Source: Candidatus Macondimonas diazotrophica
GTDB taxonomy: Bacteria > Pseudomonadota > Gammaproteobacteria > UBA5335
Length of the DNA stretch: 64,000 nt
Direction: 5' to 3'
Assembly: GCF_004684205.1 (NCBI RefSeq)
Contig: NZ_SRIO01000001.1
Coordinates: 248,001-312,000, forward strand
Shown: piece after piece, positions 1 through 64,000 of the stretch
Layout: every line of letters begins with the position of its first letter
Position numbering within the stretch: position 1 is the stretch's first letter
The notes under the pieces: model-generated
The model's database searches: none
What the model was told of the DNA's origin: nothing
The model's input: only the letters and a program-made list of their open reading frames with translations
Translations under genes and position numbers: made by a program

Positions 1-1068
1 ATTGTAGTGACTCATCATCCAGGACCCGGCGGCCATGATGACGATCCCGAGCGCCACGAGAGTACGCGCGCCGATGCGCTGGATGTTGGGCGCGACGATG
101 GCCATGGTGACCGCGTTGCACAAGGCCCGCGGCGCCATGACCAGCCCGGTTGTCGAGGCGGGATATCCGAGCAGTTCCTGCAACAGGATGGGCTGCAGCA
201 CGATGGTGCCGAACAGGCCGAGGCCAAAGCACATCATCAGGAAAGAGCCCGTAGCGAGGTTGCGATCGCGCAACAGATTGAGCTGCAGGACCGAATCAGG
301 CCGATTCCAGGATCGCAGGGTGAACACGAGCAGCGTGAGCGCGGCCAGCACCGTGCCATAGACGATGACTCGCGACTCGAACCAGTTCTCGTGATTGCCC
401 TGATCGAGCACGTACTGCAGCGCACCGATCCCGATGACCATGCAGAACGCGCCGAACAGATCGATGCGCTGCTTGCGATGCTCGGTGTCGGGCAGCACCG
501 CATAGGCCAGCAGGATGTTGACGATGCCGACCGGCAGATTGATGTAGAACACCCAGCGCCAGTCCCAATGCTCGGTGATGTAACCGCCGAGCGTCGGGCC
601 CAATGCCGGCGCCATGAGCACGCCGATGCCGAAGATGGCCATCGCCTTGCCGCGCTCCTGAGCGGGGAAGGTGTCCAGCAGGGTCGACTGGGAAAGCGGA
701 ATGACCGGCGCGCCGAAAATGCCCTGGAGGATTCGGAAGATGACCATCTCGGTCAGCGTATCGGCCTGCCCGCAGAGCCCGGAGGCGATCACGAACCCAA
801 CGATGCTGACGAGGATGACGTTACGGCGACCGAAACGGTTGGCCAGAAAACCGCTGAGTGGAATCATGACCGCTTCGGCCACGATATAGGAAGTCAGGAC
901 CCAGGTGATCTGCTCGGAAGTCGCGCCGAGCGAGCCCATCATGTGCGGCAGGCTCACGTTCACGATGGTCATGTCGAGAATGACCATCAGGGTGCCCAGC
1001 ATCACGGCAATCGTGACGGGCCAAGGAGAAGCGCCGCCCCGCGTCGGAGCTGCGGTCGTTGCGTCCAT
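1..1068 (-). CDS. MFS multidrug exporter, DHA2 (EmrB/QacA) family, partial
   Basis: Inner-membrane drug:H+ antiporter of the 14-helix DHA2 family; the C-terminal part lies beyond the window edge, leaving 356 codons. The N-terminus reads MDATTAAPTR, followed by a first helix ending in LDMTIVNVSLP, the family's motif D1. A motif A version (GFLANRFGRR, about residues 73-82) links helices 2 and 3, and LGPTLGGYITEHWDWRW (about 157-172) is the conserved EmrB-type motif C region. Alternating hydrophobic segments continue to the edge. The gene follows nadC on the same strand, 121 bp downstream of it. The substrate is unknown and no adjacent membrane-fusion gene is visible here, so the EmrA-like partner, if any, would be off the edge. 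Confidence 0.9.
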   Translation of the reverse strand, partial: MDATTAAPTRGGASPWPVTIAVMLGTLMVILDMTIVNVSLPHMMGSLGATSEQITWVLTSYIVAEAVMIPLSGFLANRFGRRNVILVSIVGFVIASGLCGQADTLTEMVIFRILQGIFGAPVIPLSQSTLLDTFPAQERGKAMAIFGIGVLMAPALGPTLGGYITEHWDWRWVFYINLPVGIVNILLAYAVLPDTEHRKQRIDLFGAFCMVIGIGALQYVLDQGNHENWFESRVIVYGTVLAALTLLVFTLRSWNRPDSVLQLNLLRDRNLATGSFLMMCFGLGLFGTIVLQPILLQELLGYPASTTGLVMAPRALCNAVTMAIVAPNIQRIGARTLVALGIVIMAAGSWMMSHYN

Positions 1069-1189
1069 TGCAATCAACTCGCTTCAATTCGGTGGGCGGC
1101 CTTAGAACATCCGATACGGAAGTCAAGCCGCAAAGTTGGCGGGCATTGTAGGCGGATTGGCGGGTTACGCCAAGACTCCGTGCGACCGT

Positions 1190-2050
1190 TTATCCGATAA
1201 TGCGCAATGAATAATCCACAGCCTGAACATGTTTGGTGAGTCCGCCGACCGAAATTCGATCCACGCCGGTGGCCGCGATCCGCGCCACCTCGGCCAACCC
1301 GATGCCCCCGGACGCTTCAAGCGCGGCAACGCGGCCCTGGGCGACGCGCACGGCGACAGCACGCTCGAGCTGTTCGAGATCGAAGTTATCCAGCAACACG
1401 GACTCGACACCGAGATCCAGCACTTCGGTGAGTTGCTCGATCGTCTCCACTTCCACCTGCAGCGGCAGATCGGGATGGCGCTGGCGCGCGGCACGCACGG
1501 CGGCCGTTATCCCGCCGGCGGCCGCGATGTGGTTTTCCTTGATGAGCATGGCGTCGAACAGCCCCATACGCTGATTGCAGCCGCCACCGCACCGCACCGC
1601 GTACTTCTGCGCGACGCGCAAGCCCGGCAAGGTCTTTCGGGTATCGAAGATGCGCGCCGCACTGCCTGCCACCGCATCGACATAGCGACGCGTCAGCGTG
1701 GCCGTTCCCGAGAGCGTTTGAAGAAAATTCAGCGCCGTGCGCTCGCCGGTGAGAATGACCGGAGCGGGCCCGGTAATCTCGCAGACCGTCTGGCCCGGCA
1801 ACAATCGGTCGCCATCCTGCGCCTGCCAATGCACGCCCACCGCGCGATCGAGTTCACGATAGACGGCGTCGAACCAAGGCCGCCCGCACAGAATGGCCTC
1901 CTCGCGGCAAATCAGCCGCGCACGCGCCGGCCGGCCAGGCGCCAGCGCGGCAGTGGCATCCCCCGTTCCCACATCCTCTGCCAGTGCCGCGCGGACCACG
2001 GCATTCACGGCAGCATCATCGGGTGGTGTCAGGGATATCGACGTAGGCAT
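1190..2050 (-). CDS. nadC: Nicotinate-nucleotide pyrophosphorylase (carboxylating)
   Basis: Cytosolic quinolinate phosphoribosyltransferase: quinolinate + PRPP gives nicotinate mononucleotide, CO2 and PPi in de novo NAD synthesis. At 286 aa it is the usual length. Visible hallmarks are RTALNFLQTLSGTAT (104-118), the DTRKT phosphate/quinolinate-binding motif (136-140), the Lys/His-bearing stretch LIKENH (169-174) and VESVLLDNF in the C-terminal barrel. It reads away from glk, from which it is separated by a short divergent region, and precedes the MFS gene on the minus strand. nadA and nadB are not in the window. Confidence 0.96.
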   Translation of the reverse strand: MPTSISLTPPDDAAVNAVVRAALAEDVGTGDATAALAPGRPARARLICREEAILCGRPWFDAVYRELDRAVGVHWQAQDGDRLLPGQTVCEITGPAPVILTGERTALNFLQTLSGTATLTRRYVDAVAGSAARIFDTRKTLPGLRVAQKYAVRCGGGCNQRMGLFDAMLIKENHIAAAGGITAAVRAARQRHPDLPLQVEVETIEQLTEVLDLGVESVLLDNFDLEQLERAVAVRVAQGRVAALEASGGIGLAEVARIAATGVDRISVGGLTKHVQAVDYSLRIIG

Positions 2051-2192
2051 GTGCGAACCGCGCGCGGGAAAAAGGAGCTCAGTCTAGCGAGAGCGGTGAG
2101 CGGGCGCGAGCCTCGGCTCGGGACGACGCCCAGACCCCGACCAGGCTGCTAAACTGGGCACGGTCGAGCGCCCATTGCGAGGAGGCCAGTCC

Positions 2193-3155
2193 ATGAGCGA
2201 TCCGTCCTTTTCCGGCAACCACCTGCTGGGGGACATCGGTGGCACCCATACCCGCCTTACCCTGTATCGGGACGGCCGACACGGTGTCATCGGCCGCTAT
2301 CGCAATCGGGAATTCACCGACCTGCCCGCGATCGTGCGCCATCACCTGCAAACCTTGGATCTGCCCGCTCCCCAGACCGCTGTGCTGGCTGTCGCCGGCC
2401 CCCTGGAGCGTGACGGGGCGGTCACGCTCACCAATCGTGGCTGGCGGCTCGAGCCCACCGCGCTGGCTGCCGAACTGAGGCTGGCCTCGGTCGATCTGGT
2501 CAACGATTTCACCGCCCAAGCGCTCGGCATTCCGCATCTGGAGTCTGAGGAGTGCCTGGCGTTGAACTCGGCTGAAGCCTGGCCGCATGCGCCGCGCGCC
2601 GTGCTGGGCCCCGGCACCGGTCTAGGTGTGTCGGGCCTGCTTCCCACGCCGAACGGCTGGCTGGCCCTGTCCGGCGAAGGCGGACATGTCACGCTGCCGC
2701 CGGCCGATGCGCGCGAGAGCGCCTTGCTCGATGCCCTGCGCGTTCAGTGGGGCCACATCTCGGCCGAACGGGTCGTCAGCGGCCCCGGTTTGCTGGCCCT
2801 GTACAACCATCTTGCCGTCGAAGCAGGAGCTCCCGGTCTTTCTGCACCGCCGGAGGTAACGACGCGCGCCGGACACGATGCCCTGGCCGACGAAGCATTG
2901 GGGTATTTCTTCGCGTTTCTGGGGACCATCGCCGGCAATCTGGCGCTGACGTTGGGGGCCCGCGGTGGCGTGTATCTGTGCGGCGGCATCCTGCCGGATC
3001 TGCAGCGGCCCTTGCGCGCCTCTGCTTTTCACGACCGTTTCTGTGCCAAAGGGCGATATCGGGCCTATCTCGAAGCCGTCCCGATCTATCTGGTGACGGC
3101 CCCGGACACCGCATTCCGGGGCCTCATCAGCCTGCTTGCGTCACGCCGCCCTTGA
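2193..3155 (+). CDS. glk: Glucokinase
   Basis: ATP-dependent glucokinase of the bacterial Glk (Pfam Glucokinase) family; phosphorylates glucose to glucose 6-phosphate. The 320-aa product carries the phosphate-1 loop LGDIGGTHTRL (12-22), the sugar-binding NDFTAQALGI segment, LGPGTGLGVSGLL and the SGEGGHVTLPP motif, all typical of the group. I chose the ATG at 2193 because a GAGGAG ribosome-binding site lies 8 bases before it; a TTG 18 bases upstream overlaps that site and is less likely. It ends tail-to-tail with speE. Confidence 0.95.
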   Translation: MSDPSFSGNHLLGDIGGTHTRLTLYRDGRHGVIGRYRNREFTDLPAIVRHHLQTLDLPAPQTAVLAVAGPLERDGAVTLTNRGWRLEPTALAAELRLASVDLVNDFTAQALGIPHLESEECLALNSAEAWPHAPRAVLGPGTGLGVSGLLPTPNGWLALSGEGGHVTLPPADARESALLDALRVQWGHISAERVVSGPGLLALYNHLAVEAGAPGLSAPPEVTTRAGHDALADEALGYFFAFLGTIAGNLALTLGARGGVYLCGGILPDLQRPLRASAFHDRFCAKGRYRAYLEAVPIYLVTAPDTAFRGLISLLASRRP

Positions 3156-3183
3156 CCCCCAGCGCTACCCGGCCACCCCTGAC

Positions 3184-4041
3184 TCAGCCGGTGACTTGCG
3201 CAAGCGCCTCGACCAGATAGGGCGGCAGGACGAAGGCGGCTTGGTGCATGTCCGCCGAGTAGTAGCGGGTGGGAAACGCAGCACGCCGCGCCGACTCGAT
3301 TCGCATCGGCCGGATCGAACCGTCCTTGCAGGCCAGCGTGGCGCTCCACCAACCGGATGGATAGACCGGCTGGGGGTAATGCAGCGTCTTGACATCGGAA
3401 AAGCCCGCCCGGCGCAGCGCGCCGTGCACGCTGCACAGCAGATCCACGTGATACAGCGGGGATTCGCTCTGCTGCACGATGAGCCCGCCCGGGGCGAGCA
3501 CGCGATTGACGTCCCGATAGAAGGGCTCGGAGAACAAACCTTCGGCCGGCCCCACGGGGTCGGTGCTGTCGACGATGACCACATCGGCGCTGGCCGCCGG
3601 CGCGTTGGCGAACCAGGCGATACCATCCTCGAACCGCAATTCGGCACGCGGATCGTGATTCGCCTCACACAGCTCGGGGAAATACTGTTCGGACAACCGG
3701 GTGACCCGCTCGTCGATCTCGACCTGGATGGCGTGCTGGACGCCTTCATGGCGCAGAACTTCCCGCAAGGTACCGCAATCTCCGCCGCCGATGACGACCA
3801 CCCGGCGCGGGGCCGCGTGGCTGAACAGCGCCGGATGCGCCATCATCTCGTGATAGAGGAAGTTGTCCCGCTGGGTCAGCATCACACAGCCGTCGATCAC
3901 CATCAGATGGCCGAACGTCTCGGTATCGTAGATCTCGATTCGCTGGTAGGCCGATTGCTCCTCGTGCAGTTTGGCCCTGATTTTCAGCCCAAACGCGCTG
4001 CCGCCCGGCTCATAGAATTCGGAAAACCAGTTGCTGTCCAC
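3184..4041 (-). CDS. speE: Spermidine synthase (polyamine aminopropyltransferase)
   Basis: Transfers the aminopropyl group of decarboxylated S-adenosylmethionine to putrescine, giving spermidine. The 285-aa protein has the N-terminal beta domain with QRIEIYDTETFGHLMVIDG, the nucleotide-binding VIGGGDCGTLREVLRH (83-98), YHEMMAHPAL (63-72) and the catalytic-loop motif VDSTDPVGPA (157-166). The usual GGGDGG reads GGGDCG here, a small deviation in a loop that tolerates change. It is divergent from speA, which supplies the agmatine that leads to putrescine, so the two genes serve the same pathway. speD (SAM decarboxylase) is not in the window. Confidence 0.95.
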   Translation of the reverse strand: MDSNWFSEFYEPGGSAFGLKIRAKLHEEQSAYQRIEIYDTETFGHLMVIDGCVMLTQRDNFLYHEMMAHPALFSHAAPRRVVVIGGGDCGTLREVLRHEGVQHAIQVEIDERVTRLSEQYFPELCEANHDPRAELRFEDGIAWFANAPAASADVVIVDSTDPVGPAEGLFSEPFYRDVNRVLAPGGLIVQQSESPLYHVDLLCSVHGALRRAGFSDVKTLHYPQPVYPSGWWSATLACKDGSIRPMRIESARRAAFPTRYYSADMHQAAFVLPPYLVEALAQVTG

Positions 4042-4102
4042 GTTCAGCCCTCGGGATATCGTTTCGGGGCGTCGATTATAGCGGTCCCTCGCCGGTCACC
4101 AT

Positions 4103-4115
4103 ATGACAGTGTCAT
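4103..4115. promoter_or_regulatory. Perfect 13-bp palindrome between speE and speA
   Basis: ATGACA-G-TGTCAT is an exact inverted repeat in the divergent region between the two polyamine genes. It lies 62 bases from the speE start and 76 bases from the speA start, a position suited to a shared operator. A weak promoter match for speA (TTTACC, 18 bases, TAGGCT at 4127-4156) follows it. The regulator is not identifiable from this sequence. Confidence 0.35.
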
Positions 4116-4190
4116 CATCGCACCGCTTTACCCGGTCCGGGCGAATCTTTTAGGCTCTGCTGACCTGCCAACTGCTTTCAGTGGTTCCCC

Positions 4191-6089
4191 ATGATCCGTG
4201 CTTCCAAGCCTGCCGATGCCCGCAGTCTCTACAACGTACCCGAGTGGAGCGAGGGCTATTTCGATGTCGACGAACAGGGCCAGGTCATCGCGCTGCCGCT
4301 GCGGGATCCAGCCCTGGGCCAGATTGCCCTGCCTGAGCTGACCCAGAAGATGGCCCAATCCGGACTCAAACTGCCGATCCTGGTGCGTTTCTCCGATATC
4401 CTCCACGATCGGGTCGATACGCTCTGCGGGGCGTTCGATGCGGCGATTGCCCAGCATGACTACAGCGGCGGCTATACCGCGGTCTATCCCATTAAGGTCA
4501 ACCAGCAACGCACCGTGGTCGAGGAAATCATTCGCCATGGCGGCGAGCGTGTCGGCCTCGAAGCCGGCAGCAAGCCGGAGCTCATGGCGGTGCTGGCGCT
4601 GGCCCGTCCGGGCAGCCTGATCATCTGCAATGGCTACAAGGATCGCGACTACATCCGGCGCGCCCTCATCGCCTGTCATCTCGGCCTGCGCGCGGTCATC
4701 GTCATCGAAAAGCCTTCCGAGGTCGCCACCGTCATCCGCGAGTCGCGGCAACTCGGGATTCGACCCCTGCTGGGCATCCGCGTGCGGCTGGCCAACCTCG
4801 GCAGCGGCAACTGGCAGAACACCGGCGGCGAAAAATCGAAATTCGGTCTATCGGCCATGCAGGTGCTGACATGCATCGGCCAGCTCGAGGAAGCCGGCTT
4901 GCTCGATTGCCTGCAACTGCTGCACTTCCACATGGGTTCACAGATGGCCAACGTGCGCGACATCCGGCGCGGGTTGACCGAAGCCGCCCGCTACTTCACC
5001 GACCTGCACCGTCTGGGCGCGCCGCTGCGCTATGTCGATGTGGGTGGCGGCCTGGGCGTGGACTACGAGGGGACACGCTCGCGCGCGGCATGCTCGATGA
5101 ACTACACGGTGGCCGAATACGCGAACGTCGTGGTGCATGTCCTGAAGGAAACCTGCCAGGCGCATGCGCTTCCGGAACCCAACCTGATTACCGAGGCCGG
5201 ACGCGCCATGACGGCCCATCACGCCCTGTTGATCACGCAAGTCATCGACACTGAAGCGCCGCATGTCAATCCGGACACGCTGGCTGCGCCGCCTGAGGAT
5301 GCGCCTGTGCTGCTGCATGACCTGTGGCGCGGCTATGCCCATCTCGAGGACATCGCGCCGGTGGAGCTGTTCCATGAGGCCGTGCATTGGGTTTCCGAAG
5401 CCCAATCGATGTATACCCATGGCCTGCTCGATCTGCCCCAGCGAGCCTACGCCGAGCATGTGTACACGGCGCTGTGTCAACGGCTGGAATCGCGGCTCGA
5501 CCCAGCCCGCGCCGCCCATCGCGAAATTCTGGCCCAGCTCGAGGAGAAGCTGGCCGTCAAATATTTCTGCAACTTCTCGCTGTTTCAATCGCTGCCAGAT
5601 GTGTGGGCCATCGAGCAAATCTTTCCCGTGATGCCGCTGCAGCGCCTGGATGAGACGCCCACCACGCGCGGCATCATTCAGGATCTGACCTGCGATTCCG
5701 ATGGTTGCATCAGCCAGTACGTACACCAGGACGGGCTTTCACCGACGCTGGCGCTGCACCCGGTGGGTGAAGAGGAAACCTACCTGCTGGGCTTTTTCAT
5801 GATCGGTGCCTACCAGGAGATCTTGGGTGACATGCACAACCTGTTCGGCGACACCGACGCCGTCAACGTCGAATTGGACGGCCACGGCGGCTTCCGACTG
5901 GTCGGGCCCGAACGCGGGGACAGCGCCGATCAACTGCTGAGCTATGTGCATTTCGCGCCCGATCAACTCGCCATGGCCTACCGGGAAAAGATTACCCGCG
6001 CCCAGCTCGAACCGGCCCAGGCCGAGGCCTTTCTGGCTGAACTGACCGCCGGGCTCTACGGCTCGACCTACCTGCAGCGCTGGCCATGA
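4191..6089 (+). CDS. speA: Biosynthetic arginine decarboxylase
   Basis: PLP-dependent fold-III decarboxylase converting arginine to agmatine, the first step of the agmatine route to putrescine. At 632 aa it matches the E. coli enzyme's size. The PLP lysine sits in YPIKVNQQRTVVEEI (K102), HFHMGSQMANVRDI and DVGGGLGVDYEGT give the phosphate and substrate contacts, and LTCDSDGCISQYV near residue 505 is the C-terminal catalytic cysteine motif. The next gene starts inside its stop codon (ATGA overlap), so they are probably translated together. Agmatinase or agmatine deiminase, needed to reach putrescine, is not in this window. Confidence 0.96.
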   Translation: MIRASKPADARSLYNVPEWSEGYFDVDEQGQVIALPLRDPALGQIALPELTQKMAQSGLKLPILVRFSDILHDRVDTLCGAFDAAIAQHDYSGGYTAVYPIKVNQQRTVVEEIIRHGGERVGLEAGSKPELMAVLALARPGSLIICNGYKDRDYIRRALIACHLGLRAVIVIEKPSEVATVIRESRQLGIRPLLGIRVRLANLGSGNWQNTGGEKSKFGLSAMQVLTCIGQLEEAGLLDCLQLLHFHMGSQMANVRDIRRGLTEAARYFTDLHRLGAPLRYVDVGGGLGVDYEGTRSRAACSMNYTVAEYANVVVHVLKETCQAHALPEPNLITEAGRAMTAHHALLITQVIDTEAPHVNPDTLAAPPEDAPVLLHDLWRGYAHLEDIAPVELFHEAVHWVSEAQSMYTHGLLDLPQRAYAEHVYTALCQRLESRLDPARAAHREILAQLEEKLAVKYFCNFSLFQSLPDVWAIEQIFPVMPLQRLDETPTTRGIIQDLTCDSDGCISQYVHQDGLSPTLALHPVGEEETYLLGFFMIGAYQEILGDMHNLFGDTDAVNVELDGHGGFRLVGPERGDSADQLLSYVHFAPDQLAMAYREKITRAQLEPAQAEAFLAELTAGLYGSTYLQRWP

Positions 6090-6985
6090 ATCCGCGCGTT
6101 GGTTTCATCGGGCTCGGCGCCATGGGTCTGCCCATGGCCCGCAATCTGCACCGCGCGGGCCTGCTTGCTGCGGTCTGGAATCGGACGGCGACCAAATCCC
6201 GCGCGCTTGCAGCCGAAACCAGCTGTCGCCAAGCCGCAGACCCGGCCGATCTGGCCCGAGGGAGCGATATCGTGGTGCTGTGCGTTTCGGCCGACCGCGA
6301 CGTCCTCGATCTGATGGCCGCGATGGCACCCGGCCTCGCACCCGAATCCATCATCGTGGATTGCTCGACCGTGGCGCCGGAAACCGCCTGCAAAGCCGCC
6401 GAAACGGCACGCTTCCATGGCGCCGATTTTCTGGATTGTCCGGTTTCCGGCGGTGTCGAAGGCGCCCATCAGGCCAGCCTGGTCACCATGGTCGGCGGCG
6501 ATCCGGCGACCCTGGAGCGTGCCCGACCGGCGCTCTCGGCCATGACGCGAAAGATCGCCTGGATGGGGCCTGTCGGCGCCGGACAGGCGACCAAGGCAGT
6601 CAATCAGGTCATGGCTGCCGGCATTGCGGCCGCAGTGACCGAAGCGCTGGCCCTCGGTGCAGCAGCTGGCCTCCCCCTGGATCGGGTGATCGAGGTGGTC
6701 AGTGGCGGGGCCGCCGGCAACTGGTTCCTCGAGCGGCGTGGACCGACGCTGATCCAGAATCACTTCGAAACCGGATTCAAGCTGGCCCTACACGACAAGG
6801 ATCTCGCTATCTGCGAGCAGATTGCGGCACAATACCGTGGTGATCTCCCGCTCGTTCGGACTGTGCGCGCCGACTACGCCGCGCTGATGGCTTCGGGGTT
6901 CGGCGACGAGGATATCTCTGCGCTCTACCGGCGCAAGCGCGCACTGTTCGATCCGGATGCAGGACCCCCCTTCGATGCCGAATAA
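6086..6985 (+). CDS. NAD(P)-dependent beta-hydroxyacid dehydrogenase
   Basis: Member of the 3-hydroxyisobutyrate dehydrogenase / tartronate semialdehyde reductase family (299 aa). The N-terminal Rossmann motif is FIGLGAMGLPMARNL (7-21), the substrate-binding motif is DCPVSGG (117-123), and the catalytic lysine is K170 in GAGQATKAVNQVM. The real substrate cannot be told from sequence; 3-hydroxyisobutyrate, 2-hydroxy-3-oxopropionate and succinic semialdehyde are all reduced by family members. It is coupled to speA by a 4-base overlap and its 3' end overlaps the start of the lipid transport permease, so it may be in one long transcript without sharing their function. Confidence 0.88.
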   Translation: MNPRVGFIGLGAMGLPMARNLHRAGLLAAVWNRTATKSRALAAETSCRQAADPADLARGSDIVVLCVSADRDVLDLMAAMAPGLAPESIIVDCSTVAPETACKAAETARFHGADFLDCPVSGGVEGAHQASLVTMVGGDPATLERARPALSAMTRKIAWMGPVGAGQATKAVNQVMAAGIAAAVTEALALGAAAGLPLDRVIEVVSGGAAGNWFLERRGPTLIQNHFETGFKLALHDKDLAICEQIAAQYRGDLPLVRTVRADYAALMASGFGDEDISALYRRKRALFDPDAGPPFDAE

Positions 6986-8096
6986 CGCGCCTCGCCTGAG
7001 CGCCGAACAGGATGGAACAACCCGCCGCGTCACGCTGTGCGGCCCATGGGTTCTCCGTCATCTCTCCGGTTCGTTGAACGCCCTGCGCAAGCAGCTTGCA
7101 CGATGCGGCAAGGACCCCGAAATCCTGTGGGATCTGGAGTCGGTAGACAGCCTGGACAGCACCGGCGCCCTGTTGCTCTGGCGGCACTGGGGTGAGCAGC
7201 GCCCATCCCGGCTGCAGCTGCGTCCGGAATACGAACCGCTGTTTCAGCGACTCGAGCAGATGCCGCCACCGGCATCGCGACCCTCGCGCCAGTGGCTGGA
7301 GCCCGTGGCACAACTGGGCGGGGCCATTCTGAATGGTCTGACGCACCTGCGTGAACTGACGGCCCTGCTAGGGCAATTGATCCTCGATCTGTTGAGCCTC
7401 TTCACCCAGCCGGCGCGAGCACCGTTGCGGGAAATCTCGGCCAATATCCATAAGGCCGGCGGACGGGCGCTGCTCATCACCGGCCTGGTCGGCCTGCTGA
7501 TCGGCATCGTCATGAGCTACCTTTCGGCGCTGCAGCTGCGCCTGCTGGGCGGCGAACGCTTCATCGTCAACCTCATGGGGTTGGCGGTCACCCGCGAGCT
7601 GGGGCCCTTGCTGGCCGCCATCCTGATCGCCGGCCGCTCGGGCTCGGCCATCACTGCCGAACTCGGCGTGATGCGACTGACCCAGGAGCTCGATGCCCTC
7701 GCGACCATGGGCATTTCGCCCTACAAGCGGGTGCTGTTGCCCAAGGTGATCGCTCTGGCCATCGCCATGCCGCTGCTGGCATTCTGGACCATGGCCGCTG
7801 CGGTCTTCGGGGGCATGCTGGTGGCACGCAGCGAACTGAACATCACCTTTGGCCAGTTCCTGACCGATCTACCCGGCGCGATTCCCATCGTCACCTACTG
7901 GATCGCTCTCATCAAATCGATCGCATTCGGGGTCGTTATTGGCCTGGTTTCCTGTCACTTCGGCCTGCGCATCAAACCCAACACGGAAAGCCTCGGCCAT
8001 GAAACCACCAATGCCGTGGTCACCGCGATTACCCTGGTCATTCTCACCGATGCCGTTTTCGCGGTGAGCCTGCGCGACGTCGGCTGGCAGGAATGA
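6975..8096 (+). CDS. MlaE-family lipid ABC permease with N-terminal STAS domain
   Basis: Inner-membrane permease of an Mla/MCE phospholipid transporter. Residues 1 to about 95 form a STAS domain (core: LESVDSLDSTGALLLW), followed by a short linker and an MlaE domain with five or so hydrophobic helices and the signature ELGPLLAAILIAGRSGSAI. In E. coli the STAS partner MlaB is a separate protein; here it is fused to the permease. The start at 6975 has AGGA ten bases upstream; an in-frame ATG at 6957 is possible. Either overlaps the preceding dehydrogenase gene. It forms an operon with the ATPase, MCE and lipoprotein genes that follow. Confidence 0.9.
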   Translation: MPNNAPRLSAEQDGTTRRVTLCGPWVLRHLSGSLNALRKQLARCGKDPEILWDLESVDSLDSTGALLLWRHWGEQRPSRLQLRPEYEPLFQRLEQMPPPASRPSRQWLEPVAQLGGAILNGLTHLRELTALLGQLILDLLSLFTQPARAPLREISANIHKAGGRALLITGLVGLLIGIVMSYLSALQLRLLGGERFIVNLMGLAVTRELGPLLAAILIAGRSGSAITAELGVMRLTQELDALATMGISPYKRVLLPKVIALAIAMPLLAFWTMAAAVFGGMLVARSELNITFGQFLTDLPGAIPIVTYWIALIKSIAFGVVIGLVSCHFGLRIKPNTESLGHETTNAVVTAITLVILTDAVFAVSLRDVGWQE

Positions 8097-8869
8097 ACAC
8101 GCCCCCAACGGCCGTCATCGAGTTGCGCGGAATCGTGACCCGCTTCGGCCGACAGGTCGTTCACGATGGCATCGACCTGCGCATGCAGCGCGGCGAGGTT
8201 TTAGGTCTGGTCGGGGGATCGGGGTCGGGCAAGACGACCTTGCTGCGCGAGATGATCGGCCTGCAGCGTCCCAGCGAAGGCACGGTAATCGCCTTCGGCG
8301 AATCGCTGCTCGACGCCCGCGGCAGTCACGCCGCCGCGCTGCGCCAGCGTTGGGGCGTCCTGTTTCAGCATGGCGCCCTGTTCACCGCGCTGACCGTGGC
8401 CGACAACATTGCGTTGCCACTTCGGGAATTGCGTGTTCTGGACGAGGCGCTGATCCGAGAGCTGGTCCGACTCAAGCTGGCCATGGTCGGCCTCAAGCCG
8501 GAAGACGGCCGCCGTTATCCCGCCGAACTGTCCGGCGGCATGATCAAGCGTGTCGGACTGGCGCGGGCGCTGGCCCTGGATGCCGAGCTGCTGCTGCTCG
8601 ATGAGCCAACCTCGGGCCTGGATCCAGTAGCGAGCGAGCTGTTCGTCGATCTGATTGCCGAATTGCGCACCACGCTCGGTCTGACCGTGGCGCTGGTGAC
8701 TCACGACCTCGATACCCTAGTCGATCTGTGCGATCGCATCGCCGTTCTGGCGGACCGCAAGCTGATCGTCATCGGCACGCTGGAGGAGGTCGTGGCATGC
8801 GATCATCCGTTCATTCAGTCCTACTTCCATGGTCACCGCGGTGGCCGCCTCCTCGATAAAGGGCCATAA
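8093..8869 (+). CDS. MlaF-like ABC transporter ATPase
   Basis: Cytoplasmic ATPase that drives the adjacent MlaE-type permease. The 258-aa sequence has Walker A GGSGSGKTT (41-49), the Q-loop in VLFQHGALF, the ABC signature LSGGMIKRVGLARA and Walker B LLLLDEPTSGLDP. The signature LSGGM rather than LSGGQ is typical of the MlaF subgroup. Its ATG overlaps the stop of the permease gene (ATGA), indicating translational coupling and stoichiometric production. Confidence 0.92.
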   Translation: MNTPPTAVIELRGIVTRFGRQVVHDGIDLRMQRGEVLGLVGGSGSGKTTLLREMIGLQRPSEGTVIAFGESLLDARGSHAAALRQRWGVLFQHGALFTALTVADNIALPLRELRVLDEALIRELVRLKLAMVGLKPEDGRRYPAELSGGMIKRVGLARALALDAELLLLDEPTSGLDPVASELFVDLIAELRTTLGLTVALVTHDLDTLVDLCDRIAVLADRKLIVIGTLEEVVACDHPFIQSYFHGHRGGRLLDKGP

Positions 8870-8875
8870 AGCGCT

Positions 8876-9796
8876 ATGGAGAATCGAGCCTACGCCTTGC
8901 TGACCGGCCTGTTCGTCATCGGCCTGGGGATCGCCGCCGCTTTCGCCTCGTTGTGGCTGAATGACGCCCGCCAGGCCCGTACGCCCTATCTGATCGTCAC
9001 CCAGGGCGCCATCTCAGGCCTGGTTCCCTATTCCACCGTTCGCTACCGCGGCGTGGAAATCGGTCAGGTCACCTCCGTCGAATTCGCCAAAGACGGTACA
9101 CGGGACATCCACATCCGTATCGAAATCCAGCCGGACGTGCCGATGACGGTCAATACGTATGCAACCTTGCGTTATATGGGCATCACCGGCCTGGCGCAAG
9201 TGGAACTGGCCGACGATGGGCCGCCCGATGCGCCCCGCTTACAGACCAGTCCGACCAATCCGGCCCGCATCCCCATGCGCCCTTCCCTGTTCGAATCGCT
9301 GGGCGATGCGGGTCAAACCATGCTGAAGCAATTCCAGGACCTGATGCAGGATCTGAAAGAAGCGATGGGACCGGAAAACCAGGAAAACTTCCGCCAGATC
9401 ATGGCCAACGTGGAGGTGACCACCCGCAAGGTGGCCGAGTTCACGCAACGGCTGGAGCCCTTGATCGAGGCATTGCCGAAAATGGGCGAAGACGGCGGCA
9501 AGACCATGGAACGGGTCGAGGCCATCGCTCGCGAGCTGGAAGTTACGGTGACCCAGGTCCGCGAAGTCACGACCCAACTCAATACCCTCGGCAGTCTGGC
9601 TGAAAGCGCAGGTCAGACGTTCCTGGTCGAGACATTGCCCTCGACCCAGACCACCCTGCGCGAAATCGAGTCGGCCGCGCGAAACCTCGAACGGCTCAGC
9701 GATGAACTGCGGCGAGACCCGTCAAGCATCCTTTATGGACGTAACCGAAACACCGACGACCAACGTCCCGCCATCCAGGGGAATCGCATTCCATGA
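8876..9796 (+). CDS. MCE/MlaD-domain lipid-binding protein
   Basis: Periplasmic substrate-binding component of the Mla-like system (306 aa), anchored by one N-terminal helix (about residues 8-26). The MCE domain follows (about 39-118) with GLVPYSTVRYRGVEIGQV at its core. The C-terminal 170 residues are mostly polar and helical, with regularly spaced hydrophobics (LKQFQDLMQDLKEAM and onward), suggesting a coiled coil or helical tunnel segment as in longer MCE proteins. It starts 6 bases after the ATPase stop and overlaps the lipoprotein gene by 4 bases. Confidence 0.9.
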   Translation: MENRAYALLTGLFVIGLGIAAAFASLWLNDARQARTPYLIVTQGAISGLVPYSTVRYRGVEIGQVTSVEFAKDGTRDIHIRIEIQPDVPMTVNTYATLRYMGITGLAQVELADDGPPDAPRLQTSPTNPARIPMRPSLFESLGDAGQTMLKQFQDLMQDLKEAMGPENQENFRQIMANVEVTTRKVAEFTQRLEPLIEALPKMGEDGGKTMERVEAIARELEVTVTQVREVTTQLNTLGSLAESAGQTFLVETLPSTQTTLREIESAARNLERLSDELRRDPSSILYGRNRNTDDQRPAIQGNRIP

Positions 9797-10479
9797 CCAT
9801 TCTTCATCGCGCTCTGCTCGTGACACTCGTGATGGCCACACTGCTGACCGGTTGCGCCAATCTGCTCCCCAACCGGCGTCCGCCACCTGCCACGCCGCAT
9901 GATCTGGGCTGGTTGCCGCCGCCCCCTACAGTACCGCTGACCGAGATACCGATCGTCGCCGTGGAATGCCCCCCCTGGCTGAATGATTCGGCCTTGCGCT
10001 ATCGCCCCAAGGGGGGCGATGCCACATCCCTGCAAACCTATCCCGACGATTATTGGCTGGCCCCGCCACGCGAACTGGTCCTTGATCGCCTGCGGCAATC
10101 CCTGCTCGCCAGCCGTCACGCTGCCGTGATCGCAAGCAGCCCGCGGTATCGGTTGGAAGTGCGTCTGCTCAAATTCGAACAGGAACAGAGCGCATTGAAT
10201 ACCGAGGCCGTCGTCACCCTGCAAGCGCTCCTTAAGGACCCCCGGAATCGGCGCCAATACGCCTCTCCGGTCATGGAGGAACGCGTGGTCACGCCATCCG
10301 GACCGAGTGGAGCGGTGCGGGGTCTGGGTGAGGCAACCGACCAGATCATTGCCCGGCTGATGACCTGGACGGCCGAGACGCAGACGCAAATGCCCCCCGA
10401 TACCGCCGCTCCGATTCCGGCGCCAAATTCCACGAAGGCCGGATTGCGTTCGCTCTTTCCGGAACGAACGCTGCGTTGA
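9793..10479 (+). CDS. ABC-type transport auxiliary lipoprotein (PqiC/YmbA-like)
   Basis: A 228-aa lipoprotein with a clear type II signal peptide: hydrophobic run to LLTGC, with the lipidated cysteine at residue 21. The mature part fits the ABC-transport auxiliary component family (formerly DUF330): alternating beta strands, PRELVLDRLRQSLLASR and a late AVRGLGEATDQIIARL helix. In the Pqi system the related PqiC is an outer-membrane lipoprotein that docks the MCE tunnel, and the same role is inferred here. It is the last gene of the lipid transport operon. Confidence 0.82.
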   Translation: MTILHRALLVTLVMATLLTGCANLLPNRRPPPATPHDLGWLPPPPTVPLTEIPIVAVECPPWLNDSALRYRPKGGDATSLQTYPDDYWLAPPRELVLDRLRQSLLASRHAAVIASSPRYRLEVRLLKFEQEQSALNTEAVVTLQALLKDPRNRRQYASPVMEERVVTPSGPSGAVRGLGEATDQIIARLMTWTAETQTQMPPDTAAPIPAPNSTKAGLRSLFPERTLR

Positions 10480-10497
10480 ACGAGGAGGAGGAAGACG

Positions 10498-11172
10498 ATG
10501 GGACAGATGATCGAATTTCCCAGGCCCGATGGCCGCAAGGCCCGCGGCTATCTGGCTCAGGCCCGAACGGCCGATGCGCCGGGTATCGTGGTCATCCAGG
10601 AATGGTGGGGGCTGCAGGAGCAGATCAAGGGTCTGTGCGACCGGCTGGCCGAATCCGGCTATCAGGCGCTGGCCCCGGATTTGTTCCAAGGCGTGGTGGT
10701 CCCCTACCACGATGCAGGACAAGCCGCTAAGAAGATGAATTCCTTGGACTTCCTTGAGGCGACAGACCAAGATGTCCGTGGCGCGGCGCAATACTTCGCC
10801 GGGCAGGGCAGGACAGTTGGCCTGACCGGCTTTTGCATGGGCGGCGCCATCACGCTGCTCGGCGCCGTGCGCATTCCGGAGCTGGCCGCTGCGGTGATCT
10901 TCTACGGCTTACCGCCTGCCAGTGTGGCCGACCCGGCCAATGTGCGTATCCCGATTCAGGCACATTTCGCCAATCAGGACACGTGGTGCACACCGGCGAC
11001 GGTGGATGCCTTTGAAAGTGCCCTCAAGGCCGCGCAGAAGTCCTTCGAACTCTATCGCTACGAGGCCGACCACGCTTTCGTCAATGCGCAGCGTGCAGAG
11101 GTCTATGACGCCGCAGCGGCTGATCTCGCCTGGCAGCGCAGCCTGGATTTCTGGAAACGCCACCTCGGGTGA
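10498..11172 (+). CDS. Dienelactone hydrolase family protein
   Basis: Cytosolic alpha/beta hydrolase of 224 aa with a cysteine nucleophile: GFCMGG (C113), acid D161 in ANQDTWC and H192 in YEADHAF form the triad seen in dienelactone hydrolases. EWWGL near residue 36-39 is the characteristic N-terminal motif. The natural substrate is uncertain, since no aromatic ring-cleavage genes are nearby and many paralogues act on other esters. A strong AGGAGG site precedes the ATG; a second in-frame ATG lies at codon 4. It follows the lipid transport operon by 18 bases, so it may be co-transcribed, and a hairpin terminator follows it. Confidence 0.88.
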   Translation: MGQMIEFPRPDGRKARGYLAQARTADAPGIVVIQEWWGLQEQIKGLCDRLAESGYQALAPDLFQGVVVPYHDAGQAAKKMNSLDFLEATDQDVRGAAQYFAGQGRTVGLTGFCMGGAITLLGAVRIPELAAAVIFYGLPPASVADPANVRIPIQAHFANQDTWCTPATVDAFESALKAAQKSFELYRYEADHAFVNAQRAEVYDAAAADLAWQRSLDFWKRHLG

Positions 11173-11177
11173 GGCAA

Positions 11178-11217
11178 GCGGCCATCACGCATCGCGCCGT
11201 GATGGCCGCATCGCTTT
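11178..11217 (+). terminator. Hairpin terminator after dienelactone hydrolase gene
   Basis: A perfect 12-bp stem (GCGGCCATCACG at 11178-11189 with CGTGATGGCCGC at 11198-11209) with an 8-base loop, followed by ATCGCTTT. It sits right after the plus-strand gene and downstream of the minus-strand small gene, so it could end transcription from both sides. The T-run is short, which lowers confidence in intrinsic termination. Confidence 0.6.
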
Positions 11218-11236
11218 CAGCGGATCAGGTCCGCAC

Positions 11237-11530
11237 TCACAAGGTGCAATAAGCGCCGCGCGGGCAGCCATCGAACACGTTGCCAAGAAAACGGGCCTGC
11301 CGGGCGACCAGCGCCGCAGCCAGGGGATGGCCCGAGTTCGACAAATCCCGAGCCAAGGCATCGAGTTTCAGGACAAAGCCCGGCGGATCATAAACCAACG
11401 TACCTGCCTGTCCGGAAACCGCCCGAAGCGCCGCGTCATCCATCGACTTCAATGCCGCCTGAGCCGGCATGACCACCAACATGGACGCCATCGCCACCGC
11501 AACCAACCCGTTCCGCCGCATCGTTTCCAT
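11237..11530 (-). CDS. Small secreted protein with LxAVSGQAG motif
   Basis: A 97-aa protein with a Sec signal peptide (positive start METMRRNG, hydrophobic stretch, cleavage likely after PAQA at residue 25). The mature N-terminus, LKSMDDAALRAVSGQAG, resembles the D-D-x-x-L-x-x-V-x-G-Q-x-G motif at the mature start of a group of gammaproteobacterial envelope proteins of unknown function. Two cysteines near the C-terminus (CPRGAYC) could form a disulfide. No function is assigned. It stands alone between the dienelactone hydrolase and glgP genes. Confidence 0.65.
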   Translation of the reverse strand: METMRRNGLVAVAMASMLVVMPAQAALKSMDDAALRAVSGQAGTLVYDPPGFVLKLDALARDLSNSGHPLAAALVARQARFLGNVFDGCPRGAYCTL

Positions 11531-11607
11531 CTCCCGCAGAGGTGATTACCGAAACGCAAGATTGCTTCCGACCTGGCCCGCTGTCAAGCAGCGGCGCACG
11601 GCCGGAT

Positions 11608-14133
11608 TCATTGCATCACGGTCACCTTGACCTCATCCGGATTGATCAGCGTGATGGGAACGGAGGACACCCGCCAGATCTCCTGCTGATATTCCCGAAT
11701 CGATCGATCGGATGAAAAAAATCCGGCATGCGCGGTATTGAGGATGGCCATTCGGCTCCAGCGCTCGGCATCGCGGTAAGCGGTATCGACCTGATCCTGA
11801 CAAGCCATGTACTGAGCAAAATCAGCCAGAACGAAGTAGGGATCCTGGCCGAGCAAGTCATCGATCAGCGGCTGGAACAACTTCCGATCGCCGCGCGAGA
11901 AATAGCCGGAGCCAATCAGATCGATCACCGCCTCGATCTCTTCGTTGCCATGATAGAAATCCAATGGCCGGTATCCGGCTTGGCGCAATCCCGCGATCTG
12001 CGCTTCGGTATGCCCGAACAGAAAGAAATTGTCGGCGCCGACCCGCTCACGGATCTCCACATTGGCGCCATCAAGCGTCCCGATGGTCAGGGCGCCATTG
12101 AGGGTGAACTTCATGTTGCCGGTCCCCGATGCTTCCTTGCCGGCGGTGGAGATCTGTTCCGACAAATCCGCTGCCGGATAGATGCGCTGGCCATTGCTGA
12201 CATGGAAATTCGGCAGGAAGAACACTTTCAGCCTCCCACGAATGTCCGGATCCTGATTGATCACCGCGCCGATGCTGTTGATCAGCTTCACGATCAGCTT
12301 GGCCTTGTGATAGGCCGGGGCCGCCTTGCCGCCGAACAGATAGGTGCGGGGGACGATATCCCGCGTCGGATCGTTCTTCAAACGCAGGTAGGTCGCGACG
12401 ATGTGCAGTGCATTCAGATGCTGGCGCTTGTACTCATGGATGCGCTTGACCTGCACGTCGAACAGGCTGCGGGGATCGAGCCGCTCACCGAAGTGCTGAC
12501 CGATGAACTGCACCAGATCCGTCTTGTTGGCGCGCTTGACGGCACGCCACCGTTCACGGAACGCACCATCTTCGGCCATGGGTGCCAGATCGGCCAGCCG
12601 TTCCAGATCCCGCATCCAGGCGGGCCCGATGGCTTCGGTGATAAGAGCGGTCAGCCGTGGATTGGAAAAGAAGATCCATCGCCGCGGGGTCACGCCATTG
12701 GTCTTGTTGGAAAACTTCTCCGGCCAGAGATCGTGAAAGTCCTTCAGCACCGTCTGCTTGAGCAAGTCCGTATGCAGCGCCGCCACGCCATTGATGGCAT
12801 GACTGCCCACACAGGCCAGATGGGCCATGCGCACGAAGCGCTCACCGGTTTCATTGATCAGTGACAGACGGGCGACACGCGCCGGATCCCCGAGATAGCG
12901 CACCCGCACCTGATCCAGGAAGCGATCGTTGATCTCGTAGACGATTTCCAGATGGCGTGGCAGGGTCCGGGAAAACAGGTCGAGTGGCCATTGTTCCAGC
13001 GCTTCGGGCAGCAGGGTGTGGTTGGTGTACGCGAATGTCTTCTGAGTGATGTCCCAGGCCCGCTCCCAAGGCAAATGGCGTTCGTCCACCAACAGGCGCA
13101 TGAGTTCGCAGACAGCCAGGGCCGGGTGTGTGTCATTCATCTGCGCGGCGAATTTTTCGTGGAACTGTTCGACTGAAATATGTTGCCTGTCCAGAATGCG
13201 GAACATGTCCTGCAAAGACGCGCTCACCAGGAAATACTGCTGTTCCAGCCGCAGCACCTTGCCCTGTAGGGGCTCGTCGTTGGGATACAGCACCTTGGTG
13301 ATGTTCTCCGAACTGATCTTGCGATCGACGGCGCCGTAGTAGTCACCGCGATTGAACACCCCCAAATCGAAAGCCTCGGGCGACTCGGCCCGCCACAGCC
13401 GCAACGTGTTCGCGGTGTTGGTCCGATAGCCCAGGATCGGCGTGTCATACGGGACGGCCTTCACGACCCGATCCGGCACCCAGCGCACCCGCAGATGCCC
13501 CTGTTCGTCGTGGTAGCGCTCGGTGTGTCCGCCGTATCCGATCTCGACCGCCCATTCCGGACGTTGAATTTCCCAGGGATTGCCGAAACGCAACCACTTG
13601 TCGGTCTTCTCGACCTGCCACCCGTCGACGATGTCCTGGTCAAAAATGCCGAACTCGTAGCGAATTCCGTAACCTAGCGCCGGAATCTGCAAAGTGGCCA
13701 TGGAGTCGAGGAAACACGCCGCTAGCCGGCCCAATCCGCCATTGCCCAACCCGGGCTCTTCCTCCTGACGCAGCAACTCCTTGAAGTCGAGCCCCATGTC
13801 CTCCACCGCAGCGCGGGCATCATCAAGAATGCCGAGGTTCACCAGATTGTTGCCCAGATGCGTTCCCATCAGGAATTCGGCGGAGAGATAGCAGACGGTG
13901 CGCGCGCCCTGCTCGGTGTAAGCTGCCGCCGTGCTGATCCAGCGATGCAGCAGGCGATCCCTTACCGTATAGGCTAGAGCCAGGTAGTAATCGTTGAGGG
14001 TCGCCAGAGCGGGGAATTTGCCCTGGCTGAAGAACAAATGGTCCAAAAACGCGCGCCGGATGATGTCCTTGTCCAATCCGGTGCGTTCATCTTCAGGAAA
14101 CACATCCCGCTCGGGATTGTAAAGCTTGTCCAT
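11608..14133 (-). CDS. glgP: Glycogen/maltodextrin phosphorylase
   Basis: PLP-dependent glucan phosphorylase (GT35): releases glucose 1-phosphate from alpha-1,4-glucans. The 841-aa product is of normal length. The PLP lysine is K675 within EASGTGNMKFTLNG; GNGGLGRLAACFLDSMATL and the C-terminal NTAHAGFFSSDRSI are strongly conserved family blocks. No other glycogen genes (glgA, glgB, glgC) are adjacent. Glucokinase lies 8.5 kb away on the other strand, and together they would feed glucose and glucose 1-phosphate into glycolysis. Confidence 0.96.
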   Translation of the reverse strand: MDKLYNPERDVFPEDERTGLDKDIIRRAFLDHLFFSQGKFPALATLNDYYLALAYTVRDRLLHRWISTAAAYTEQGARTVCYLSAEFLMGTHLGNNLVNLGILDDARAAVEDMGLDFKELLRQEEEPGLGNGGLGRLAACFLDSMATLQIPALGYGIRYEFGIFDQDIVDGWQVEKTDKWLRFGNPWEIQRPEWAVEIGYGGHTERYHDEQGHLRVRWVPDRVVKAVPYDTPILGYRTNTANTLRLWRAESPEAFDLGVFNRGDYYGAVDRKISSENITKVLYPNDEPLQGKVLRLEQQYFLVSASLQDMFRILDRQHISVEQFHEKFAAQMNDTHPALAVCELMRLLVDERHLPWERAWDITQKTFAYTNHTLLPEALEQWPLDLFSRTLPRHLEIVYEINDRFLDQVRVRYLGDPARVARLSLINETGERFVRMAHLACVGSHAINGVAALHTDLLKQTVLKDFHDLWPEKFSNKTNGVTPRRWIFFSNPRLTALITEAIGPAWMRDLERLADLAPMAEDGAFRERWRAVKRANKTDLVQFIGQHFGERLDPRSLFDVQVKRIHEYKRQHLNALHIVATYLRLKNDPTRDIVPRTYLFGGKAAPAYHKAKLIVKLINSIGAVINQDPDIRGRLKVFFLPNFHVSNGQRIYPAADLSEQISTAGKEASGTGNMKFTLNGALTIGTLDGANVEIRERVGADNFFLFGHTEAQIAGLRQAGYRPLDFYHGNEEIEAVIDLIGSGYFSRGDRKLFQPLIDDLLGQDPYFVLADFAQYMACQDQVDTAYRDAERWSRMAILNTAHAGFFSSDRSIREYQQEIWRVSSVPITLINPDEVKVTVMQ

Positions 14134-14263
14134 ACGGACCCTCCGCCAATCGCAGTCTTGTCTCTCTCGCTCGTGGAGAAACTTTTTGCAATTCCAGTGC
14201 CGAAACGATGCGACGCGTCATTTCGGATATCGAGAATCAGCATTGCGCGGCAAGGAGGGCGGA

Positions 14264-14291
14264 GGAGGCAGACCGCTATACGGCTGCCTCC
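14264..14291 (-). terminator. Possible terminator of acyl-CoA dehydrogenase operon
   Basis: GGAGGCAG (14264-14271) pairs exactly with CTGCCTCC (14284-14291), and an inner CCG/CGG pair closes a CTATA loop. The hairpin lies just past the stop of the downstream acyl-CoA dehydrogenase gene and before glgP. There is no T-run on the minus side, so it may be a factor-assisted terminator or a processing/stability hairpin. Confidence 0.4.
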
Positions 14292-14300
14292 TGGGACCCG

Positions 14301-15536
14301 TCAGTTCAACACCTCGCCCGAGGTGCTCAGTTGTACACGTTCGAATAGATTGCGCGCCACCACCATCTGCTGGATCTGGTGGGTGCCCTCGAAGATGTCG
14401 AACACCTTCACATCCCGAAACAACTTTTCCGACAGCGAACCTTTGAGCGTGCCGTGCGCGCCCATCAGCTGGACAGCGTAGGAGGTCACCTCCATCCCGA
14501 CCTGCGGCCCGTAGAGCTTGGCCATCGAGGCTTCCTTGGTATTGCGGATGCCGTTGTCCGCCATCCACGCCGCCTTCCAGCACAAGAGGCGCGCCGCATC
14601 GATCTTGCGCTGCAGCTCGGCCAGCCGGTCCTTGATCGCCTGATAGCGCGGAATCGGCCGGGACAGCAGGTAGTTGTCATGGGCGAACTGGACGACTTCC
14701 TCATACGCCGCGCGGGCGATGCCCACCGCCATGATGCCGACCAGGGGCCTGCTGGTGTCGAAGAACTCCATGGCCGTTTTAAATCCGGCCTTGGCGCCCT
14801 GATCGTAGGCGGCCTCGCCGCCGAGCAGGTTGTCCACTGGTACACGGCACTCCTCGAATACGAGTTCCGCCGTCTCGGTCGCCCGGAAGCCCAGCTTGTC
14901 CTCGAGCTTGCCGACCTTGAATCCGGGTGTGTCCTTCTCGACGATGAACACCCGGTGCCCTGCGTGACCCAGCGCCGGGTCGATCGTTGCGAAGACCAGT
15001 GTCCACTCGGCGCGAGCGCCGTTGGAGATGTAGCATTTGGTGCCGTTGATGACGTAGTGATCGCCATCCTTACGGCAGCGGGTGCGGATGGCTGCGGCAT
15101 CCGATCCCGTGCCTGGCTCGGTCAGGCCATAGGCCGCCCAATGGGGTTGCGGCCCCTTGAGCTGGGCAAAGTACTTTTCTTTCTGCTCGGGTGTCCCGCG
15201 GGCGGCCAATGCCGGCCCACCGGTGCCCGGACCAGGCATCACCAGAGCCATCGACGGGTCGCCCCAGCCGAGCTCCTCACCGGCCACGACCGCCAGCAGC
15301 GACATGCCCTTCATGCCGCCCGCCATCGGATCGGCCGCCGCACCTTCCTTCTTGGCGCCGCCACCACCGCCGAGGGAAAAGCCCTGCGCCAGCGGCATCA
15401 GCTCCTTGTAAAAGCTGTCCGGATAACCCGCTTCCTGGTCGGCCTTGAGGCACAACGGCCGCACTTTCTTGTCCATGACGGCGTGAAGCATGTCGCGCGC
15501 CATCTTCATCTGGGGGGTTAGGGTGAAGTCGATCAT
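14301..15536 (-). CDS. Acyl-CoA dehydrogenase, catalytic-type subunit
   Basis: FAD-dependent acyl-CoA dehydrogenase of 411 aa. Conserved pieces are YGLTEPGTGSDAAAIRTR (flavin and substrate contact), RATETAELVFEECRVP, and DIFEGTHQIQQM, whose Glu (E383) aligns with the catalytic base of medium-chain acyl-CoA dehydrogenase (YEGT motif). A glycine-rich low-complexity insert (FSLGGGGGAKKEG, about residues 54-66) is unusual. It overlaps the upstream dehydrogenase gene by 4 bases (ATGA), so the two are co-translated and may form one enzyme. The acyl substrate is unknown; no thiolase or hydratase gene is nearby. Confidence 0.92.
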   Translation of the reverse strand: MIDFTLTPQMKMARDMLHAVMDKKVRPLCLKADQEAGYPDSFYKELMPLAQGFSLGGGGGAKKEGAAADPMAGGMKGMSLLAVVAGEELGWGDPSMALVMPGPGTGGPALAARGTPEQKEKYFAQLKGPQPHWAAYGLTEPGTGSDAAAIRTRCRKDGDHYVINGTKCYISNGARAEWTLVFATIDPALGHAGHRVFIVEKDTPGFKVGKLEDKLGFRATETAELVFEECRVPVDNLLGGEAAYDQGAKAGFKTAMEFFDTSRPLVGIMAVGIARAAYEEVVQFAHDNYLLSRPIPRYQAIKDRLAELQRKIDAARLLCWKAAWMADNGIRNTKEASMAKLYGPQVGMEVTSYAVQLMGAHGTLKGSLSEKLFRDVKVFDIFEGTHQIQQMVVARNLFERVQLSTSGEVLN

Positions 15537-16702
15537 GCCTGGGCCACCTTCTTGCCGTCCTTGGCTGCAGATTTCAGAGATTCCGGTCCGTAGAGCACCT
15601 CGCCCAGCACCGCCAGATGATCCTCCGGCGTTCCCAGCGCGTTACCCAGCGTGCGCACATCACGCATATAGCGCTCCACCGGCATGTCCTTCATGAAGCC
15701 AGCGCCGCCGAACACCTGAACCGCATCGACAGTCACCTTGACCGCCGCCTCAGCGGCGCAGATCGCGGCGTTGCAGGCAGCCACGGTAGCCCCCGCGCCG
15801 CTCTCGAGCTGCCAAGCCGCCTTGAGCACCAGATTACGGGCCGATTCCAAGGCCACTTCCATGTCGGCAATGAAGAACGCCAGCCCCTGGTGGGCACAGA
15901 TCGGCTTGCCGAAGGCCTTGCGATCCTGTGCGTAGTCGACGGCAAATCCCATGGCGCCGCGTGCTGCGCCCACCATGCGGGCAGCATTGATGATTCGACC
16001 GATGTCGAACAGGCGTGTGAGCGCCGCCACCGGATCCGCCGCGCCCACGAGCCGCTCACCGGCAACGCCTTCGAACTGCACCCGACAGGGTTGGCCGGCG
16101 CGCAGCCCCATGCGATCCTCAAGGGTGATCTGCACGCCGGACGCGCGCGCATCGACCACAAACGCGGCGATGCCGGCAAGGCCGTCACCATCTTCGTGGC
16201 GAGCCAGCACCACCAACCGGTCGGCGCGATTGGCATTGAATACGCAGGTCTTGGTTCCGCTGAGAACATCCCCTTGGCCTTGGCGCCGGGCGACCGTGGA
16301 CATGTACCCCAGATGGGCGGCGGGATCGTCCTCACTGCTGGCCAGCGCCCAGATGCGCTCGGCGTCGCCGAGGAGCTGCGTGATCTGTGCCTCGGATCCC
16401 AGCGCGACGACGGCCTGCGCCGCGAGACCCAGGTCATCCAGCCCAACCGCCTGGGCGGCATCACTGCGCGAGAGGACTTCCTCGGCCAGGATCTTGGCCG
16501 TGAGGCCAAAACCGATCCCGCCGGCCGCGTCCGGCAAGCCCAGGAGATGGGCGCCCATCTCCCGATAGGCGCCGCGCACGGCAGGATCGACGGATTGCCG
16601 GCGGTCGGCAGCCCTTGCATCGGGCATGAGCTGGTTTTGGGCGAAGCGCCCCAAGGTATCGAGCAGGGATTGCTCGTCCTCACTGCACGCAAACGAAATC
16701 AT
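15533..16702 (-). CDS. Acyl-CoA dehydrogenase-like subunit lacking catalytic Glu
   Basis: A 389-aa acyl-CoA dehydrogenase fold protein: the mid-domain, DYAQDRKAFGKPI, and VFGGAGFMKDMPVERYMRDVRT are recognisable. At the position of the YEGT catalytic motif it reads LGNALGTPEDH, with no glutamate, and at the alternative site used by isovaleryl-type enzymes it reads FDIGRIINAAR instead of an ER pair. It may therefore be a non-catalytic partner of the overlapping downstream gene. I chose the ATG at 16702 because GGAGGGG lies 9 bases upstream; the ATG 18 bases earlier overlaps that site. This is the first gene of the pair. Confidence 0.88.
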   Translation of the reverse strand: MISFACSEDEQSLLDTLGRFAQNQLMPDARAADRRQSVDPAVRGAYREMGAHLLGLPDAAGGIGFGLTAKILAEEVLSRSDAAQAVGLDDLGLAAQAVVALGSEAQITQLLGDAERIWALASSEDDPAAHLGYMSTVARRQGQGDVLSGTKTCVFNANRADRLVVLARHEDGDGLAGIAAFVVDARASGVQITLEDRMGLRAGQPCRVQFEGVAGERLVGAADPVAALTRLFDIGRIINAARMVGAARGAMGFAVDYAQDRKAFGKPICAHQGLAFFIADMEVALESARNLVLKAAWQLESGAGATVAACNAAICAAEAAVKVTVDAVQVFGGAGFMKDMPVERYMRDVRTLGNALGTPEDHLAVLGEVLYGPESLKSAAKDGKKVAQA

Positions 16703-17568
16703 AAATGAACACCCCTCCATGGGTTACGAAAAGCCAAACTGCAAAGCGCTCGGCCTCGGACCAGACGGCCGGAACGCCGCTGAAATCCCGATGACCGACG
16801 CGATCGATCCTGTCCGCAGCCGGATGGCACTATGCTAACGCCTGCGCCCATGCCCGGCCAGCAATCGGCGGCCCGGGCATTCGGTGAGACAATCGTCCGC
16901 TCCGGCATCCACCCGCCGATCTGAGGTATTTCACGGCGCCGAGCATTCGGGCCAGATCATCATCGCAGGACCGTATCCTTACGATTTAATGGATGATGAA
17001 CGATTGCGGCACCGCCCCCAACCGGCCGCCTTCATGACGCTGACGGTCCATCTTATCGGGGCGATCGACCGGGCACCGGCAGTCCGGAGCCCATGCCTCC
17101 CTCAGGGCACCATTGACACGCCGGGACCGCCAATCACCTTGCAGGCTAACCGACCTGAACCCGTCTCCCCTGGCATCGGATCGCTCCGACGTTGATTTCC
17201 TTGGCTCGGGCGCAAGTGGCAAGCGAATGCGATGCACAGCGCCTGTAAGGCCTGTTTGGGCTCCGCCTACCCGTCCACCCAGCGCAGCAGCTTCCCGAAA
17301 CTCCACGCGGACACCTTGGCGCGGGCGTCTGCTGGTGGGCACAAAGGGGGCCGATCACGGGACGCTGGACGAGGATGACTCCCGTTCGTGCCGGCTTACC
17401 CGGTCCGGAAGATCGCCACCGTGGCAGGTGACGCGTTCGACGCTAGTTTCCAGTCCTGATGCGTGGAGCGACGCTGCACGACGTCTGCACTTTGCCAAAT
17501 CTCGCGCGGCAGGAAGAAGTCCGGGTGCGTCGACCGAATGCCCGCCACATCACCGCGTTTCGCGCGGC
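16703..17568. other. Gene-free stretch, nothing recognised
   Basis: About 0.87 kb between two minus-strand genes. Short open frames on both strands show no family resemblance, no good ribosome-binding site and no consistent codon pattern. The ribosome-binding site of the acyl-CoA dehydrogenase operon is at its left edge, and the operon promoter should lie here, but I could not pick a convincing -35/-10 pair. It may contain remnants of a lost gene; I see no identifiable fragment. Confidence 0.5.
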
Positions 17569-18351
17569 TCAGGGCATGGCAAGTTGTACCCGGCAAGCAT
17601 AAACGTCGCCGCGGAACGTACGCTCCATATATTCCACGATCTGGCCGCTGCGCGCGTAGGTTTTGCGCTTCATTAAGAGGCACGGCTGCGGTTCGTTGAA
17701 ACCGAACGCCGCGCACTCCTCAGGACTGCTCAAGACCGCCTCGACCGTTTGTTCACTGTGCGAGAGGGCAATACCACAGCGCTCGGTCAAAAACTGATAG
17801 GCGGAGTCCTCAGCATCCCAACCCTCCATGTCCGGCGCGGCGCTCAGGTCGTACCACGCCAGGTCGCGCGACAGCACGATGCCATCCCCGAGCCGCAAGC
17901 GCAGCAGGCGCAAAAAATGCGTGTTGGAGGGCTTGTTCATCATGGAGGCGATGGTGCGATCCTGCGCCACGGCGCGTTCGAGCAGACGGGCGGATGGCTC
18001 CATACCCAGTTCACGCATTTCCTCGGTGAAACCCTTGAGTTTGCCCAGTCGGGGCGTCAGGCGTGGTGGCGCCTTGACGATCACACCGGCCCGGCCCTGG
18101 GTATCCAGCACATTCTGTGCGCGCAGTTCGTCATACGCCCGACGCACGGTCACCCGGCTCAAGGCCAACATCTCGGCCAGCGTGCGCTCGGACGGCAGGC
18201 TTTGCCCGTCGGCAATCTCCCCCGACTCAATAAGCGCTCGCAAGCGATTGGTCAGCTGACGATAACTGGGCTCGGCCAGACGTTTGTCCGGCATGATGCG
18301 CGTGAGGAAGTCGGATGCAGACAGGTCAACAGGAGCGGGGGGTATTTTCAT
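17569..18351 (-). CDS. GntR-family regulator with UTRA domain (HutC type)
   Basis: DNA-binding repressor of 260 aa. The N-terminal winged helix runs from YRQLTNRLRALIESGEI through SLPSERTLAEMLALSRVTVRRAYDEL (about residues 30-78), the GntR pattern. The C-terminal UTRA ligand domain (about 100-255) has SARLLERAVAQ and RLLRLRLGDG, with CLLMKRKTYARSGQIVEYMERTFRGD near the end. Start at 18351 (MKIPPAPVD) fits the family start better than the longer frame, though no clear ribosome-binding site is visible. UTRA regulators sense sugar phosphates, amino-acid derivatives or alkylphosphonates; the target here is unknown because its neighbours are an empty region and ilvE. Confidence 0.88.
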   Translation of the reverse strand: MKIPPAPVDLSASDFLTRIMPDKRLAEPSYRQLTNRLRALIESGEIADGQSLPSERTLAEMLALSRVTVRRAYDELRAQNVLDTQGRAGVIVKAPPRLTPRLGKLKGFTEEMRELGMEPSARLLERAVAQDRTIASMMNKPSNTHFLRLLRLRLGDGIVLSRDLAWYDLSAAPDMEGWDAEDSAYQFLTERCGIALSHSEQTVEAVLSSPEECAAFGFNEPQPCLLMKRKTYARSGQIVEYMERTFRGDVYACRVQLAMP

Positions 18352-18637
18352 GGTGAGGGTGCGATATTCAAGCCTTTGAACAAACGGGCGGGTTGATGCC
18401 GTAGTGGCCCACTTTTTGGACCCGGCGACGGCCACGTCGTTCGCCAATCAGTGCGCTAAACGGTGGGGCGGTCTGCAGGCAAATCAATATCGAATCAGTG
18501 GCGCGTTTTTGGTATCGGAATTGGACGCTTCCGGACGAGCATCTTGATGAACAACCGCCCGGCGCGGGAAGAGTCGGACAGCCAGCCATGGACGCTAGGC
18601 GAGCGGCGGCCAAGATCTACGATGCTCACGCACGGCT

Positions 18638-19570
18638 TCAGGAAACCAGGCTCAGCCAATCGACATGACGTTCATCACGGCCGTATACGGCGTCGAAATA
18701 GGCGTTCTGCAATTGCTCAGTGACTGGACCGCGATGACCCACGCCGATGCTGCGACCGTCCAGTTCCCGAATCGGGGTCACCTCCGCCGCCGTACCCGTG
18801 AAGAACGCCTCATCGGCAATGTAAACCTCATCCCGGGTAATCCGCTTTTCAAACACCGACAATCCCATCTCATGGGCAAGGGTGATGATGGTGCGGCGAG
18901 TAATGCCGTCGAGTGCGGAAGTCAGCTCAGGCGTGTAGAGCACACCGTCGCGGACGATGAAGATGTTCTCGCCCGAACCTTCGGCCACGAAACCCTCGCG
19001 GTCCAGCAGCAACGCCTCCTGGGCCCCAGCCGCCAAAGCTTCCTGCAACGCCAGCATGGAATTCATGTAGTTGCCGTTAGCCTTGGCCTTGCACATGGTG
19101 ATGTTGACGTGGTGTCGACTGAAGGACGAAGTCTTGACCACCAGTCCCCGCTCCAGGGTTTCGGCGCCCAGATAACTCGGCCAGGGCCATGCGGCGACCA
19201 TCACATGGACCCGCAGATTGTCGGCACGCAAACCCATTCCTTCGGCGCCGAGAAACGCCATGGGTCGAATATAGCCCTCGGACAGGCCGTTTTCACGGAT
19301 GACGGCCTCATGCGCATCCGCGAGGGTCTTCATGTCGATCGGCAGCCGCATGTTGAGGATATGCGCCGACTGGAAGAAGCGCTTGTTGTGCTCGTCCAGC
19401 CGGAAAATGGCGGGGCCCTTGTCGGTTTTGTAAGCGCGCACGCCCTCGAAAACGCCCATGCCGTAGTGCAGGGTATGGGTCAGCACATGAACCCGTGCCT
19501 CACGCCACGGAACCAACGCGCCATCCAGCCAGATCACGCCGTCCCGGTCCGCCATCAACTGTGTCGCCAT
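18638..19570 (-). CDS. ilvE: Branched-chain amino acid aminotransferase
   Basis: Fold-IV PLP transaminase for the last step of valine, leucine and isoleucine synthesis. The 310-aa protein has LHYGMGVFEGVRAY near residues 34-47, the PLP lysine in CKAKANGNYMNS (K159), EALLLDREGFVAEGSGENIF and the fold-IV GTAAEVTPI motif. It lies 46 bases downstream of glnE on the same strand, an arrangement also seen in Pseudomonas, so it is likely read from the glnE transcript. Confidence 0.96.
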   Translation of the reverse strand: MATQLMADRDGVIWLDGALVPWREARVHVLTHTLHYGMGVFEGVRAYKTDKGPAIFRLDEHNKRFFQSAHILNMRLPIDMKTLADAHEAVIRENGLSEGYIRPMAFLGAEGMGLRADNLRVHVMVAAWPWPSYLGAETLERGLVVKTSSFSRHHVNITMCKAKANGNYMNSMLALQEALAAGAQEALLLDREGFVAEGSGENIFIVRDGVLYTPELTSALDGITRRTIITLAHEMGLSVFEKRITRDEVYIADEAFFTGTAAEVTPIRELDGRSIGVGHRGPVTEQLQNAYFDAVYGRDERHVDWLSLVS

Positions 19571-19616
19571 GATTCCGATCCCATCGCCATGCTTGTCATG
19601 AATACCGGTGTCCCGC

Positions 19617-22478
19617 TCAGGCCGTTTCCTCGAGCAAAGACCGCCACAACGCCCTTACTTGCGCCCGCTCCATTGCCAATTCGGTTTCGGGAACCATGGC
19701 CGGCACCTGCTGCAAGCTCAGCGCATGGATTCGCTGGCGCAGGCTTCGGTAGCATGCCGACAGCGCCGTTACCGCGCCGTCGGGAAGCAGATCCAGCGTC
19801 CCCAGCGTTTCGAGCAGACGGATGTTGTCCGTCCAGCGCAGCAGGGACGGATGGTCATGGGCGTAACGCAGAACGAGGTATTGGACCATAAATTCAATAT
19901 CGGCGATACCGCCAGCGCTGTGTTTCAGATCCCAATGCCCCGGCTCGGTCTTGTCGAGCGCCTCACGCATCCGCGCGCGCATCCGGCAAATCTCGGCGCG
20001 CAGCGCATCGGCCGGACGCGACCGACCCAATACCTCGGCGCGGATTGCGGAAAATTGTTGTGCTAGGCTCGGCGGACCGGCAACGACGCGCGCGCGCACC
20101 AAGGCTTGGTGTTCCCAGGTCCAGGCATGGCGACGCTGATAGTCGGCAAACCCCGTGATGCTGCTGACCAACAGACCCGATCGGCCGCTGGGCCGCAGCC
20201 GGGTATCGATCTCATAGAGCCGTCCAGCACTGGTGGGTGCAGTCAGCCAATGCACCAGGCGCTGCGTCAATCGGGCGAAGAATGTCGCATTGTCGATCCC
20301 GCGCTGTCCATCGGTTTGTCCCTCGGCCTGGCTGCCATCGTGCAGAAAGACCAGATCCAGATCCGAACCATAACCGAGTTCGATCCCCCCCAGCTTGCCG
20401 TAGGCAATCACGGCGAATTGAACCAGCCGGCCATCCGCCTGGCGAGGGCGCCCGTATCGGGCCACCATTTCTCCCCATGCGAGCAGCAAGACCTGCCGCA
20501 ACATCACCTCGGCCAGCTCCGTCAGCTTGTCGCTGACCCGCATCAGCGGCAGATTACCGGCCAGATCGGCGGCGGCGATGCGCAGGAGGTTGACCTGCTG
20601 AACCTGGCGCAGGACATCCATGCGACGCTCCAGATCATCGGTGTCAGCGATGCGCCGGGACACCTCACCTGCGACGACGAGCGCGTCGGGTGGTGCGTAG
20701 AGACTGCGCGCATCAAGCAGTTCGTCGAGCAGCATCGGGTGACGGGCCAGATACTCGGCCAGCCACGGACTGGCTGCGCACAGGCGTACCAGCTGCGAGA
20801 GCGCTGTCGGATGATCGATCAGCAGAGCGAGATAGATGCTGCGCCGGGCAATCACCTCGATCAGGCGCAGGATGCGCGGCAGCGTGATATCCGGATGCGT
20901 CCCCTGCCCAACCGCGCCAACGAGCAGCGGCATCAGCCGCGCCAGCCGATTTTGACCAGTATCACTCAAGGTTCGCGCCATGGCGCTGTGACGCAAGCCA
21001 GCGATCGATGCGACCGCGCCGTCCGGGTTGGCATAGCCCGCCTCGGTCAATGCCGATTGTGCTTCGGCTTCACTCAAGAGCCCTTGCCACAGCCTGTCGA
21101 GGGCCGAGGTGTCCGCATCGTCGCTCTGGGGTGCCGCAAACACCTCGGCAAACTCCTCGGCTATCCAGCGGCGGCGCTGTTCCAGCATGTGCCATAGATC
21201 CGTCCAGCCGGGCACACCCATCCCATAGGCAATCCGGGCCTGCGTCAGGGGATCGGTAGGCAGCTCATGGGTCTGCATGTCCCGGACCTGCTGCAAGCGG
21301 TTTTCCACCCGGCGCAGGAGCCGATAGGCATCCATGAGCCGGGCAACCGTGTGGGAGGCCAGAATTCCGCGTTGCTCGAGGCGCGGCAATACCGAGAGCA
21401 AATGGGGTTCGCGCAAGGCGGCCTCCTGGCCACCCCGGACCAGCTGAAAGGCCTGAACGATGAACTCGACCTCTCGGATACCGCCGGAACCGAGCTTGAT
21501 GTTGTCCGCGAGCCCCTTGCGGTTGACCTCGGTTTCGATCAGCGACTTCATGCCGCGCAAGGCTTCGAAGGCGCCAAAGTCCAAGTAGCGGCGATAGACG
21601 AACGGGCGCAGGGTCGCCATCAATGCGGCCACATCGGCCGGGCGACCGGTCAATGGTCTCGCCTTGATCAGGGCATAACGCTCCCATTCGCGGCCATGCT
21701 GCTGGTAATAGAGTTCCATGGCACCGGCCGACAGGACCAGCGGTCCACTCTGGCCAAACGGTCGCAACCGGGTGTCGACGCGATAGGCAAAGCCATCCGC
21801 GCTGGGTTCGGCGAGCAGCTTGACCAGCTGCTGGGCCAGACGCGTGAAGTAATCACCGATTTCCATCGGCTTGGGACCCGCTACCGTACCGGCTTCGGGA
21901 TAGACGAGGATCAGGTCGATGTCGGACGAGAAATTCAACTCCCGCCCCCCCAGCTTGCCCATGGCCAGCACCATGAGCTCCTGGGGTTGGCCTGAACGAT
22001 CGAGCGGCTCGCCCCACTGGGCGCGAAAACGCCGGTCGAGCCAAGCCACAGCGCCGCCGATGCAGGTATCGGCCACATCGGAGAGACCGGTCAGCACCAC
22101 CTCGATCTCATCCAGATCGTTGATGTCGCGGTAAGCCAGCTGGAGGGTGCGGCGCTGGCGGAAACGACGCAGCGCCGTCATTGCCTGTGACAAGTCGGTA
22201 CAGGACGCCAAGGTCTGGTCCAGTTCGTGACGCAGAGACTCGCCCGCGGGCAGCGGACTGGCGGGAGACAGATCGCGGACCCAGTCCGGATGGCGCAGGC
22301 ACAGATCGACCGCGAATGAGCTGCAGGCCCATAGCCGCAGCAGCCCGCTCCAATCCGGCGGTTGCGGGCCATCCAACGCATTGAAGCGCTCGATCGTCGC
22401 CCGCTGCTCGGTCTGTAATATCTCAGGCAAGGCCGCGATCATGGCGTCCAGATCCGTCGAATGCGCTTGTGGCGGCAT
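19617..22478 (-). CDS. glnE: Glutamine synthetase adenylyltransferase/deadenylase
   Basis: Bifunctional regulator that adds or removes AMP on glutamine synthetase in response to glutamine and PII. The 953-aa length matches the full two-domain enzyme. The N-terminal deadenylylase nucleotidyltransferase site is LGGRELNFSSDIDLILVY (177-194); the C-terminal adenylylation site is LGGIELGYGSDLDLVFLHD near residue 705. Helical linkers such as LKHSAGGIADIEFMVQYL and GSGGIREVEFIVQAFQL are conserved. It precedes ilvE and is divergent from cinA. Confidence 0.96.
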   Translation of the reverse strand: MPPQAHSTDLDAMIAALPEILQTEQRATIERFNALDGPQPPDWSGLLRLWACSSFAVDLCLRHPDWVRDLSPASPLPAGESLRHELDQTLASCTDLSQAMTALRRFRQRRTLQLAYRDINDLDEIEVVLTGLSDVADTCIGGAVAWLDRRFRAQWGEPLDRSGQPQELMVLAMGKLGGRELNFSSDIDLILVYPEAGTVAGPKPMEIGDYFTRLAQQLVKLLAEPSADGFAYRVDTRLRPFGQSGPLVLSAGAMELYYQQHGREWERYALIKARPLTGRPADVAALMATLRPFVYRRYLDFGAFEALRGMKSLIETEVNRKGLADNIKLGSGGIREVEFIVQAFQLVRGGQEAALREPHLLSVLPRLEQRGILASHTVARLMDAYRLLRRVENRLQQVRDMQTHELPTDPLTQARIAYGMGVPGWTDLWHMLEQRRRWIAEEFAEVFAAPQSDDADTSALDRLWQGLLSEAEAQSALTEAGYANPDGAVASIAGLRHSAMARTLSDTGQNRLARLMPLLVGAVGQGTHPDITLPRILRLIEVIARRSIYLALLIDHPTALSQLVRLCAASPWLAEYLARHPMLLDELLDARSLYAPPDALVVAGEVSRRIADTDDLERRMDVLRQVQQVNLLRIAAADLAGNLPLMRVSDKLTELAEVMLRQVLLLAWGEMVARYGRPRQADGRLVQFAVIAYGKLGGIELGYGSDLDLVFLHDGSQAEGQTDGQRGIDNATFFARLTQRLVHWLTAPTSAGRLYEIDTRLRPSGRSGLLVSSITGFADYQRRHAWTWEHQALVRARVVAGPPSLAQQFSAIRAEVLGRSRPADALRAEICRMRARMREALDKTEPGHWDLKHSAGGIADIEFMVQYLVLRYAHDHPSLLRWTDNIRLLETLGTLDLLPDGAVTALSACYRSLRQRIHALSLQQVPAMVPETELAMERAQVRALWRSLLEETA

Positions 22479-22645
22479 GGGGATTCCGCAAAGGTTGCTG
22501 ATAGTATTTCGATTCTACCTGTCCAGGCGCCGATTGCCGGATTCGCGCCGGGCGCCGTGGCTTCGGTTTCCTTGCGCGGAATCATGATCGGATGCGTTTT
22601 CCCACTCATATGGATGACACCCATCGCATGCAGGAGGGCAACCCC

Positions 22646-23176
22646 ATGAAAACGCCGGATGGCACCCGTCCCGACTGGATGATGTACTTGACTGAGCTGG
22701 CCCAGGCCTTGACTGCCCATGGGTGGCGCCTGGTCACGGCGGAATCGTGCACGGGCGGCTGGATTGCCAAGTGCTGCACCGATTTGCCCGGCAGTTCGGC
22801 CTGGTATGCCGGCGGCGTCGTTAGTTACAGCAATGCCCTGAAGACCAGCCTGCTGGGGGTACGCACCGAAACGCTGGAACGGGAGGGAGCGGTCAGCGCA
22901 GCTACCGCACGCGAGATGGCGGAAGGCGCACTGGCCCGCCTCGGCGGCGATCTTGCCGTCGCTGTCAGCGGCATTGCCGGACCGACCGGCGCCAGTCCAG
23001 GCAAACCGGTGGGCACCGTCTGGTTCGCGTGGGCGGTCTCGACCCAGGCCGTGACCACCCGTTGCGCCCATTTTCCCGGAGACCGTGAGGCAGTCCGGGC
23101 CAGTGCCGTCGAAATGGCACTCTCGGGTCTGTGCGAGATGCTGCGGGGCACGCCCGCACCACATGGTTGGGCCTGA
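22646..23176 (+). CDS. CinA-type nicotinamide-nucleotide amidase
   Basis: CinA C-terminal-domain protein (176 aa), which deamidates NMN to nicotinate mononucleotide in pyridine nucleotide recycling (PncC activity). LVTAESCTGGWIAK, SNALKTSLLGV and AVSGIAGPTGASPGKPVGTVWFAW are the diagnostic blocks. It lacks the N-terminal molybdopterin-like domain, as in E. coli PncC. The ATG at 22646 follows AGGAGG by 8 bases. It sits just upstream of recA, the usual gammaproteobacterial arrangement. Confidence 0.92.
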   Translation: MKTPDGTRPDWMMYLTELAQALTAHGWRLVTAESCTGGWIAKCCTDLPGSSAWYAGGVVSYSNALKTSLLGVRTETLEREGAVSAATAREMAEGALARLGGDLAVAVSGIAGPTGASPGKPVGTVWFAWAVSTQAVTTRCAHFPGDREAVRASAVEMALSGLCEMLRGTPAPHGWA

Positions 23177-23278
23177 CCGACCCGCCGTTACGGGACGTGC
23201 TGCGGCGATCCCAGTCGCCCTTGGCCTCACCCCTAGGTCACTCCAGGCCTTTGTGGAATAATCGATGGACGGTCGCAG

Positions 23279-23314
23279 CAGCACCCTAGCCCCCGACATG
23301 GGGCCAGGGTGCTG
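23279..23314 (+). promoter_or_regulatory. Strong hairpin in recA leader
   Basis: CAGCACCCT (23279-23287) pairs perfectly with AGGGTGCTG (23306-23314), and a further GCCCC/GGGGC run (23289-23293 with 23300-23304) extends the stem around a single mismatch, leaving a 6-base loop. No T-run follows. It ends 51 bases before the recA ATG and could terminate read-through from cinA or shape the recA leader. No LexA-type operator was found in this region. Confidence 0.45.
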
Positions 23315-23365
23315 ATTGCGCAATTGTGATCATGCCGCTGCATGGGCGGTCAGAGCGAGGGGCGG

Positions 23366-24403
23366 ATGGACGAGAATCGCAAGAAGGCCTTGGCGGCCGC
23401 ACTGGGTCAGATCGAAAAACAGTTTGGCAAGGGCTCGGTCATGCGCATGGGCGATGGCCAGGCAGCCAGCGATGTCATTCCCGTGTCGACCGGCTCCCTC
23501 GGACTGGATCTGGCCTTGGGCATCGGCGGCTTGCCCCGGGGTCGGGTCGTGGAAATCTACGGCCCGGAGTCCTCGGGCAAGACCACGCTCACCTTGCATG
23601 TCATCGCCGAAGTCCAGAAAGCCGGCGGTACGGCCGCTTTCGTGGATGCCGAACATGCACTCGATCCGCAGTACGCCAATCTGCTCGGCGTGAACCTCGA
23701 TGAGCTCCTGATCTCCCAGCCCGATACCGGTGAACAGGCGCTGGAAATCACCGACATGCTGGTGCGCTCCGGCGCAGTCGATGTGGTGGTGGTCGACTCG
23801 GTCGCCGCACTGACGCCCAAGGCCGAAATCGAGGGCGAGATGGGTGATTCGCACGTGGGCCTGCAGGCGCGCCTCATGTCTCAGGCCTTGCGCAAGCTCA
23901 CCGCCAACATCAAGCGGACCAACTGCCTGGTAATTTTCATCAACCAGATACGCATGAAGATCGGCGTCATGTTCGGCAGTCCGGAAACCACCACCGGCGG
24001 CAACGCCCTCAAGTTCTATTCCTCCGTCCGGCTCGACATTCGCCGCATTGGCGCCATCAAGCGCAGCGACGAGGTCGTGGGCAACGAAACGCGCGTCAAG
24101 GTCGTCAAGAACAAGGTCGCGCCGCCGTTCCGCGAAGCCGAGTTCGAAATTCTCTACGGCGAAGGCATTTCACGCGAAGGTGAGCTGATCGAACTGGGTG
24201 TCAAGCACAACCTGATCGAGAAGACCGGCTCTTGGTACAGCTATCAGGGCGACCGGATCGGACAGGGCAAGGAAAATGTCCGCCAGTACCTGAAAGACCA
24301 CCCCGAGATCGTCCAACAACTCGACCAAACCCTCCGGAATCTGCTGCTGATGGGAAAGGCGCGTGCCGCTGAAAGCCTCGAACCCGGACTCGCCGCCGAA
24401 TGA
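23366..24403 (+). CDS. recA: Recombinase A
   Basis: DNA-dependent ATPase that forms the homologous recombination filament and activates LexA self-cleavage. The 345-aa sequence is near-canonical: [23 protein letters not shown] at the N-terminus (given in part), Walker [10 protein letters not shown] (66-74), [20 protein letters not shown] and loop 2 [20 protein letters not shown]. The ATG at 23366 has GAGGGG a few bases upstream and gives the standard N-terminus. recX overlaps its 3' end. Confidence 0.98.
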
Positions 24404-24869
24404 GCGCACCCTGCGCGCACGGGCGCTGCGCCTGCTCGGCCGACGCGAATATGCGCGGCGCGAAATGGCCGAGCGCCTCGCGCGCTGGGGGGCCACGAAC
24501 GAACAAGCCGCTCGCGTGCTGGACGGATTGCAAGCGGACGGCTTGCTGAGTGAGCAACGCTACGCCGAAAGCTGGATCCGCACCCGGCTTGACCGCGGCG
24601 ATGGTCCTCGTCGCCTGCGCTACGCGCTCGCGCAGGCCGGGCTGGACGAGAGCCTGATCGAACAGGCATTGCCGGAAAACGAAGACTGGGCAGCGCGGCT
24701 GGAGGCGACGCGACGTCGACATTTCGGTGCCCCAGCACCGGTCGACTGGCCAGAATGGGCACGACAGGCACGTTACCTGGAACGGCGCGGATATTCGCCC
24801 GAGCTGATCCGGCGACGACTGCCTCGCCCGACCATGGATTCAGACCCCGGCGATGATGTGCTGGAATGA
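24363..24869 (+). CDS. recX: Regulatory protein RecX
   Basis: RecA modulator that caps or destabilises RecA filaments. The 168-aa protein has the three-helix repeats of the family: [48 protein letters not shown] and the C-terminal [18 protein letters not shown]. It begins with GTG inside the recA reading frame and overlaps recA by 41 bases, so its expression depends on recA translation, a common way to keep RecX below RecA. Confidence 0.92.
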
Positions 24870-24929
24870 TTCTCCATTCGCAACCGTTTCCCTATACTGA
24901 GGCCCATTTTGCCGACCGGGCAGTCCTTC

Positions 24930-27554
<2,625 letters not shown>

Positions 27555-27604
27555 GACGCCGACGTCAGGCTGATATCGGCCTTCGTTCTGCTTTTTCATC
27601 ACCG

Positions 27605-27637
27605 AAAAAAGCAACGCCGGGGATCACCCGGCGTTGC
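27605..27637 (-). terminator. Rho-independent terminator of PQQ dehydrogenase gene
   Basis: GCAACGCCGGG (27611-27621) and CCCGGCGTTGC (27627-27637) form a perfect 11-bp stem with a 5-base GATCA loop. On the minus strand it is followed directly by TTTTTT, the textbook intrinsic terminator layout, 25 bases after the stop codon of the dehydrogenase gene. It faces the end of alaS and may block opposing transcription as well. Confidence 0.88.
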
Positions 27638-27661
27638 ACGATGCTACGCTTGTGGCGCAGC

Positions 27662-29908
27662 TCAGGAACCGGCGTTCATGATCCAGTTGAAGATGCTCAC
27701 GAAGAAGCTCGTGATTGCACCCAGAACGCTGTAGATCGCTCCCTTGAAGGTCTTCCAGAAGCCGGAAGCCTGTTCGCGCTCCAGGGTATTCTCGCCAACC
27801 TTGTTCAGATAGGCATGAATCGCTTGAACGTCCTCGACCGACAGGTGGTCTGAAAAGCCGATCATCCCGGTTTTGTGTGCATCACGACCACCCAGCACGA
27901 TCGCGATGAAATTCTCGTGCGTTTCGGCGTCCATACGACGCAGGTCGACCATGTTCGGATTGCTGATCGCACCCGGGCCATGGCAGTACACACAGTTGTG
28001 ATGGTAAAGCTTGTCACCCTTAGCAATCAGATCACCATCAGCCTCCAGATCCATGGGCTCGGGAAGCTTCTTGGTCACCTGGACGGGCGGTAGGCTTTCC
28101 TTGCCGTTGAGCTTGAAGGTAAGCAGCCTGCCGTAGGGGTACATGTTTTCGCGGACATTGCCCACCATGCCGAAAGACAAACCGACCGAACCACCCCAAC
28201 CGGCCAGCACGGAAATGTACTGCTCGCCGTCGATCTCATAAGTGACTGGTGGGGCCACAATGCCGTTCTGGGCGTCGAACTCCCACAGCTTGTGGCCGGT
28301 GTCGGCCGCATAGGCTGCGAAGTAGCCCTTGCCGTTGCCCTGCATGACCAGATTGCCAGCGGTGCACAACACGCCGCCGTTCCAGAGCCCTTCGTGCTCG
28401 ACCTTCCAGACCTGGCGCTGATTGACTGGGTCCCACGCCTGCAGATAGCCCTTGGCCGCCTTGGCACCCAGCGCCATCACCAGGTCGTGATCGATCCAGG
28501 CCGGGAAGACGACGTCCTTCATCACCTTCATCCCGGTATTCCAATAGCCCGGGATGTACTCGAACTCCGTGTCGTTGTCGTAGAGCATGGCCATTTCCTG
28601 GCTCGGAATATAGACATAGCCTGTATCCCGACTCAGGCACATCGGCATCCAGTTGTGTCCGCCCAATGGGGAGGGCAACTGCAGCTTGGGCCAGCGCTCG
28701 TAGGAGTTGTTGGTCTGGATCGGACGGCCGGTTTCCGGATCGATACCCTCGGCCCAGCTGACCGGCACATAGTTGTCCGCCGAGATGAATTTGCCGGTTT
28801 CCCGATCGATGACATAGAAGAAACCGTTCTTGGGCGCCTGCATCAACACCTTGCGTTGCTGACCATCGATGGTCAGATCGGTCAGGATGATGTGCTGTGT
28901 GGCCGTGTAGTCCCATCCCTCCCCGGGTGTGGTCTGGTAGTGCCAGACATACTCGCCGGTTTCGGGCTTGATCGCCACAATGGACGACAGGAACAGATTG
29001 TCGCCGCCCGCCGGTGAGCGGATGTGCTTGTTCCAGGGCGCTCCATTGCCCACGCCGATGTACAGCAGATCCAGTTCGGGATCGTAGGCCATCGAATCCC
29101 AAACGGTTCCGCCGCCCCCGATTTCCCACCACGGACCACCGCCCCAGGTTTCGGCGGCCATCTTCAAGGCATCGCTTTCAAAACCGTCGGCCGGATTCCC
29201 CGGGACGGTGTAGAAACGCCATTTCTGCTCGCCGGTCTCGACGTCGTAGGCCGTGATATAGCCGCGCACACCGAATTCAGCGCCGCCATTGCCGATGATG
29301 ACGTTGCCCTTGACGATGCGAGGGGCTCCGGTGATGGTGTAGGGTCGGGACTTGTCGATGGTCACGACATCCCAGACGATCTCGCCCGTAACGGCATCGA
29401 GTGCAACCAGCCGCCCGTCGATCGTCCCGACGTAAACCTTGCCGTTCCAGACCGCCACACCGCGGTTGACGACATCACAGCAGGCATACTGGCCACGCGT
29501 CTTGTCGACATCGAGGTCGTTGCGCCACAACAGGGTCCCGTTACGGGCATCAATGGCGTACACCTCGCTCCACGAGCCGGTGACGTACATGACGCCGTCG
29601 ACCACGATGGGGGTTGCCTCGAGACCGCGGTTGGTCCCGGTCTCCCATGCCCAGGCCAGGCCCAGGTTGGCCACGGTCTGATCATTGATCTGCTTCAGTG
29701 GGCTATAGCGATCTTCGCCATAGGTCCGGCCATGAAGCATCCAGTTGCCCGGTTCTTCTTCGGCATTGACCAGCCGCTCTGCGGCCAGCCGAGTCAGTGA
29801 CTCCTGGATCGCCTCGGCGGGTGCGGTGTTTTCACGGGTGAGGGTGGCATGGGCAAGGCCATGACTGAGGACGAGCCCCAAGAGCCCCGCCATGATTGGA
29901 TGCTTCAC
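27662..29908 (-). CDS. PQQ-dependent quinohaemoprotein alcohol dehydrogenase
   Basis: Periplasmic alcohol dehydrogenase oxidising primary alcohols to aldehydes with PQQ and a covalent haem c. Signal peptide to about residue 21; then an eight-bladed propeller with the vicinal disulfide YACCDVVNRG (C143, C144) over PQQ, and EGWDYTATQ carrying the likely catalytic Asp. The C-terminal cytochrome domain has CVYCH (639-643) and Met682 as axial ligand. It ends in a hydrophobic tail (about 717-748; FWKTFKGAIYSVLGAITSFF and on) not usual in soluble type II enzymes, which may anchor it to the membrane. Start is GTG with GGGAGG 7 bases upstream. The aldehyde dehydrogenase upstream would take the product further; pqq synthesis genes are not here. 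Confidence 0.93.
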   Translation of the reverse strand: MKHPIMAGLLGLVLSHGLAHATLTRENTAPAEAIQESLTRLAAERLVNAEEEPGNWMLHGRTYGEDRYSPLKQINDQTVANLGLAWAWETGTNRGLEATPIVVDGVMYVTGSWSEVYAIDARNGTLLWRNDLDVDKTRGQYACCDVVNRGVAVWNGKVYVGTIDGRLVALDAVTGEIVWDVVTIDKSRPYTITGAPRIVKGNVIIGNGGAEFGVRGYITAYDVETGEQKWRFYTVPGNPADGFESDALKMAAETWGGGPWWEIGGGGTVWDSMAYDPELDLLYIGVGNGAPWNKHIRSPAGGDNLFLSSIVAIKPETGEYVWHYQTTPGEGWDYTATQHIILTDLTIDGQQRKVLMQAPKNGFFYVIDRETGKFISADNYVPVSWAEGIDPETGRPIQTNNSYERWPKLQLPSPLGGHNWMPMCLSRDTGYVYIPSQEMAMLYDNDTEFEYIPGYWNTGMKVMKDVVFPAWIDHDLVMALGAKAAKGYLQAWDPVNQRQVWKVEHEGLWNGGVLCTAGNLVMQGNGKGYFAAYAADTGHKLWEFDAQNGIVAPPVTYEIDGEQYISVLAGWGGSVGLSFGMVGNVRENMYPYGRLLTFKLNGKESLPPVQVTKKLPEPMDLEADGDLIAKGDKLYHHNCVYCHGPGAISNPNMVDLRRMDAETHENFIAIVLGGRDAHKTGMIGFSDHLSVEDVQAIHAYLNKVGENTLEREQASGFWKTFKGAIYSVLGAITSFFVSIFNWIMNAGS

Positions 29909-30000
29909 GGGTAAACCTCCCTGTCCAGCAATTCAAATAATTCGAAAATAGCGAATCCTGCGCGCAATCGCCGCCAGTGTCTAGGTTTTTGCGGAATGAG

Positions 30001-30023
30001 CGGGGCCGCTTGTTGCGGCCCCG
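30001..30023 (-). terminator. Possible terminator after aldehyde dehydrogenase gene
   Basis: A perfect 9-bp GC stem (CGGGGCCGC with GCGGCCCCG) around a TTGTT loop, 26 bases past the aldehyde dehydrogenase stop codon and about 90 bases before the PQQ dehydrogenase start. No T-run follows on the minus strand, so it may slow or partly end transcription rather than isolate the two genes fully. Confidence 0.5.
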
Positions 30024-30048
30024 ATGCGGTGATGCGCTTATCCGTTAC

Positions 30049-31521
30049 TTATGCCAGCCACTTGGAAACGCGCTGGAGCAAACCGTAGGCCCGTTTAGGA
30101 TAGGGACCCTTGACAAACATGCCCGGCGAGAACCAGCTGCGCTGGTAGAGCACACCCTTCTTGTGGGAAAACTCCACGAAGCCGTCGAAGCCGTGGTAGG
30201 CCCCCAGCCCGCTGGGACCGATGCCGCCGAACGGCAGGTTGGGATGCGCAATGTGCAGCATAGTGTCGTTGACGCACGCGCCACCGGAAATGGTCTGGCC
30301 AATGACATGGTCAGCGCGCTTGCGATTGGCATCGAAATAATAAAGCGCCAGCGGACGCGGGCGTTCCTGGATATACCGCATGGCGTGCTGCAGGCTCTCG
30401 TAGCCGATCACCGGCAGGACGGGGCCGAAGATTTCCTCTTGCATCACGGCCATGTCGTCATTGACGTTGGTGACAACGGTATGAGGGATGACTCGCTTGC
30501 CTTCGGGGATGGCCTCGTTTCGCGGGTTGATCTGGACGACGTTGGCACCTTTTTCGCGCGCATCGTCGATCAGCGCACTGATGCGCTTGAAATGACGCTC
30601 GTTGACGATCCAGGTGATGTCCTGGTTGTCCGCCACCGTCGGATAGCGCCGCGTAATGGCCCGCGAGTAGGCATCCACGAATTCCTGCTCCTTGCCCTTG
30701 GGCACCATCACGTAATCCGGCGCAATACAGGTTTGTCCGGAGTTGATGGTCTTGCCGAGCAAGATGCGCTGCACTGCCTTTTCAATGGGGTAATCCTCGC
30801 CGATGATGGTCGGGGACTTGCCGCCCATTTCCAGCGTCACCGGCGTGAGATTCTTGGCCGCGGCCATCATGATCTTGCGACCGACTTCCGTGTTGCCGGT
30901 GTAGATCAGATGATCGAACGGCAGCTCGGAAAACTCGATTGCCTTCTGCACATCGCCCGTCACCACGGTGATGAAGCTGGGGTCGAAGTGCTTGGCGATC
31001 AGCTCGGCGATCACCTCCGAGGTCCGCGGCGTAACATCCGGCGGCTTGATCATGGCATGGTTGCCCGCAGCGAGCACACCGATCAGCGGCGAGAAAATCA
31101 GGAAGGCAGGATAGTTCCAGGCGCCCATGACGCCCACCACACCCTTGGGCTGGTAGACTGCATAACCGGTCGCCGGAAGTGACTGAATGCTGGCCGGCAC
31201 CTTGTGCGGCTTCATCCATTTCTTGATGTGGCCCTTGGTCAGCCGGATCTCACCCAGGTTGGCCAGCACTTCGGTGAGGACGGTTTCATGCGGTGAACGG
31301 TGACCAAAGTCGGCCATCACGGCCTTGACCAGCTCGTCGCTGTACTCGCCAATGGCCTTGCCCAAGGTCTCCAGGGCCTCGATGCGCTGCTTGACATCGG
31401 TGATGCCCCGCTCGAGAAATGCCTTTTGCTGCGCTTGCAGCAAGGGCAGCAAGGGGTTTGCGGCCGACGCATCCTGCTGGCGCGCCAGACCCGAAATAGA
31501 AATTGGCTGGGGTGAGCTCAT
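30049..31521 (-). CDS. Aldehyde dehydrogenase, coniferyl-aldehyde type
   Basis: NAD(P)-dependent aldehyde dehydrogenase (490 aa) of the class 3-like/coniferyl aldehyde dehydrogenase group, oxidising aldehydes to acids. Catalytic Glu lies in TLEMGGKSPTII and the nucleophile Cys in NSGQTCIAPDY; GAWNYPAFL is the cofactor-site block. The C-terminus (GPYPKRAYGLLQRVSKWLA) is hydrophobic and basic, as in membrane-associated relatives. ATG at 31521 follows AGGAGG by 9 bases. It precedes the PQQ alcohol dehydrogenase on the same strand, suggesting alcohol to aldehyde to acid oxidation. A well-formed promoter with an overlapping palindrome lies upstream. Confidence 0.92.
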   Translation of the reverse strand: MSSPQPISISGLARQQDASAANPLLPLLQAQQKAFLERGITDVKQRIEALETLGKAIGEYSDELVKAVMADFGHRSPHETVLTEVLANLGEIRLTKGHIKKWMKPHKVPASIQSLPATGYAVYQPKGVVGVMGAWNYPAFLIFSPLIGVLAAGNHAMIKPPDVTPRTSEVIAELIAKHFDPSFITVVTGDVQKAIEFSELPFDHLIYTGNTEVGRKIMMAAAKNLTPVTLEMGGKSPTIIGEDYPIEKAVQRILLGKTINSGQTCIAPDYVMVPKGKEQEFVDAYSRAITRRYPTVADNQDITWIVNERHFKRISALIDDAREKGANVVQINPRNEAIPEGKRVIPHTVVTNVNDDMAVMQEEIFGPVLPVIGYESLQHAMRYIQERPRPLALYYFDANRKRADHVIGQTISGGACVNDTMLHIAHPNLPFGGIGPSGLGAYHGFDGFVEFSHKKGVLYQRSWFSPGMFVKGPYPKRAYGLLQRVSKWLA

Positions 31522-31582
31522 CGTGGTGTCCCTCCTGAATCGGTTATGGCGGCTCTGCCAAGATGCAACGCCGAACATTTAA

Positions 31583-31611
31583 TATTTATGCTTGACTGAA
31601 CAAATGGTCAA
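31583..31611 (-). promoter_or_regulatory. Sigma-70 promoter of aldehyde dehydrogenase gene
   Basis: On the minus strand TTGACC (31606-31611) and TAAATA (31583-31588) are separated by exactly 17 bases, a near-consensus housekeeping promoter in a local AT-rich patch that stands out from the surrounding high-GC DNA. The -10 element is 61 bases before the start codon. Confidence 0.72.
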
Positions 31612-31612
31612 G
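31591..31612. promoter_or_regulatory. Operator-like palindrome overlapping the -35 element
   Basis: CTTGAC (31591-31596) and GTCAAG (31607-31612) form a perfect 6-bp inverted repeat with a 10-base spacer. It covers the -35 hexamer and most of the promoter spacer, the classic place for a repressor. The 22-bp size suits a TetR-type dimer, but no such regulator gene is in the window. Confidence 0.5.
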
Positions 31613-31953
31613 TCCCGCCTCATCCAGTGGCACGCCTCATCAAGCGCGAAACGGCGAAAGCAGGCGTGCTCCCGGTGTCCGTGCCCCTTTACGCCGTACG
31701 GAACGAATCATGCTGCGCGCACCGCTTTACGGTTGATGCGCGCATTGCCGCGAGCACGACGCCAGAGCCCAGGCTATGGCGCATGGCGCGGTCAACACGC
31801 GTCGCCTGTGATCGGCGCGGGCCGCAGACCTCGACCACGCTAGGCAGCCGGAACGGCGCCCAGCGACGATTCCGACCAGGCGGTGAAGCGCTTTCGCCCC
31901 ATTCGGGCACTGCCATCTCGTCAAGGTCGACCCGGTTCAGTTGCGCGATGCCT

Positions 31954-32763
31954 TTAGGCCAGGACCTCGTCCGTCCAGACCTTGAAGCTCTCCAGCGTAT
32001 GCGAACCATAGGTCGTCGTAATCGCGACATCGGCAGCATCGCGGCCGCGGGCAATCAACACCCGTCCAACGCGCGGCTGATTGTTGCGCGGGTCGAAGCT
32101 GTGCCAGGCGCCGCCCAGGAAGACTTCCATCGAGGCGGCGAAATCCATCGGCGCGTCCACCGGCGGCACGCCAATATCACCCAGATAGCTGGTGCAATAG
32201 CGTGCCGGAATGTTGAGGCTGCGACAGAAGGCGATGGCGAGGTGGGCGTAATCGCGGCATACGCCGCAGCGCTCGGTGAAAACTTCCCAGGCGCTTTTCG
32301 TGGACCGGGCGTGCTCGTAGCCAAACACGATGTGGTTATGGACAAAGTTGCAGATCGCCTGCACGCGCGGCCATCCCGGCGGTGTCCAAGCAAAGAGTTT
32401 CCAGGCGGTCTCGGACAGCAGGTCGGATTCGCAATAGCGGCTCGGCAGCAGATAGACCAGGGTTTCTTCCGGCAGGCATTCCACCGGATGCTGCACCGCC
32501 ATCGGAAACACGGGTTCGAGCGTGCCGCGATCATTGACGAGGGTATCGGCGTGCAACCGGATGCGCCCGGCCGGCGCCGTAAGGCGCGTGCACCAGTTGC
32601 CGAAGCCGTCGCGATACATGTTCATCGGCACCCAGGGATCGGTACACATCTGGTCGGGGTGCACGAGATCGGAGGCGCGTGTGTAGTGCACGTTGAGCGT
32701 GATGATCATGGGTGTCGGTTGCGGACAACGGTAGACGATGTCGTAGCCCAGGCGAATCTGCAT
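31954..32763 (-). CDS. Transglutaminase-like cysteine protease family protein
   Basis: A 269-aa protein with a transglutaminase-like core. The catalytic Cys lies in TERCGVCRDYAHLAIAFCR, the His in GAWHSFDPRNN and the Asp in the same DPRNN segment, giving the papain-like triad. The N-terminal part (about 1-90) is the beta-rich domain usual in this family, starting MQIRLGYDIVYRC. No signal peptide is seen, so it is probably cytosolic. Bacterial members often act as proteases or amidases rather than crosslinkers. The N-formylglutamate amidohydrolase-like gene lies about 0.1 kb upstream on the same strand. Confidence 0.88.
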   Translation of the reverse strand: MQIRLGYDIVYRCPQPTPMIITLNVHYTRASDLVHPDQMCTDPWVPMNMYRDGFGNWCTRLTAPAGRIRLHADTLVNDRGTLEPVFPMAVQHPVECLPEETLVYLLPSRYCESDLLSETAWKLFAWTPPGWPRVQAICNFVHNHIVFGYEHARSTKSAWEVFTERCGVCRDYAHLAIAFCRSLNIPARYCTSYLGDIGVPPVDAPMDFAASMEVFLGGAWHSFDPRNNQPRVGRVLIARGRDAADVAITTTYGSHTLESFKVWTDEVLA

Positions 32764-32865
32764 GGCGTACCCTCGGGCGCTCGCGCGCCGATGCTCGCGG
32801 AGACCCGAACGGCGAATCTGGAGCCGGAGCGGCGGCGCCGTCGGGTGGGGGTCTTGAGCGTGCGA

Positions 32866-33666
<801 letters not shown>

Positions 33667-33952
33667 TGCCTCCAGCGGGCAGCAATGGGCCCCAGACTCA
33701 CGGCGGGGGGCGGGTCACGATCCGAGCGCCTGTCGCCCCACGGACGACTCCCAATTCCAGGCATCACAGACCTCAGAATCACGGCAACCCGCGGGGAACG
33801 CGCTCGGGGCGCGCCTCATTCATCAAATCCGGCGAGAAATGCCGGCTGATGAACGGCCAGTCGCGCCATCCCGGGCCTTGAAGGATACGCCGTTGCCCGC
33901 TCTGTTCACTGCACCTCCACTCCCCGCCTGCCGGTATCAGACACGAGAGAAC

Positions 33953-34771
33953 TCACTTTCGTTGAACCCCGCGGGCGATAAGCCAGCACAACGCAGCCCA
34001 CGCAGCGCCCACCGCCCAACCCGCCAATACGTCGGTGGGCCAGTGGACACCGAGGTAAATCCGGCTTACCCCCACCACCACGGTGACACAAACGGCCACC
34101 AGCAGCAGATATGCCTTTATGTGCCAACGCCGTTCGATCCGGCTCAGCATGGCAGCGAGGGTGAGGTAGGTGATGGCTGCCATCATGGCATGGCCGCTGG
34201 GGAAGCTGGCCGTATACACGACCGCTTCGTGAGGAACCAGATCCGGCCGGGGGCGACCGAAGCCCAGTTTGAGAAGATTGGTGAGCAGCATCCCTCCGCC
34301 TACGGCCACGGCAGTGAAGCCGGCCGCCCGCGCGCGACGGGCGAGCAACAGATAGACAAGCGCACCGACCGTCACCAGGGCCAGCACACCCACACTCCCC
34401 AGTGCGGTCAGGTCGCGCGCCACTTCCTCCAGCCATGGCGGGCCCAGTGGATCGCGGGGGTCGGTGGGGTTGCGCAGGGCGAGCAGCAGCGCCTCATCCA
34501 GCGCGTGAGTCTCCTGCACCATCACGGCTTCGGCAATCGCCATGAAGCCCCAGAGTCCGCCGAACAGCGCGGTCATCCAGAGGAGCAGGGACACTTCATG
34601 GCGGCCGAGTCCGCGCAGCGCTTGAAAGATGCGAACGGCCAGGCTGCCGGCGCGGTGGGGGGTGATCAGGGTCGGGCTCCTTCGATTGCAAACGCGCTTT
34701 TGGTGTCCGCATCCTACGGGAAACGGAGCCGCTTCAGCAGCGCGCCGGATCAGCCCGGGCAAGGCATCCAT
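33953..34771 (-). CDS. PAP2-family membrane phosphatase
   Basis: Integral membrane lipid phosphatase of the type 2 phosphatidic acid phosphatase family (272 aa). The three motifs are complete: KLGFGRPRP, PSGHAM and SRIYLGVHWPTDVLAG. Five to six hydrophobic helices surround them, with the active site facing the periplasm. It could act on phosphatidate, undecaprenyl pyrophosphate or phosphatidylglycerol phosphate. The ATG at 34771 gives a long polar N-terminal tail, and no good ribosome-binding site is visible. The start lies 77 bases past the end of a decayed kinase gene, which may have disturbed the natural upstream region. Confidence 0.88.
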   Translation of the reverse strand: MDALPGLIRRAAEAAPFPVGCGHQKRVCNRRSPTLITPHRAGSLAVRIFQALRGLGRHEVSLLLWMTALFGGLWGFMAIAEAVMVQETHALDEALLLALRNPTDPRDPLGPPWLEEVARDLTALGSVGVLALVTVGALVYLLLARRARAAGFTAVAVGGGMLLTNLLKLGFGRPRPDLVPHEAVVYTASFPSGHAMMAAITYLTLAAMLSRIERRWHIKAYLLLVAVCVTVVVGVSRIYLGVHWPTDVLAGWAVGAAWAALCWLIARGVQRK

Positions 34772-34848
34772 CAGCCCGAAACACGATCCCGCAACTGCTG
34801 GAGCAGGCCCGGCGTCCACGGACAGCGTTTGCTGGCGTTCGATGGGCG

Positions 34849-35451
34849 TCAGCGATTCGGTCGGGCGAGCTGCGCTTCCAGTATGGCGACATTGGCATCG
34901 GAAACGTCCGCCTGACGCTGGGCCAGACGCGTTCGCAGGATTTGCGGATCGACCGCCAGCGAGAGGATGAGCCCCGGCGCTTCCCGAGCCGTCGCAATGG
35001 CGAGAAAACGCTCGCGCAAGCTGCGCTTCAGAAAGGTCGCGTCCACAATCACCGGAAAACCCGCCGCCAGAATGCGGGCCGAGAAGGCTTCCAGGCGGCT
35101 GAAGGTCTGTTCGCTGGCCTCGGGGCCATACCGGCGGCGGGCGCGGCGTCATCTTTCAGGGCGATCGCGAATCGATCCGCGGATCGTCCGGCGTGCCGGT
35201 AATCGACACTCCGCCACGGTATAGCACCGGCGCGAAGCGGCGTTGAGGCGAAGCTCCTCCTCGCAGAAATGTCGCCGCCGCTCCAGGGTGGAGAAATCCA
35301 GGAACCCAAAATCCGCCGGCTTCTTGATCTTATAGCCCCGCTCGGCGGTAAGCAGGACCCGCCAGATGTGGGTCTCGACCAGCGTCACCGCCGCGACCGT
35401 TGCGGGTAGCGATGGGTTTCGCACCAGCGCGACCCAGTCAGGGCAGGACAT
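34849..35451 (-). pseudogene. Decayed APH/AAA-kinase fusion gene
   Basis: Remnant of the roughly 500-residue family that joins an aminoglycoside phosphotransferase-like domain to a P-loop kinase. The N-terminal piece is intact to LDFSTLERRRHFCEEELRLN (residue 70). A one-base loss just after 35242 shifts the frame: the next frame continues with FAPVLYRGGVSITGTPDDPR, as expected for the family. A deletion near 35150 then joins directly to the C-terminal kinase part (GPEASEQTFSRLEAFSARIL, then PVIVDATFLKRSLRERF). The second half of the phosphotransferase domain and the kinase P-loop are gone, more than 0.8 kb by comparison with the family's length. In-frame stop at 35149-35151. Confidence 0.8.
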
Positions 35452-35708
35452 TGGGGTCCGGCCCGGTGTCTTCCCTGTAACGAGCCCATGGGCGTGGAGG
35501 CGACTTGTCGAAACCTTCGCGCGGCGGCGGGAAAATCACAAGCGCTGGCTCATTTCCTTGGCGACATCGGTGAGCGCCTTGAAGGCCACAGGGTGAGGAA
35601 ACGGACACGCCGCTGCGAAAGGCGCTGTACCCGCGGTTGATGCATCCGCCCCTGTGGGGCAAGATGCTGCGCTTAAGGCTTTCCCACCTTGATGATGGAG
35701 AACGATGC

Positions 35709-35930
35709 ATGGCGCATGGTGAGGTCAATGTGCAGCCGCCCCAGAACGGGACCAATACCCCGGCAGCCGAACGAACCTACGCAGTGCACCGGGTTGACCT
35801 GCCAACCTATTGCCCGGTTCCCGGCAGCAGTCTGTGGAACGGTCACCCGCGCGTCTACATCCCGCTGAAAGAGACCGGCGACGAGGCGCGCTGTATCTAC
35901 TGCGGAGCCCGCTTCCGGCTGGTCGATTGA
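35709..35930 (+). CDS. Zinc-finger protein, CHCC type
   Basis: A 73-aa protein with the zf-CHCC fold related to the mitochondrial complex I subunit NDUFS6. Ligands can be read as Cys in YCPVPGSSLWNGHPRVYIPL, the His of GHPRVY, and CIYC before a closing GARFRL. Function of the bacterial family is unknown. The ATG at 35709 has GGAG 8 bases upstream, giving a better start than the longer frame. It is 15 bases before the glycosyltransferase gene and belongs to the LPS core gene string. Confidence 0.85.
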   Translation: MAHGEVNVQPPQNGTNTPAAERTYAVHRVDLPTYCPVPGSSLWNGHPRVYIPLKETGDEARCIYCGARFRLVD

Positions 35931-35945
35931 CGCACCGGGCCGGCC

Positions 35946-36989
35946 TTGCGCATCGTTCATGTCAATCTGGCCCGTGGCTATCGTGGCGGCGAGCGTCAAA
36001 CCGAATTGCTGATCCGCGAGCTCGCTCGGACCGGATGTGCGCAAGCGCTGTGGGGACGGGCGGGTGAACCCCTGCTGAATCGCCTTCAGGACATCCCGCA
36101 CTTGGAGCGGGTAGCATTGCGACCACCTTACCTCGGTGCGTTCGCCGCCAGCCAGCCGGGCGATATCCTGCATGCCCATGAGGGCAAGGCGACCCATGTC
36201 GCCCACATCGTGCACCGCCTGCAGCGGCGGCCATATGTGATCACGCGCCGCGTTCCCAACCGGCCCAAGGATGGCCGCTGGACCCGAAGGGTCTACCGAA
36301 CCGCCGCGCGCGTCGTCGCCATTTCGGGCGCGGTGGACGCCGCGCTGCGCGCCTGGGAGCCGCGTCTCGCCCCCGAACGCATCGCCTCGGTGGCCAGCCG
36401 GCAATCCCCCGATTCCCGACAGGTGGCTGCGCTGCGCGCACGATACACCGGTCCGTTGCGCATCGGACAGGTCGGCGCACTGGTCGATCACCACAAGGGC
36501 CAGCGGGTCCTTCTGGACGCCCTGCGCCAGAAGCCGGCGCTGGCCGATTATCCGGTGCTTCTGATCGGTTCCGGCGAGGATGAAACCGCCTTGCGCCATG
36601 AAGCGGCGGATCTGGCGCAGGTCGTCTTCACCGGTTTCGTGGAGAATGTTGCCGATTACCTGGCCGCGCTCGATGTCTTCGTCTTTCCGTCGCGCGAGGA
36701 AGGCCTGGGCTCGACACTCATCGATGCCATGGTCCAAGGCCTGCCCATCGTTGCCAGCCGGGTGGGCGGAATCCCGGAGCTGATCGAGCATGAGCGGACG
36801 GGACTGCTGGTGCCACCCGGCGACGCGGCGGCACTGGCTGCAGCGCTGGCGCGCCTCACCGGCGATCCCGACCTGCGCCGGCGGCTCGGGAGTGCGGCCC
36901 AGGCGGCAGCCGCCGCCTACACGCCCGAGGCGATGGCCGCCGCTTACCTCGATCTCTATCACGACATTGCGCAGGAGCACACAGCATGA
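35946..36989 (+). CDS. Glycosyltransferase family 4, LPS core type
   Basis: GT-B fold glycosyltransferase of 347 aa. The N-terminus [20 protein letters not shown] has the GGER motif of LPS and cell-surface enzymes, and the C-terminal nucleotide-sugar site is [19 protein letters not shown] followed by [16 protein letters not shown]. It starts with TTG, just after the zinc-finger gene, with no clear ribosome-binding site, so translation may rely on coupling. hldD overlaps its stop codon, which ties it to heptose-containing inner core assembly. Acceptor and donor sugar are not determined. Confidence 0.88.
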
Positions 36990-37930
36990 TCATTGTCACC
37001 GGCGGGGCCGGGTTCATCGGCAGCAATCTGGTGCGCGCCCTGAACGATCGTGGCCACACCGATATCTGGGTGGTCGACGATCTGACCGACGGCACCAAAT
37101 TTCGCAATCTGGCTGATTGCACCCTGGCCGACTATCTCGATCGAGACGAGCTGTTCGCCCGTCTCGATGGCCCCGGCCTGCCTCCGATCGAGGTGGTGTT
37201 TCACCAGGGCGCCTGTTCGGCCACCACCGAGTGGGACGGCCGCTACCTGATGCGCAACAACTACGCCTACTCGCGCGACCTGCTGACCTGGTGTCTGGAG
37301 CGGCGTGTCCCGCTCATCTATGCCTCCTCGGCGGCTGTCTATGGCGGCGGACGTGTATTCCGCGAGGATCGCGCCTGTGAGGCACCGCTCAACGCCTATG
37401 GCTACTCCAAGCTGATCTTCGATCAGGTGGTGCGTCGCGTCCTGCCGCGGGCGGCCTCGCAGGTGGTGGGGCTGCGCTATTTCAACGTCTACGGCCCGCG
37501 CGAGCAGCACAAGGGCGCCATGGCCAGCGTCGCCTGGCATGCCCGCAACCAGCTGCGCGATTCGGGCACCATCGCCCTGTTCGAAGGCAGCGACGGCTTT
37601 GGTGCCGGCGAACAGCGGCGTGATTTCATCCACGTCGACGACGTGGTCGCGGTCAACCTGTGGTTCTGGGACCATGCCGACCGCAGCGGCATCTTCAATG
37701 TCGGCACCGGCCGCGCCCAGACCTTCAACGAGCTGACCCAGCCCATCGTCCAGCATGCCGGCCGCGGCGAGATCCGCTACATCCCGTTCCCCGACCATCT
37801 GCGCGGACGCTACCAGAGCTTCACCGAAGCGGACATCGGGGCACTGCGCGCGGCCGGCTACGATCAGCCGTTCCTCGACGTCGCCACCGGGGTCAGTCGT
37901 TACATGGCTTGGCTCGACACCCATGGCTGA
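36986..37930 (+). CDS. hldD: ADP-glyceromanno-heptose 6-epimerase
   Basis: Converts ADP-D-glycero-D-manno-heptose to the L-glycero form, the donor for the LPS inner core. The 314-aa short-chain dehydrogenase-like protein has the NADP site [14 protein letters not shown] (3-16), the Y-x3-K pair in [12 protein letters not shown] and [14 protein letters not shown] typical of HldD. It overlaps the glycosyltransferase gene by ATGA and the heptosyltransferase gene by 8 bases, forming a tight LPS operon. Confidence 0.95.
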
Positions 37931-38951
37931 ACCGGCACCGATCCTCGTGGTCGGGCCGGCCTGGGTCGGCGACATGGTCATGGCCCAGAGCCTGTTCATA
38001 ACCCTGAAAACCCGCCATCCGGACCGGGCCATCGACGTCCTGGCGCCGGGGTGGTCGTTGCCGCTCATCGCCCGCATGCCCGAGGTGCGCGCCGGGATCG
38101 AAATGCCACTGGGTCACGGCGAGTTCGATCTCGGCCTGCGCCGCCGGCTGGGCCACGCGCTGCGTGGCACCGGCTATGGCCAGGCCATCGTGCTGCCCCG
38201 CTCCTTCAAATCGGCCCTGACGCCGTTTTTCGCCCGCATCCCGCGGCGCACCGGCTATCGCGGCGAGCTGCGCTACGGCCTGCTCAACGATATCCGGCCG
38301 CTCGATGCGCAGCAGCTTCCGCGCACGGTGGACCGATTCGTCGCCTTGGGCTGTACCCGCGAGGCAGCCTTGCCGCCGCCGATTCCGTTTCCCCGACTGC
38401 ACCGCGATCCGGCCCGCCAGGAGACGCTGGTTGCGACGCTCGGCCTCGGCGAGGATCTGGCCCATCCCTGCATCGCTCTGATGCCCGGCGCCGAATACGG
38501 TCCGGCCAAGCAATGGCCGGCCTTCGGCGAGCTGGCTGCGCAGCTCATCGCGGCGGGCCGGCGGGTGTGGATCTTCGGCTCGCACAAGGAAAAGGTCCTC
38601 GGTGACGCCATCGCCGGACAGGCCGGCACCGGCGCGCGCAACCTGTGCGGACACACCGCCCTGGCCGACGCGGTCGATCTCATCGGGCTGTGCCGGGCCG
38701 CGGTGAGCAATGATTCCGGGCTGATGCATGTCGCCGCGGCAGCCGGCGTGCCGCTGGTGGCCCTCTACGGCTCCTCGACACCGGACTACACCCCACCGCT
38801 CACCCAACAGGCCGAGATCCTGTGGCGACGTCTGCCCTGCAGTCCCTGCTTCGAGCGCACCTGCCCTTTAGGTCACACCGATTGCCTCAAGGGAATTCCG
38901 GCCGCTTCCGTGCTGGACGCGCTCGACCGGCTGCCACATACGCCTGTCTGA
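37923..38951 (+). CDS. waaF: LPS heptosyltransferase II
   Basis: GT9 glycosyltransferase that adds the second heptose to the LPS inner core, using the product of the upstream epimerase. The 342-aa protein starts [19 protein letters not shown] and has [17 protein letters not shown] and the donor-site region [20 protein letters not shown], with [18 protein letters not shown] near the end, where several cysteines are conserved in WaaF. The ATG at 37923 lies inside the 3' end of hldD. WaaC is not in this window. Confidence 0.93.
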
Positions 38952-38973
38952 GCCGAGCCCTCCATGCGGCGCA

Positions 38974-39678
38974 TCAGATGTGCACCTCGCCGATCACCGG
39001 CAGATGATCGGACGCGCGCCGCGCGCGGGAGGTGCGCAGCGTTCGGACTCCGGTCAAGCGGGCCGGCGGTGAAACCCAGATCCGATCCAGCCGGAACAAC
39101 GGATACCGCGACGGAAAGGTGGCCGGCGTTGCACCCCGGCTGCCGAAATGACGATGCAGCCAGCGCAAGGGCCGCCCCCACAGGAACCACTCATTGAAGT
39201 CCCCCAGCAGGATGCTGGCATCCACCTCGCCGGTGCCGGTCTGCAGCACGCCGAGCAGGGTGCGGACCTGCTCGCGACGCTCGGCCGGACTGAGTCCCAG
39301 ATGGGTGGCCATGACTTCCAGCCGGCAACCTGGATACCCCAGCACCGCGCGAATCGCGCTGCGGGCTTCGAACCCGCCCACACTCAGGTCGATCAAGTGA
39401 TAGTCGAGCACGGGCAGCCGCGTAATGAGTGCATTGCCGTACTGTCCCTGTTCGCGCAGCAGGGTCGGACCGGAGATGACCTGCCAGTCCGGACTTTGCC
39501 GATAGCACCCCAGCACGTCATCCCCATGGTGATCGGTTTCCACCTCCTGCAAGGCCAGAATGTCGGCATCGATCCGATCGATCAGGCGCTGGACACGCGC
39601 CGGGTCGAAGCACCCATCGGTCCCCACGCAGCCATGGATGTTGTAGCTCGCCACCCGCAGTGGCACGGATGCGGCCAT
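38974..39678 (-). CDS. Endonuclease/exonuclease/phosphatase family protein
   Basis: A 234-aa EEP-fold metal-dependent phosphodiesterase. LRVASYNIHGCVGTDG, ILALQEVE, LLGDFNEW and RASDHLPVIGEV carry the Asn, Glu, Asp-x-Asn and Asp-His catalytic residues of the fold. Substrates of the fold range from DNA to phospholipids and inositol phosphates. No signal peptide is visible. It begins 4 bases after the stop of the PLD-VTT gene, so the two should be co-translated and are likely to work on related phosphodiesters, perhaps lipids. Confidence 0.88.
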   Translation of the reverse strand: MAASVPLRVASYNIHGCVGTDGCFDPARVQRLIDRIDADILALQEVETDHHGDDVLGCYRQSPDWQVISGPTLLREQGQYGNALITRLPVLDYHLIDLSVGGFEARSAIRAVLGYPGCRLEVMATHLGLSPAERREQVRTLLGVLQTGTGEVDASILLGDFNEWFLWGRPLRWLHRHFGSRGATPATFPSRYPLFRLDRIWVSPPARLTGVRTLRTSRARRASDHLPVIGEVHI

Positions 39679-39682
39679 CGGA

Positions 39683-41854
39683 CTATCGATCCGTCAGATC
39701 GCGCGTGCCCCGCACCCGTTTCACCCAGTGATTGAGCCCCCAGCCGACACCCAGCAGCACCAGGGCACTGGCCGCCAGCGTGAGGAGCGTGGCGCCATCG
39801 GGATTGCGCAGGCTGGCTCGCAATCGATCGGTGAAGAACGCCAGGGCGGCGATCCCCGGCCCCATGCCGATCACCGTGCCCAGCAGATAATCCCGCCAAC
39901 GGATCCGGACCGACCCGGCCACCAGGTTGATCACCGCAAAGGGCGCCACGGGCACGATCCGCACCGTCGCTACGGCCATGACCCCATTGCGCGTGATGCG
40001 CTGGGCAATGGCCTCGATTCGGTCGTGGGCGATCGGCCAGCGGCCGCGCCCGCCCAACCAGACCCCCAAGGCATAACCCATGCCCGCGCTGAGCAGCGTG
40101 CCGGTCAACGCATAGACGAATCCGGTCAGCGAACCAAACACCAGCACAGTGGCGACGATCAGCGCGGTGACGGGCACCATGAGCAGGCTGGCCACCACGA
40201 AAATAAGAACCAGCCACAGCGGCGCCAATGGCAGCCGGGCCACCGATTCGACCGCCGCGCGCATCCGTTCGGGCTCGAGCCATTCGCCCAGCGCGGTGAA
40301 CCGCCATGCCAATCCCAGTGCCACGAGCGCCACGAGCGCCGCGCCGACCGCCAGGCGACGCGGCGTGACCGCGGAGGACGACTGCGGCTCCGCCGCGGCT
40401 GGAAACAGCTCCTGCACCAGCGCTTCGGGTTCGATCGGCCGCTCCGGATCACAGATCTCCTGGCGCGTCAGCCAGCCTTCCTCATAGGGCGGCAACTCGG
40501 GTTCCAGCGGACGCAGGCTCCGTCCCTCGCCCCGCAGCGCCTCGATCCCATGCCGCAAGCCACCGTGGTGTCGAATGGCGGCGTCCACCAGATCGGGCGT
40601 GGTATCGAGGTGCTCGGCCAGGAGCCGGTTGCGCAGCGCCCGGATCCCCGGCTGCGTCGCTGCCTCCTCGGGCGTCATCTCGATCGCCAGATCGCATTCG
40701 GTGTCGAGCCCCATAGAGCGGTTGTTGAGATTGGACGAGCCGATGTGGACGAAGCGATCGTCGATGATCATGAGCTTGCTGTGCAGACGGATGGACTGAT
40801 CCAATCCGAGCCCGGGAATGTCCGCGTAATAGACTCCCAGGCGGTCATGCACATCCGCCTGGCGGATGTTCTGCAAAATGCGGATGCGCATCTGGTCCAG
40901 CGACTGCTGCGAGAGCCAGCCGTCGGTGTTGCGCGGCAGGACGATCACGACCTGCGGTCCATCCTGGGCCTGCAGACGCTCGGCCAATACGGCGGCGATG
41001 GCATCGACGGTCAGGTACTGGTTCTCGATATAGATGCTTTGCTGCGCCGCAGCGATGCTGTCGAGATAGAGCCGCTCGATCTCGCGGACTTCCGCCTGGG
41101 TTTCATATTGCGGACGCGTCCGGCTGATCGCCACCTGGACATCGGTCAACTCCGGCGTGATCCCCTCCAGCCACGGAAAGTCGGCCGGCCGGCCGACCGG
41201 CGGCTCATCTACCTCGATGTCTTCGCCGGTGGCCCGCTGCCATCGTTCCCGCGCCAGTTCACCCAGCGCTCCCGCCACAGGCCCGCTCACCATCATCTGA
41301 ACGTCGTGATGGGGCCTGCCGCCCAATCCATCGGCTGCGCAGCGGCGCGGATCATCCACCCGGTGTGCGGAGGTATCCCAGCGGCCGCGCGCCGGGTCGA
41401 TCCCGCCGACGAAAGCCAGGCCATCATCGATCACCACGACCTTTTCGTGGTGCGCGGCGCCCAGCGGACAAAAGCCGTCCAGGCGAAAACGGACGCGCTC
41501 ATGCGTACTCCAATCCAGCTTGTAGCGAATCAGCCGCTCCCGCCCGCGCCCCAACAACAGGGAATAGTCCCAGTTCAGCATGAACACGCGCAGATTGGGC
41601 TGCCGCACCGCCAACCCATTGAGCAGATCTCGCAGCGGTGGACAGGATTCCACGCCGTCCTCCGATTCGGCGGGAACCAGGCACAGACTGCTGTAGATAT
41701 CCCAGCTCAGTAGAAACACCGTCTCGCGGGCCTGCCGCAAGCCGGAATTCAAAGCCGAGAAATAGTCCTGCCCGTCGATCAGGAACGCCACCCGTTCGGC
41801 TGCTTCCAGCCGCCAGCAGTTTCGTCCCGGTTCCAAAATACGCTTGAACGTCAT
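39683..41854 (-). CDS. Phospholipase D-VTT (DedA-like) membrane fusion protein
   Basis: A 723-aa two-part protein. Residues about 20-480 form a phospholipase D/cardiolipin-synthase-like domain with two HKD motifs: HEKVVVIDD (136-144) and LHSKLMIIDDRFVHIGSSNLNNR. From about 500 onward are several membrane helices containing a VTT/SNARE-associated domain of the TVP38/DedA kind (VYALTGTLLSAGMGYALG and FAVINLVAGSVRIRWRDYLL). VTT proteins include lipid scramblases, so joining lipid cleavage or transfer to lipid movement is plausible. It is coupled to the EEP phosphatase gene downstream. Confidence 0.9.
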   Translation of the reverse strand: MTFKRILEPGRNCWRLEAAERVAFLIDGQDYFSALNSGLRQARETVFLLSWDIYSSLCLVPAESEDGVESCPPLRDLLNGLAVRQPNLRVFMLNWDYSLLLGRGRERLIRYKLDWSTHERVRFRLDGFCPLGAAHHEKVVVIDDGLAFVGGIDPARGRWDTSAHRVDDPRRCAADGLGGRPHHDVQMMVSGPVAGALGELARERWQRATGEDIEVDEPPVGRPADFPWLEGITPELTDVQVAISRTRPQYETQAEVREIERLYLDSIAAAQQSIYIENQYLTVDAIAAVLAERLQAQDGPQVVIVLPRNTDGWLSQQSLDQMRIRILQNIRQADVHDRLGVYYADIPGLGLDQSIRLHSKLMIIDDRFVHIGSSNLNNRSMGLDTECDLAIEMTPEEAATQPGIRALRNRLLAEHLDTTPDLVDAAIRHHGGLRHGIEALRGEGRSLRPLEPELPPYEEGWLTRQEICDPERPIEPEALVQELFPAAAEPQSSSAVTPRRLAVGAALVALVALGLAWRFTALGEWLEPERMRAAVESVARLPLAPLWLVLIFVVASLLMVPVTALIVATVLVFGSLTGFVYALTGTLLSAGMGYALGVWLGGRGRWPIAHDRIEAIAQRITRNGVMAVATVRIVPVAPFAVINLVAGSVRIRWRDYLLGTVIGMGPGIAALAFFTDRLRASLRNPDGATLLTLAASALVLLGVGWGLNHWVKRVRGTRDLTDR

Positions 41855-41959
41855 GCCGGTTCCTCATTCGCGAGCCGATACCCCCGATCGGAAGTCGAGG
41901 GGCGCATGACAGACCATTTCAGACAGCGACGGTTCTGTAAAGTGAGACCGGCAGCGCGC

Positions 41960-43147
41960 TCACCCCGCCCGGCCATCGAGGCGCGGACGGAACAGCATGG
42001 GTGCATAACACCCGATGAACAGCAGGAAACCGGCACACCAGAACCCGGCCGATACGGCCACGGCGAAACGCGGCGCGGGGCCGATCAGGGCCACACGGAC
42101 GCCGGCGGACAGCGCCACGAACAGAAAGGCAATCGTCATCAGTCCAGGCGGGGAGAGCGGGCGGGCCGTGTGGCCAAGGCTCACGCGCGCCATCATGGCG
42201 AGAATCAGACCACCTACACCGCCGATGGTGAAGGCATGCAGCGCCGCGCCCCCATTGGCCAGAAGCCCCGCATGCCAGGCCGTGAGTCCCCCCAGGGCCA
42301 CCACCAGCCAGAGGTGGCCGAGATGCAGCGACCACAGCAAGGGCACACGCAAGATCCCCGGATGGAACCAGCGTGCAGCGCGCCAGCCATGCACAGCGGT
42401 GATCACACCGAACAGCGGCACCCAACGCGGATCGGGGGCCAGCGCGATTCCCTGCGCCGCCAGAATCGCGAGCAGCAGCAGGCTGACGATCGCGCTGCGC
42501 GGCAACCACGGCGCTTCGGACACCGGCGCCGCAAGTCCCAACCCGTTTGCGGTAAACGCGGGAATGATACGCCCGCCGATCAGAACGATGACCGCGCCGA
42601 TGAGCCACAACGCCGCCCAGGCCGCCTGGCGCAGCAAGACGAAGTCCTGTTGGAGCTGGGCAATCGAGGCCATCGCATCGGCCATGGCGAGCAAGACCAG
42701 CAACCCAACCAGGGGGTAGTTGCGACGCTGGTGAACACGCCTGAGCTGCCACGCCACCCGAACCGCCACCGCCGGCAGGAACAACAGCTCCGCCGCCATC
42801 GCCCAGGCCACCGGAATGGCCGGCCACAACCAAGCGATGCGTGCCGCGACCCACAGGCCGAACAGGCCCATGAGCGGCGCGCCGCGCAGACCGGGCGACC
42901 CGGTCCAGTTCTGTACCGCCGTCAGAACGAACCCGGCGATCACCGCACACGCAAAGCCGAAGGGCATCTCGCGCAGATGCCACGCCAACCAGCCCCCACG
43001 CGGCGCGAAATCGCCCAGCCAATCGAGATAAGCCGCCGCCCACAGCGCCGCCCCCAACGCGGCAAACGCCGCCGCGCCAAGGAAAAAAGGCCGAAAACCC
43101 AGCGCGAACAATGGAATCGCCGCGGATCGATCGGAATCTTGCATCAT
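41960..43147 (-). CDS. NnrS family membrane protein
   Basis: Polytopic inner-membrane protein of 395 aa and about 12 helices, in the NnrS family linked to nitric oxide stress and denitrification. FALGFRPFFLGAAAFAALG, the HLREMPFGFACAVIAGFVLTA block, GGRIIPAFTANG and HAFTIGGVGGLILAMMARVSLGHT are typical, with conserved histidines thought to bind metal or haem. Start at 43147 is backed by GAGGAGG 10 bases upstream; a much longer frame without such support is not credible. No nor or nir genes are in the window. Confidence 0.9.
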   Translation of the reverse strand: MMQDSDRSAAIPLFALGFRPFFLGAAAFAALGAALWAAAYLDWLGDFAPRGGWLAWHLREMPFGFACAVIAGFVLTAVQNWTGSPGLRGAPLMGLFGLWVAARIAWLWPAIPVAWAMAAELLFLPAVAVRVAWQLRRVHQRRNYPLVGLLVLLAMADAMASIAQLQQDFVLLRQAAWAALWLIGAVIVLIGGRIIPAFTANGLGLAAPVSEAPWLPRSAIVSLLLLAILAAQGIALAPDPRWVPLFGVITAVHGWRAARWFHPGILRVPLLWSLHLGHLWLVVALGGLTAWHAGLLANGGAALHAFTIGGVGGLILAMMARVSLGHTARPLSPPGLMTIAFLFVALSAGVRVALIGPAPRFAVAVSAGFWCAGFLLFIGCYAPMLFRPRLDGRAG

Positions 43148-43295
43148 TTCAGGTCTGCCTCCTCGCGCGCCATTCGGCCCATTGTGCGACCGGGCACCGG
43201 CAGCTGAACTGATCCGGAACAGCAATCGGGTTGCGCGGACGCGGCGCGTTGGCCGCCCGACCGGCGGCGCCAACCCACCCGTTCTCGAGCCCCCC

Positions 43296-43655
43296 TCAGC
43301 TGCCCGTGTCGGACCAGACGCCGAATTCGTTTCCGCTGGGCTCGGCAAAGTGGAAACGCCGGCCACCGGGAAACACGAACACGGGCTTGGTGATCCGGCC
43401 GCCACAAGACCGGACCTTGGCCAGCGTCTCTTCGAGGTGCGCACTGTAGAACACCAGCAAGGCGCCACCATCCTCGACGGTCGACTTCAATGCGCCGCGG
43501 TAGAATCCGCCATCGATGCCCTGATCCGAAAAGGCCGCGTAATCGGGCCCGTAATCCACGAAAGACCAGCCGAATGCCGCCTCGAAGAACGCTTTGGTCT
43601 TCAACAGATCATGGGCGCAAAACTCGACATAGTTCAGCTTTTCGTGCGCGTTCAT
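43296..43655 (-). CDS. VOC family protein (glyoxalase-like)
   Basis: A 119-aa single-domain protein of the vicinal oxygen chelate fold: NYVEFCAHDLLKTKAFFEAAFGW begins the first beta-alpha-beta unit (quoted in part), and GGRRFHFAEPSGNEFGVW ends the second. The family includes dioxygenases, glyoxalases and antibiotic-binding proteins, and this subgroup has no settled function. AAGGAGG lies 7 bases before the ATG. Confidence 0.88.
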   Translation of the reverse strand: MNAHEKLNYVEFCAHDLLKTKAFFEAAFGWSFVDYGPDYAAFSDQGIDGGFYRGALKSTVEDGGALLVFYSAHLEETLAKVRSCGGRITKPVFVFPGGRRFHFAEPSGNEFGVWSDTGS

Positions 43656-43737
43656 CCGCCTGCCTCCTTGAATCGGGACCCTGGAAAAAGCGGTGCGCGC
43701 CGATCGGCTTTCACCGCCCCCTGTTGCGCTGAACCGC

Positions 43738-44133
43738 TTACACGTCCACCTTGAAGCCCAAATCGACATCGCAGCCAGCCTGGCCGCCGCGTATTCCCCA
43801 GTTCTCGCGCGGAATTTCGCGGAGCAGGATTTTAACGTGGTCCCTGGGAATGCCCAGCGGCGCCAGGCCATCGACGATCGTCCGATAAAGTGCGCGCTTG
43901 GCATCGAGCGAGCGACCGGCGAAGGCATCGATGCTGATGTGCGTATAGCGCTCGGGATAGTTCCGACCGGGCGGACAGGCAAAGCGATGAGGCGCATGGA
44001 CCATCAGCCGAACGTTCCGGTCGGTCGTCTTGATCTGAAACGCTTCGCACAGCGCGGTGTGAACGGCCGCCATCAAGGCAATCTCCTGATCCGGGGTGTA
44101 CTGCTTTCGGACCTCGATCAGCACGCTGGGCAT
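43738..44133 (-). CDS. Tautomerase family protein
   Basis: A 131-aa member of the tautomerase superfamily. The start MPSVLIEVRKQYTPDQE places Pro directly after Met, to be exposed as the catalytic N-terminal base once Met is removed; LLREIPRENWGIRGGQAG near the C-terminus matches the Tautomerase_2 subgroup. This proline requirement and the GGAGGG site before 44133 decide the start over the longer frame. The substrate is unknown. It is the gene upstream of the VOC protein gene on the same strand. Confidence 0.85.
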   Translation of the reverse strand: MPSVLIEVRKQYTPDQEIALMAAVHTALCEAFQIKTTDRNVRLMVHAPHRFACPPGRNYPERYTHISIDAFAGRSLDAKRALYRTIVDGLAPLGIPRDHVKILLREIPRENWGIRGGQAGCDVDLGFKVDV

Positions 44134-44257
44134 GCGGGTTCCCTCCGATCCGCCGGGCTGAGCCGGACGCACATTGGGGTGACGGGCCGTTCGGCCCAGG
44201 CCGGATCTGGGGCGCAGCGCCGGACATCGGCCAGCGCGCCTTGCTCCCGCAGTCGCG

Positions 44258-45820
44258 TCAAAACCAACCTGTCTTTCGCCGCCGCCGGGAAACGCGACTC
44301 AACCCCAGCGCACCCAGAAGGCCCCGGGTCAGCTCGCGTGCCACTGTGCGGCCAATCTGTCGCGTCGTCGTGCTGTTGAGCACGCGATCGAGCATGCCGG
44401 CTTCGGCCTTACCGCGGGCGCGGGGCCGCACCGCTTCCTGGGGTTCGGCTTCGGGGCGCTGCTGAACTGCCTGGATTTTCTCCGTCAGGATTTCGTAGGC
44501 GCTTTCCCGGTCGATGGATTGATTGTATTCCGCTGCCAGCGCCGAGCGCGCCACGAGCTGCTCGATCTCCACCGGCGTCAGGATGTCCATGCGCGACTCG
44601 GGCGCTCGCATGAGCGTGTGCACCAAGGGCGTGGGAATGCCCTTTTCGTTCAACACGCTGACCAGAGCTTCGCCGATGCCCAAGGCGGTCAGCAGCGTTT
44701 CGGTCTCATACCATCGGGTGATCGGGTAGTTTTCCGCGGCAAGCTTGATGGCCTTGCGGTCCCGGGCGGTAAAGGCCCGGAGCGCATGCTGCACCTTCAA
44801 GCCGAGCTGGGACAGCACACTCTCGGGCAGATCCGCAGGATTCTGGGTAATGAAAAACAGACCCACGCCCTTGGAACGGATCAGCTTGATGATGGCATCG
44901 AGTTGCTGCATCAGCGCCGGGCTGGCCTCCTGGAAGACCAGATGCGCCTCGTCGACGAAAATGCACAGCTTGGGCTGCGCCAGGTCGCCAGCTTCGGGAA
45001 ACGCCGCATAGATTTCGGCCAGCATCTGCAACATGAAGGTACTGAAGAGCTTCGGACGGTCCTGGATGTCGGTCAGGCGCACCACGCTCACGACGCCGCG
45101 CCCGTTCTCGTCGATCCGGCAAAGATCCGCGACGTCGAACGACAGCTCGCCAAAGAACGCTTCGGCGCCCTGCTGCTCGAGCTCCACCACCTTGCGCAGT
45201 ATCGTCGCGGCGGTGGCCGAGCTGAACCGGCCGTACTCCGCTTCGATCTCAGCCTTGCCCTCGTTCCCGAGAAACTGCAGGACTTTCTTGAAGTCCTTGA
45301 GATCGAGCAGCGGCAACTGGCGATCGTCACTGTATTTGAACACCATCGCCACGACCCCGCCCTGGGTATCGTTCAGTCCCAGCATGCGGCTGAACAGGAC
45401 CGGGCCGAATTCGCTGACCGTGGCCCGTAGGCGGACCCCTTTTTCATCGGACAGACTGAGCAGTTCGACCGGATAGCCGGTCGGCTTCCAGTCCACGCCG
45501 ATCGCTTGACTGCGCTCGTCGATCTTGGGGTGCGGCGTGCCCGGCATGGCGATGCCCGAGAGATCGCCTTTGACGTCCATCAGCAGACTGGGCACGCCCA
45601 GGGCGGACAGCTGTTCGGCCAACACCTGCAGGCTCTTGGTCTTGCCGGTGCCGGTGGCGCCCGCGATCAGGCCATGCCGATTGAGCGTACGCAGGGGTAC
45701 CTTCACCGGCAGATCGCGAACCGCGGCGCCCTCGCGCATGGCGCCGCCCAGCACCAGCGCCGGGCCCTTGAAGTCATAACCCTGGTGAATGTCCGCGTAG
45801 AACTCGTCATGTTCGGTCAT
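44258..45820 (-). CDS. HerA-like ATPase, YjgR/DUF853 family
   Basis: A 520-aa P-loop ATPase of the HerA/FtsK superfamily, YjgR branch. Walker A is GATGTGKTKSL (54-64), Walker B is LCIFVDEAHLVF, and SKGVGLFFITQNPADLPESVLSQLG is the sensor block (quoted in part from residues after 250). The C-terminus ends with a basic patch SRRRRKTGWF. Cellular role is unsettled. It has no visible nuclease partner (no NurA-like gene), which argues against a HerA-NurA repair role. The start lacks a strong ribosome-binding site. Confidence 0.9.
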   Translation of the reverse strand: MTEHDEFYADIHQGYDFKGPALVLGGAMREGAAVRDLPVKVPLRTLNRHGLIAGATGTGKTKSLQVLAEQLSALGVPSLLMDVKGDLSGIAMPGTPHPKIDERSQAIGVDWKPTGYPVELLSLSDEKGVRLRATVSEFGPVLFSRMLGLNDTQGGVVAMVFKYSDDRQLPLLDLKDFKKVLQFLGNEGKAEIEAEYGRFSSATAATILRKVVELEQQGAEAFFGELSFDVADLCRIDENGRGVVSVVRLTDIQDRPKLFSTFMLQMLAEIYAAFPEAGDLAQPKLCIFVDEAHLVFQEASPALMQQLDAIIKLIRSKGVGLFFITQNPADLPESVLSQLGLKVQHALRAFTARDRKAIKLAAENYPITRWYETETLLTALGIGEALVSVLNEKGIPTPLVHTLMRAPESRMDILTPVEIEQLVARSALAAEYNQSIDRESAYEILTEKIQAVQQRPEAEPQEAVRPRARGKAEAGMLDRVLNSTTTRQIGRTVARELTRGLLGALGLSRVSRRRRKTGWF

Positions 45821-46136
45821 CGTCGGCCCGGTCTGGTGCTTCGATTCCCGCACAGTACCATCGCGGGCGCCGCAACGTCCGCCCCCTTGGCGGGGCATCA
45901 CGGATCCAACACGCCGCACCGCCGCGGCCCGATCATGCCGAACCCGCCTGAACGGACCGGCGCCAGCAAGCCCGGTCAGGCCACCGGTCCAGCAATCCTC
46001 AGGAAATGTCGCGTCGGGCCGCTGACCGAATCAGTCTGTCCTGTGACTGGTATACCGTGAGCGGAGCTGAACTTTCGACCACCCGCGCCGGTCACACCGC
46101 CAGCAGCCGTTCCGCCCGCCATGCCATCAGCGAGCC
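45821..46136. other. Divergent intergenic region
   Basis: About 0.3 kb between the HerA-like gene (minus) and the DUF5752 gene (plus), so it should hold both promoters. The only AT-richer spot is around 46040-46060, with an 8-bp palindrome GGTATACC (46049-46056), which could include a -10 element for the plus-strand genes. No gene seen. Confidence 0.4.
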
Positions 46137-46793
46137 ATGCCTGAACAACGCAACGCATTCATCGTGAAAGATTGCGCCCTGGTCGTCCTCGCCACCGGGA
46201 TCCATGCGCAGAGCCTGCAGGGCCTCTACGAAGGCCTATTGGCAGTCCCCACCGATAGCGTCTACCACCACTTCTGGGGCGGCCTGCTGCGCGCGCGCTT
46301 CGACGACCCGGAGTTCAACAACGATTTCGCCGCCTGGGTCCGTCATGCCCTGCACGACCTGCCGCTGGCCGAGCGTCTGGCGGTCATCGATCCGGCGGAC
46401 TTCGTGGATACCGAAGCGCTGCGCCAAGAGGTGCTCGAGGTGGTCGAGCAGCGTCTCGACGAAATCAGCGGGCCGCTATGGGCTCCGCGCGATCAACGCT
46501 TTCACTTCATGCGCGGCCAGCTGGTCGTCTTCGATACCGGCTTACGGCTCTCGGAACCCCATGAGCTCGTCGAGCTCCTGCCCAAACTGTCGCTCGGCAG
46601 CATGTACTACCACGTCATCGATGCGCGCAGCCGACCCACGCAGGGCGTCGATGATTTCCGCACCTGGATCGACGGTCACGCCGGTCTGGGTGAAGAACTC
46701 AGTCAGATCGACCCGTACTTCACCTCCCTGCAAGATCTGCGCGATCAGTATGCGCGCGTGGTCTCCGCCTACTTCACGATGGACGCCCGATGA
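46137..46793 (+). CDS. DUF5752 family protein
   Basis: A 218-aa cytosolic protein of a family named only by its domain number. AFIVKDCALVVLATGIHAQSL, VYHHFWGGLLRARF, DDPEFNNDFAAWVRHALHD and a late STYLQ-free segment LGSMYYHVIDARSRPTQG are the conserved-looking blocks, rich in aromatic and charged residues. It overlaps the TreT-like glycosyltransferase gene by ATGA, and members of this family are usually neighbours of such glycosyltransferases, so a supporting role in that reaction is inferred. No catalytic motif is recognised. Confidence 0.82.
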   Translation: MPEQRNAFIVKDCALVVLATGIHAQSLQGLYEGLLAVPTDSVYHHFWGGLLRARFDDPEFNNDFAAWVRHALHDLPLAERLAVIDPADFVDTEALRQEVLEVVEQRLDEISGPLWAPRDQRFHFMRGQLVVFDTGLRLSEPHELVELLPKLSLGSMYYHVIDARSRPTQGVDDFRTWIDGHAGLGEELSQIDPYFTSLQDLRDQYARVVSAYFTMDAR

Positions 46794-48031
46794 ATTCCCT
46801 GCTCACCGCCTATGCCGAAGTTGCCGGCAGCGATGTCGTGCAGCATCTGATCCAGTTGGCCGCGCCGCTTCGCGGGATGAAGATCGTGCACGTCAATTCC
46901 ACGCGCGCCGGCGGTGGGGTTGCCGAAATCCTTCACAAGCTCGTCCCGCTGATGGAAGCGCTCGGAATCGACACCCGCTGGGAAGTGATTACCGGCGAGG
47001 AGTCGTTCTACCAATGCACCAAGGCCATCCACAACGCCATGCAGGGCAATCCGGCACCCGTGCCCGAGACCCTGATGCGCGCCTTCGAGGACACCACGGC
47101 GCGCAATGCCGAGATGTTGGGCCCAGTGCTGCGCGAGGCGGATGTGGTCTTCATCCACGATCCGCAGCCGGTCGGCCTGCTGCGCCATCTGCCCGATCGT
47201 CGTGGCAAATGGATCTGGCGCTGTCATATCGATGCCAGCCATCCGCAGCGCGCCGTATGGCGCTTCCTGCGCGGCTATGTCGCCGACCACGATGCCAGCG
47301 TTTTTTCCCTGGCTGATTTCGCCCAGCGCCTGCCGCACCCGATCTACCTGATTCCCCCCAGCATCGATCCATTGAGCGAAAAGAACATCGACCTGCCGGC
47401 CGAGCGCGCCGAAGCGATCTGCGCGCAGCAGGGCATCGATTCGGGACGTCCGCTCATGCTGCAGGTCTCGCGCTACGACCGCTTCAAGGATCCGCTCGGC
47501 GTCATCGCGGCCTACCGCCTGGCCAAGACCTTCATGCCCCGCCTGCAACTGGCCTTGGCAGGGGGCGCTGCGGACGACGACCCAGAAGGTGAGGCCGTCC
47601 TGGCCGATGTGCGCGCCGCGGCCGGGGGCGATGACGACATCAAGGTCTTGCTGCTTCCGCCCGATGCCCATACCACCATCAACGCCCTGCAGCGCTCGGC
47701 GCAGTTCGTGCTGCAGAAATCGTTGCGCGAAGGGTTCGGACTGACCGTGACCGAAGGGATGTGGAAGAGCAAGCCGGTGATCGGCGGCAACACCGGCGGC
47801 ATTCGCCTGCAAGTCATCAACCACCACACCGGATTTCTGGTCAGTACGCCCGAAGGGGCCGCCCTGCGCGTACGCTATCTGCATCAGCACCCGGCGCTTT
47901 GCGCCGAGATGGGCGGCAAGGCCCGCGAATTCGTCCGGCAGAACTTCCTGATTACCCGTCAGTTGCGCGACTATCTGACCCTGATCCACGCGCTGATGGA
48001 CGGCCGCAAGGACCGCATCGAGCTGGTCTGA
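46790..48031 (+). CDS. TreT-like GT4 glycosyltransferase (trehalose synthase type)
   Basis: A 413-aa GT-B enzyme resembling the glycosyltransferring trehalose synthase TreT, which makes trehalose from NDP-glucose and glucose. KIVHVNSTRAGGGVAEILHK near residue 31-50, HDPQPVGLL, WRCHIDASHPQ, PPSIDPLSEKN and REGFGLTVTEGMWKSKPVIG are close to that group. Trehalose would fit with the NAGGN osmolyte genes 9 kb away, but a different acceptor cannot be excluded. It is coupled to the DUF5752 gene and followed after 45 bases by an efflux operon. Confidence 0.88.
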   Translation: MNSLLTAYAEVAGSDVVQHLIQLAAPLRGMKIVHVNSTRAGGGVAEILHKLVPLMEALGIDTRWEVITGEESFYQCTKAIHNAMQGNPAPVPETLMRAFEDTTARNAEMLGPVLREADVVFIHDPQPVGLLRHLPDRRGKWIWRCHIDASHPQRAVWRFLRGYVADHDASVFSLADFAQRLPHPIYLIPPSIDPLSEKNIDLPAERAEAICAQQGIDSGRPLMLQVSRYDRFKDPLGVIAAYRLAKTFMPRLQLALAGGAADDDPEGEAVLADVRAAAGGDDDIKVLLLPPDAHTTINALQRSAQFVLQKSLREGFGLTVTEGMWKSKPVIGGNTGGIRLQVINHHTGFLVSTPEGAALRVRYLHQHPALCAEMGGKAREFVRQNFLITRQLRDYLTLIHALMDGRKDRIELV

Positions 48032-48076
48032 GCCGGCATGGGGCCGATCTGAATCGAATCGAAGGTTGTCATTGTG

Positions 48077-49246
48077 ATGCGAACCGCGCCGCGCCGACTC
48101 GCCGCCCTGTTGCTGGTGCTGCTCATCTTGGCCGGCATGGGATACGCCGTCCATCTGTGGCGCCGCGAAGCGCCCGCCGACCCGGTCCTGGTGCCCGTGG
48201 AACGCGCCGATCTGGTCGAACTCATCACCGCACAGGGCAAGCTGGAGCCCAAGGAATACGTCGATGTCGGCGCGCAGGTTTCCGGGCAGCTGCGCGACCT
48301 GCATGTGGAGATCGGCGACCGGGTCCGTCGCGGCCAGCTCATCGCTGAGATCGACCCGCGCATCTATGCCGCCCGGGTCGAGGCCGACCGCGCACGGCTG
48401 GCTTCGCTCGAGGCCCAGCTCGCCGAGCAACAGGCCCAGATCGTCTACGCGCGACAGGTACGCGACCGCAATCGCCAATTGATCAGCAAGAACGCCGTGA
48501 GCCGCGAAGCACTGGAGGAGAGCGAATCCACCCTGCGCGTCGCCGAAGCGCGGGCTGCCTCACTCAAGGCGCAGATCGAGGAGGCTCGCTCGACCCTGGC
48601 CGGTGACGAAGCGAATCTCGGCTACACCAAGATCTATGCGCCGATGGACGGAACGGTGGCGAGCCAGACCGCGCGCGAAGGCCAGACGCTCAACGCCAAC
48701 CAGACCGCGCCGGTCATCCTGCAGATCGCCGACCTGGGCACCATGACGGTTCGGGCCCAGGTGGCCGAGGCCGACGTACCGCGCGTGCAACCCGGCATGG
48801 ACGTTTCGTTCACCACGCTGGGATCGCTGAACCGGCGCTGGCAGGCGGTCGTGCGCCAGATCCTGCCCACACCGGAAGTCATCAACGATGTGGTGCTCTA
48901 CAACGTGCTGGCCGATGTGGACAATCGCGATGGCGAGCTTATGAACGGGATGAGTACGCAGATGTTCTTCCACGTGGCCAGCGCCGAGGATGTGCCGGTG
49001 ATACCCGCCGCGGCGCTCGGGCGGCGCCTGCCGGCGCAGGACAGCGATCGGGGCGAAGCCTATGAGGTGATGCGCCAGATCGATGATCGGCTGGAACGGA
49101 CCGTGGTCCACATCGGATTGATGACCCGCACCCAGGCCGAGGTTCGCGACGGTCTCACCCCCGGGGATTCGGTGGCGCTGACCGCGCAGGTCACGCCGGG
49201 CGTCGCGGGGGGGACGCGTGGTATGGCGGCCGGGGCGGTGCATTGA
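48077..49246 (+). CDS. MacA-like periplasmic adaptor (HlyD family)
   Basis: Membrane-fusion protein of an ABC-type tripartite efflux pump, 389 aa. One N-terminal helix (about 9-27) anchors it; then LVELITAQGKLEPKEYVDVGAQVSG opens the lipoyl domain (quoted in part from residue 43), a coiled-coil hairpin spans about 95-180 (EAQLAEQQAQIVYARQVRDR), and the beta barrel has IYAPMDGTVASQTAREGQ. The ATG at 48077 is preceded by an in-frame GTG three bases upstream. Its partner ABC gene starts just after its stop. Confidence 0.9.
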   Translation: MRTAPRRLAALLLVLLILAGMGYAVHLWRREAPADPVLVPVERADLVELITAQGKLEPKEYVDVGAQVSGQLRDLHVEIGDRVRRGQLIAEIDPRIYAARVEADRARLASLEAQLAEQQAQIVYARQVRDRNRQLISKNAVSREALEESESTLRVAEARAASLKAQIEEARSTLAGDEANLGYTKIYAPMDGTVASQTAREGQTLNANQTAPVILQIADLGTMTVRAQVAEADVPRVQPGMDVSFTTLGSLNRRWQAVVRQILPTPEVINDVVLYNVLADVDNRDGELMNGMSTQMFFHVASAEDVPVIPAAALGRRLPAQDSDRGEAYEVMRQIDDRLERTVVHIGLMTRTQAEVRDGLTPGDSVALTAQVTPGVAGGTRGMAAGAVH

Positions 49247-49248
49247 CG

Positions 49249-51180
<1,932 letters not shown>

Positions 51181-51184
51181 CGCT

Positions 51185-52555
51185 ATGGACCGACTGTTTC
51201 CGCTGCTGCTGCTCCTGAGTCTGGCCGGTTGCAGCCTGATGCCGGCTTACCAGCGTCCCGCCGTCGCCGTGCCCGCGCATTGGGCGCACACCGAAATCGG
51301 CGACGCGGGCATTGCCGACGCGTGGTGGACCGGGTTCGGCAGTCGCGTCCTTGATGGCTGGGTCGAGCAGGCATTGGCAGCCAACCAGGATTTGGCGGCG
51401 GCCGTCGCCCGCATCGATCAGGCCCGCGCCGCGGCCGTCATTGCCGGTGCACCGCGCTGGCCGAGTCTGAACGCCTCGCTGGCATTCACCGATGCCGATC
51501 GCAGCGGCAGCGCCACGATTTCCGGCAGCACCCAGACCGGCACGCGGACCACGGCGCAACTCAGCGCCGCCTATGAACTGGACCTGTTCGGACGGGTCGC
51601 CGCCACCCGGGCCGCGGCCCAGAGCCGGATCGAGGCCAGCCGCTACGACCTGCAGGCGCTGGGCCTGCTGACCAGTGCCGAGGTAACGCAGGCAGCGCTC
51701 GAACTGGCCGCCACCCTGGAGCAGATTCGTCTGGCGCAGGCCAATCTCGATTCGGCGCATGCCATCCTGGCCGTGCTGGAAGCACGCTTCGAGGCCGGTC
51801 GCGCCTCCGCGCTGGAGCGCGATCAACAACGCACCGTGGTCGCCAATACCGAAGCCGCCCTCGCGGCGCGGGAGCAAACCGCGAGCGGCCTGCGCAACCA
51901 ACTGGCGCTGCTGACGGGTGTGGCCGCGCCCGCTTTCGCGCCCGCGACCATTGATTGGGCCGTCCTGCGTTTACCGGCCGTGACCCCCACCGTACCGGCT
52001 GCGCTGCTGACCCGGCGGCCGGACCTGCAGCGCGCCGAAGCCGATCTGAAGGCCGCCGGCGCCGACATTGGCGCTGCCCGCGCCGCGCTTTATCCCAACA
52101 TACAGATCGGCTGGGATCGCGCCTGGACCCGCAGCCCCTCATTCACACTCACGACGCTGTCCGCCAGCGCCCTGGCACCGCTGTTCCGGGGCGGCGCCCT
52201 GCGCGGCGAAGTGGCCCGCACCGAGGCGCGCCGCGCGGAACTGGCGGCCGCCTATCGCCAAGCGGTCCTGACCGCCTTTCGGGAGGTCAGTGACGCCCTC
52301 GCGGCCCAGCGCCAGAGCGCCCTGCGCAGCGACGCACTGGAACGCGCGGCAGCGGCGGCGCGGGCCGCCTATGGGATCGCGCGTGCCCGCTTCGATGCCG
52401 GCGCGGTGGACTACGCCGATCTGCTCGAGGCGCAGCGCAGCCTGATCGCGGCGGAGGACGCCGCCGTCGCGGCGCGGCTGGAGCGCTTCAGCGCCGCGGT
52501 ATCGCTGTATCGCACCCTCGGCGGCGGTCCCGCGCCGCTCCCGGCGGAGGGATGA
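51185..52555 (+). CDS. Efflux outer-membrane factor, NodT/OprM-type lipoprotein
   Basis: Outer-membrane channel for the MacAB-like pump, 456 aa. It has a lipoprotein signal with LAGC and lipidated C16, followed by MPAYQRPAVAVPAHW. Two OEP repeats follow, with AAYELDLFGRVAATRAAAQSRIEA and LLTRRPDLQRAEADLKAAGADIGAARAALYP (quoted in parts) as hallmarks of the NodT subgroup, which is often found with RND or MacAB pumps. It is 4 bases after the ABC gene, completing a three-gene operon. Confidence 0.92.
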   Translation: MDRLFPLLLLLSLAGCSLMPAYQRPAVAVPAHWAHTEIGDAGIADAWWTGFGSRVLDGWVEQALAANQDLAAAVARIDQARAAAVIAGAPRWPSLNASLAFTDADRSGSATISGSTQTGTRTTAQLSAAYELDLFGRVAATRAAAQSRIEASRYDLQALGLLTSAEVTQAALELAATLEQIRLAQANLDSAHAILAVLEARFEAGRASALERDQQRTVVANTEAALAAREQTASGLRNQLALLTGVAAPAFAPATIDWAVLRLPAVTPTVPAALLTRRPDLQRAEADLKAAGADIGAARAALYPNIQIGWDRAWTRSPSFTLTTLSASALAPLFRGGALRGEVARTEARRAELAAAYRQAVLTAFREVSDALAAQRQSALRSDALERAAAAARAAYGIARARFDAGAVDYADLLEAQRSLIAAEDAAVAARLERFSAAVSLYRTLGGGPAPLPAEG

Positions 52556-52740
52556 ATCACCGGACGGCCCCTTCCATCGATCGCATCCGGCGTTAAAATT
52601 TAGCGGACTTGACAGACGAATGGATGACTCATTGACGGTCGCCGGGCCAGGATGGCCACCCGCGTAACGTCAGGCAGACGGGCGGCCCTGCCCCGATGCG
52701 GCGCCCAGCCGCGTCTTCATTCTGCCCCGGGAGGTACATC

Positions 52741-53976
52741 ATGCTGCTGTCCCGCATTCTCGACCCCGCGCTGACCCAAGGTCGGCTGACACTCATCGAT
52801 CCTCAAGGCCATGCCCATCGCCTCGGTCCCGGCGGCGGACCCGAAGTGGCGATCCGGCTGCGCGATCCCGCTCTGCCCCGACGGCTGTTGCTGCATCCCG
52901 AACTGGCCACTGGCGAGGCCTACATGGATGGCCAGCTCACCGTGGAGCAGGGCTCCCTGCGCGACTTTCTGGCCCTGGCCAACCAGTGCGCCGAGGGCAT
53001 CGCGCGCATGCCGCTGCAACGGCTCCTGGCCGCGGTGGGCCGTCCCCTGCGCTGGCTGCACCAGTTCAACCCGGCGCGGCGCGCGCACCGCAACGTCGCC
53101 CATCACTACGACCTGTCCGACGCGCTCTACGACCTCTTTCTCGACCGCGACCGGCAATATTCCTGCGCCTATTTCCCACGCGGCGACGAAACCCTGGAGG
53201 AGGCTCAGGCACTGAAGAAACGCCATATCGCCGCAAAACTCCTGCTGCAGCCCGGCCTGCGCGTGCTCGACATCGGCAGCGGCTGGGGCGGCCTGGCGCT
53301 GGATCTGGCGCGCCATGACGGCGTGGACGTGACCGGGCTGACGCTGTCGGCCGAGCAACTCAAGGTGGCACGCGCCCGTGCCGAATCGGAGGGGCTGAGC
53401 CCGCGCGTGCGTTTCGCGTTGCGCGACTACCGCGAGGAAACCGGGTTCTACGACCGCATCGTCTCGGTCGGCATGTTCGAACACGTGGGCGTCTCGCACT
53501 ACACGCGCTTTTTCCGGCAGCTGGGCGAGCGTCTCGCGCCCGACGGCGTTGCCCTGATCCACGCCATCGGCCGCGCCGATCCACCCGGCGACACCAACGC
53601 CTGGACCCGCAAGTACATTTTCCCCGGCGGCTATTGTCCGGCGCTGTCCGAGGTGGTGGCCGCGGTGGAACGCAGCGGCCTGTGGCTGACCGACGTCGAA
53701 ATCCTGCGCCTGCACTATGCCGAGACGCTGCGGCACTGGTTCGATCGTTTCCAGGCCCAGCGCGACCGCGCCCGGGCTCTCTACGACGAGCGGTTTTGCC
53801 GGATGTGGGAGTTCTATCTGGCCGGCGCCGAAATGGCGTTTCGCCACGGTCGGCTGATGGTGTTCCAGATCCAGCTGGCGCACCAGCGCGATGCCGTACC
53901 GCTCACGCGCGATTATCTCTATGCCCACGGTGGCGCGGCGCCAGCCGAGCAACCGTTGTGCGGGCAGCAGGCCTGA
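52741..53976 (+). CDS. Cyclopropane-fatty-acyl-phospholipid synthase family protein
   Basis: SAM-dependent methyltransferase (411 aa) that adds a methylene across the double bond of membrane phospholipid acyl chains. An N-terminal lipid-binding domain (about 1-110) is followed by [17 protein letters not shown] (118-134), YSCAYF, the SAM motif [15 protein letters not shown] (176-190) and [13 protein letters not shown]. The enzyme protects membranes in stationary phase and under acid or osmotic stress. GGGAGG lies 6 bases before the ATG at 52741. It is separated from the efflux operon by 185 bases and from ureB by 118. Confidence 0.93.
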
Positions 53977-54094
53977 CGGCGGATTTCGCATGGCCTCGAC
54001 CAATGGCATAGAGTCTGCTTTGATTGGCAGGATGCGCGCCGCGTGGCGGCGCCCGTCACCAACCGCCAAACCACACCGCGGCGAGGAGAACTGC

Positions 54095-54403
54095 ATGATT
54101 CCCGGAGAAATCGACCCCGCCGATGGCGAGCTGGAACTGAACGCCGGCCGCCCGGCGATCACCCTGGAGGTCGCCAACACCGGCGACCGACCGATCCAGG
54201 TCGGCTCACACTATCACTTTGCCGAAACCAACCCCGCGCTCGCGTTCGACCGCGCCGCCGCCCGCGGCATGCGGCTGGATATCCCCGCCGGCACGGCCGT
54301 GCGTTTCGAACCCGGCCAGAGCCGCGCCGTCGCCCTGATTCCCTATGGGGGAGCCGGGGCGGTCTGGGGCTTTCGCGGCGAGGTGATGGGTTCGCTCGAC
54401 TGA
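54095..54403 (+). CDS. ureB: Urease beta subunit
   Basis: Structural subunit of the nickel urease (102 aa, full length for a separate beta chain). [39 protein letters not shown] and [16 protein letters not shown] are standard. GAGGAG lies 6 bases before the ATG. Normally ureA (gamma) stands directly upstream; here the preceding gene is the cyclopropane synthase and only 118 bases separate them, so ureA is absent. ureC follows. Confidence 0.95.
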
Positions 54404-54416
54404 GGGGCCGGCCGGC

Positions 54417-54542
54417 ATGACGACCCGGCGCGACACGGAACCCGGCGGCGCGCCCGCCGAAGGACACGCCGAGATTGCCCGACGCCGCTCATTGCGCCAC
54501 CTGTCCCGATCACCCGCCCGCACTGCCACCCCGACGCCCTGA
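54417..54542 (+). CDS. Possible 41-codon ORF between ureB and ureC
   Basis: A short open frame, [16 protein letters not shown] at its start, rich in Arg, Ala and Thr, begins 13 bases after ureB with a weak GGGG stretch upstream. It resembles nothing I know and its composition could be chance in high-GC DNA. Listed because it lies in the urease operon and fills an unusually long ureB-ureC gap. Confidence 0.2.
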
Positions 54543-54571
54543 CTGACCCATCACCCATGAGGAACCCCACC

Positions 54572-56281
<1,710 letters not shown>

Positions 56282-56346
56282 AGAGCCGTGTCCGCCGGCG
56301 ATGCACGGGGACGTTTCACCAGGTCAGCCACAGGCGCCGCCGCCGA

Positions 56347-56562
56347 TTACCGGTTCCGCGACACCATCGGGTCTTCGCCCTTGGAGCGCGACCTGCCTTT
56401 TTCCTCTGCGCGCTTAAGTTCGCGCTCTTGCGTCTCCGTTAATGCCTCTGTGCCGCGCAGTTGTTCATCGGACAGCTGCGCGGCCGTGCGCCGGGTGTCC
56501 GCGTTGTAGCGACGCGCGGATTCGCGATCGCCTTCGCCCTGATTCTTGATGGTTTCGGCCAT
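56347..56562 (-). CDS. Small hydrophilic protein of unknown function
   Basis: A 71-aa, highly charged protein starting MAETIKNQGEGDRESARRYN and continuing with a run of Lys, Arg and Glu. The G-D-x-E-S-A-R-R-Y-N pattern recalls small proteins common in proteobacteria, often near stress genes, whose function is not known. No membrane segment or cysteine. AGGAGA precedes the ATG at 56562. It is convergent with ureC and in line with the dodecin gene upstream. Confidence 0.65.
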   Translation of the reverse strand: MAETIKNQGEGDRESARRYNADTRRTAAQLSDEQLRGTEALTETQERELKRAEEKGRSRSKGEDPMVSRNR

Positions 56563-56693
56563 GATGTGTCTCCTGATTGCTCGAGAGTCACTCATTGGGA
56601 GGCACATGGCCGTGAAAAAGTTCAACCCGGCGGGCTCTGGCGTGACTCAGAAGCCGCGCGATCGGGCGCTGGCGCCGTCGAATAGCCGCCGCG

Positions 56694-56903
56694 TCAGTTC
56701 TCGAGGCGGAAGCCGACCTTCAAGATCACCTGAAAGTGGCCGACCTTGCCGTCAACCAGGTGGCCGCGTGTCTGTACGACCTCGAACCAGTCGAGATGAC
56801 GCAGGCTCTTGCCCGCCTCGGCAATGGCGTTGCGGATGGCGTCGTCGGTTCCGTTGGGCGAAGAGCCGACGATCTCCACAACCTTGTACGTATGGCTGCT
56901 CAT
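56694..56903 (-). CDS. Dodecin family flavin-binding protein
   Basis: A 69-aa dodecin: [29 protein letters not shown] followed by [32 protein letters not shown] is the complete family sequence (cited here as landmarks: W39 of DWFEV stacks flavin, Q46-R48 line the pocket). It forms a 12-mer storing or buffering riboflavin or FMN. AGGAGG 8 bases before the ATG. It reads against the urease genes and is part of the block that separates ureC from ureE. Confidence 0.92.
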
Positions 56904-57425
56904 GGGCTGACCTCCTGTGGGTTGGGTGTCGCCTGCACGCGCAGGCAGGATTTGACCCTAGACCTGTAGAGGGCGCAGGGCAAGCGTGCCTGCCGACGCG
57001 GCGCCGCCGGACGTGCGGGACGCCGGGGTGCGCGCCCGATGCCGTTCAGCTGCAGCCGGGCGGGTCGGGCACAGGCCGCTCGGGGCCGGCGGCAGGTGAC
57101 GGTGCGTGGGGGGTTGCGTTCGCCGGAAGGCCGCGATTGCTTTTCTTTTTCTATCTCCCTGATTGGCATCCAGAGCGCATTGCCCGATACGGCCGAATAT
57201 CCACTGATCGGCCTTATTCATTCGCGGCTTATCGCGATTTGTGATAACATTATGGCTTCCGCTATTCGATTGGTTTTATTCATCCGTGAATCGAAGGCCG
57301 GGGCAGGGCATTCGTTTTTTGCCAATCGGAATGCTTGTTTATTTGCTGCGTCCGGGCCTGTTTCATTGATGTCCGGATGAGTTTTTTGGCGGTATTCATT
57401 TCGCTGCCGGAACGAGAGGTTGTTT
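56904..57425. other. AT-richer leader region upstream of asparagine-synthase-like gene
   Basis: About 0.5 kb between the dodecin gene (minus) and the NAGGN amidotransferase gene (plus). From about 57130 the base composition drops clearly in GC compared with the rest of the window. It contains a repeated TTATTCATYCGYG motif (57214-57226 and 57277-57289, with a partial copy TATTCATTTCG at 57393) and an inverted repeat TTCGATT/AATCGAA (57266-57272, 57290-57296). These are candidate control sites for the osmolyte genes. GAGAGG 7 bases before 57426 is the ribosome-binding site. No gene seen. Confidence 0.45.
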
Positions 57426-59198
57426 ATGTGTGGGATTGCGGGCGAGATTCGTTTTGACGGCCAGGTGGCTGATCCGGCAGCCGTCGAGCGCATGGCCGAG
57501 GTGCTGGCGCCACGGGGGCCTGACGGTGCCGGTCGCATCGGCTACGGACCGGTCGCTTTCGCCCACCGCCGGCTGAAGATCATCGACATCAGCGCGCGTG
57601 CGCAGCAGCCGATGCTGGACAATGAACTCGGCTTGCTCATGGTGTTCAATGGCGCCATCTACAACTACCCCGAGTTGCGCCAGGAACTGCAGGGACTCGG
57701 TTACCGCTTTTTCTCTTCCGGTGATACCGAGGTCATTCTCAAGGCCTATCACGCCTGGGGTCCCGCCTGCGTGCAGCGCCTGCAGGGAATGTTTGCGTTC
57801 GCCATCTGGGAGCGCGACAGCGGTGCCGTGTTTCTCGCCCGGGATCGTCTGGGCATCAAGCCGCTGTATTACACCGAGCAGCCAGGCCGCTTTCGCTTCG
57901 CCTCCACGCTGCCGGCCCTGCTGGCCGGTGGCGACATATCGACCGATATCGACCCCGTCGCACTGCATCACTACATGAGTTTTCATGCCGTGGTGCCGGC
58001 GCCGCACACCATCGTGCAGGGTGTGCGCAAGCTGCCGCCGGCCACCACGCTGCGCATCGGCGCCGACGGCAGCCTGCAGTTCGACACCTACTGGACGCCC
58101 AATTTCGATCGTGACGCGGCCGACGGCGCGCGGGATTTCGGTGAGTGGCGCGAGCAGGTGCTCGACAGCCTGCGCCTGGCGGTGCGGCGCCGACTGGTGG
58201 CGGACGTGCCGGTGGGCGTCTTGCTGTCCGGAGGGCTCGATTCGAGCCTGATCGTCGGCCTGCTGGCCGAGCAGGGGCAACAGGGCCTGCACACGTTTTC
58301 CATCGGCTTCGAGGCGGTCGACGCCGAGAAGGGCGACGAGTTTGAGTATTCGGACCTGATCGCCAAGCACTTCGGCACCCGACACGAACGCATCTTCATC
58401 GGTGCCGATCGTCTGCTGCCGGCGCTGCCGGACTGCGTGGCGGCGATGTCCGAGCCCATGGTCAGCCACGACGCGGTGGGTTTCTACCTGCTCTCGCAGC
58501 AGGTGGCCAAGCACGTGAAGGTGGTGCAAAGCGGGCAGGGCGCCGACGAGGTGTTCGGCGGTTATCACTGGTATCCGCCGCTGCTCGAAAGCCGCGATCC
58601 GCTCGAGGATTACGCGCGGCACTTCTTCGACCGCGACCATGCCGAGTACGCGCGCTGTGTGCAGGCGCCGTGGGTGGGCGAGGACTATAGCCGCCAGTTC
58701 GTGGCCGGGCATTTCGCGCAGCCGGGCGCGACCGGCGGCATCGACAAGGCGCTGCGCCTGGATACGACCATCATGCTGGTGGATGATCCGGTCAAGCGCG
58801 TGGACAACATGACCATGGCCTGGGGGCTGGAGGCGCGGGTGCCGTTCCTGGACCATGAGCTGGTGGAGCTGGCGGCGCGCATCCCGGCCGAACACAAGAT
58901 CCGCGAGGGCGGCAAGTACGTGCTGAAGGAGGCGGCGCGCCAGGTGATTCCCGGAGCGGTCATTGATCGCCCGAAAGGGTATTTCCCGGTGCCGGCGCTC
59001 AAGTACATCCGCGGCGCGTATCTCGACTTTGTGCGTGACATCCTGCTGCAGCCGCGCGCGCGCCAGCGCGGCGTGTTCGACAATGCGTATGTCGACACCC
59101 TGCTGGCCGAGCCGGAGGCGCACATCACGCCGCTGCGTGGCTCCAAGCTGTGGCAGATCACGCTGCTTGAGTTGTGGCTGCAGCAGCAGGGTCTTTGA
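57426..59198 (+). CDS. N-acetylglutaminylglutamine amidotransferase
   Basis: Asparagine-synthase-like enzyme (590 aa) of the NAGGN osmoprotectant system; it amidates the dipeptide to N-acetylglutaminylglutamine amide using glutamine nitrogen and ATP. The start MCGIAGEIRF exposes Cys as the glutaminase nucleophile, which decides the ATG at 57426 over a TTG two codons upstream. LAPRGPDGAGRIG and FNGAIYNYPEL belong to the glutaminase half; LLSGGLDSSLIVGLL (about 266-280) is the pyrophosphatase loop of the synthetase half. The C-terminus KLWQITLLELWLQ is close to this subgroup. The synthetase gene starts 23 bases later. Confidence 0.9.
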   Translation: MCGIAGEIRFDGQVADPAAVERMAEVLAPRGPDGAGRIGYGPVAFAHRRLKIIDISARAQQPMLDNELGLLMVFNGAIYNYPELRQELQGLGYRFFSSGDTEVILKAYHAWGPACVQRLQGMFAFAIWERDSGAVFLARDRLGIKPLYYTEQPGRFRFASTLPALLAGGDISTDIDPVALHHYMSFHAVVPAPHTIVQGVRKLPPATTLRIGADGSLQFDTYWTPNFDRDAADGARDFGEWREQVLDSLRLAVRRRLVADVPVGVLLSGGLDSSLIVGLLAEQGQQGLHTFSIGFEAVDAEKGDEFEYSDLIAKHFGTRHERIFIGADRLLPALPDCVAAMSEPMVSHDAVGFYLLSQQVAKHVKVVQSGQGADEVFGGYHWYPPLLESRDPLEDYARHFFDRDHAEYARCVQAPWVGEDYSRQFVAGHFAQPGATGGIDKALRLDTTIMLVDDPVKRVDNMTMAWGLEARVPFLDHELVELAARIPAEHKIREGGKYVLKEAARQVIPGAVIDRPKGYFPVPALKYIRGAYLDFVRDILLQPRARQRGVFDNAYVDTLLAEPEAHITPLRGSKLWQITLLELWLQQQGL

Positions 59199-59221
59199 TC
59201 CCGCGACAGGGAGACTCTCGG

Positions 59222-60988
59222 GTGAGCAACTCACAAAAGCGCGTCAAGCATCGGCTCGAGCGGGGCAATGCGCCGAGCCTGCGCAACTGGGATCCGGAGC
59301 AGGCGGACTCGCGTCTGCAGGCACAGCCCGGCGCCCAGAACGTGGCGGTGGAGTGTGGCTGGGGGCGTGTGATCTTCGGCCAGACCTTTCCCGACCCGCT
59401 GCAGGTGGTGCGGTTGCTGGAAAGCGAGAAGACCGGCCACCGCGATATCGCCATTTATCTGCGCGAGCCGCATGTGGTGACCGCCAGCGCGCCGAACAGC
59501 GTGTTTCTGGACCCGTCGCACACGTACCGGCTGTGGTTGTATGACTACCGTCCGGCGGCGCGCCGCGTCGCCGGGCTGATCGTGCGTCGGCTCAACAGCC
59601 ACGCCGACGCGCAGGCGGCGCATGACCTGTACTGCAAGCGGGGCATGCTGCCGCCGGACCCGGATTTCATCTGGGCCCACCGCAAGTCAACGACGATCTG
59701 CTACCTGGTGGCCGAGCATGAGGAAACCGGCAAGGTGCTCGGCGTGGTGATGGGGGTCGACCATGTCGAGGCGTTCGGCGATCCGGAAAACGGCGCTTCC
59801 CTGTGGGCGCTGGTGGCCGATCCGCAGGCGCCGTTGCCGGGGGTGGGCGAGGCGCTGACCCGGCAGTTGGCGGAGTTCTTCCAGGTGCGCGGGCGGGCCT
59901 TCATGGACCTGTCGGTGATGCACGACAACCGGCAGGCGATTCGCCTTTACGAGAAGCTGGGTTTCCAGCGCGTGCCGGTGTTCTGCCTCAAGCACAAGAA
60001 TTCGTACAACGAACCGCTGTTCGTGGGTCCGCAGCCGAACGAATACGAGCAGCTCAACGTCTATGCCCGGATCATCGTCGACGAGGCGGCGCGGCGCGGC
60101 ATTGGTGTCAATGTCATCGACGCCGAGGGTGGGTACTTCGAACTCACCTACGGTGGACGCAGCGTGCTGTGTCGCGAATCGCTGAGCGAGCTCACCTCCG
60201 CCGTCGCCATGAGCGTGTGCGACGACAAGCTGGCCAGCAACCGCTTCCTGCGCCGCGCCGGTCTGCGTCTGCCGCAGCAATGCGTGGCCGGTGCCGCGCG
60301 CCAGAACCGGGCCTTCCTGGAGCGGCATGGGCCGCTGGTGGTCAAGCCCGCGCGCGGTGAGCAGGGGCGCGGCATCACCGTCGACGTGCGCGACGCCGCG
60401 GCGCTGACCCGCGCCGTTCGCGTGGCGCGCCGCTACTGCGACACGGTGCTGCTGGAAGAGCTGGTGCCCGGCGACGACCTGCGGGTGGTGGTGATCGACT
60501 TCGAGGTGGTCGCCGCCGCGGTGCGTCGGCCGCCGCAGGTCTTCGGCACCGGGCAGGCAACCGTTCGCGAACTGATCGAGAAACTCAGCCGGCGGCGGCT
60601 GGCCGCCAGTGCCGGCGAGAGCCACATCCCGCTGGACGACGAAACCGCCCGTTGCGTGCGTCTGGCAGGCTACGAGCTGGACCAGGTGTTGCCCAGCGGC
60701 GTCAGCCTGCAGGTGCGAAAGACGGCCAACCTGCATACCGGCGGGACCTTGCATGACGTGACCGACAGCCTGCATCCGACCCTGGCGGACGCCGCGGTGC
60801 AGGCGGCGAGGGCGTTGAACATTCCGGTGGTGGGTCTCGATTTCCTGGTGACCGCGCCGGATCGGCCCGAGCATGTGATCATCGAAGCCAACGAGCGCCC
60901 CGGACTGGCCAATCACGAGCCGCAGCCGACCGCGCAGCGCTTCGTGGACCTGTTGTTCCCCATTACTCGCCGCCTGCCGGCGATCTGA
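59222..60988 (+). CDS. N-acetylglutaminylglutamine synthetase (GNAT-ATP-grasp fusion)
   Basis: A 588-aa protein with an N-terminal GNAT acetyltransferase domain (about 130-270; VMHDNRQAIRLYEKLGFQRV is the acetyl-CoA region) and a C-terminal ATP-grasp ligase (about 300-588; LVVKPARGEQGRGITVDV and IIEANERPGLANHE). It acetylates glutamine and joins it to a second glutamine, giving the dipeptide for the amidotransferase upstream. GTG start at 59222, with GGGAG 10 bases upstream; the frame's earlier ATG lies inside the previous gene. The architecture is specific for NAGGN loci. Confidence 0.9.
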   Translation: MSNSQKRVKHRLERGNAPSLRNWDPEQADSRLQAQPGAQNVAVECGWGRVIFGQTFPDPLQVVRLLESEKTGHRDIAIYLREPHVVTASAPNSVFLDPSHTYRLWLYDYRPAARRVAGLIVRRLNSHADAQAAHDLYCKRGMLPPDPDFIWAHRKSTTICYLVAEHEETGKVLGVVMGVDHVEAFGDPENGASLWALVADPQAPLPGVGEALTRQLAEFFQVRGRAFMDLSVMHDNRQAIRLYEKLGFQRVPVFCLKHKNSYNEPLFVGPQPNEYEQLNVYARIIVDEAARRGIGVNVIDAEGGYFELTYGGRSVLCRESLSELTSAVAMSVCDDKLASNRFLRRAGLRLPQQCVAGAARQNRAFLERHGPLVVKPARGEQGRGITVDVRDAAALTRAVRVARRYCDTVLLEELVPGDDLRVVVIDFEVVAAAVRRPPQVFGTGQATVRELIEKLSRRRLAASAGESHIPLDDETARCVRLAGYELDQVLPSGVSLQVRKTANLHTGGTLHDVTDSLHPTLADAAVQAARALNIPVVGLDFLVTAPDRPEHVIIEANERPGLANHEPQPTAQRFVDLLFPITRRLPAI

Positions 60989-61002
60989 AAAACGTCATCG
61001 CC

Positions 61003-62112
61003 ATGAGAGTCCTCCCCATCGACCAGCGCTATGTGCTGGATATCCTGATGAAACTGCTGCACACGCCCAGTCCGTCCGGTTACACGGACCGGGTGGTGCA
61101 CGTGGTGTGCGAGGAGCTCAAGCGCCTGGGTGTGCCGTTCGAGCTGACACGCCTGGGTGCCATTCGGGCCACCGTGCGTGGCGCGGCACGTGCACCGGCG
61201 CGCGCCATCGTCAGCCACCTGGACACGCTCGGCGCGCAAGTGAAGGCACTCAAGCCCAACGGGCGCCTGGAGGTGGTGCCGGTGGGCCACTGGAACGCCC
61301 GTTTCGCCGAAGGGGCACGCGTGACGCTGTTCACCGATGGGGGGTCGCATCGGGGCAGTTTGCTGCCGCTGAAGGCATCCGGTCATACCTTCGGGCCGGA
61401 GGTCGACAGTCAGCCGTCGGCGTGGAACAACCTGGAGTTGCGTCTCGACGAGCCGCTTGGCGGTATTGAAGACTTGATGAAGCTTGGCATCTACGTTGGT
61501 GATTTCGTGGCGGTTGATGCCAATCCCGAGCTGTCGGACAACGGCTTCATCAACTCCCGCCACCTCGACGACAAGGCCGGTGTGGCAGTGGCGCTGGGCA
61601 CGCTCAAGGCGCTGCACGACACGCGGCCGACGCTGCCCAGCGATGTCTACTTCCTGTTCACCATTCTGGAGGAGGTCGGCGTCGGTGCATCGGCCGTGCT
61701 GCCGGACACGGTGGCCGAGATGGTGGCCATCGACAACGGCACCACCGCACCGGGGCAGAACTCGGCCGAATACGGCGCGACCATCGCCATGGCCGACTCG
61801 TCCGGGCCGTTCGACTACCACCTCACCCGGCGCCTGCTGCTGCTGTGCAAGGAGTTCGGCATCGCGCACCAGCGCGACGTGTTCCGCTACTACCGCTCGG
61901 ACATTGCCGCCGCGCTGCAGGCCGGGCACGACCTGCGCACCGCCCTGGTGTGCTTCGGCATCGACGGCTCGCACGGCTGGGAACGCATCCATTGGAATGC
62001 GCTCGAGTCGCTGATAGGCCTGCTGAGCGTGTACGTACAAAGTGGCGCCATGTTCCAGCGCGAGCGCGAGGCACTGGGGCCGCAGGATGGTTTTCCGATC
62101 CAGCCGCAGTGA
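61003..62112 (+). CDS. M42-family peptidase of the NAGGN system
   Basis: A 369-aa metallopeptidase of the M42 (glutamyl aminopeptidase/endoglucanase M) family that is the constant third member of NAGGN gene clusters. Metal ligands are seen in AIVSHLDTLG, RHLDDKAGVAVALG (Asp bridging two metals) and LEEVGVGASAV (Glu base and ligand), with late IDGSHGWERIH. Its job may be to degrade or trim the osmolyte when stress ends; this is inferred from context. It begins 14 bases after the synthetase gene and is followed by ureE 43 bases later. Confidence 0.88.
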   Translation: MRVLPIDQRYVLDILMKLLHTPSPSGYTDRVVHVVCEELKRLGVPFELTRLGAIRATVRGAARAPARAIVSHLDTLGAQVKALKPNGRLEVVPVGHWNARFAEGARVTLFTDGGSHRGSLLPLKASGHTFGPEVDSQPSAWNNLELRLDEPLGGIEDLMKLGIYVGDFVAVDANPELSDNGFINSRHLDDKAGVAVALGTLKALHDTRPTLPSDVYFLFTILEEVGVGASAVLPDTVAEMVAIDNGTTAPGQNSAEYGATIAMADSSGPFDYHLTRRLLLLCKEFGIAHQRDVFRYYRSDIAAALQAGHDLRTALVCFGIDGSHGWERIHWNALESLIGLLSVYVQSGAMFQREREALGPQDGFPIQPQ

Positions 62113-62155
62113 GCACCGATACTTGGCTGGCCCGAGAGTTGCTTGAGATCCAGTC

Positions 62156-62602
62156 ATGCAGGTGTTCGACCACGTTCTGACCGGTGCCACCGGCGCCGAT
62201 TCGCTGACCCTTAGCTTCGACCGGCGCGTGCGTTCGCGCCAGCGCGTGCGCCTGGACAGTGGCCTGCCCGCGTTGCTGGCCTTGCCGCGCGGCACCGTGC
62301 TGCGCGGCGGCGACGTGCTCGGCGGGCCCGGGGGTGCCACCGTGGTGGTGCGGTCCGCCAGCGAGGCGGTGTCCACCGCCACCGCCGACACGCCGCTGCT
62401 GGTGCTGCGTGCCGCCTATCACCTGGGCAACCGGCATGTGGCGGTGCAGCTGGGCGACGGCTGGCTGCGTTACCTGCACGACCACGTGCTCGACGACATG
62501 CTGCGTGGGCTCGGCCTGCAGGTGGCGGTCGGCGAGTCGCCGTTCGAGCCGGAGGCGGGCGCCTATGCGGCGGCCGGCCATGGACACACGCACGCCCACT
62601 GA
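62156..62602 (+). CDS. ureE: Urease accessory protein UreE (nickel chaperone)
   Basis: Dimeric nickel-binding chaperone, 148 aa. N-terminal peptide-binding domain with SLTLSFDRRVRSRQRVRLDSG, then the metal-binding domain with YHLGNRHVAVQL and YLHDHVLDDMLRGLG, and a short His-rich tail ending GHGHTHAH that binds additional nickel. ureF starts inside its 3' end. The gene restarts the urease set after the NAGGN block. Confidence 0.93.
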   Translation: MQVFDHVLTGATGADSLTLSFDRRVRSRQRVRLDSGLPALLALPRGTVLRGGDVLGGPGGATVVVRSASEAVSTATADTPLLVLRAAYHLGNRHVAVQLGDGWLRYLHDHVLDDMLRGLGLQVAVGESPFEPEAGAYAAAGHGHTHAH

Positions 62603-63272
62603 TGGTGCGCTGGCCGACCTGCGGCTGCGCCAACTGACCAGCGCCACCCTGCCGGTGGGCGCCTTTGCGTATTCACAGGGCCTGGAAACCGCGGTCGAGC
62701 TGGGGTGGGTCGGCGACCTGCCACAGGCGGCGGCGTGGATCGGCGGTCAGCTGCAGCACAGCCTGGCGCGGGTGGAAGTGCCCCTGCTGGCACGGCTGAT
62801 GGCAGCCTTTTCGGCCGGGGACCGGGACGCGGCAATGCACTGGTCCGGGCTGCTGCTGGCGATGCGCGACACCGCGGAACTGCGCGCCCAGGAACGCGCG
62901 CTGGCCAGCGCCTGGGCGGTGCTGCTGGGCGACCTGGATCTCGATGACGCACGCACCTGGGTCGACCTGCCGCAGCGCACCGCGCTGGCCCTGTTTGCCC
63001 TGGCTGCCACACGTTTTCGCATTGCCCCGCCCACGGCGGCGCAGGCCTGCCTGTGGGCCTGGCTGGAGGCACAGGTCAGCGCGGCGGTGCGGGCGGTACC
63101 GCTGGGCCATACGGCCGCGCAGCGCCTGCTGTATGAGCTGGCCCAGGATATTCCGGCGGTGGTGGCGAGCGGGCTGGCCGTGGCCGATGCCGACATCGGA
63201 GCGGCGGCGCCGGCGCTGGCCATCGCCAGCTGCCGGCACGAGACCCAGTACAGCCGTCTTTTTCGATCTTGA
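62580..63272 (+). CDS. ureF: Urease accessory protein UreF
   Basis: Helical chaperone (230 aa) that, with UreD/UreH and UreG, forms the complex delivering nickel to apo-urease. QLTSATLPVGAFAYSQGLETAVELGWV near the N-terminus (in part) and the terminal ASCRHETQYSRLFRS are diagnostic. The start ATG at 62580 overlaps the last 23 bases of ureE in another frame, indicating coupling. A longer upstream frame runs through ureE and is not used. UreD, its normal binding partner, is not encoded in this window. Confidence 0.93.
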   Translation: MDTRTPTDGALADLRLRQLTSATLPVGAFAYSQGLETAVELGWVGDLPQAAAWIGGQLQHSLARVEVPLLARLMAAFSAGDRDAAMHWSGLLLAMRDTAELRAQERALASAWAVLLGDLDLDDARTWVDLPQRTALALFALAATRFRIAPPTAAQACLWAWLEAQVSAAVRAVPLGHTAAQRLLYELAQDIPAVVASGLAVADADIGAAAPALAIASCRHETQYSRLFRS

Positions 63273-63287
63273 ATTCAGGAGATACGC

Positions 63288-63911
<624 letters not shown>

Positions 63912-64000
63912 ACCGCTTTGGGCCGGCGCGGCGCCGAAGGGGCGTTGTGCGCACCAGGGCGGTGCACATGCCGGTCGATGTCGAGTGCGTTACTGGGGGA

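Follow-up and report, generated by a model that had tools for sequence, protein, structure and literature searches.

The window, by which we mean the whole stretch of 64,000 nucleotides that was analyzed, has two genes on its minus strand that are separated by only four bases. The first encodes a phospholipase D (PLD) domain fused to a VTT domain, and the second encodes an EEP-fold phosphoesterase. The initial annotation had described this pair, and both open reading frames are exactly as it gave them, with Pfam domains that score above their cut-offs. The features are as follows.

39683 to 41854, minus strand: PLD-VTT fusion protein, 723 aa, ATG start (open reading frame and Pfam)
41426 to 41449, minus strand: HKD motif 1 of the PLD domain (H136, K138, D143), invariant in 63 aligned PLD domains
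41363 to 41386, minus strand: GRWDT..H motif, with R, W, D and H invariant in the 63 sequences and the motif shared in the human PLD1 alignment
41018 to 41035, minus strand: IYIENQ motif, with E and Q invariant in the 63 sequences
40760 to 40783, minus strand: HKD motif 2 (H358, K360, D365), invariant in the 63 sequences and aligned with PLD1
39827 to 40177, minus strand: VTT domain (PF09335), residues 560-676, 75.0 bits (cut-off 33.9)
39679 to 39682, minus strand: intergenic gap of 4 bases from the PLD-VTT stop to the EEP start
38974 to 39678, minus strand: EEP-fold phosphoesterase, YbhP-related, 234 aa, ATG start

The fusion protein exceeds the Pfam gathering cut-offs for PLDc (57.6 bits, in two stretches), PLDc_2 (57.5 bits) and VTT_dom (75.0 bits), and the product of the second gene does so for Exo_endo_phos (PF03372, 75.2 bits). 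Full-length homologues of PLD-VTT have 71%, 70% and 46% identity to it. Both HxK(x)4D motifs are intact and invariant in the 63 sequences (H128/K130/D135 and H350/K352/D357 in the numbering of the first row of the alignment), which places the protein in the PLD superfamily. The PF09335 score places its other half with TMEM41B, VMP1 and DedA in the VTT/DedA family, from which the window VTT differs in being the C-terminal part of an enzyme, where we predict a lipid-scrambling role. The second protein belongs to the EEP superfamily, and its residues N13, E45, D160, N162, D224 and H225 are intact and family-invariant.

By hydropathy, the hydrophobic segments of PLD-VTT are confined to its C-terminal third, with none at the N-terminus, and neither a signal peptide nor a membrane segment was seen in the EEP protein. 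Because hydrophobic stretches come only late in PLD-VTT and both N-termini are free of them, the two catalytic domains are most likely cytosolic. AlphaFold2 models, for which the input was the window and related-locus sequences only, had pLDDT values of 40 (PLD-VTT) and 39 (EEP) and were too poor for testing the folds. The flanking genes, NnrS upstream and LPS-core genes downstream on the opposite strand, are outside the PLD-VTT/EEP unit. A plus-strand open frame of 661 aa lies opposite the PLD-VTT gene (window 39728-41713) and resembles a high-GC shadow ORF.

The PLD domain had been called cardiolipin-synthase-like, a description that is correct at the level of the superfamily and fails by the NCBIfam cut-offs, as the protein scores 45.9 bits against TIGR04265 (cut-off 290) and 45.5 bits against the ClsB model NF008427 (cut-off 281). 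The same genome encodes a separate ClsA-type synthase with 295.6 bits against TIGR04265, above the cut-off of 290. This rules out PLD-VTT as the sole cardiolipin synthase of the genome and would make it an extra enzyme, unneeded for cardiolipin as such. According to PMC4966929, Xc_0186 is a bifunctional cardiolipin/PE synthase.

When a profile of the 63 PLD sequences was compared with the PDB, the best matches were PLD1 (152 bits), PLD2 (143 bits), a PLD of 1099 residues (131 bits) and PLD alpha 1 (124 bits), entries that we take to be human in the case of PLD1 and PLD2 and from a plant in the case of PLD alpha 1. Weaker phospholipases and PS synthases were among the lower matches, and no nuclease matched at E <= 0.01. 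Thus, PLD1/2 and plant PLD match better than Cls or nucleases do. We take the GRWD and ENQ motifs to be marks of eukaryotic-type PLDs, and the IYIENQ segment to be the named motif of that type; they are partly visible in the alignment of the window protein with PLD1. As far as sequence can tell, the window PLD belongs to the eukaryotic PLD1/2-like branch and is of the lipid type, not the nuclease type. The protein has the two HKD motifs, the GRWD..H motif and the IYIENQ-type motif in common with eukaryotic PLD1/PLD2 and plant PLD alpha, but it is bacterial, fused to VTT and coupled to an EEP gene, and PX, PH and C2 domains are unmatched in Pfam.

The initial annotation also proposed a survey of gene neighborhoods and named missing linkage in other genomes as counting against its proposal; the linkage proves to be conserved. 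A class-wide search of 369 genomes gave 28 with matches at E <= 1e-60, and a phylum-wide search of 398 genomes gave 52 with matches at E <= 1e-40, many of them through the PLD part alone. The 79 regions around these and family-level matches, five further loci (L004-L008) and the window made a set of 85 loci, which were scanned with HMMs built from the window proteins. VTT adjoins PLD in 49 of them, and since L004 and L093 are one contig, there are 48 distinct PLD-VTT loci, all in Pseudomonadota. In 43 of the 48 (44 of 49 before the duplicate was removed), the next gene downstream is the EEP gene, on the same strand as PLD-VTT, and the 43 belong to 23 taxonomic families, going by the family codes in a PLD tree made by a quick method. 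The linkage is beyond chance, as counted among loci with shared ancestry. In 39 of 42 measurable pairs, the gap is within -30 to +20 nt, with a median of -4 and an overlap in 31; the start codon nearest the stop was chosen, which biases these values towards small gaps. Most of the relatives' gene pairs overlap by 1-13 bases, compared with the 4-base gap in the window.

Four PLD-VTT loci (L005, L067, L075 and L096) have no adjacent EEP gene despite room for one, which means that the two genes need not be neighbors; an EEP of the same clade is encoded elsewhere in the L067 and L096 genomes. The fifth, L083, is on a contig that ends after 249 nt. Across 39 loci, distances between PLDs track those between EEPs (r = 0.90), which would equally follow from shared vertical descent. 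Around the loci, no third conserved neighbor was found beyond apparent shadow ORFs and lineage-specific genes: the largest neighbor clusters (77, 51, 38, 14 and 13 loci) read as shadow ORFs of PLD, and the largest that resemble real genes have 12 and 11 loci.

An independent set of plasmid records displays the same pattern. The EEP gene is next door by position in all 19 listed records with 94% PLD-VTT cover (a 20th record with >80% cover was counted outside these 19), and the same 19 top the EEP search list; their genera are Cupriavidus, Caballeronia, Burkholderia, Mycetohabitans and Azospirillum. For example, the annotated genes AZOLI_RS25645 (PLD-VTT) and AZOLI_RS25640 (EEP) of Azospirillum lipoferum 4B overlap by 4 bases. 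RefSeq entries named 'VTT domain-containing protein', such as this one, have the same architecture and EEP neighbor and differ in annotation name alone. The Azospirillum pair (L267:7276-10040) is followed by genes for a PHA depolymerase and an ethanolamine permease. A literature search of open-licence papers for PLD with VTT, DedA or TVP38 listed no paper that describes a PLD-VTT fusion or its function, no biochemical data on the family came to light, and the words 'phospholipase', 'PLD' and 'fused' are all absent from the text of PMC7818093.

Some loci depart from the usual gene structure. Two long open frames (1249 and 1140 aa) raised the idea of a single EEP-PLD-VTT chain, which was rejected: their additional residues come before the PLD domain and have no other Pfam match. 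In G138 (L068:3339-5658), a genome of the same family, PLD and VTT are in different frames that overlap slightly, either a split pair or a frameshift. VTT is split over two frames in L039, L084 and L086, with one in-frame TAG in L039, which may reflect assembly error or decay.

A related gene set is present in E. coli K-12, where ybhP (EEP), clsB (PLD) and ybhN (PF03706) form one overlapping run. As described in PMC9241728, ybhP-clsB-ybhN is the entire clsB operon in Salmonella, and ClsB is a promiscuous transphosphatidylase (cardiolipin, PG, phosphatidyl alcohols and phosphatidyltrehalose). The E. coli set resembles the window in encoding an EEP protein, a phospholipid enzyme of the PLD superfamily and a polytopic membrane protein together. 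It differs in that the window PLD is of the PLD1/2-like branch and not a ClsB, the window membrane part is a VTT domain fused to PLD, the EEP gene is last whereas ybhP is first, and the window EEP is in a clade of its own, apart from YbhP. The combination of EEP, PLD and membrane protein was therefore already known, and the window module is less singular than had been implied. A search of open-licence papers for YbhP found no description of its function.

The membrane part provides the best sequence argument for lipid movement. EEP is nearby in 13 of the 36 PLD loci without VTT, nine of them convergent (one PLD clade) and four with a gene of ~1 kb in between. In all four, this gene encodes a homologue of YbhN (phmmer E-values with YbhN as query, 3e-32 to 2e-24; PF03706 above its cut-off). 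In the stretches that were fetched, a YbhN homologue is thus present in four of the 36 PLD loci without VTT versus none of the 49 VTT loci. In lysyl-PG synthase, PF03706 makes up the membrane part, known from MprF as a lipid flippase, and VTT proteins are scramblases or movers of carrier lipids. An exchange of VTT and YbhN beside the same enzymes would imply that the membrane part transports lipid and does more than anchor the enzyme. We regard this argument as suggestive and not as settled, because the exchange was seen in only four loci in two families. The VTT profile had no match among solved structures at E <= 1.

The architecture, the intact catalytic residues, the lipid-type PLD class, the conserved coupling and the presence of YbhN where related sets lack VTT can all be read from the sequences. 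Starting from them, we propose, with belief and doubt about evenly balanced, that PLD-VTT and EEP form a translationally coupled operon, a module for transphosphatidylation, translocation and phosphoester trimming of membrane lipids. The soluble N-terminal PLD domain would be kept at the cytoplasmic membrane by the VTT domain of the same chain and would move a phosphatidyl group from a phospholipid onto the HKD histidine. Water or an alcohol would then accept the group, and the product would be phosphatidic acid or else an exchanged or a minor phospholipid; we infer that transfer is favored over hydrolysis. The VTT domain would let the substrate or the product switch leaflets. Finally, the presumably cytosolic EEP protein would cleave a phosphoester in one of the lipids of this cycle, either phosphatidic acid or a phosphodiester lipid, and thereby trim or recycle the product. 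The alcohol that a PLD releases has no phosphate, which stays on the lipid or the enzyme. This is why the predicted EEP substrate is phosphatidic acid or a phosphodiester lipid; the earlier suggestion of an EEP action on the released head group is improbable on chemical grounds, as that alcohol has no phosphoester.

A simpler explanation would be a plain membrane-anchored phospholipase D, which hydrolyzes lipids to phosphatidic acid under stress, with VTT as an anchor only and EEP as a phosphatase that converts phosphatidic acid to diacylglycerol. The intact HKD motifs, the PLD1/2-like profile and the retention of VTT within the same chain would fit such an enzyme, as would the separate overlapping frames of PLD and VTT in G138, whether two genes or a frameshift. 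However, a function as anchor would not require that an entire VTT domain retain its conserved P, G and R columns, nor that it be exchanged with the polytopic YbhN, and EEP enzymes are mostly diesterases. We consider this explanation unlikely, although it deserves to be kept in mind.

The EEP family was also surveyed more widely. The window EEP has 29% identity to E. coli YbhP over the full length (blastp 1e-22), and the EEP family profile scores YbhP at 144 bits. An alignment search of the 398 phylum genomes found 143 EEP places at E <= 1e-35, in 132 genomes, and 32 of them adjoin a window-type PLD by position. From the other 111 places, 75 were fetched (15 plus 60 that were hand-picked, with crowded genera thinned) and 36 were left out. 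Among these 75 EEPs unlinked to a window-type PLD, 44 have a PLD of another type within ~4 kb (41 of the 60, and L150, L151 and L161), or 40 if the domain gap has to be <700 nt. As a rough background, a second PLD is present in two of the 85 PLD-centered loci (L090 and L094), in stretches of up to 17 kb and with two-piece matches of one PLD excluded. YbhN is also present beside 16 of the 60.

In an EEP tree (quick method, SH-aLRT support only), three groups are for the most part distinct: YbhP with the ClsB/YbhN loci, the EEPs of convergent-PLD loci, and those of PLD-VTT loci. The window EEP does not appear to be a YbhP orthologue, as the YbhP clade (17 rows, SH-aLRT 99) is apart from the PLD-VTT clade. 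The other PLDs beside 44 of 75 EEPs, together with the separate tree groups, would indicate that the pairing recurs while PLD type and orientation vary. Judging from gene positions, then, members of the EEP family, E. coli YbhP included, are repeatedly partnered with PLDs. Both proteins also occur apart, given that 31 of the 75 sampled EEPs have no PLD nearby and 23 of the 36 PLD loci without VTT have no EEP nearby. Around the ClsB-type EEP loci, the only conserved neighbors found reflect lineage synteny.

The nine convergent loci (L126, L127, L128, L130, L131, L133, L136, L140 and L141, one family) have a window-type PLD without VTT, and their PLD and EEP domain ends are 77-117 nt apart, which is linkage without a shared transcript.

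These patterns bear on a second alternative, linkage without joint chemistry, in which EEP is a general, lipid-independent phosphoesterase that shares only stress regulation with PLD genes. The 31 EEPs without a nearby PLD would be expected from it, some EEPs adjoin histidine kinases or ammonium transporters, and four are fused behind a type I phosphodiesterase. Against it, the pairing recurs with PLD-VTT, convergent PLD, PLD plus YbhN and ClsB-like enzymes, in largely different EEP clades, and the paired genes often have overlapping starts. We find it rather unlikely.

The weakest alternative is a nucleic-acid module in which PLD and EEP are membrane-tethered nucleases that degrade incoming DNA or serve in defense; both superfamilies contain nucleases and there are weak matches to DISARM DrmC (NCBIfam 30.8 bits against a cut-off of 133, PADLOC at best 25.3 bits), but we give it very little credence, since the matches of the PLD profile at E <= 0.01 include PLD1/2 and plant PLD but no nucleases, the GRWD..H motif is common to the window PLD and PLD1, YbhP is encoded beside the lipid enzyme ClsB, and the other fixed partner is a membrane protein of the lipid-flippase type. 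An action of PLD on DNA was what the initial annotation named as counting against its lipid proposal, and the PLD1/PLD2 and plant PLD alpha matches point away from it. The EEP profile also matches nuclease-type EEPs (TDP2 and exonuclease III), more weakly than unassigned EEPs.

It is difficult to tell which lipid a given scramblase-fold protein moves. In the present case, VTT shares a chain with the enzyme that would act on that lipid, and in related sets an unrelated flippase-type fold takes its place; as a result the question of what VTT proteins move becomes testable in one gene pair. A tentative and rather doubtful extension is that bacterial PLD-type phosphatidyl transferases are in general three-part machines, in which the transferase works with an EEP lipid phosphoesterase dedicated to it and with a lipid translocase that can be exchanged (VTT or the PF03706 fold, which is MprF-flippase-like), with EEP as an unrecognized enzyme of phosphatidic acid or cardiolipin turnover. 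If true, E. coli YbhP and YbhN would gain functions, and a concrete hypothesis is now on offer for both.

Two other observations concern EEP proteins. The domain is fused behind a type I phosphodiesterase (PF01663) at L145:5236-8034, L146:3398-5932, L195:2288-4726 and L200:3980-6523, in other gammaproteobacterial genomes; these four have a weak PGAP2IP-nuclease-like match, and the fusion partner also cuts phosphoesters. In the window genome itself, a different contig encodes a second EEP that is more distant, scoring 86 bits (L164:5084-5881).
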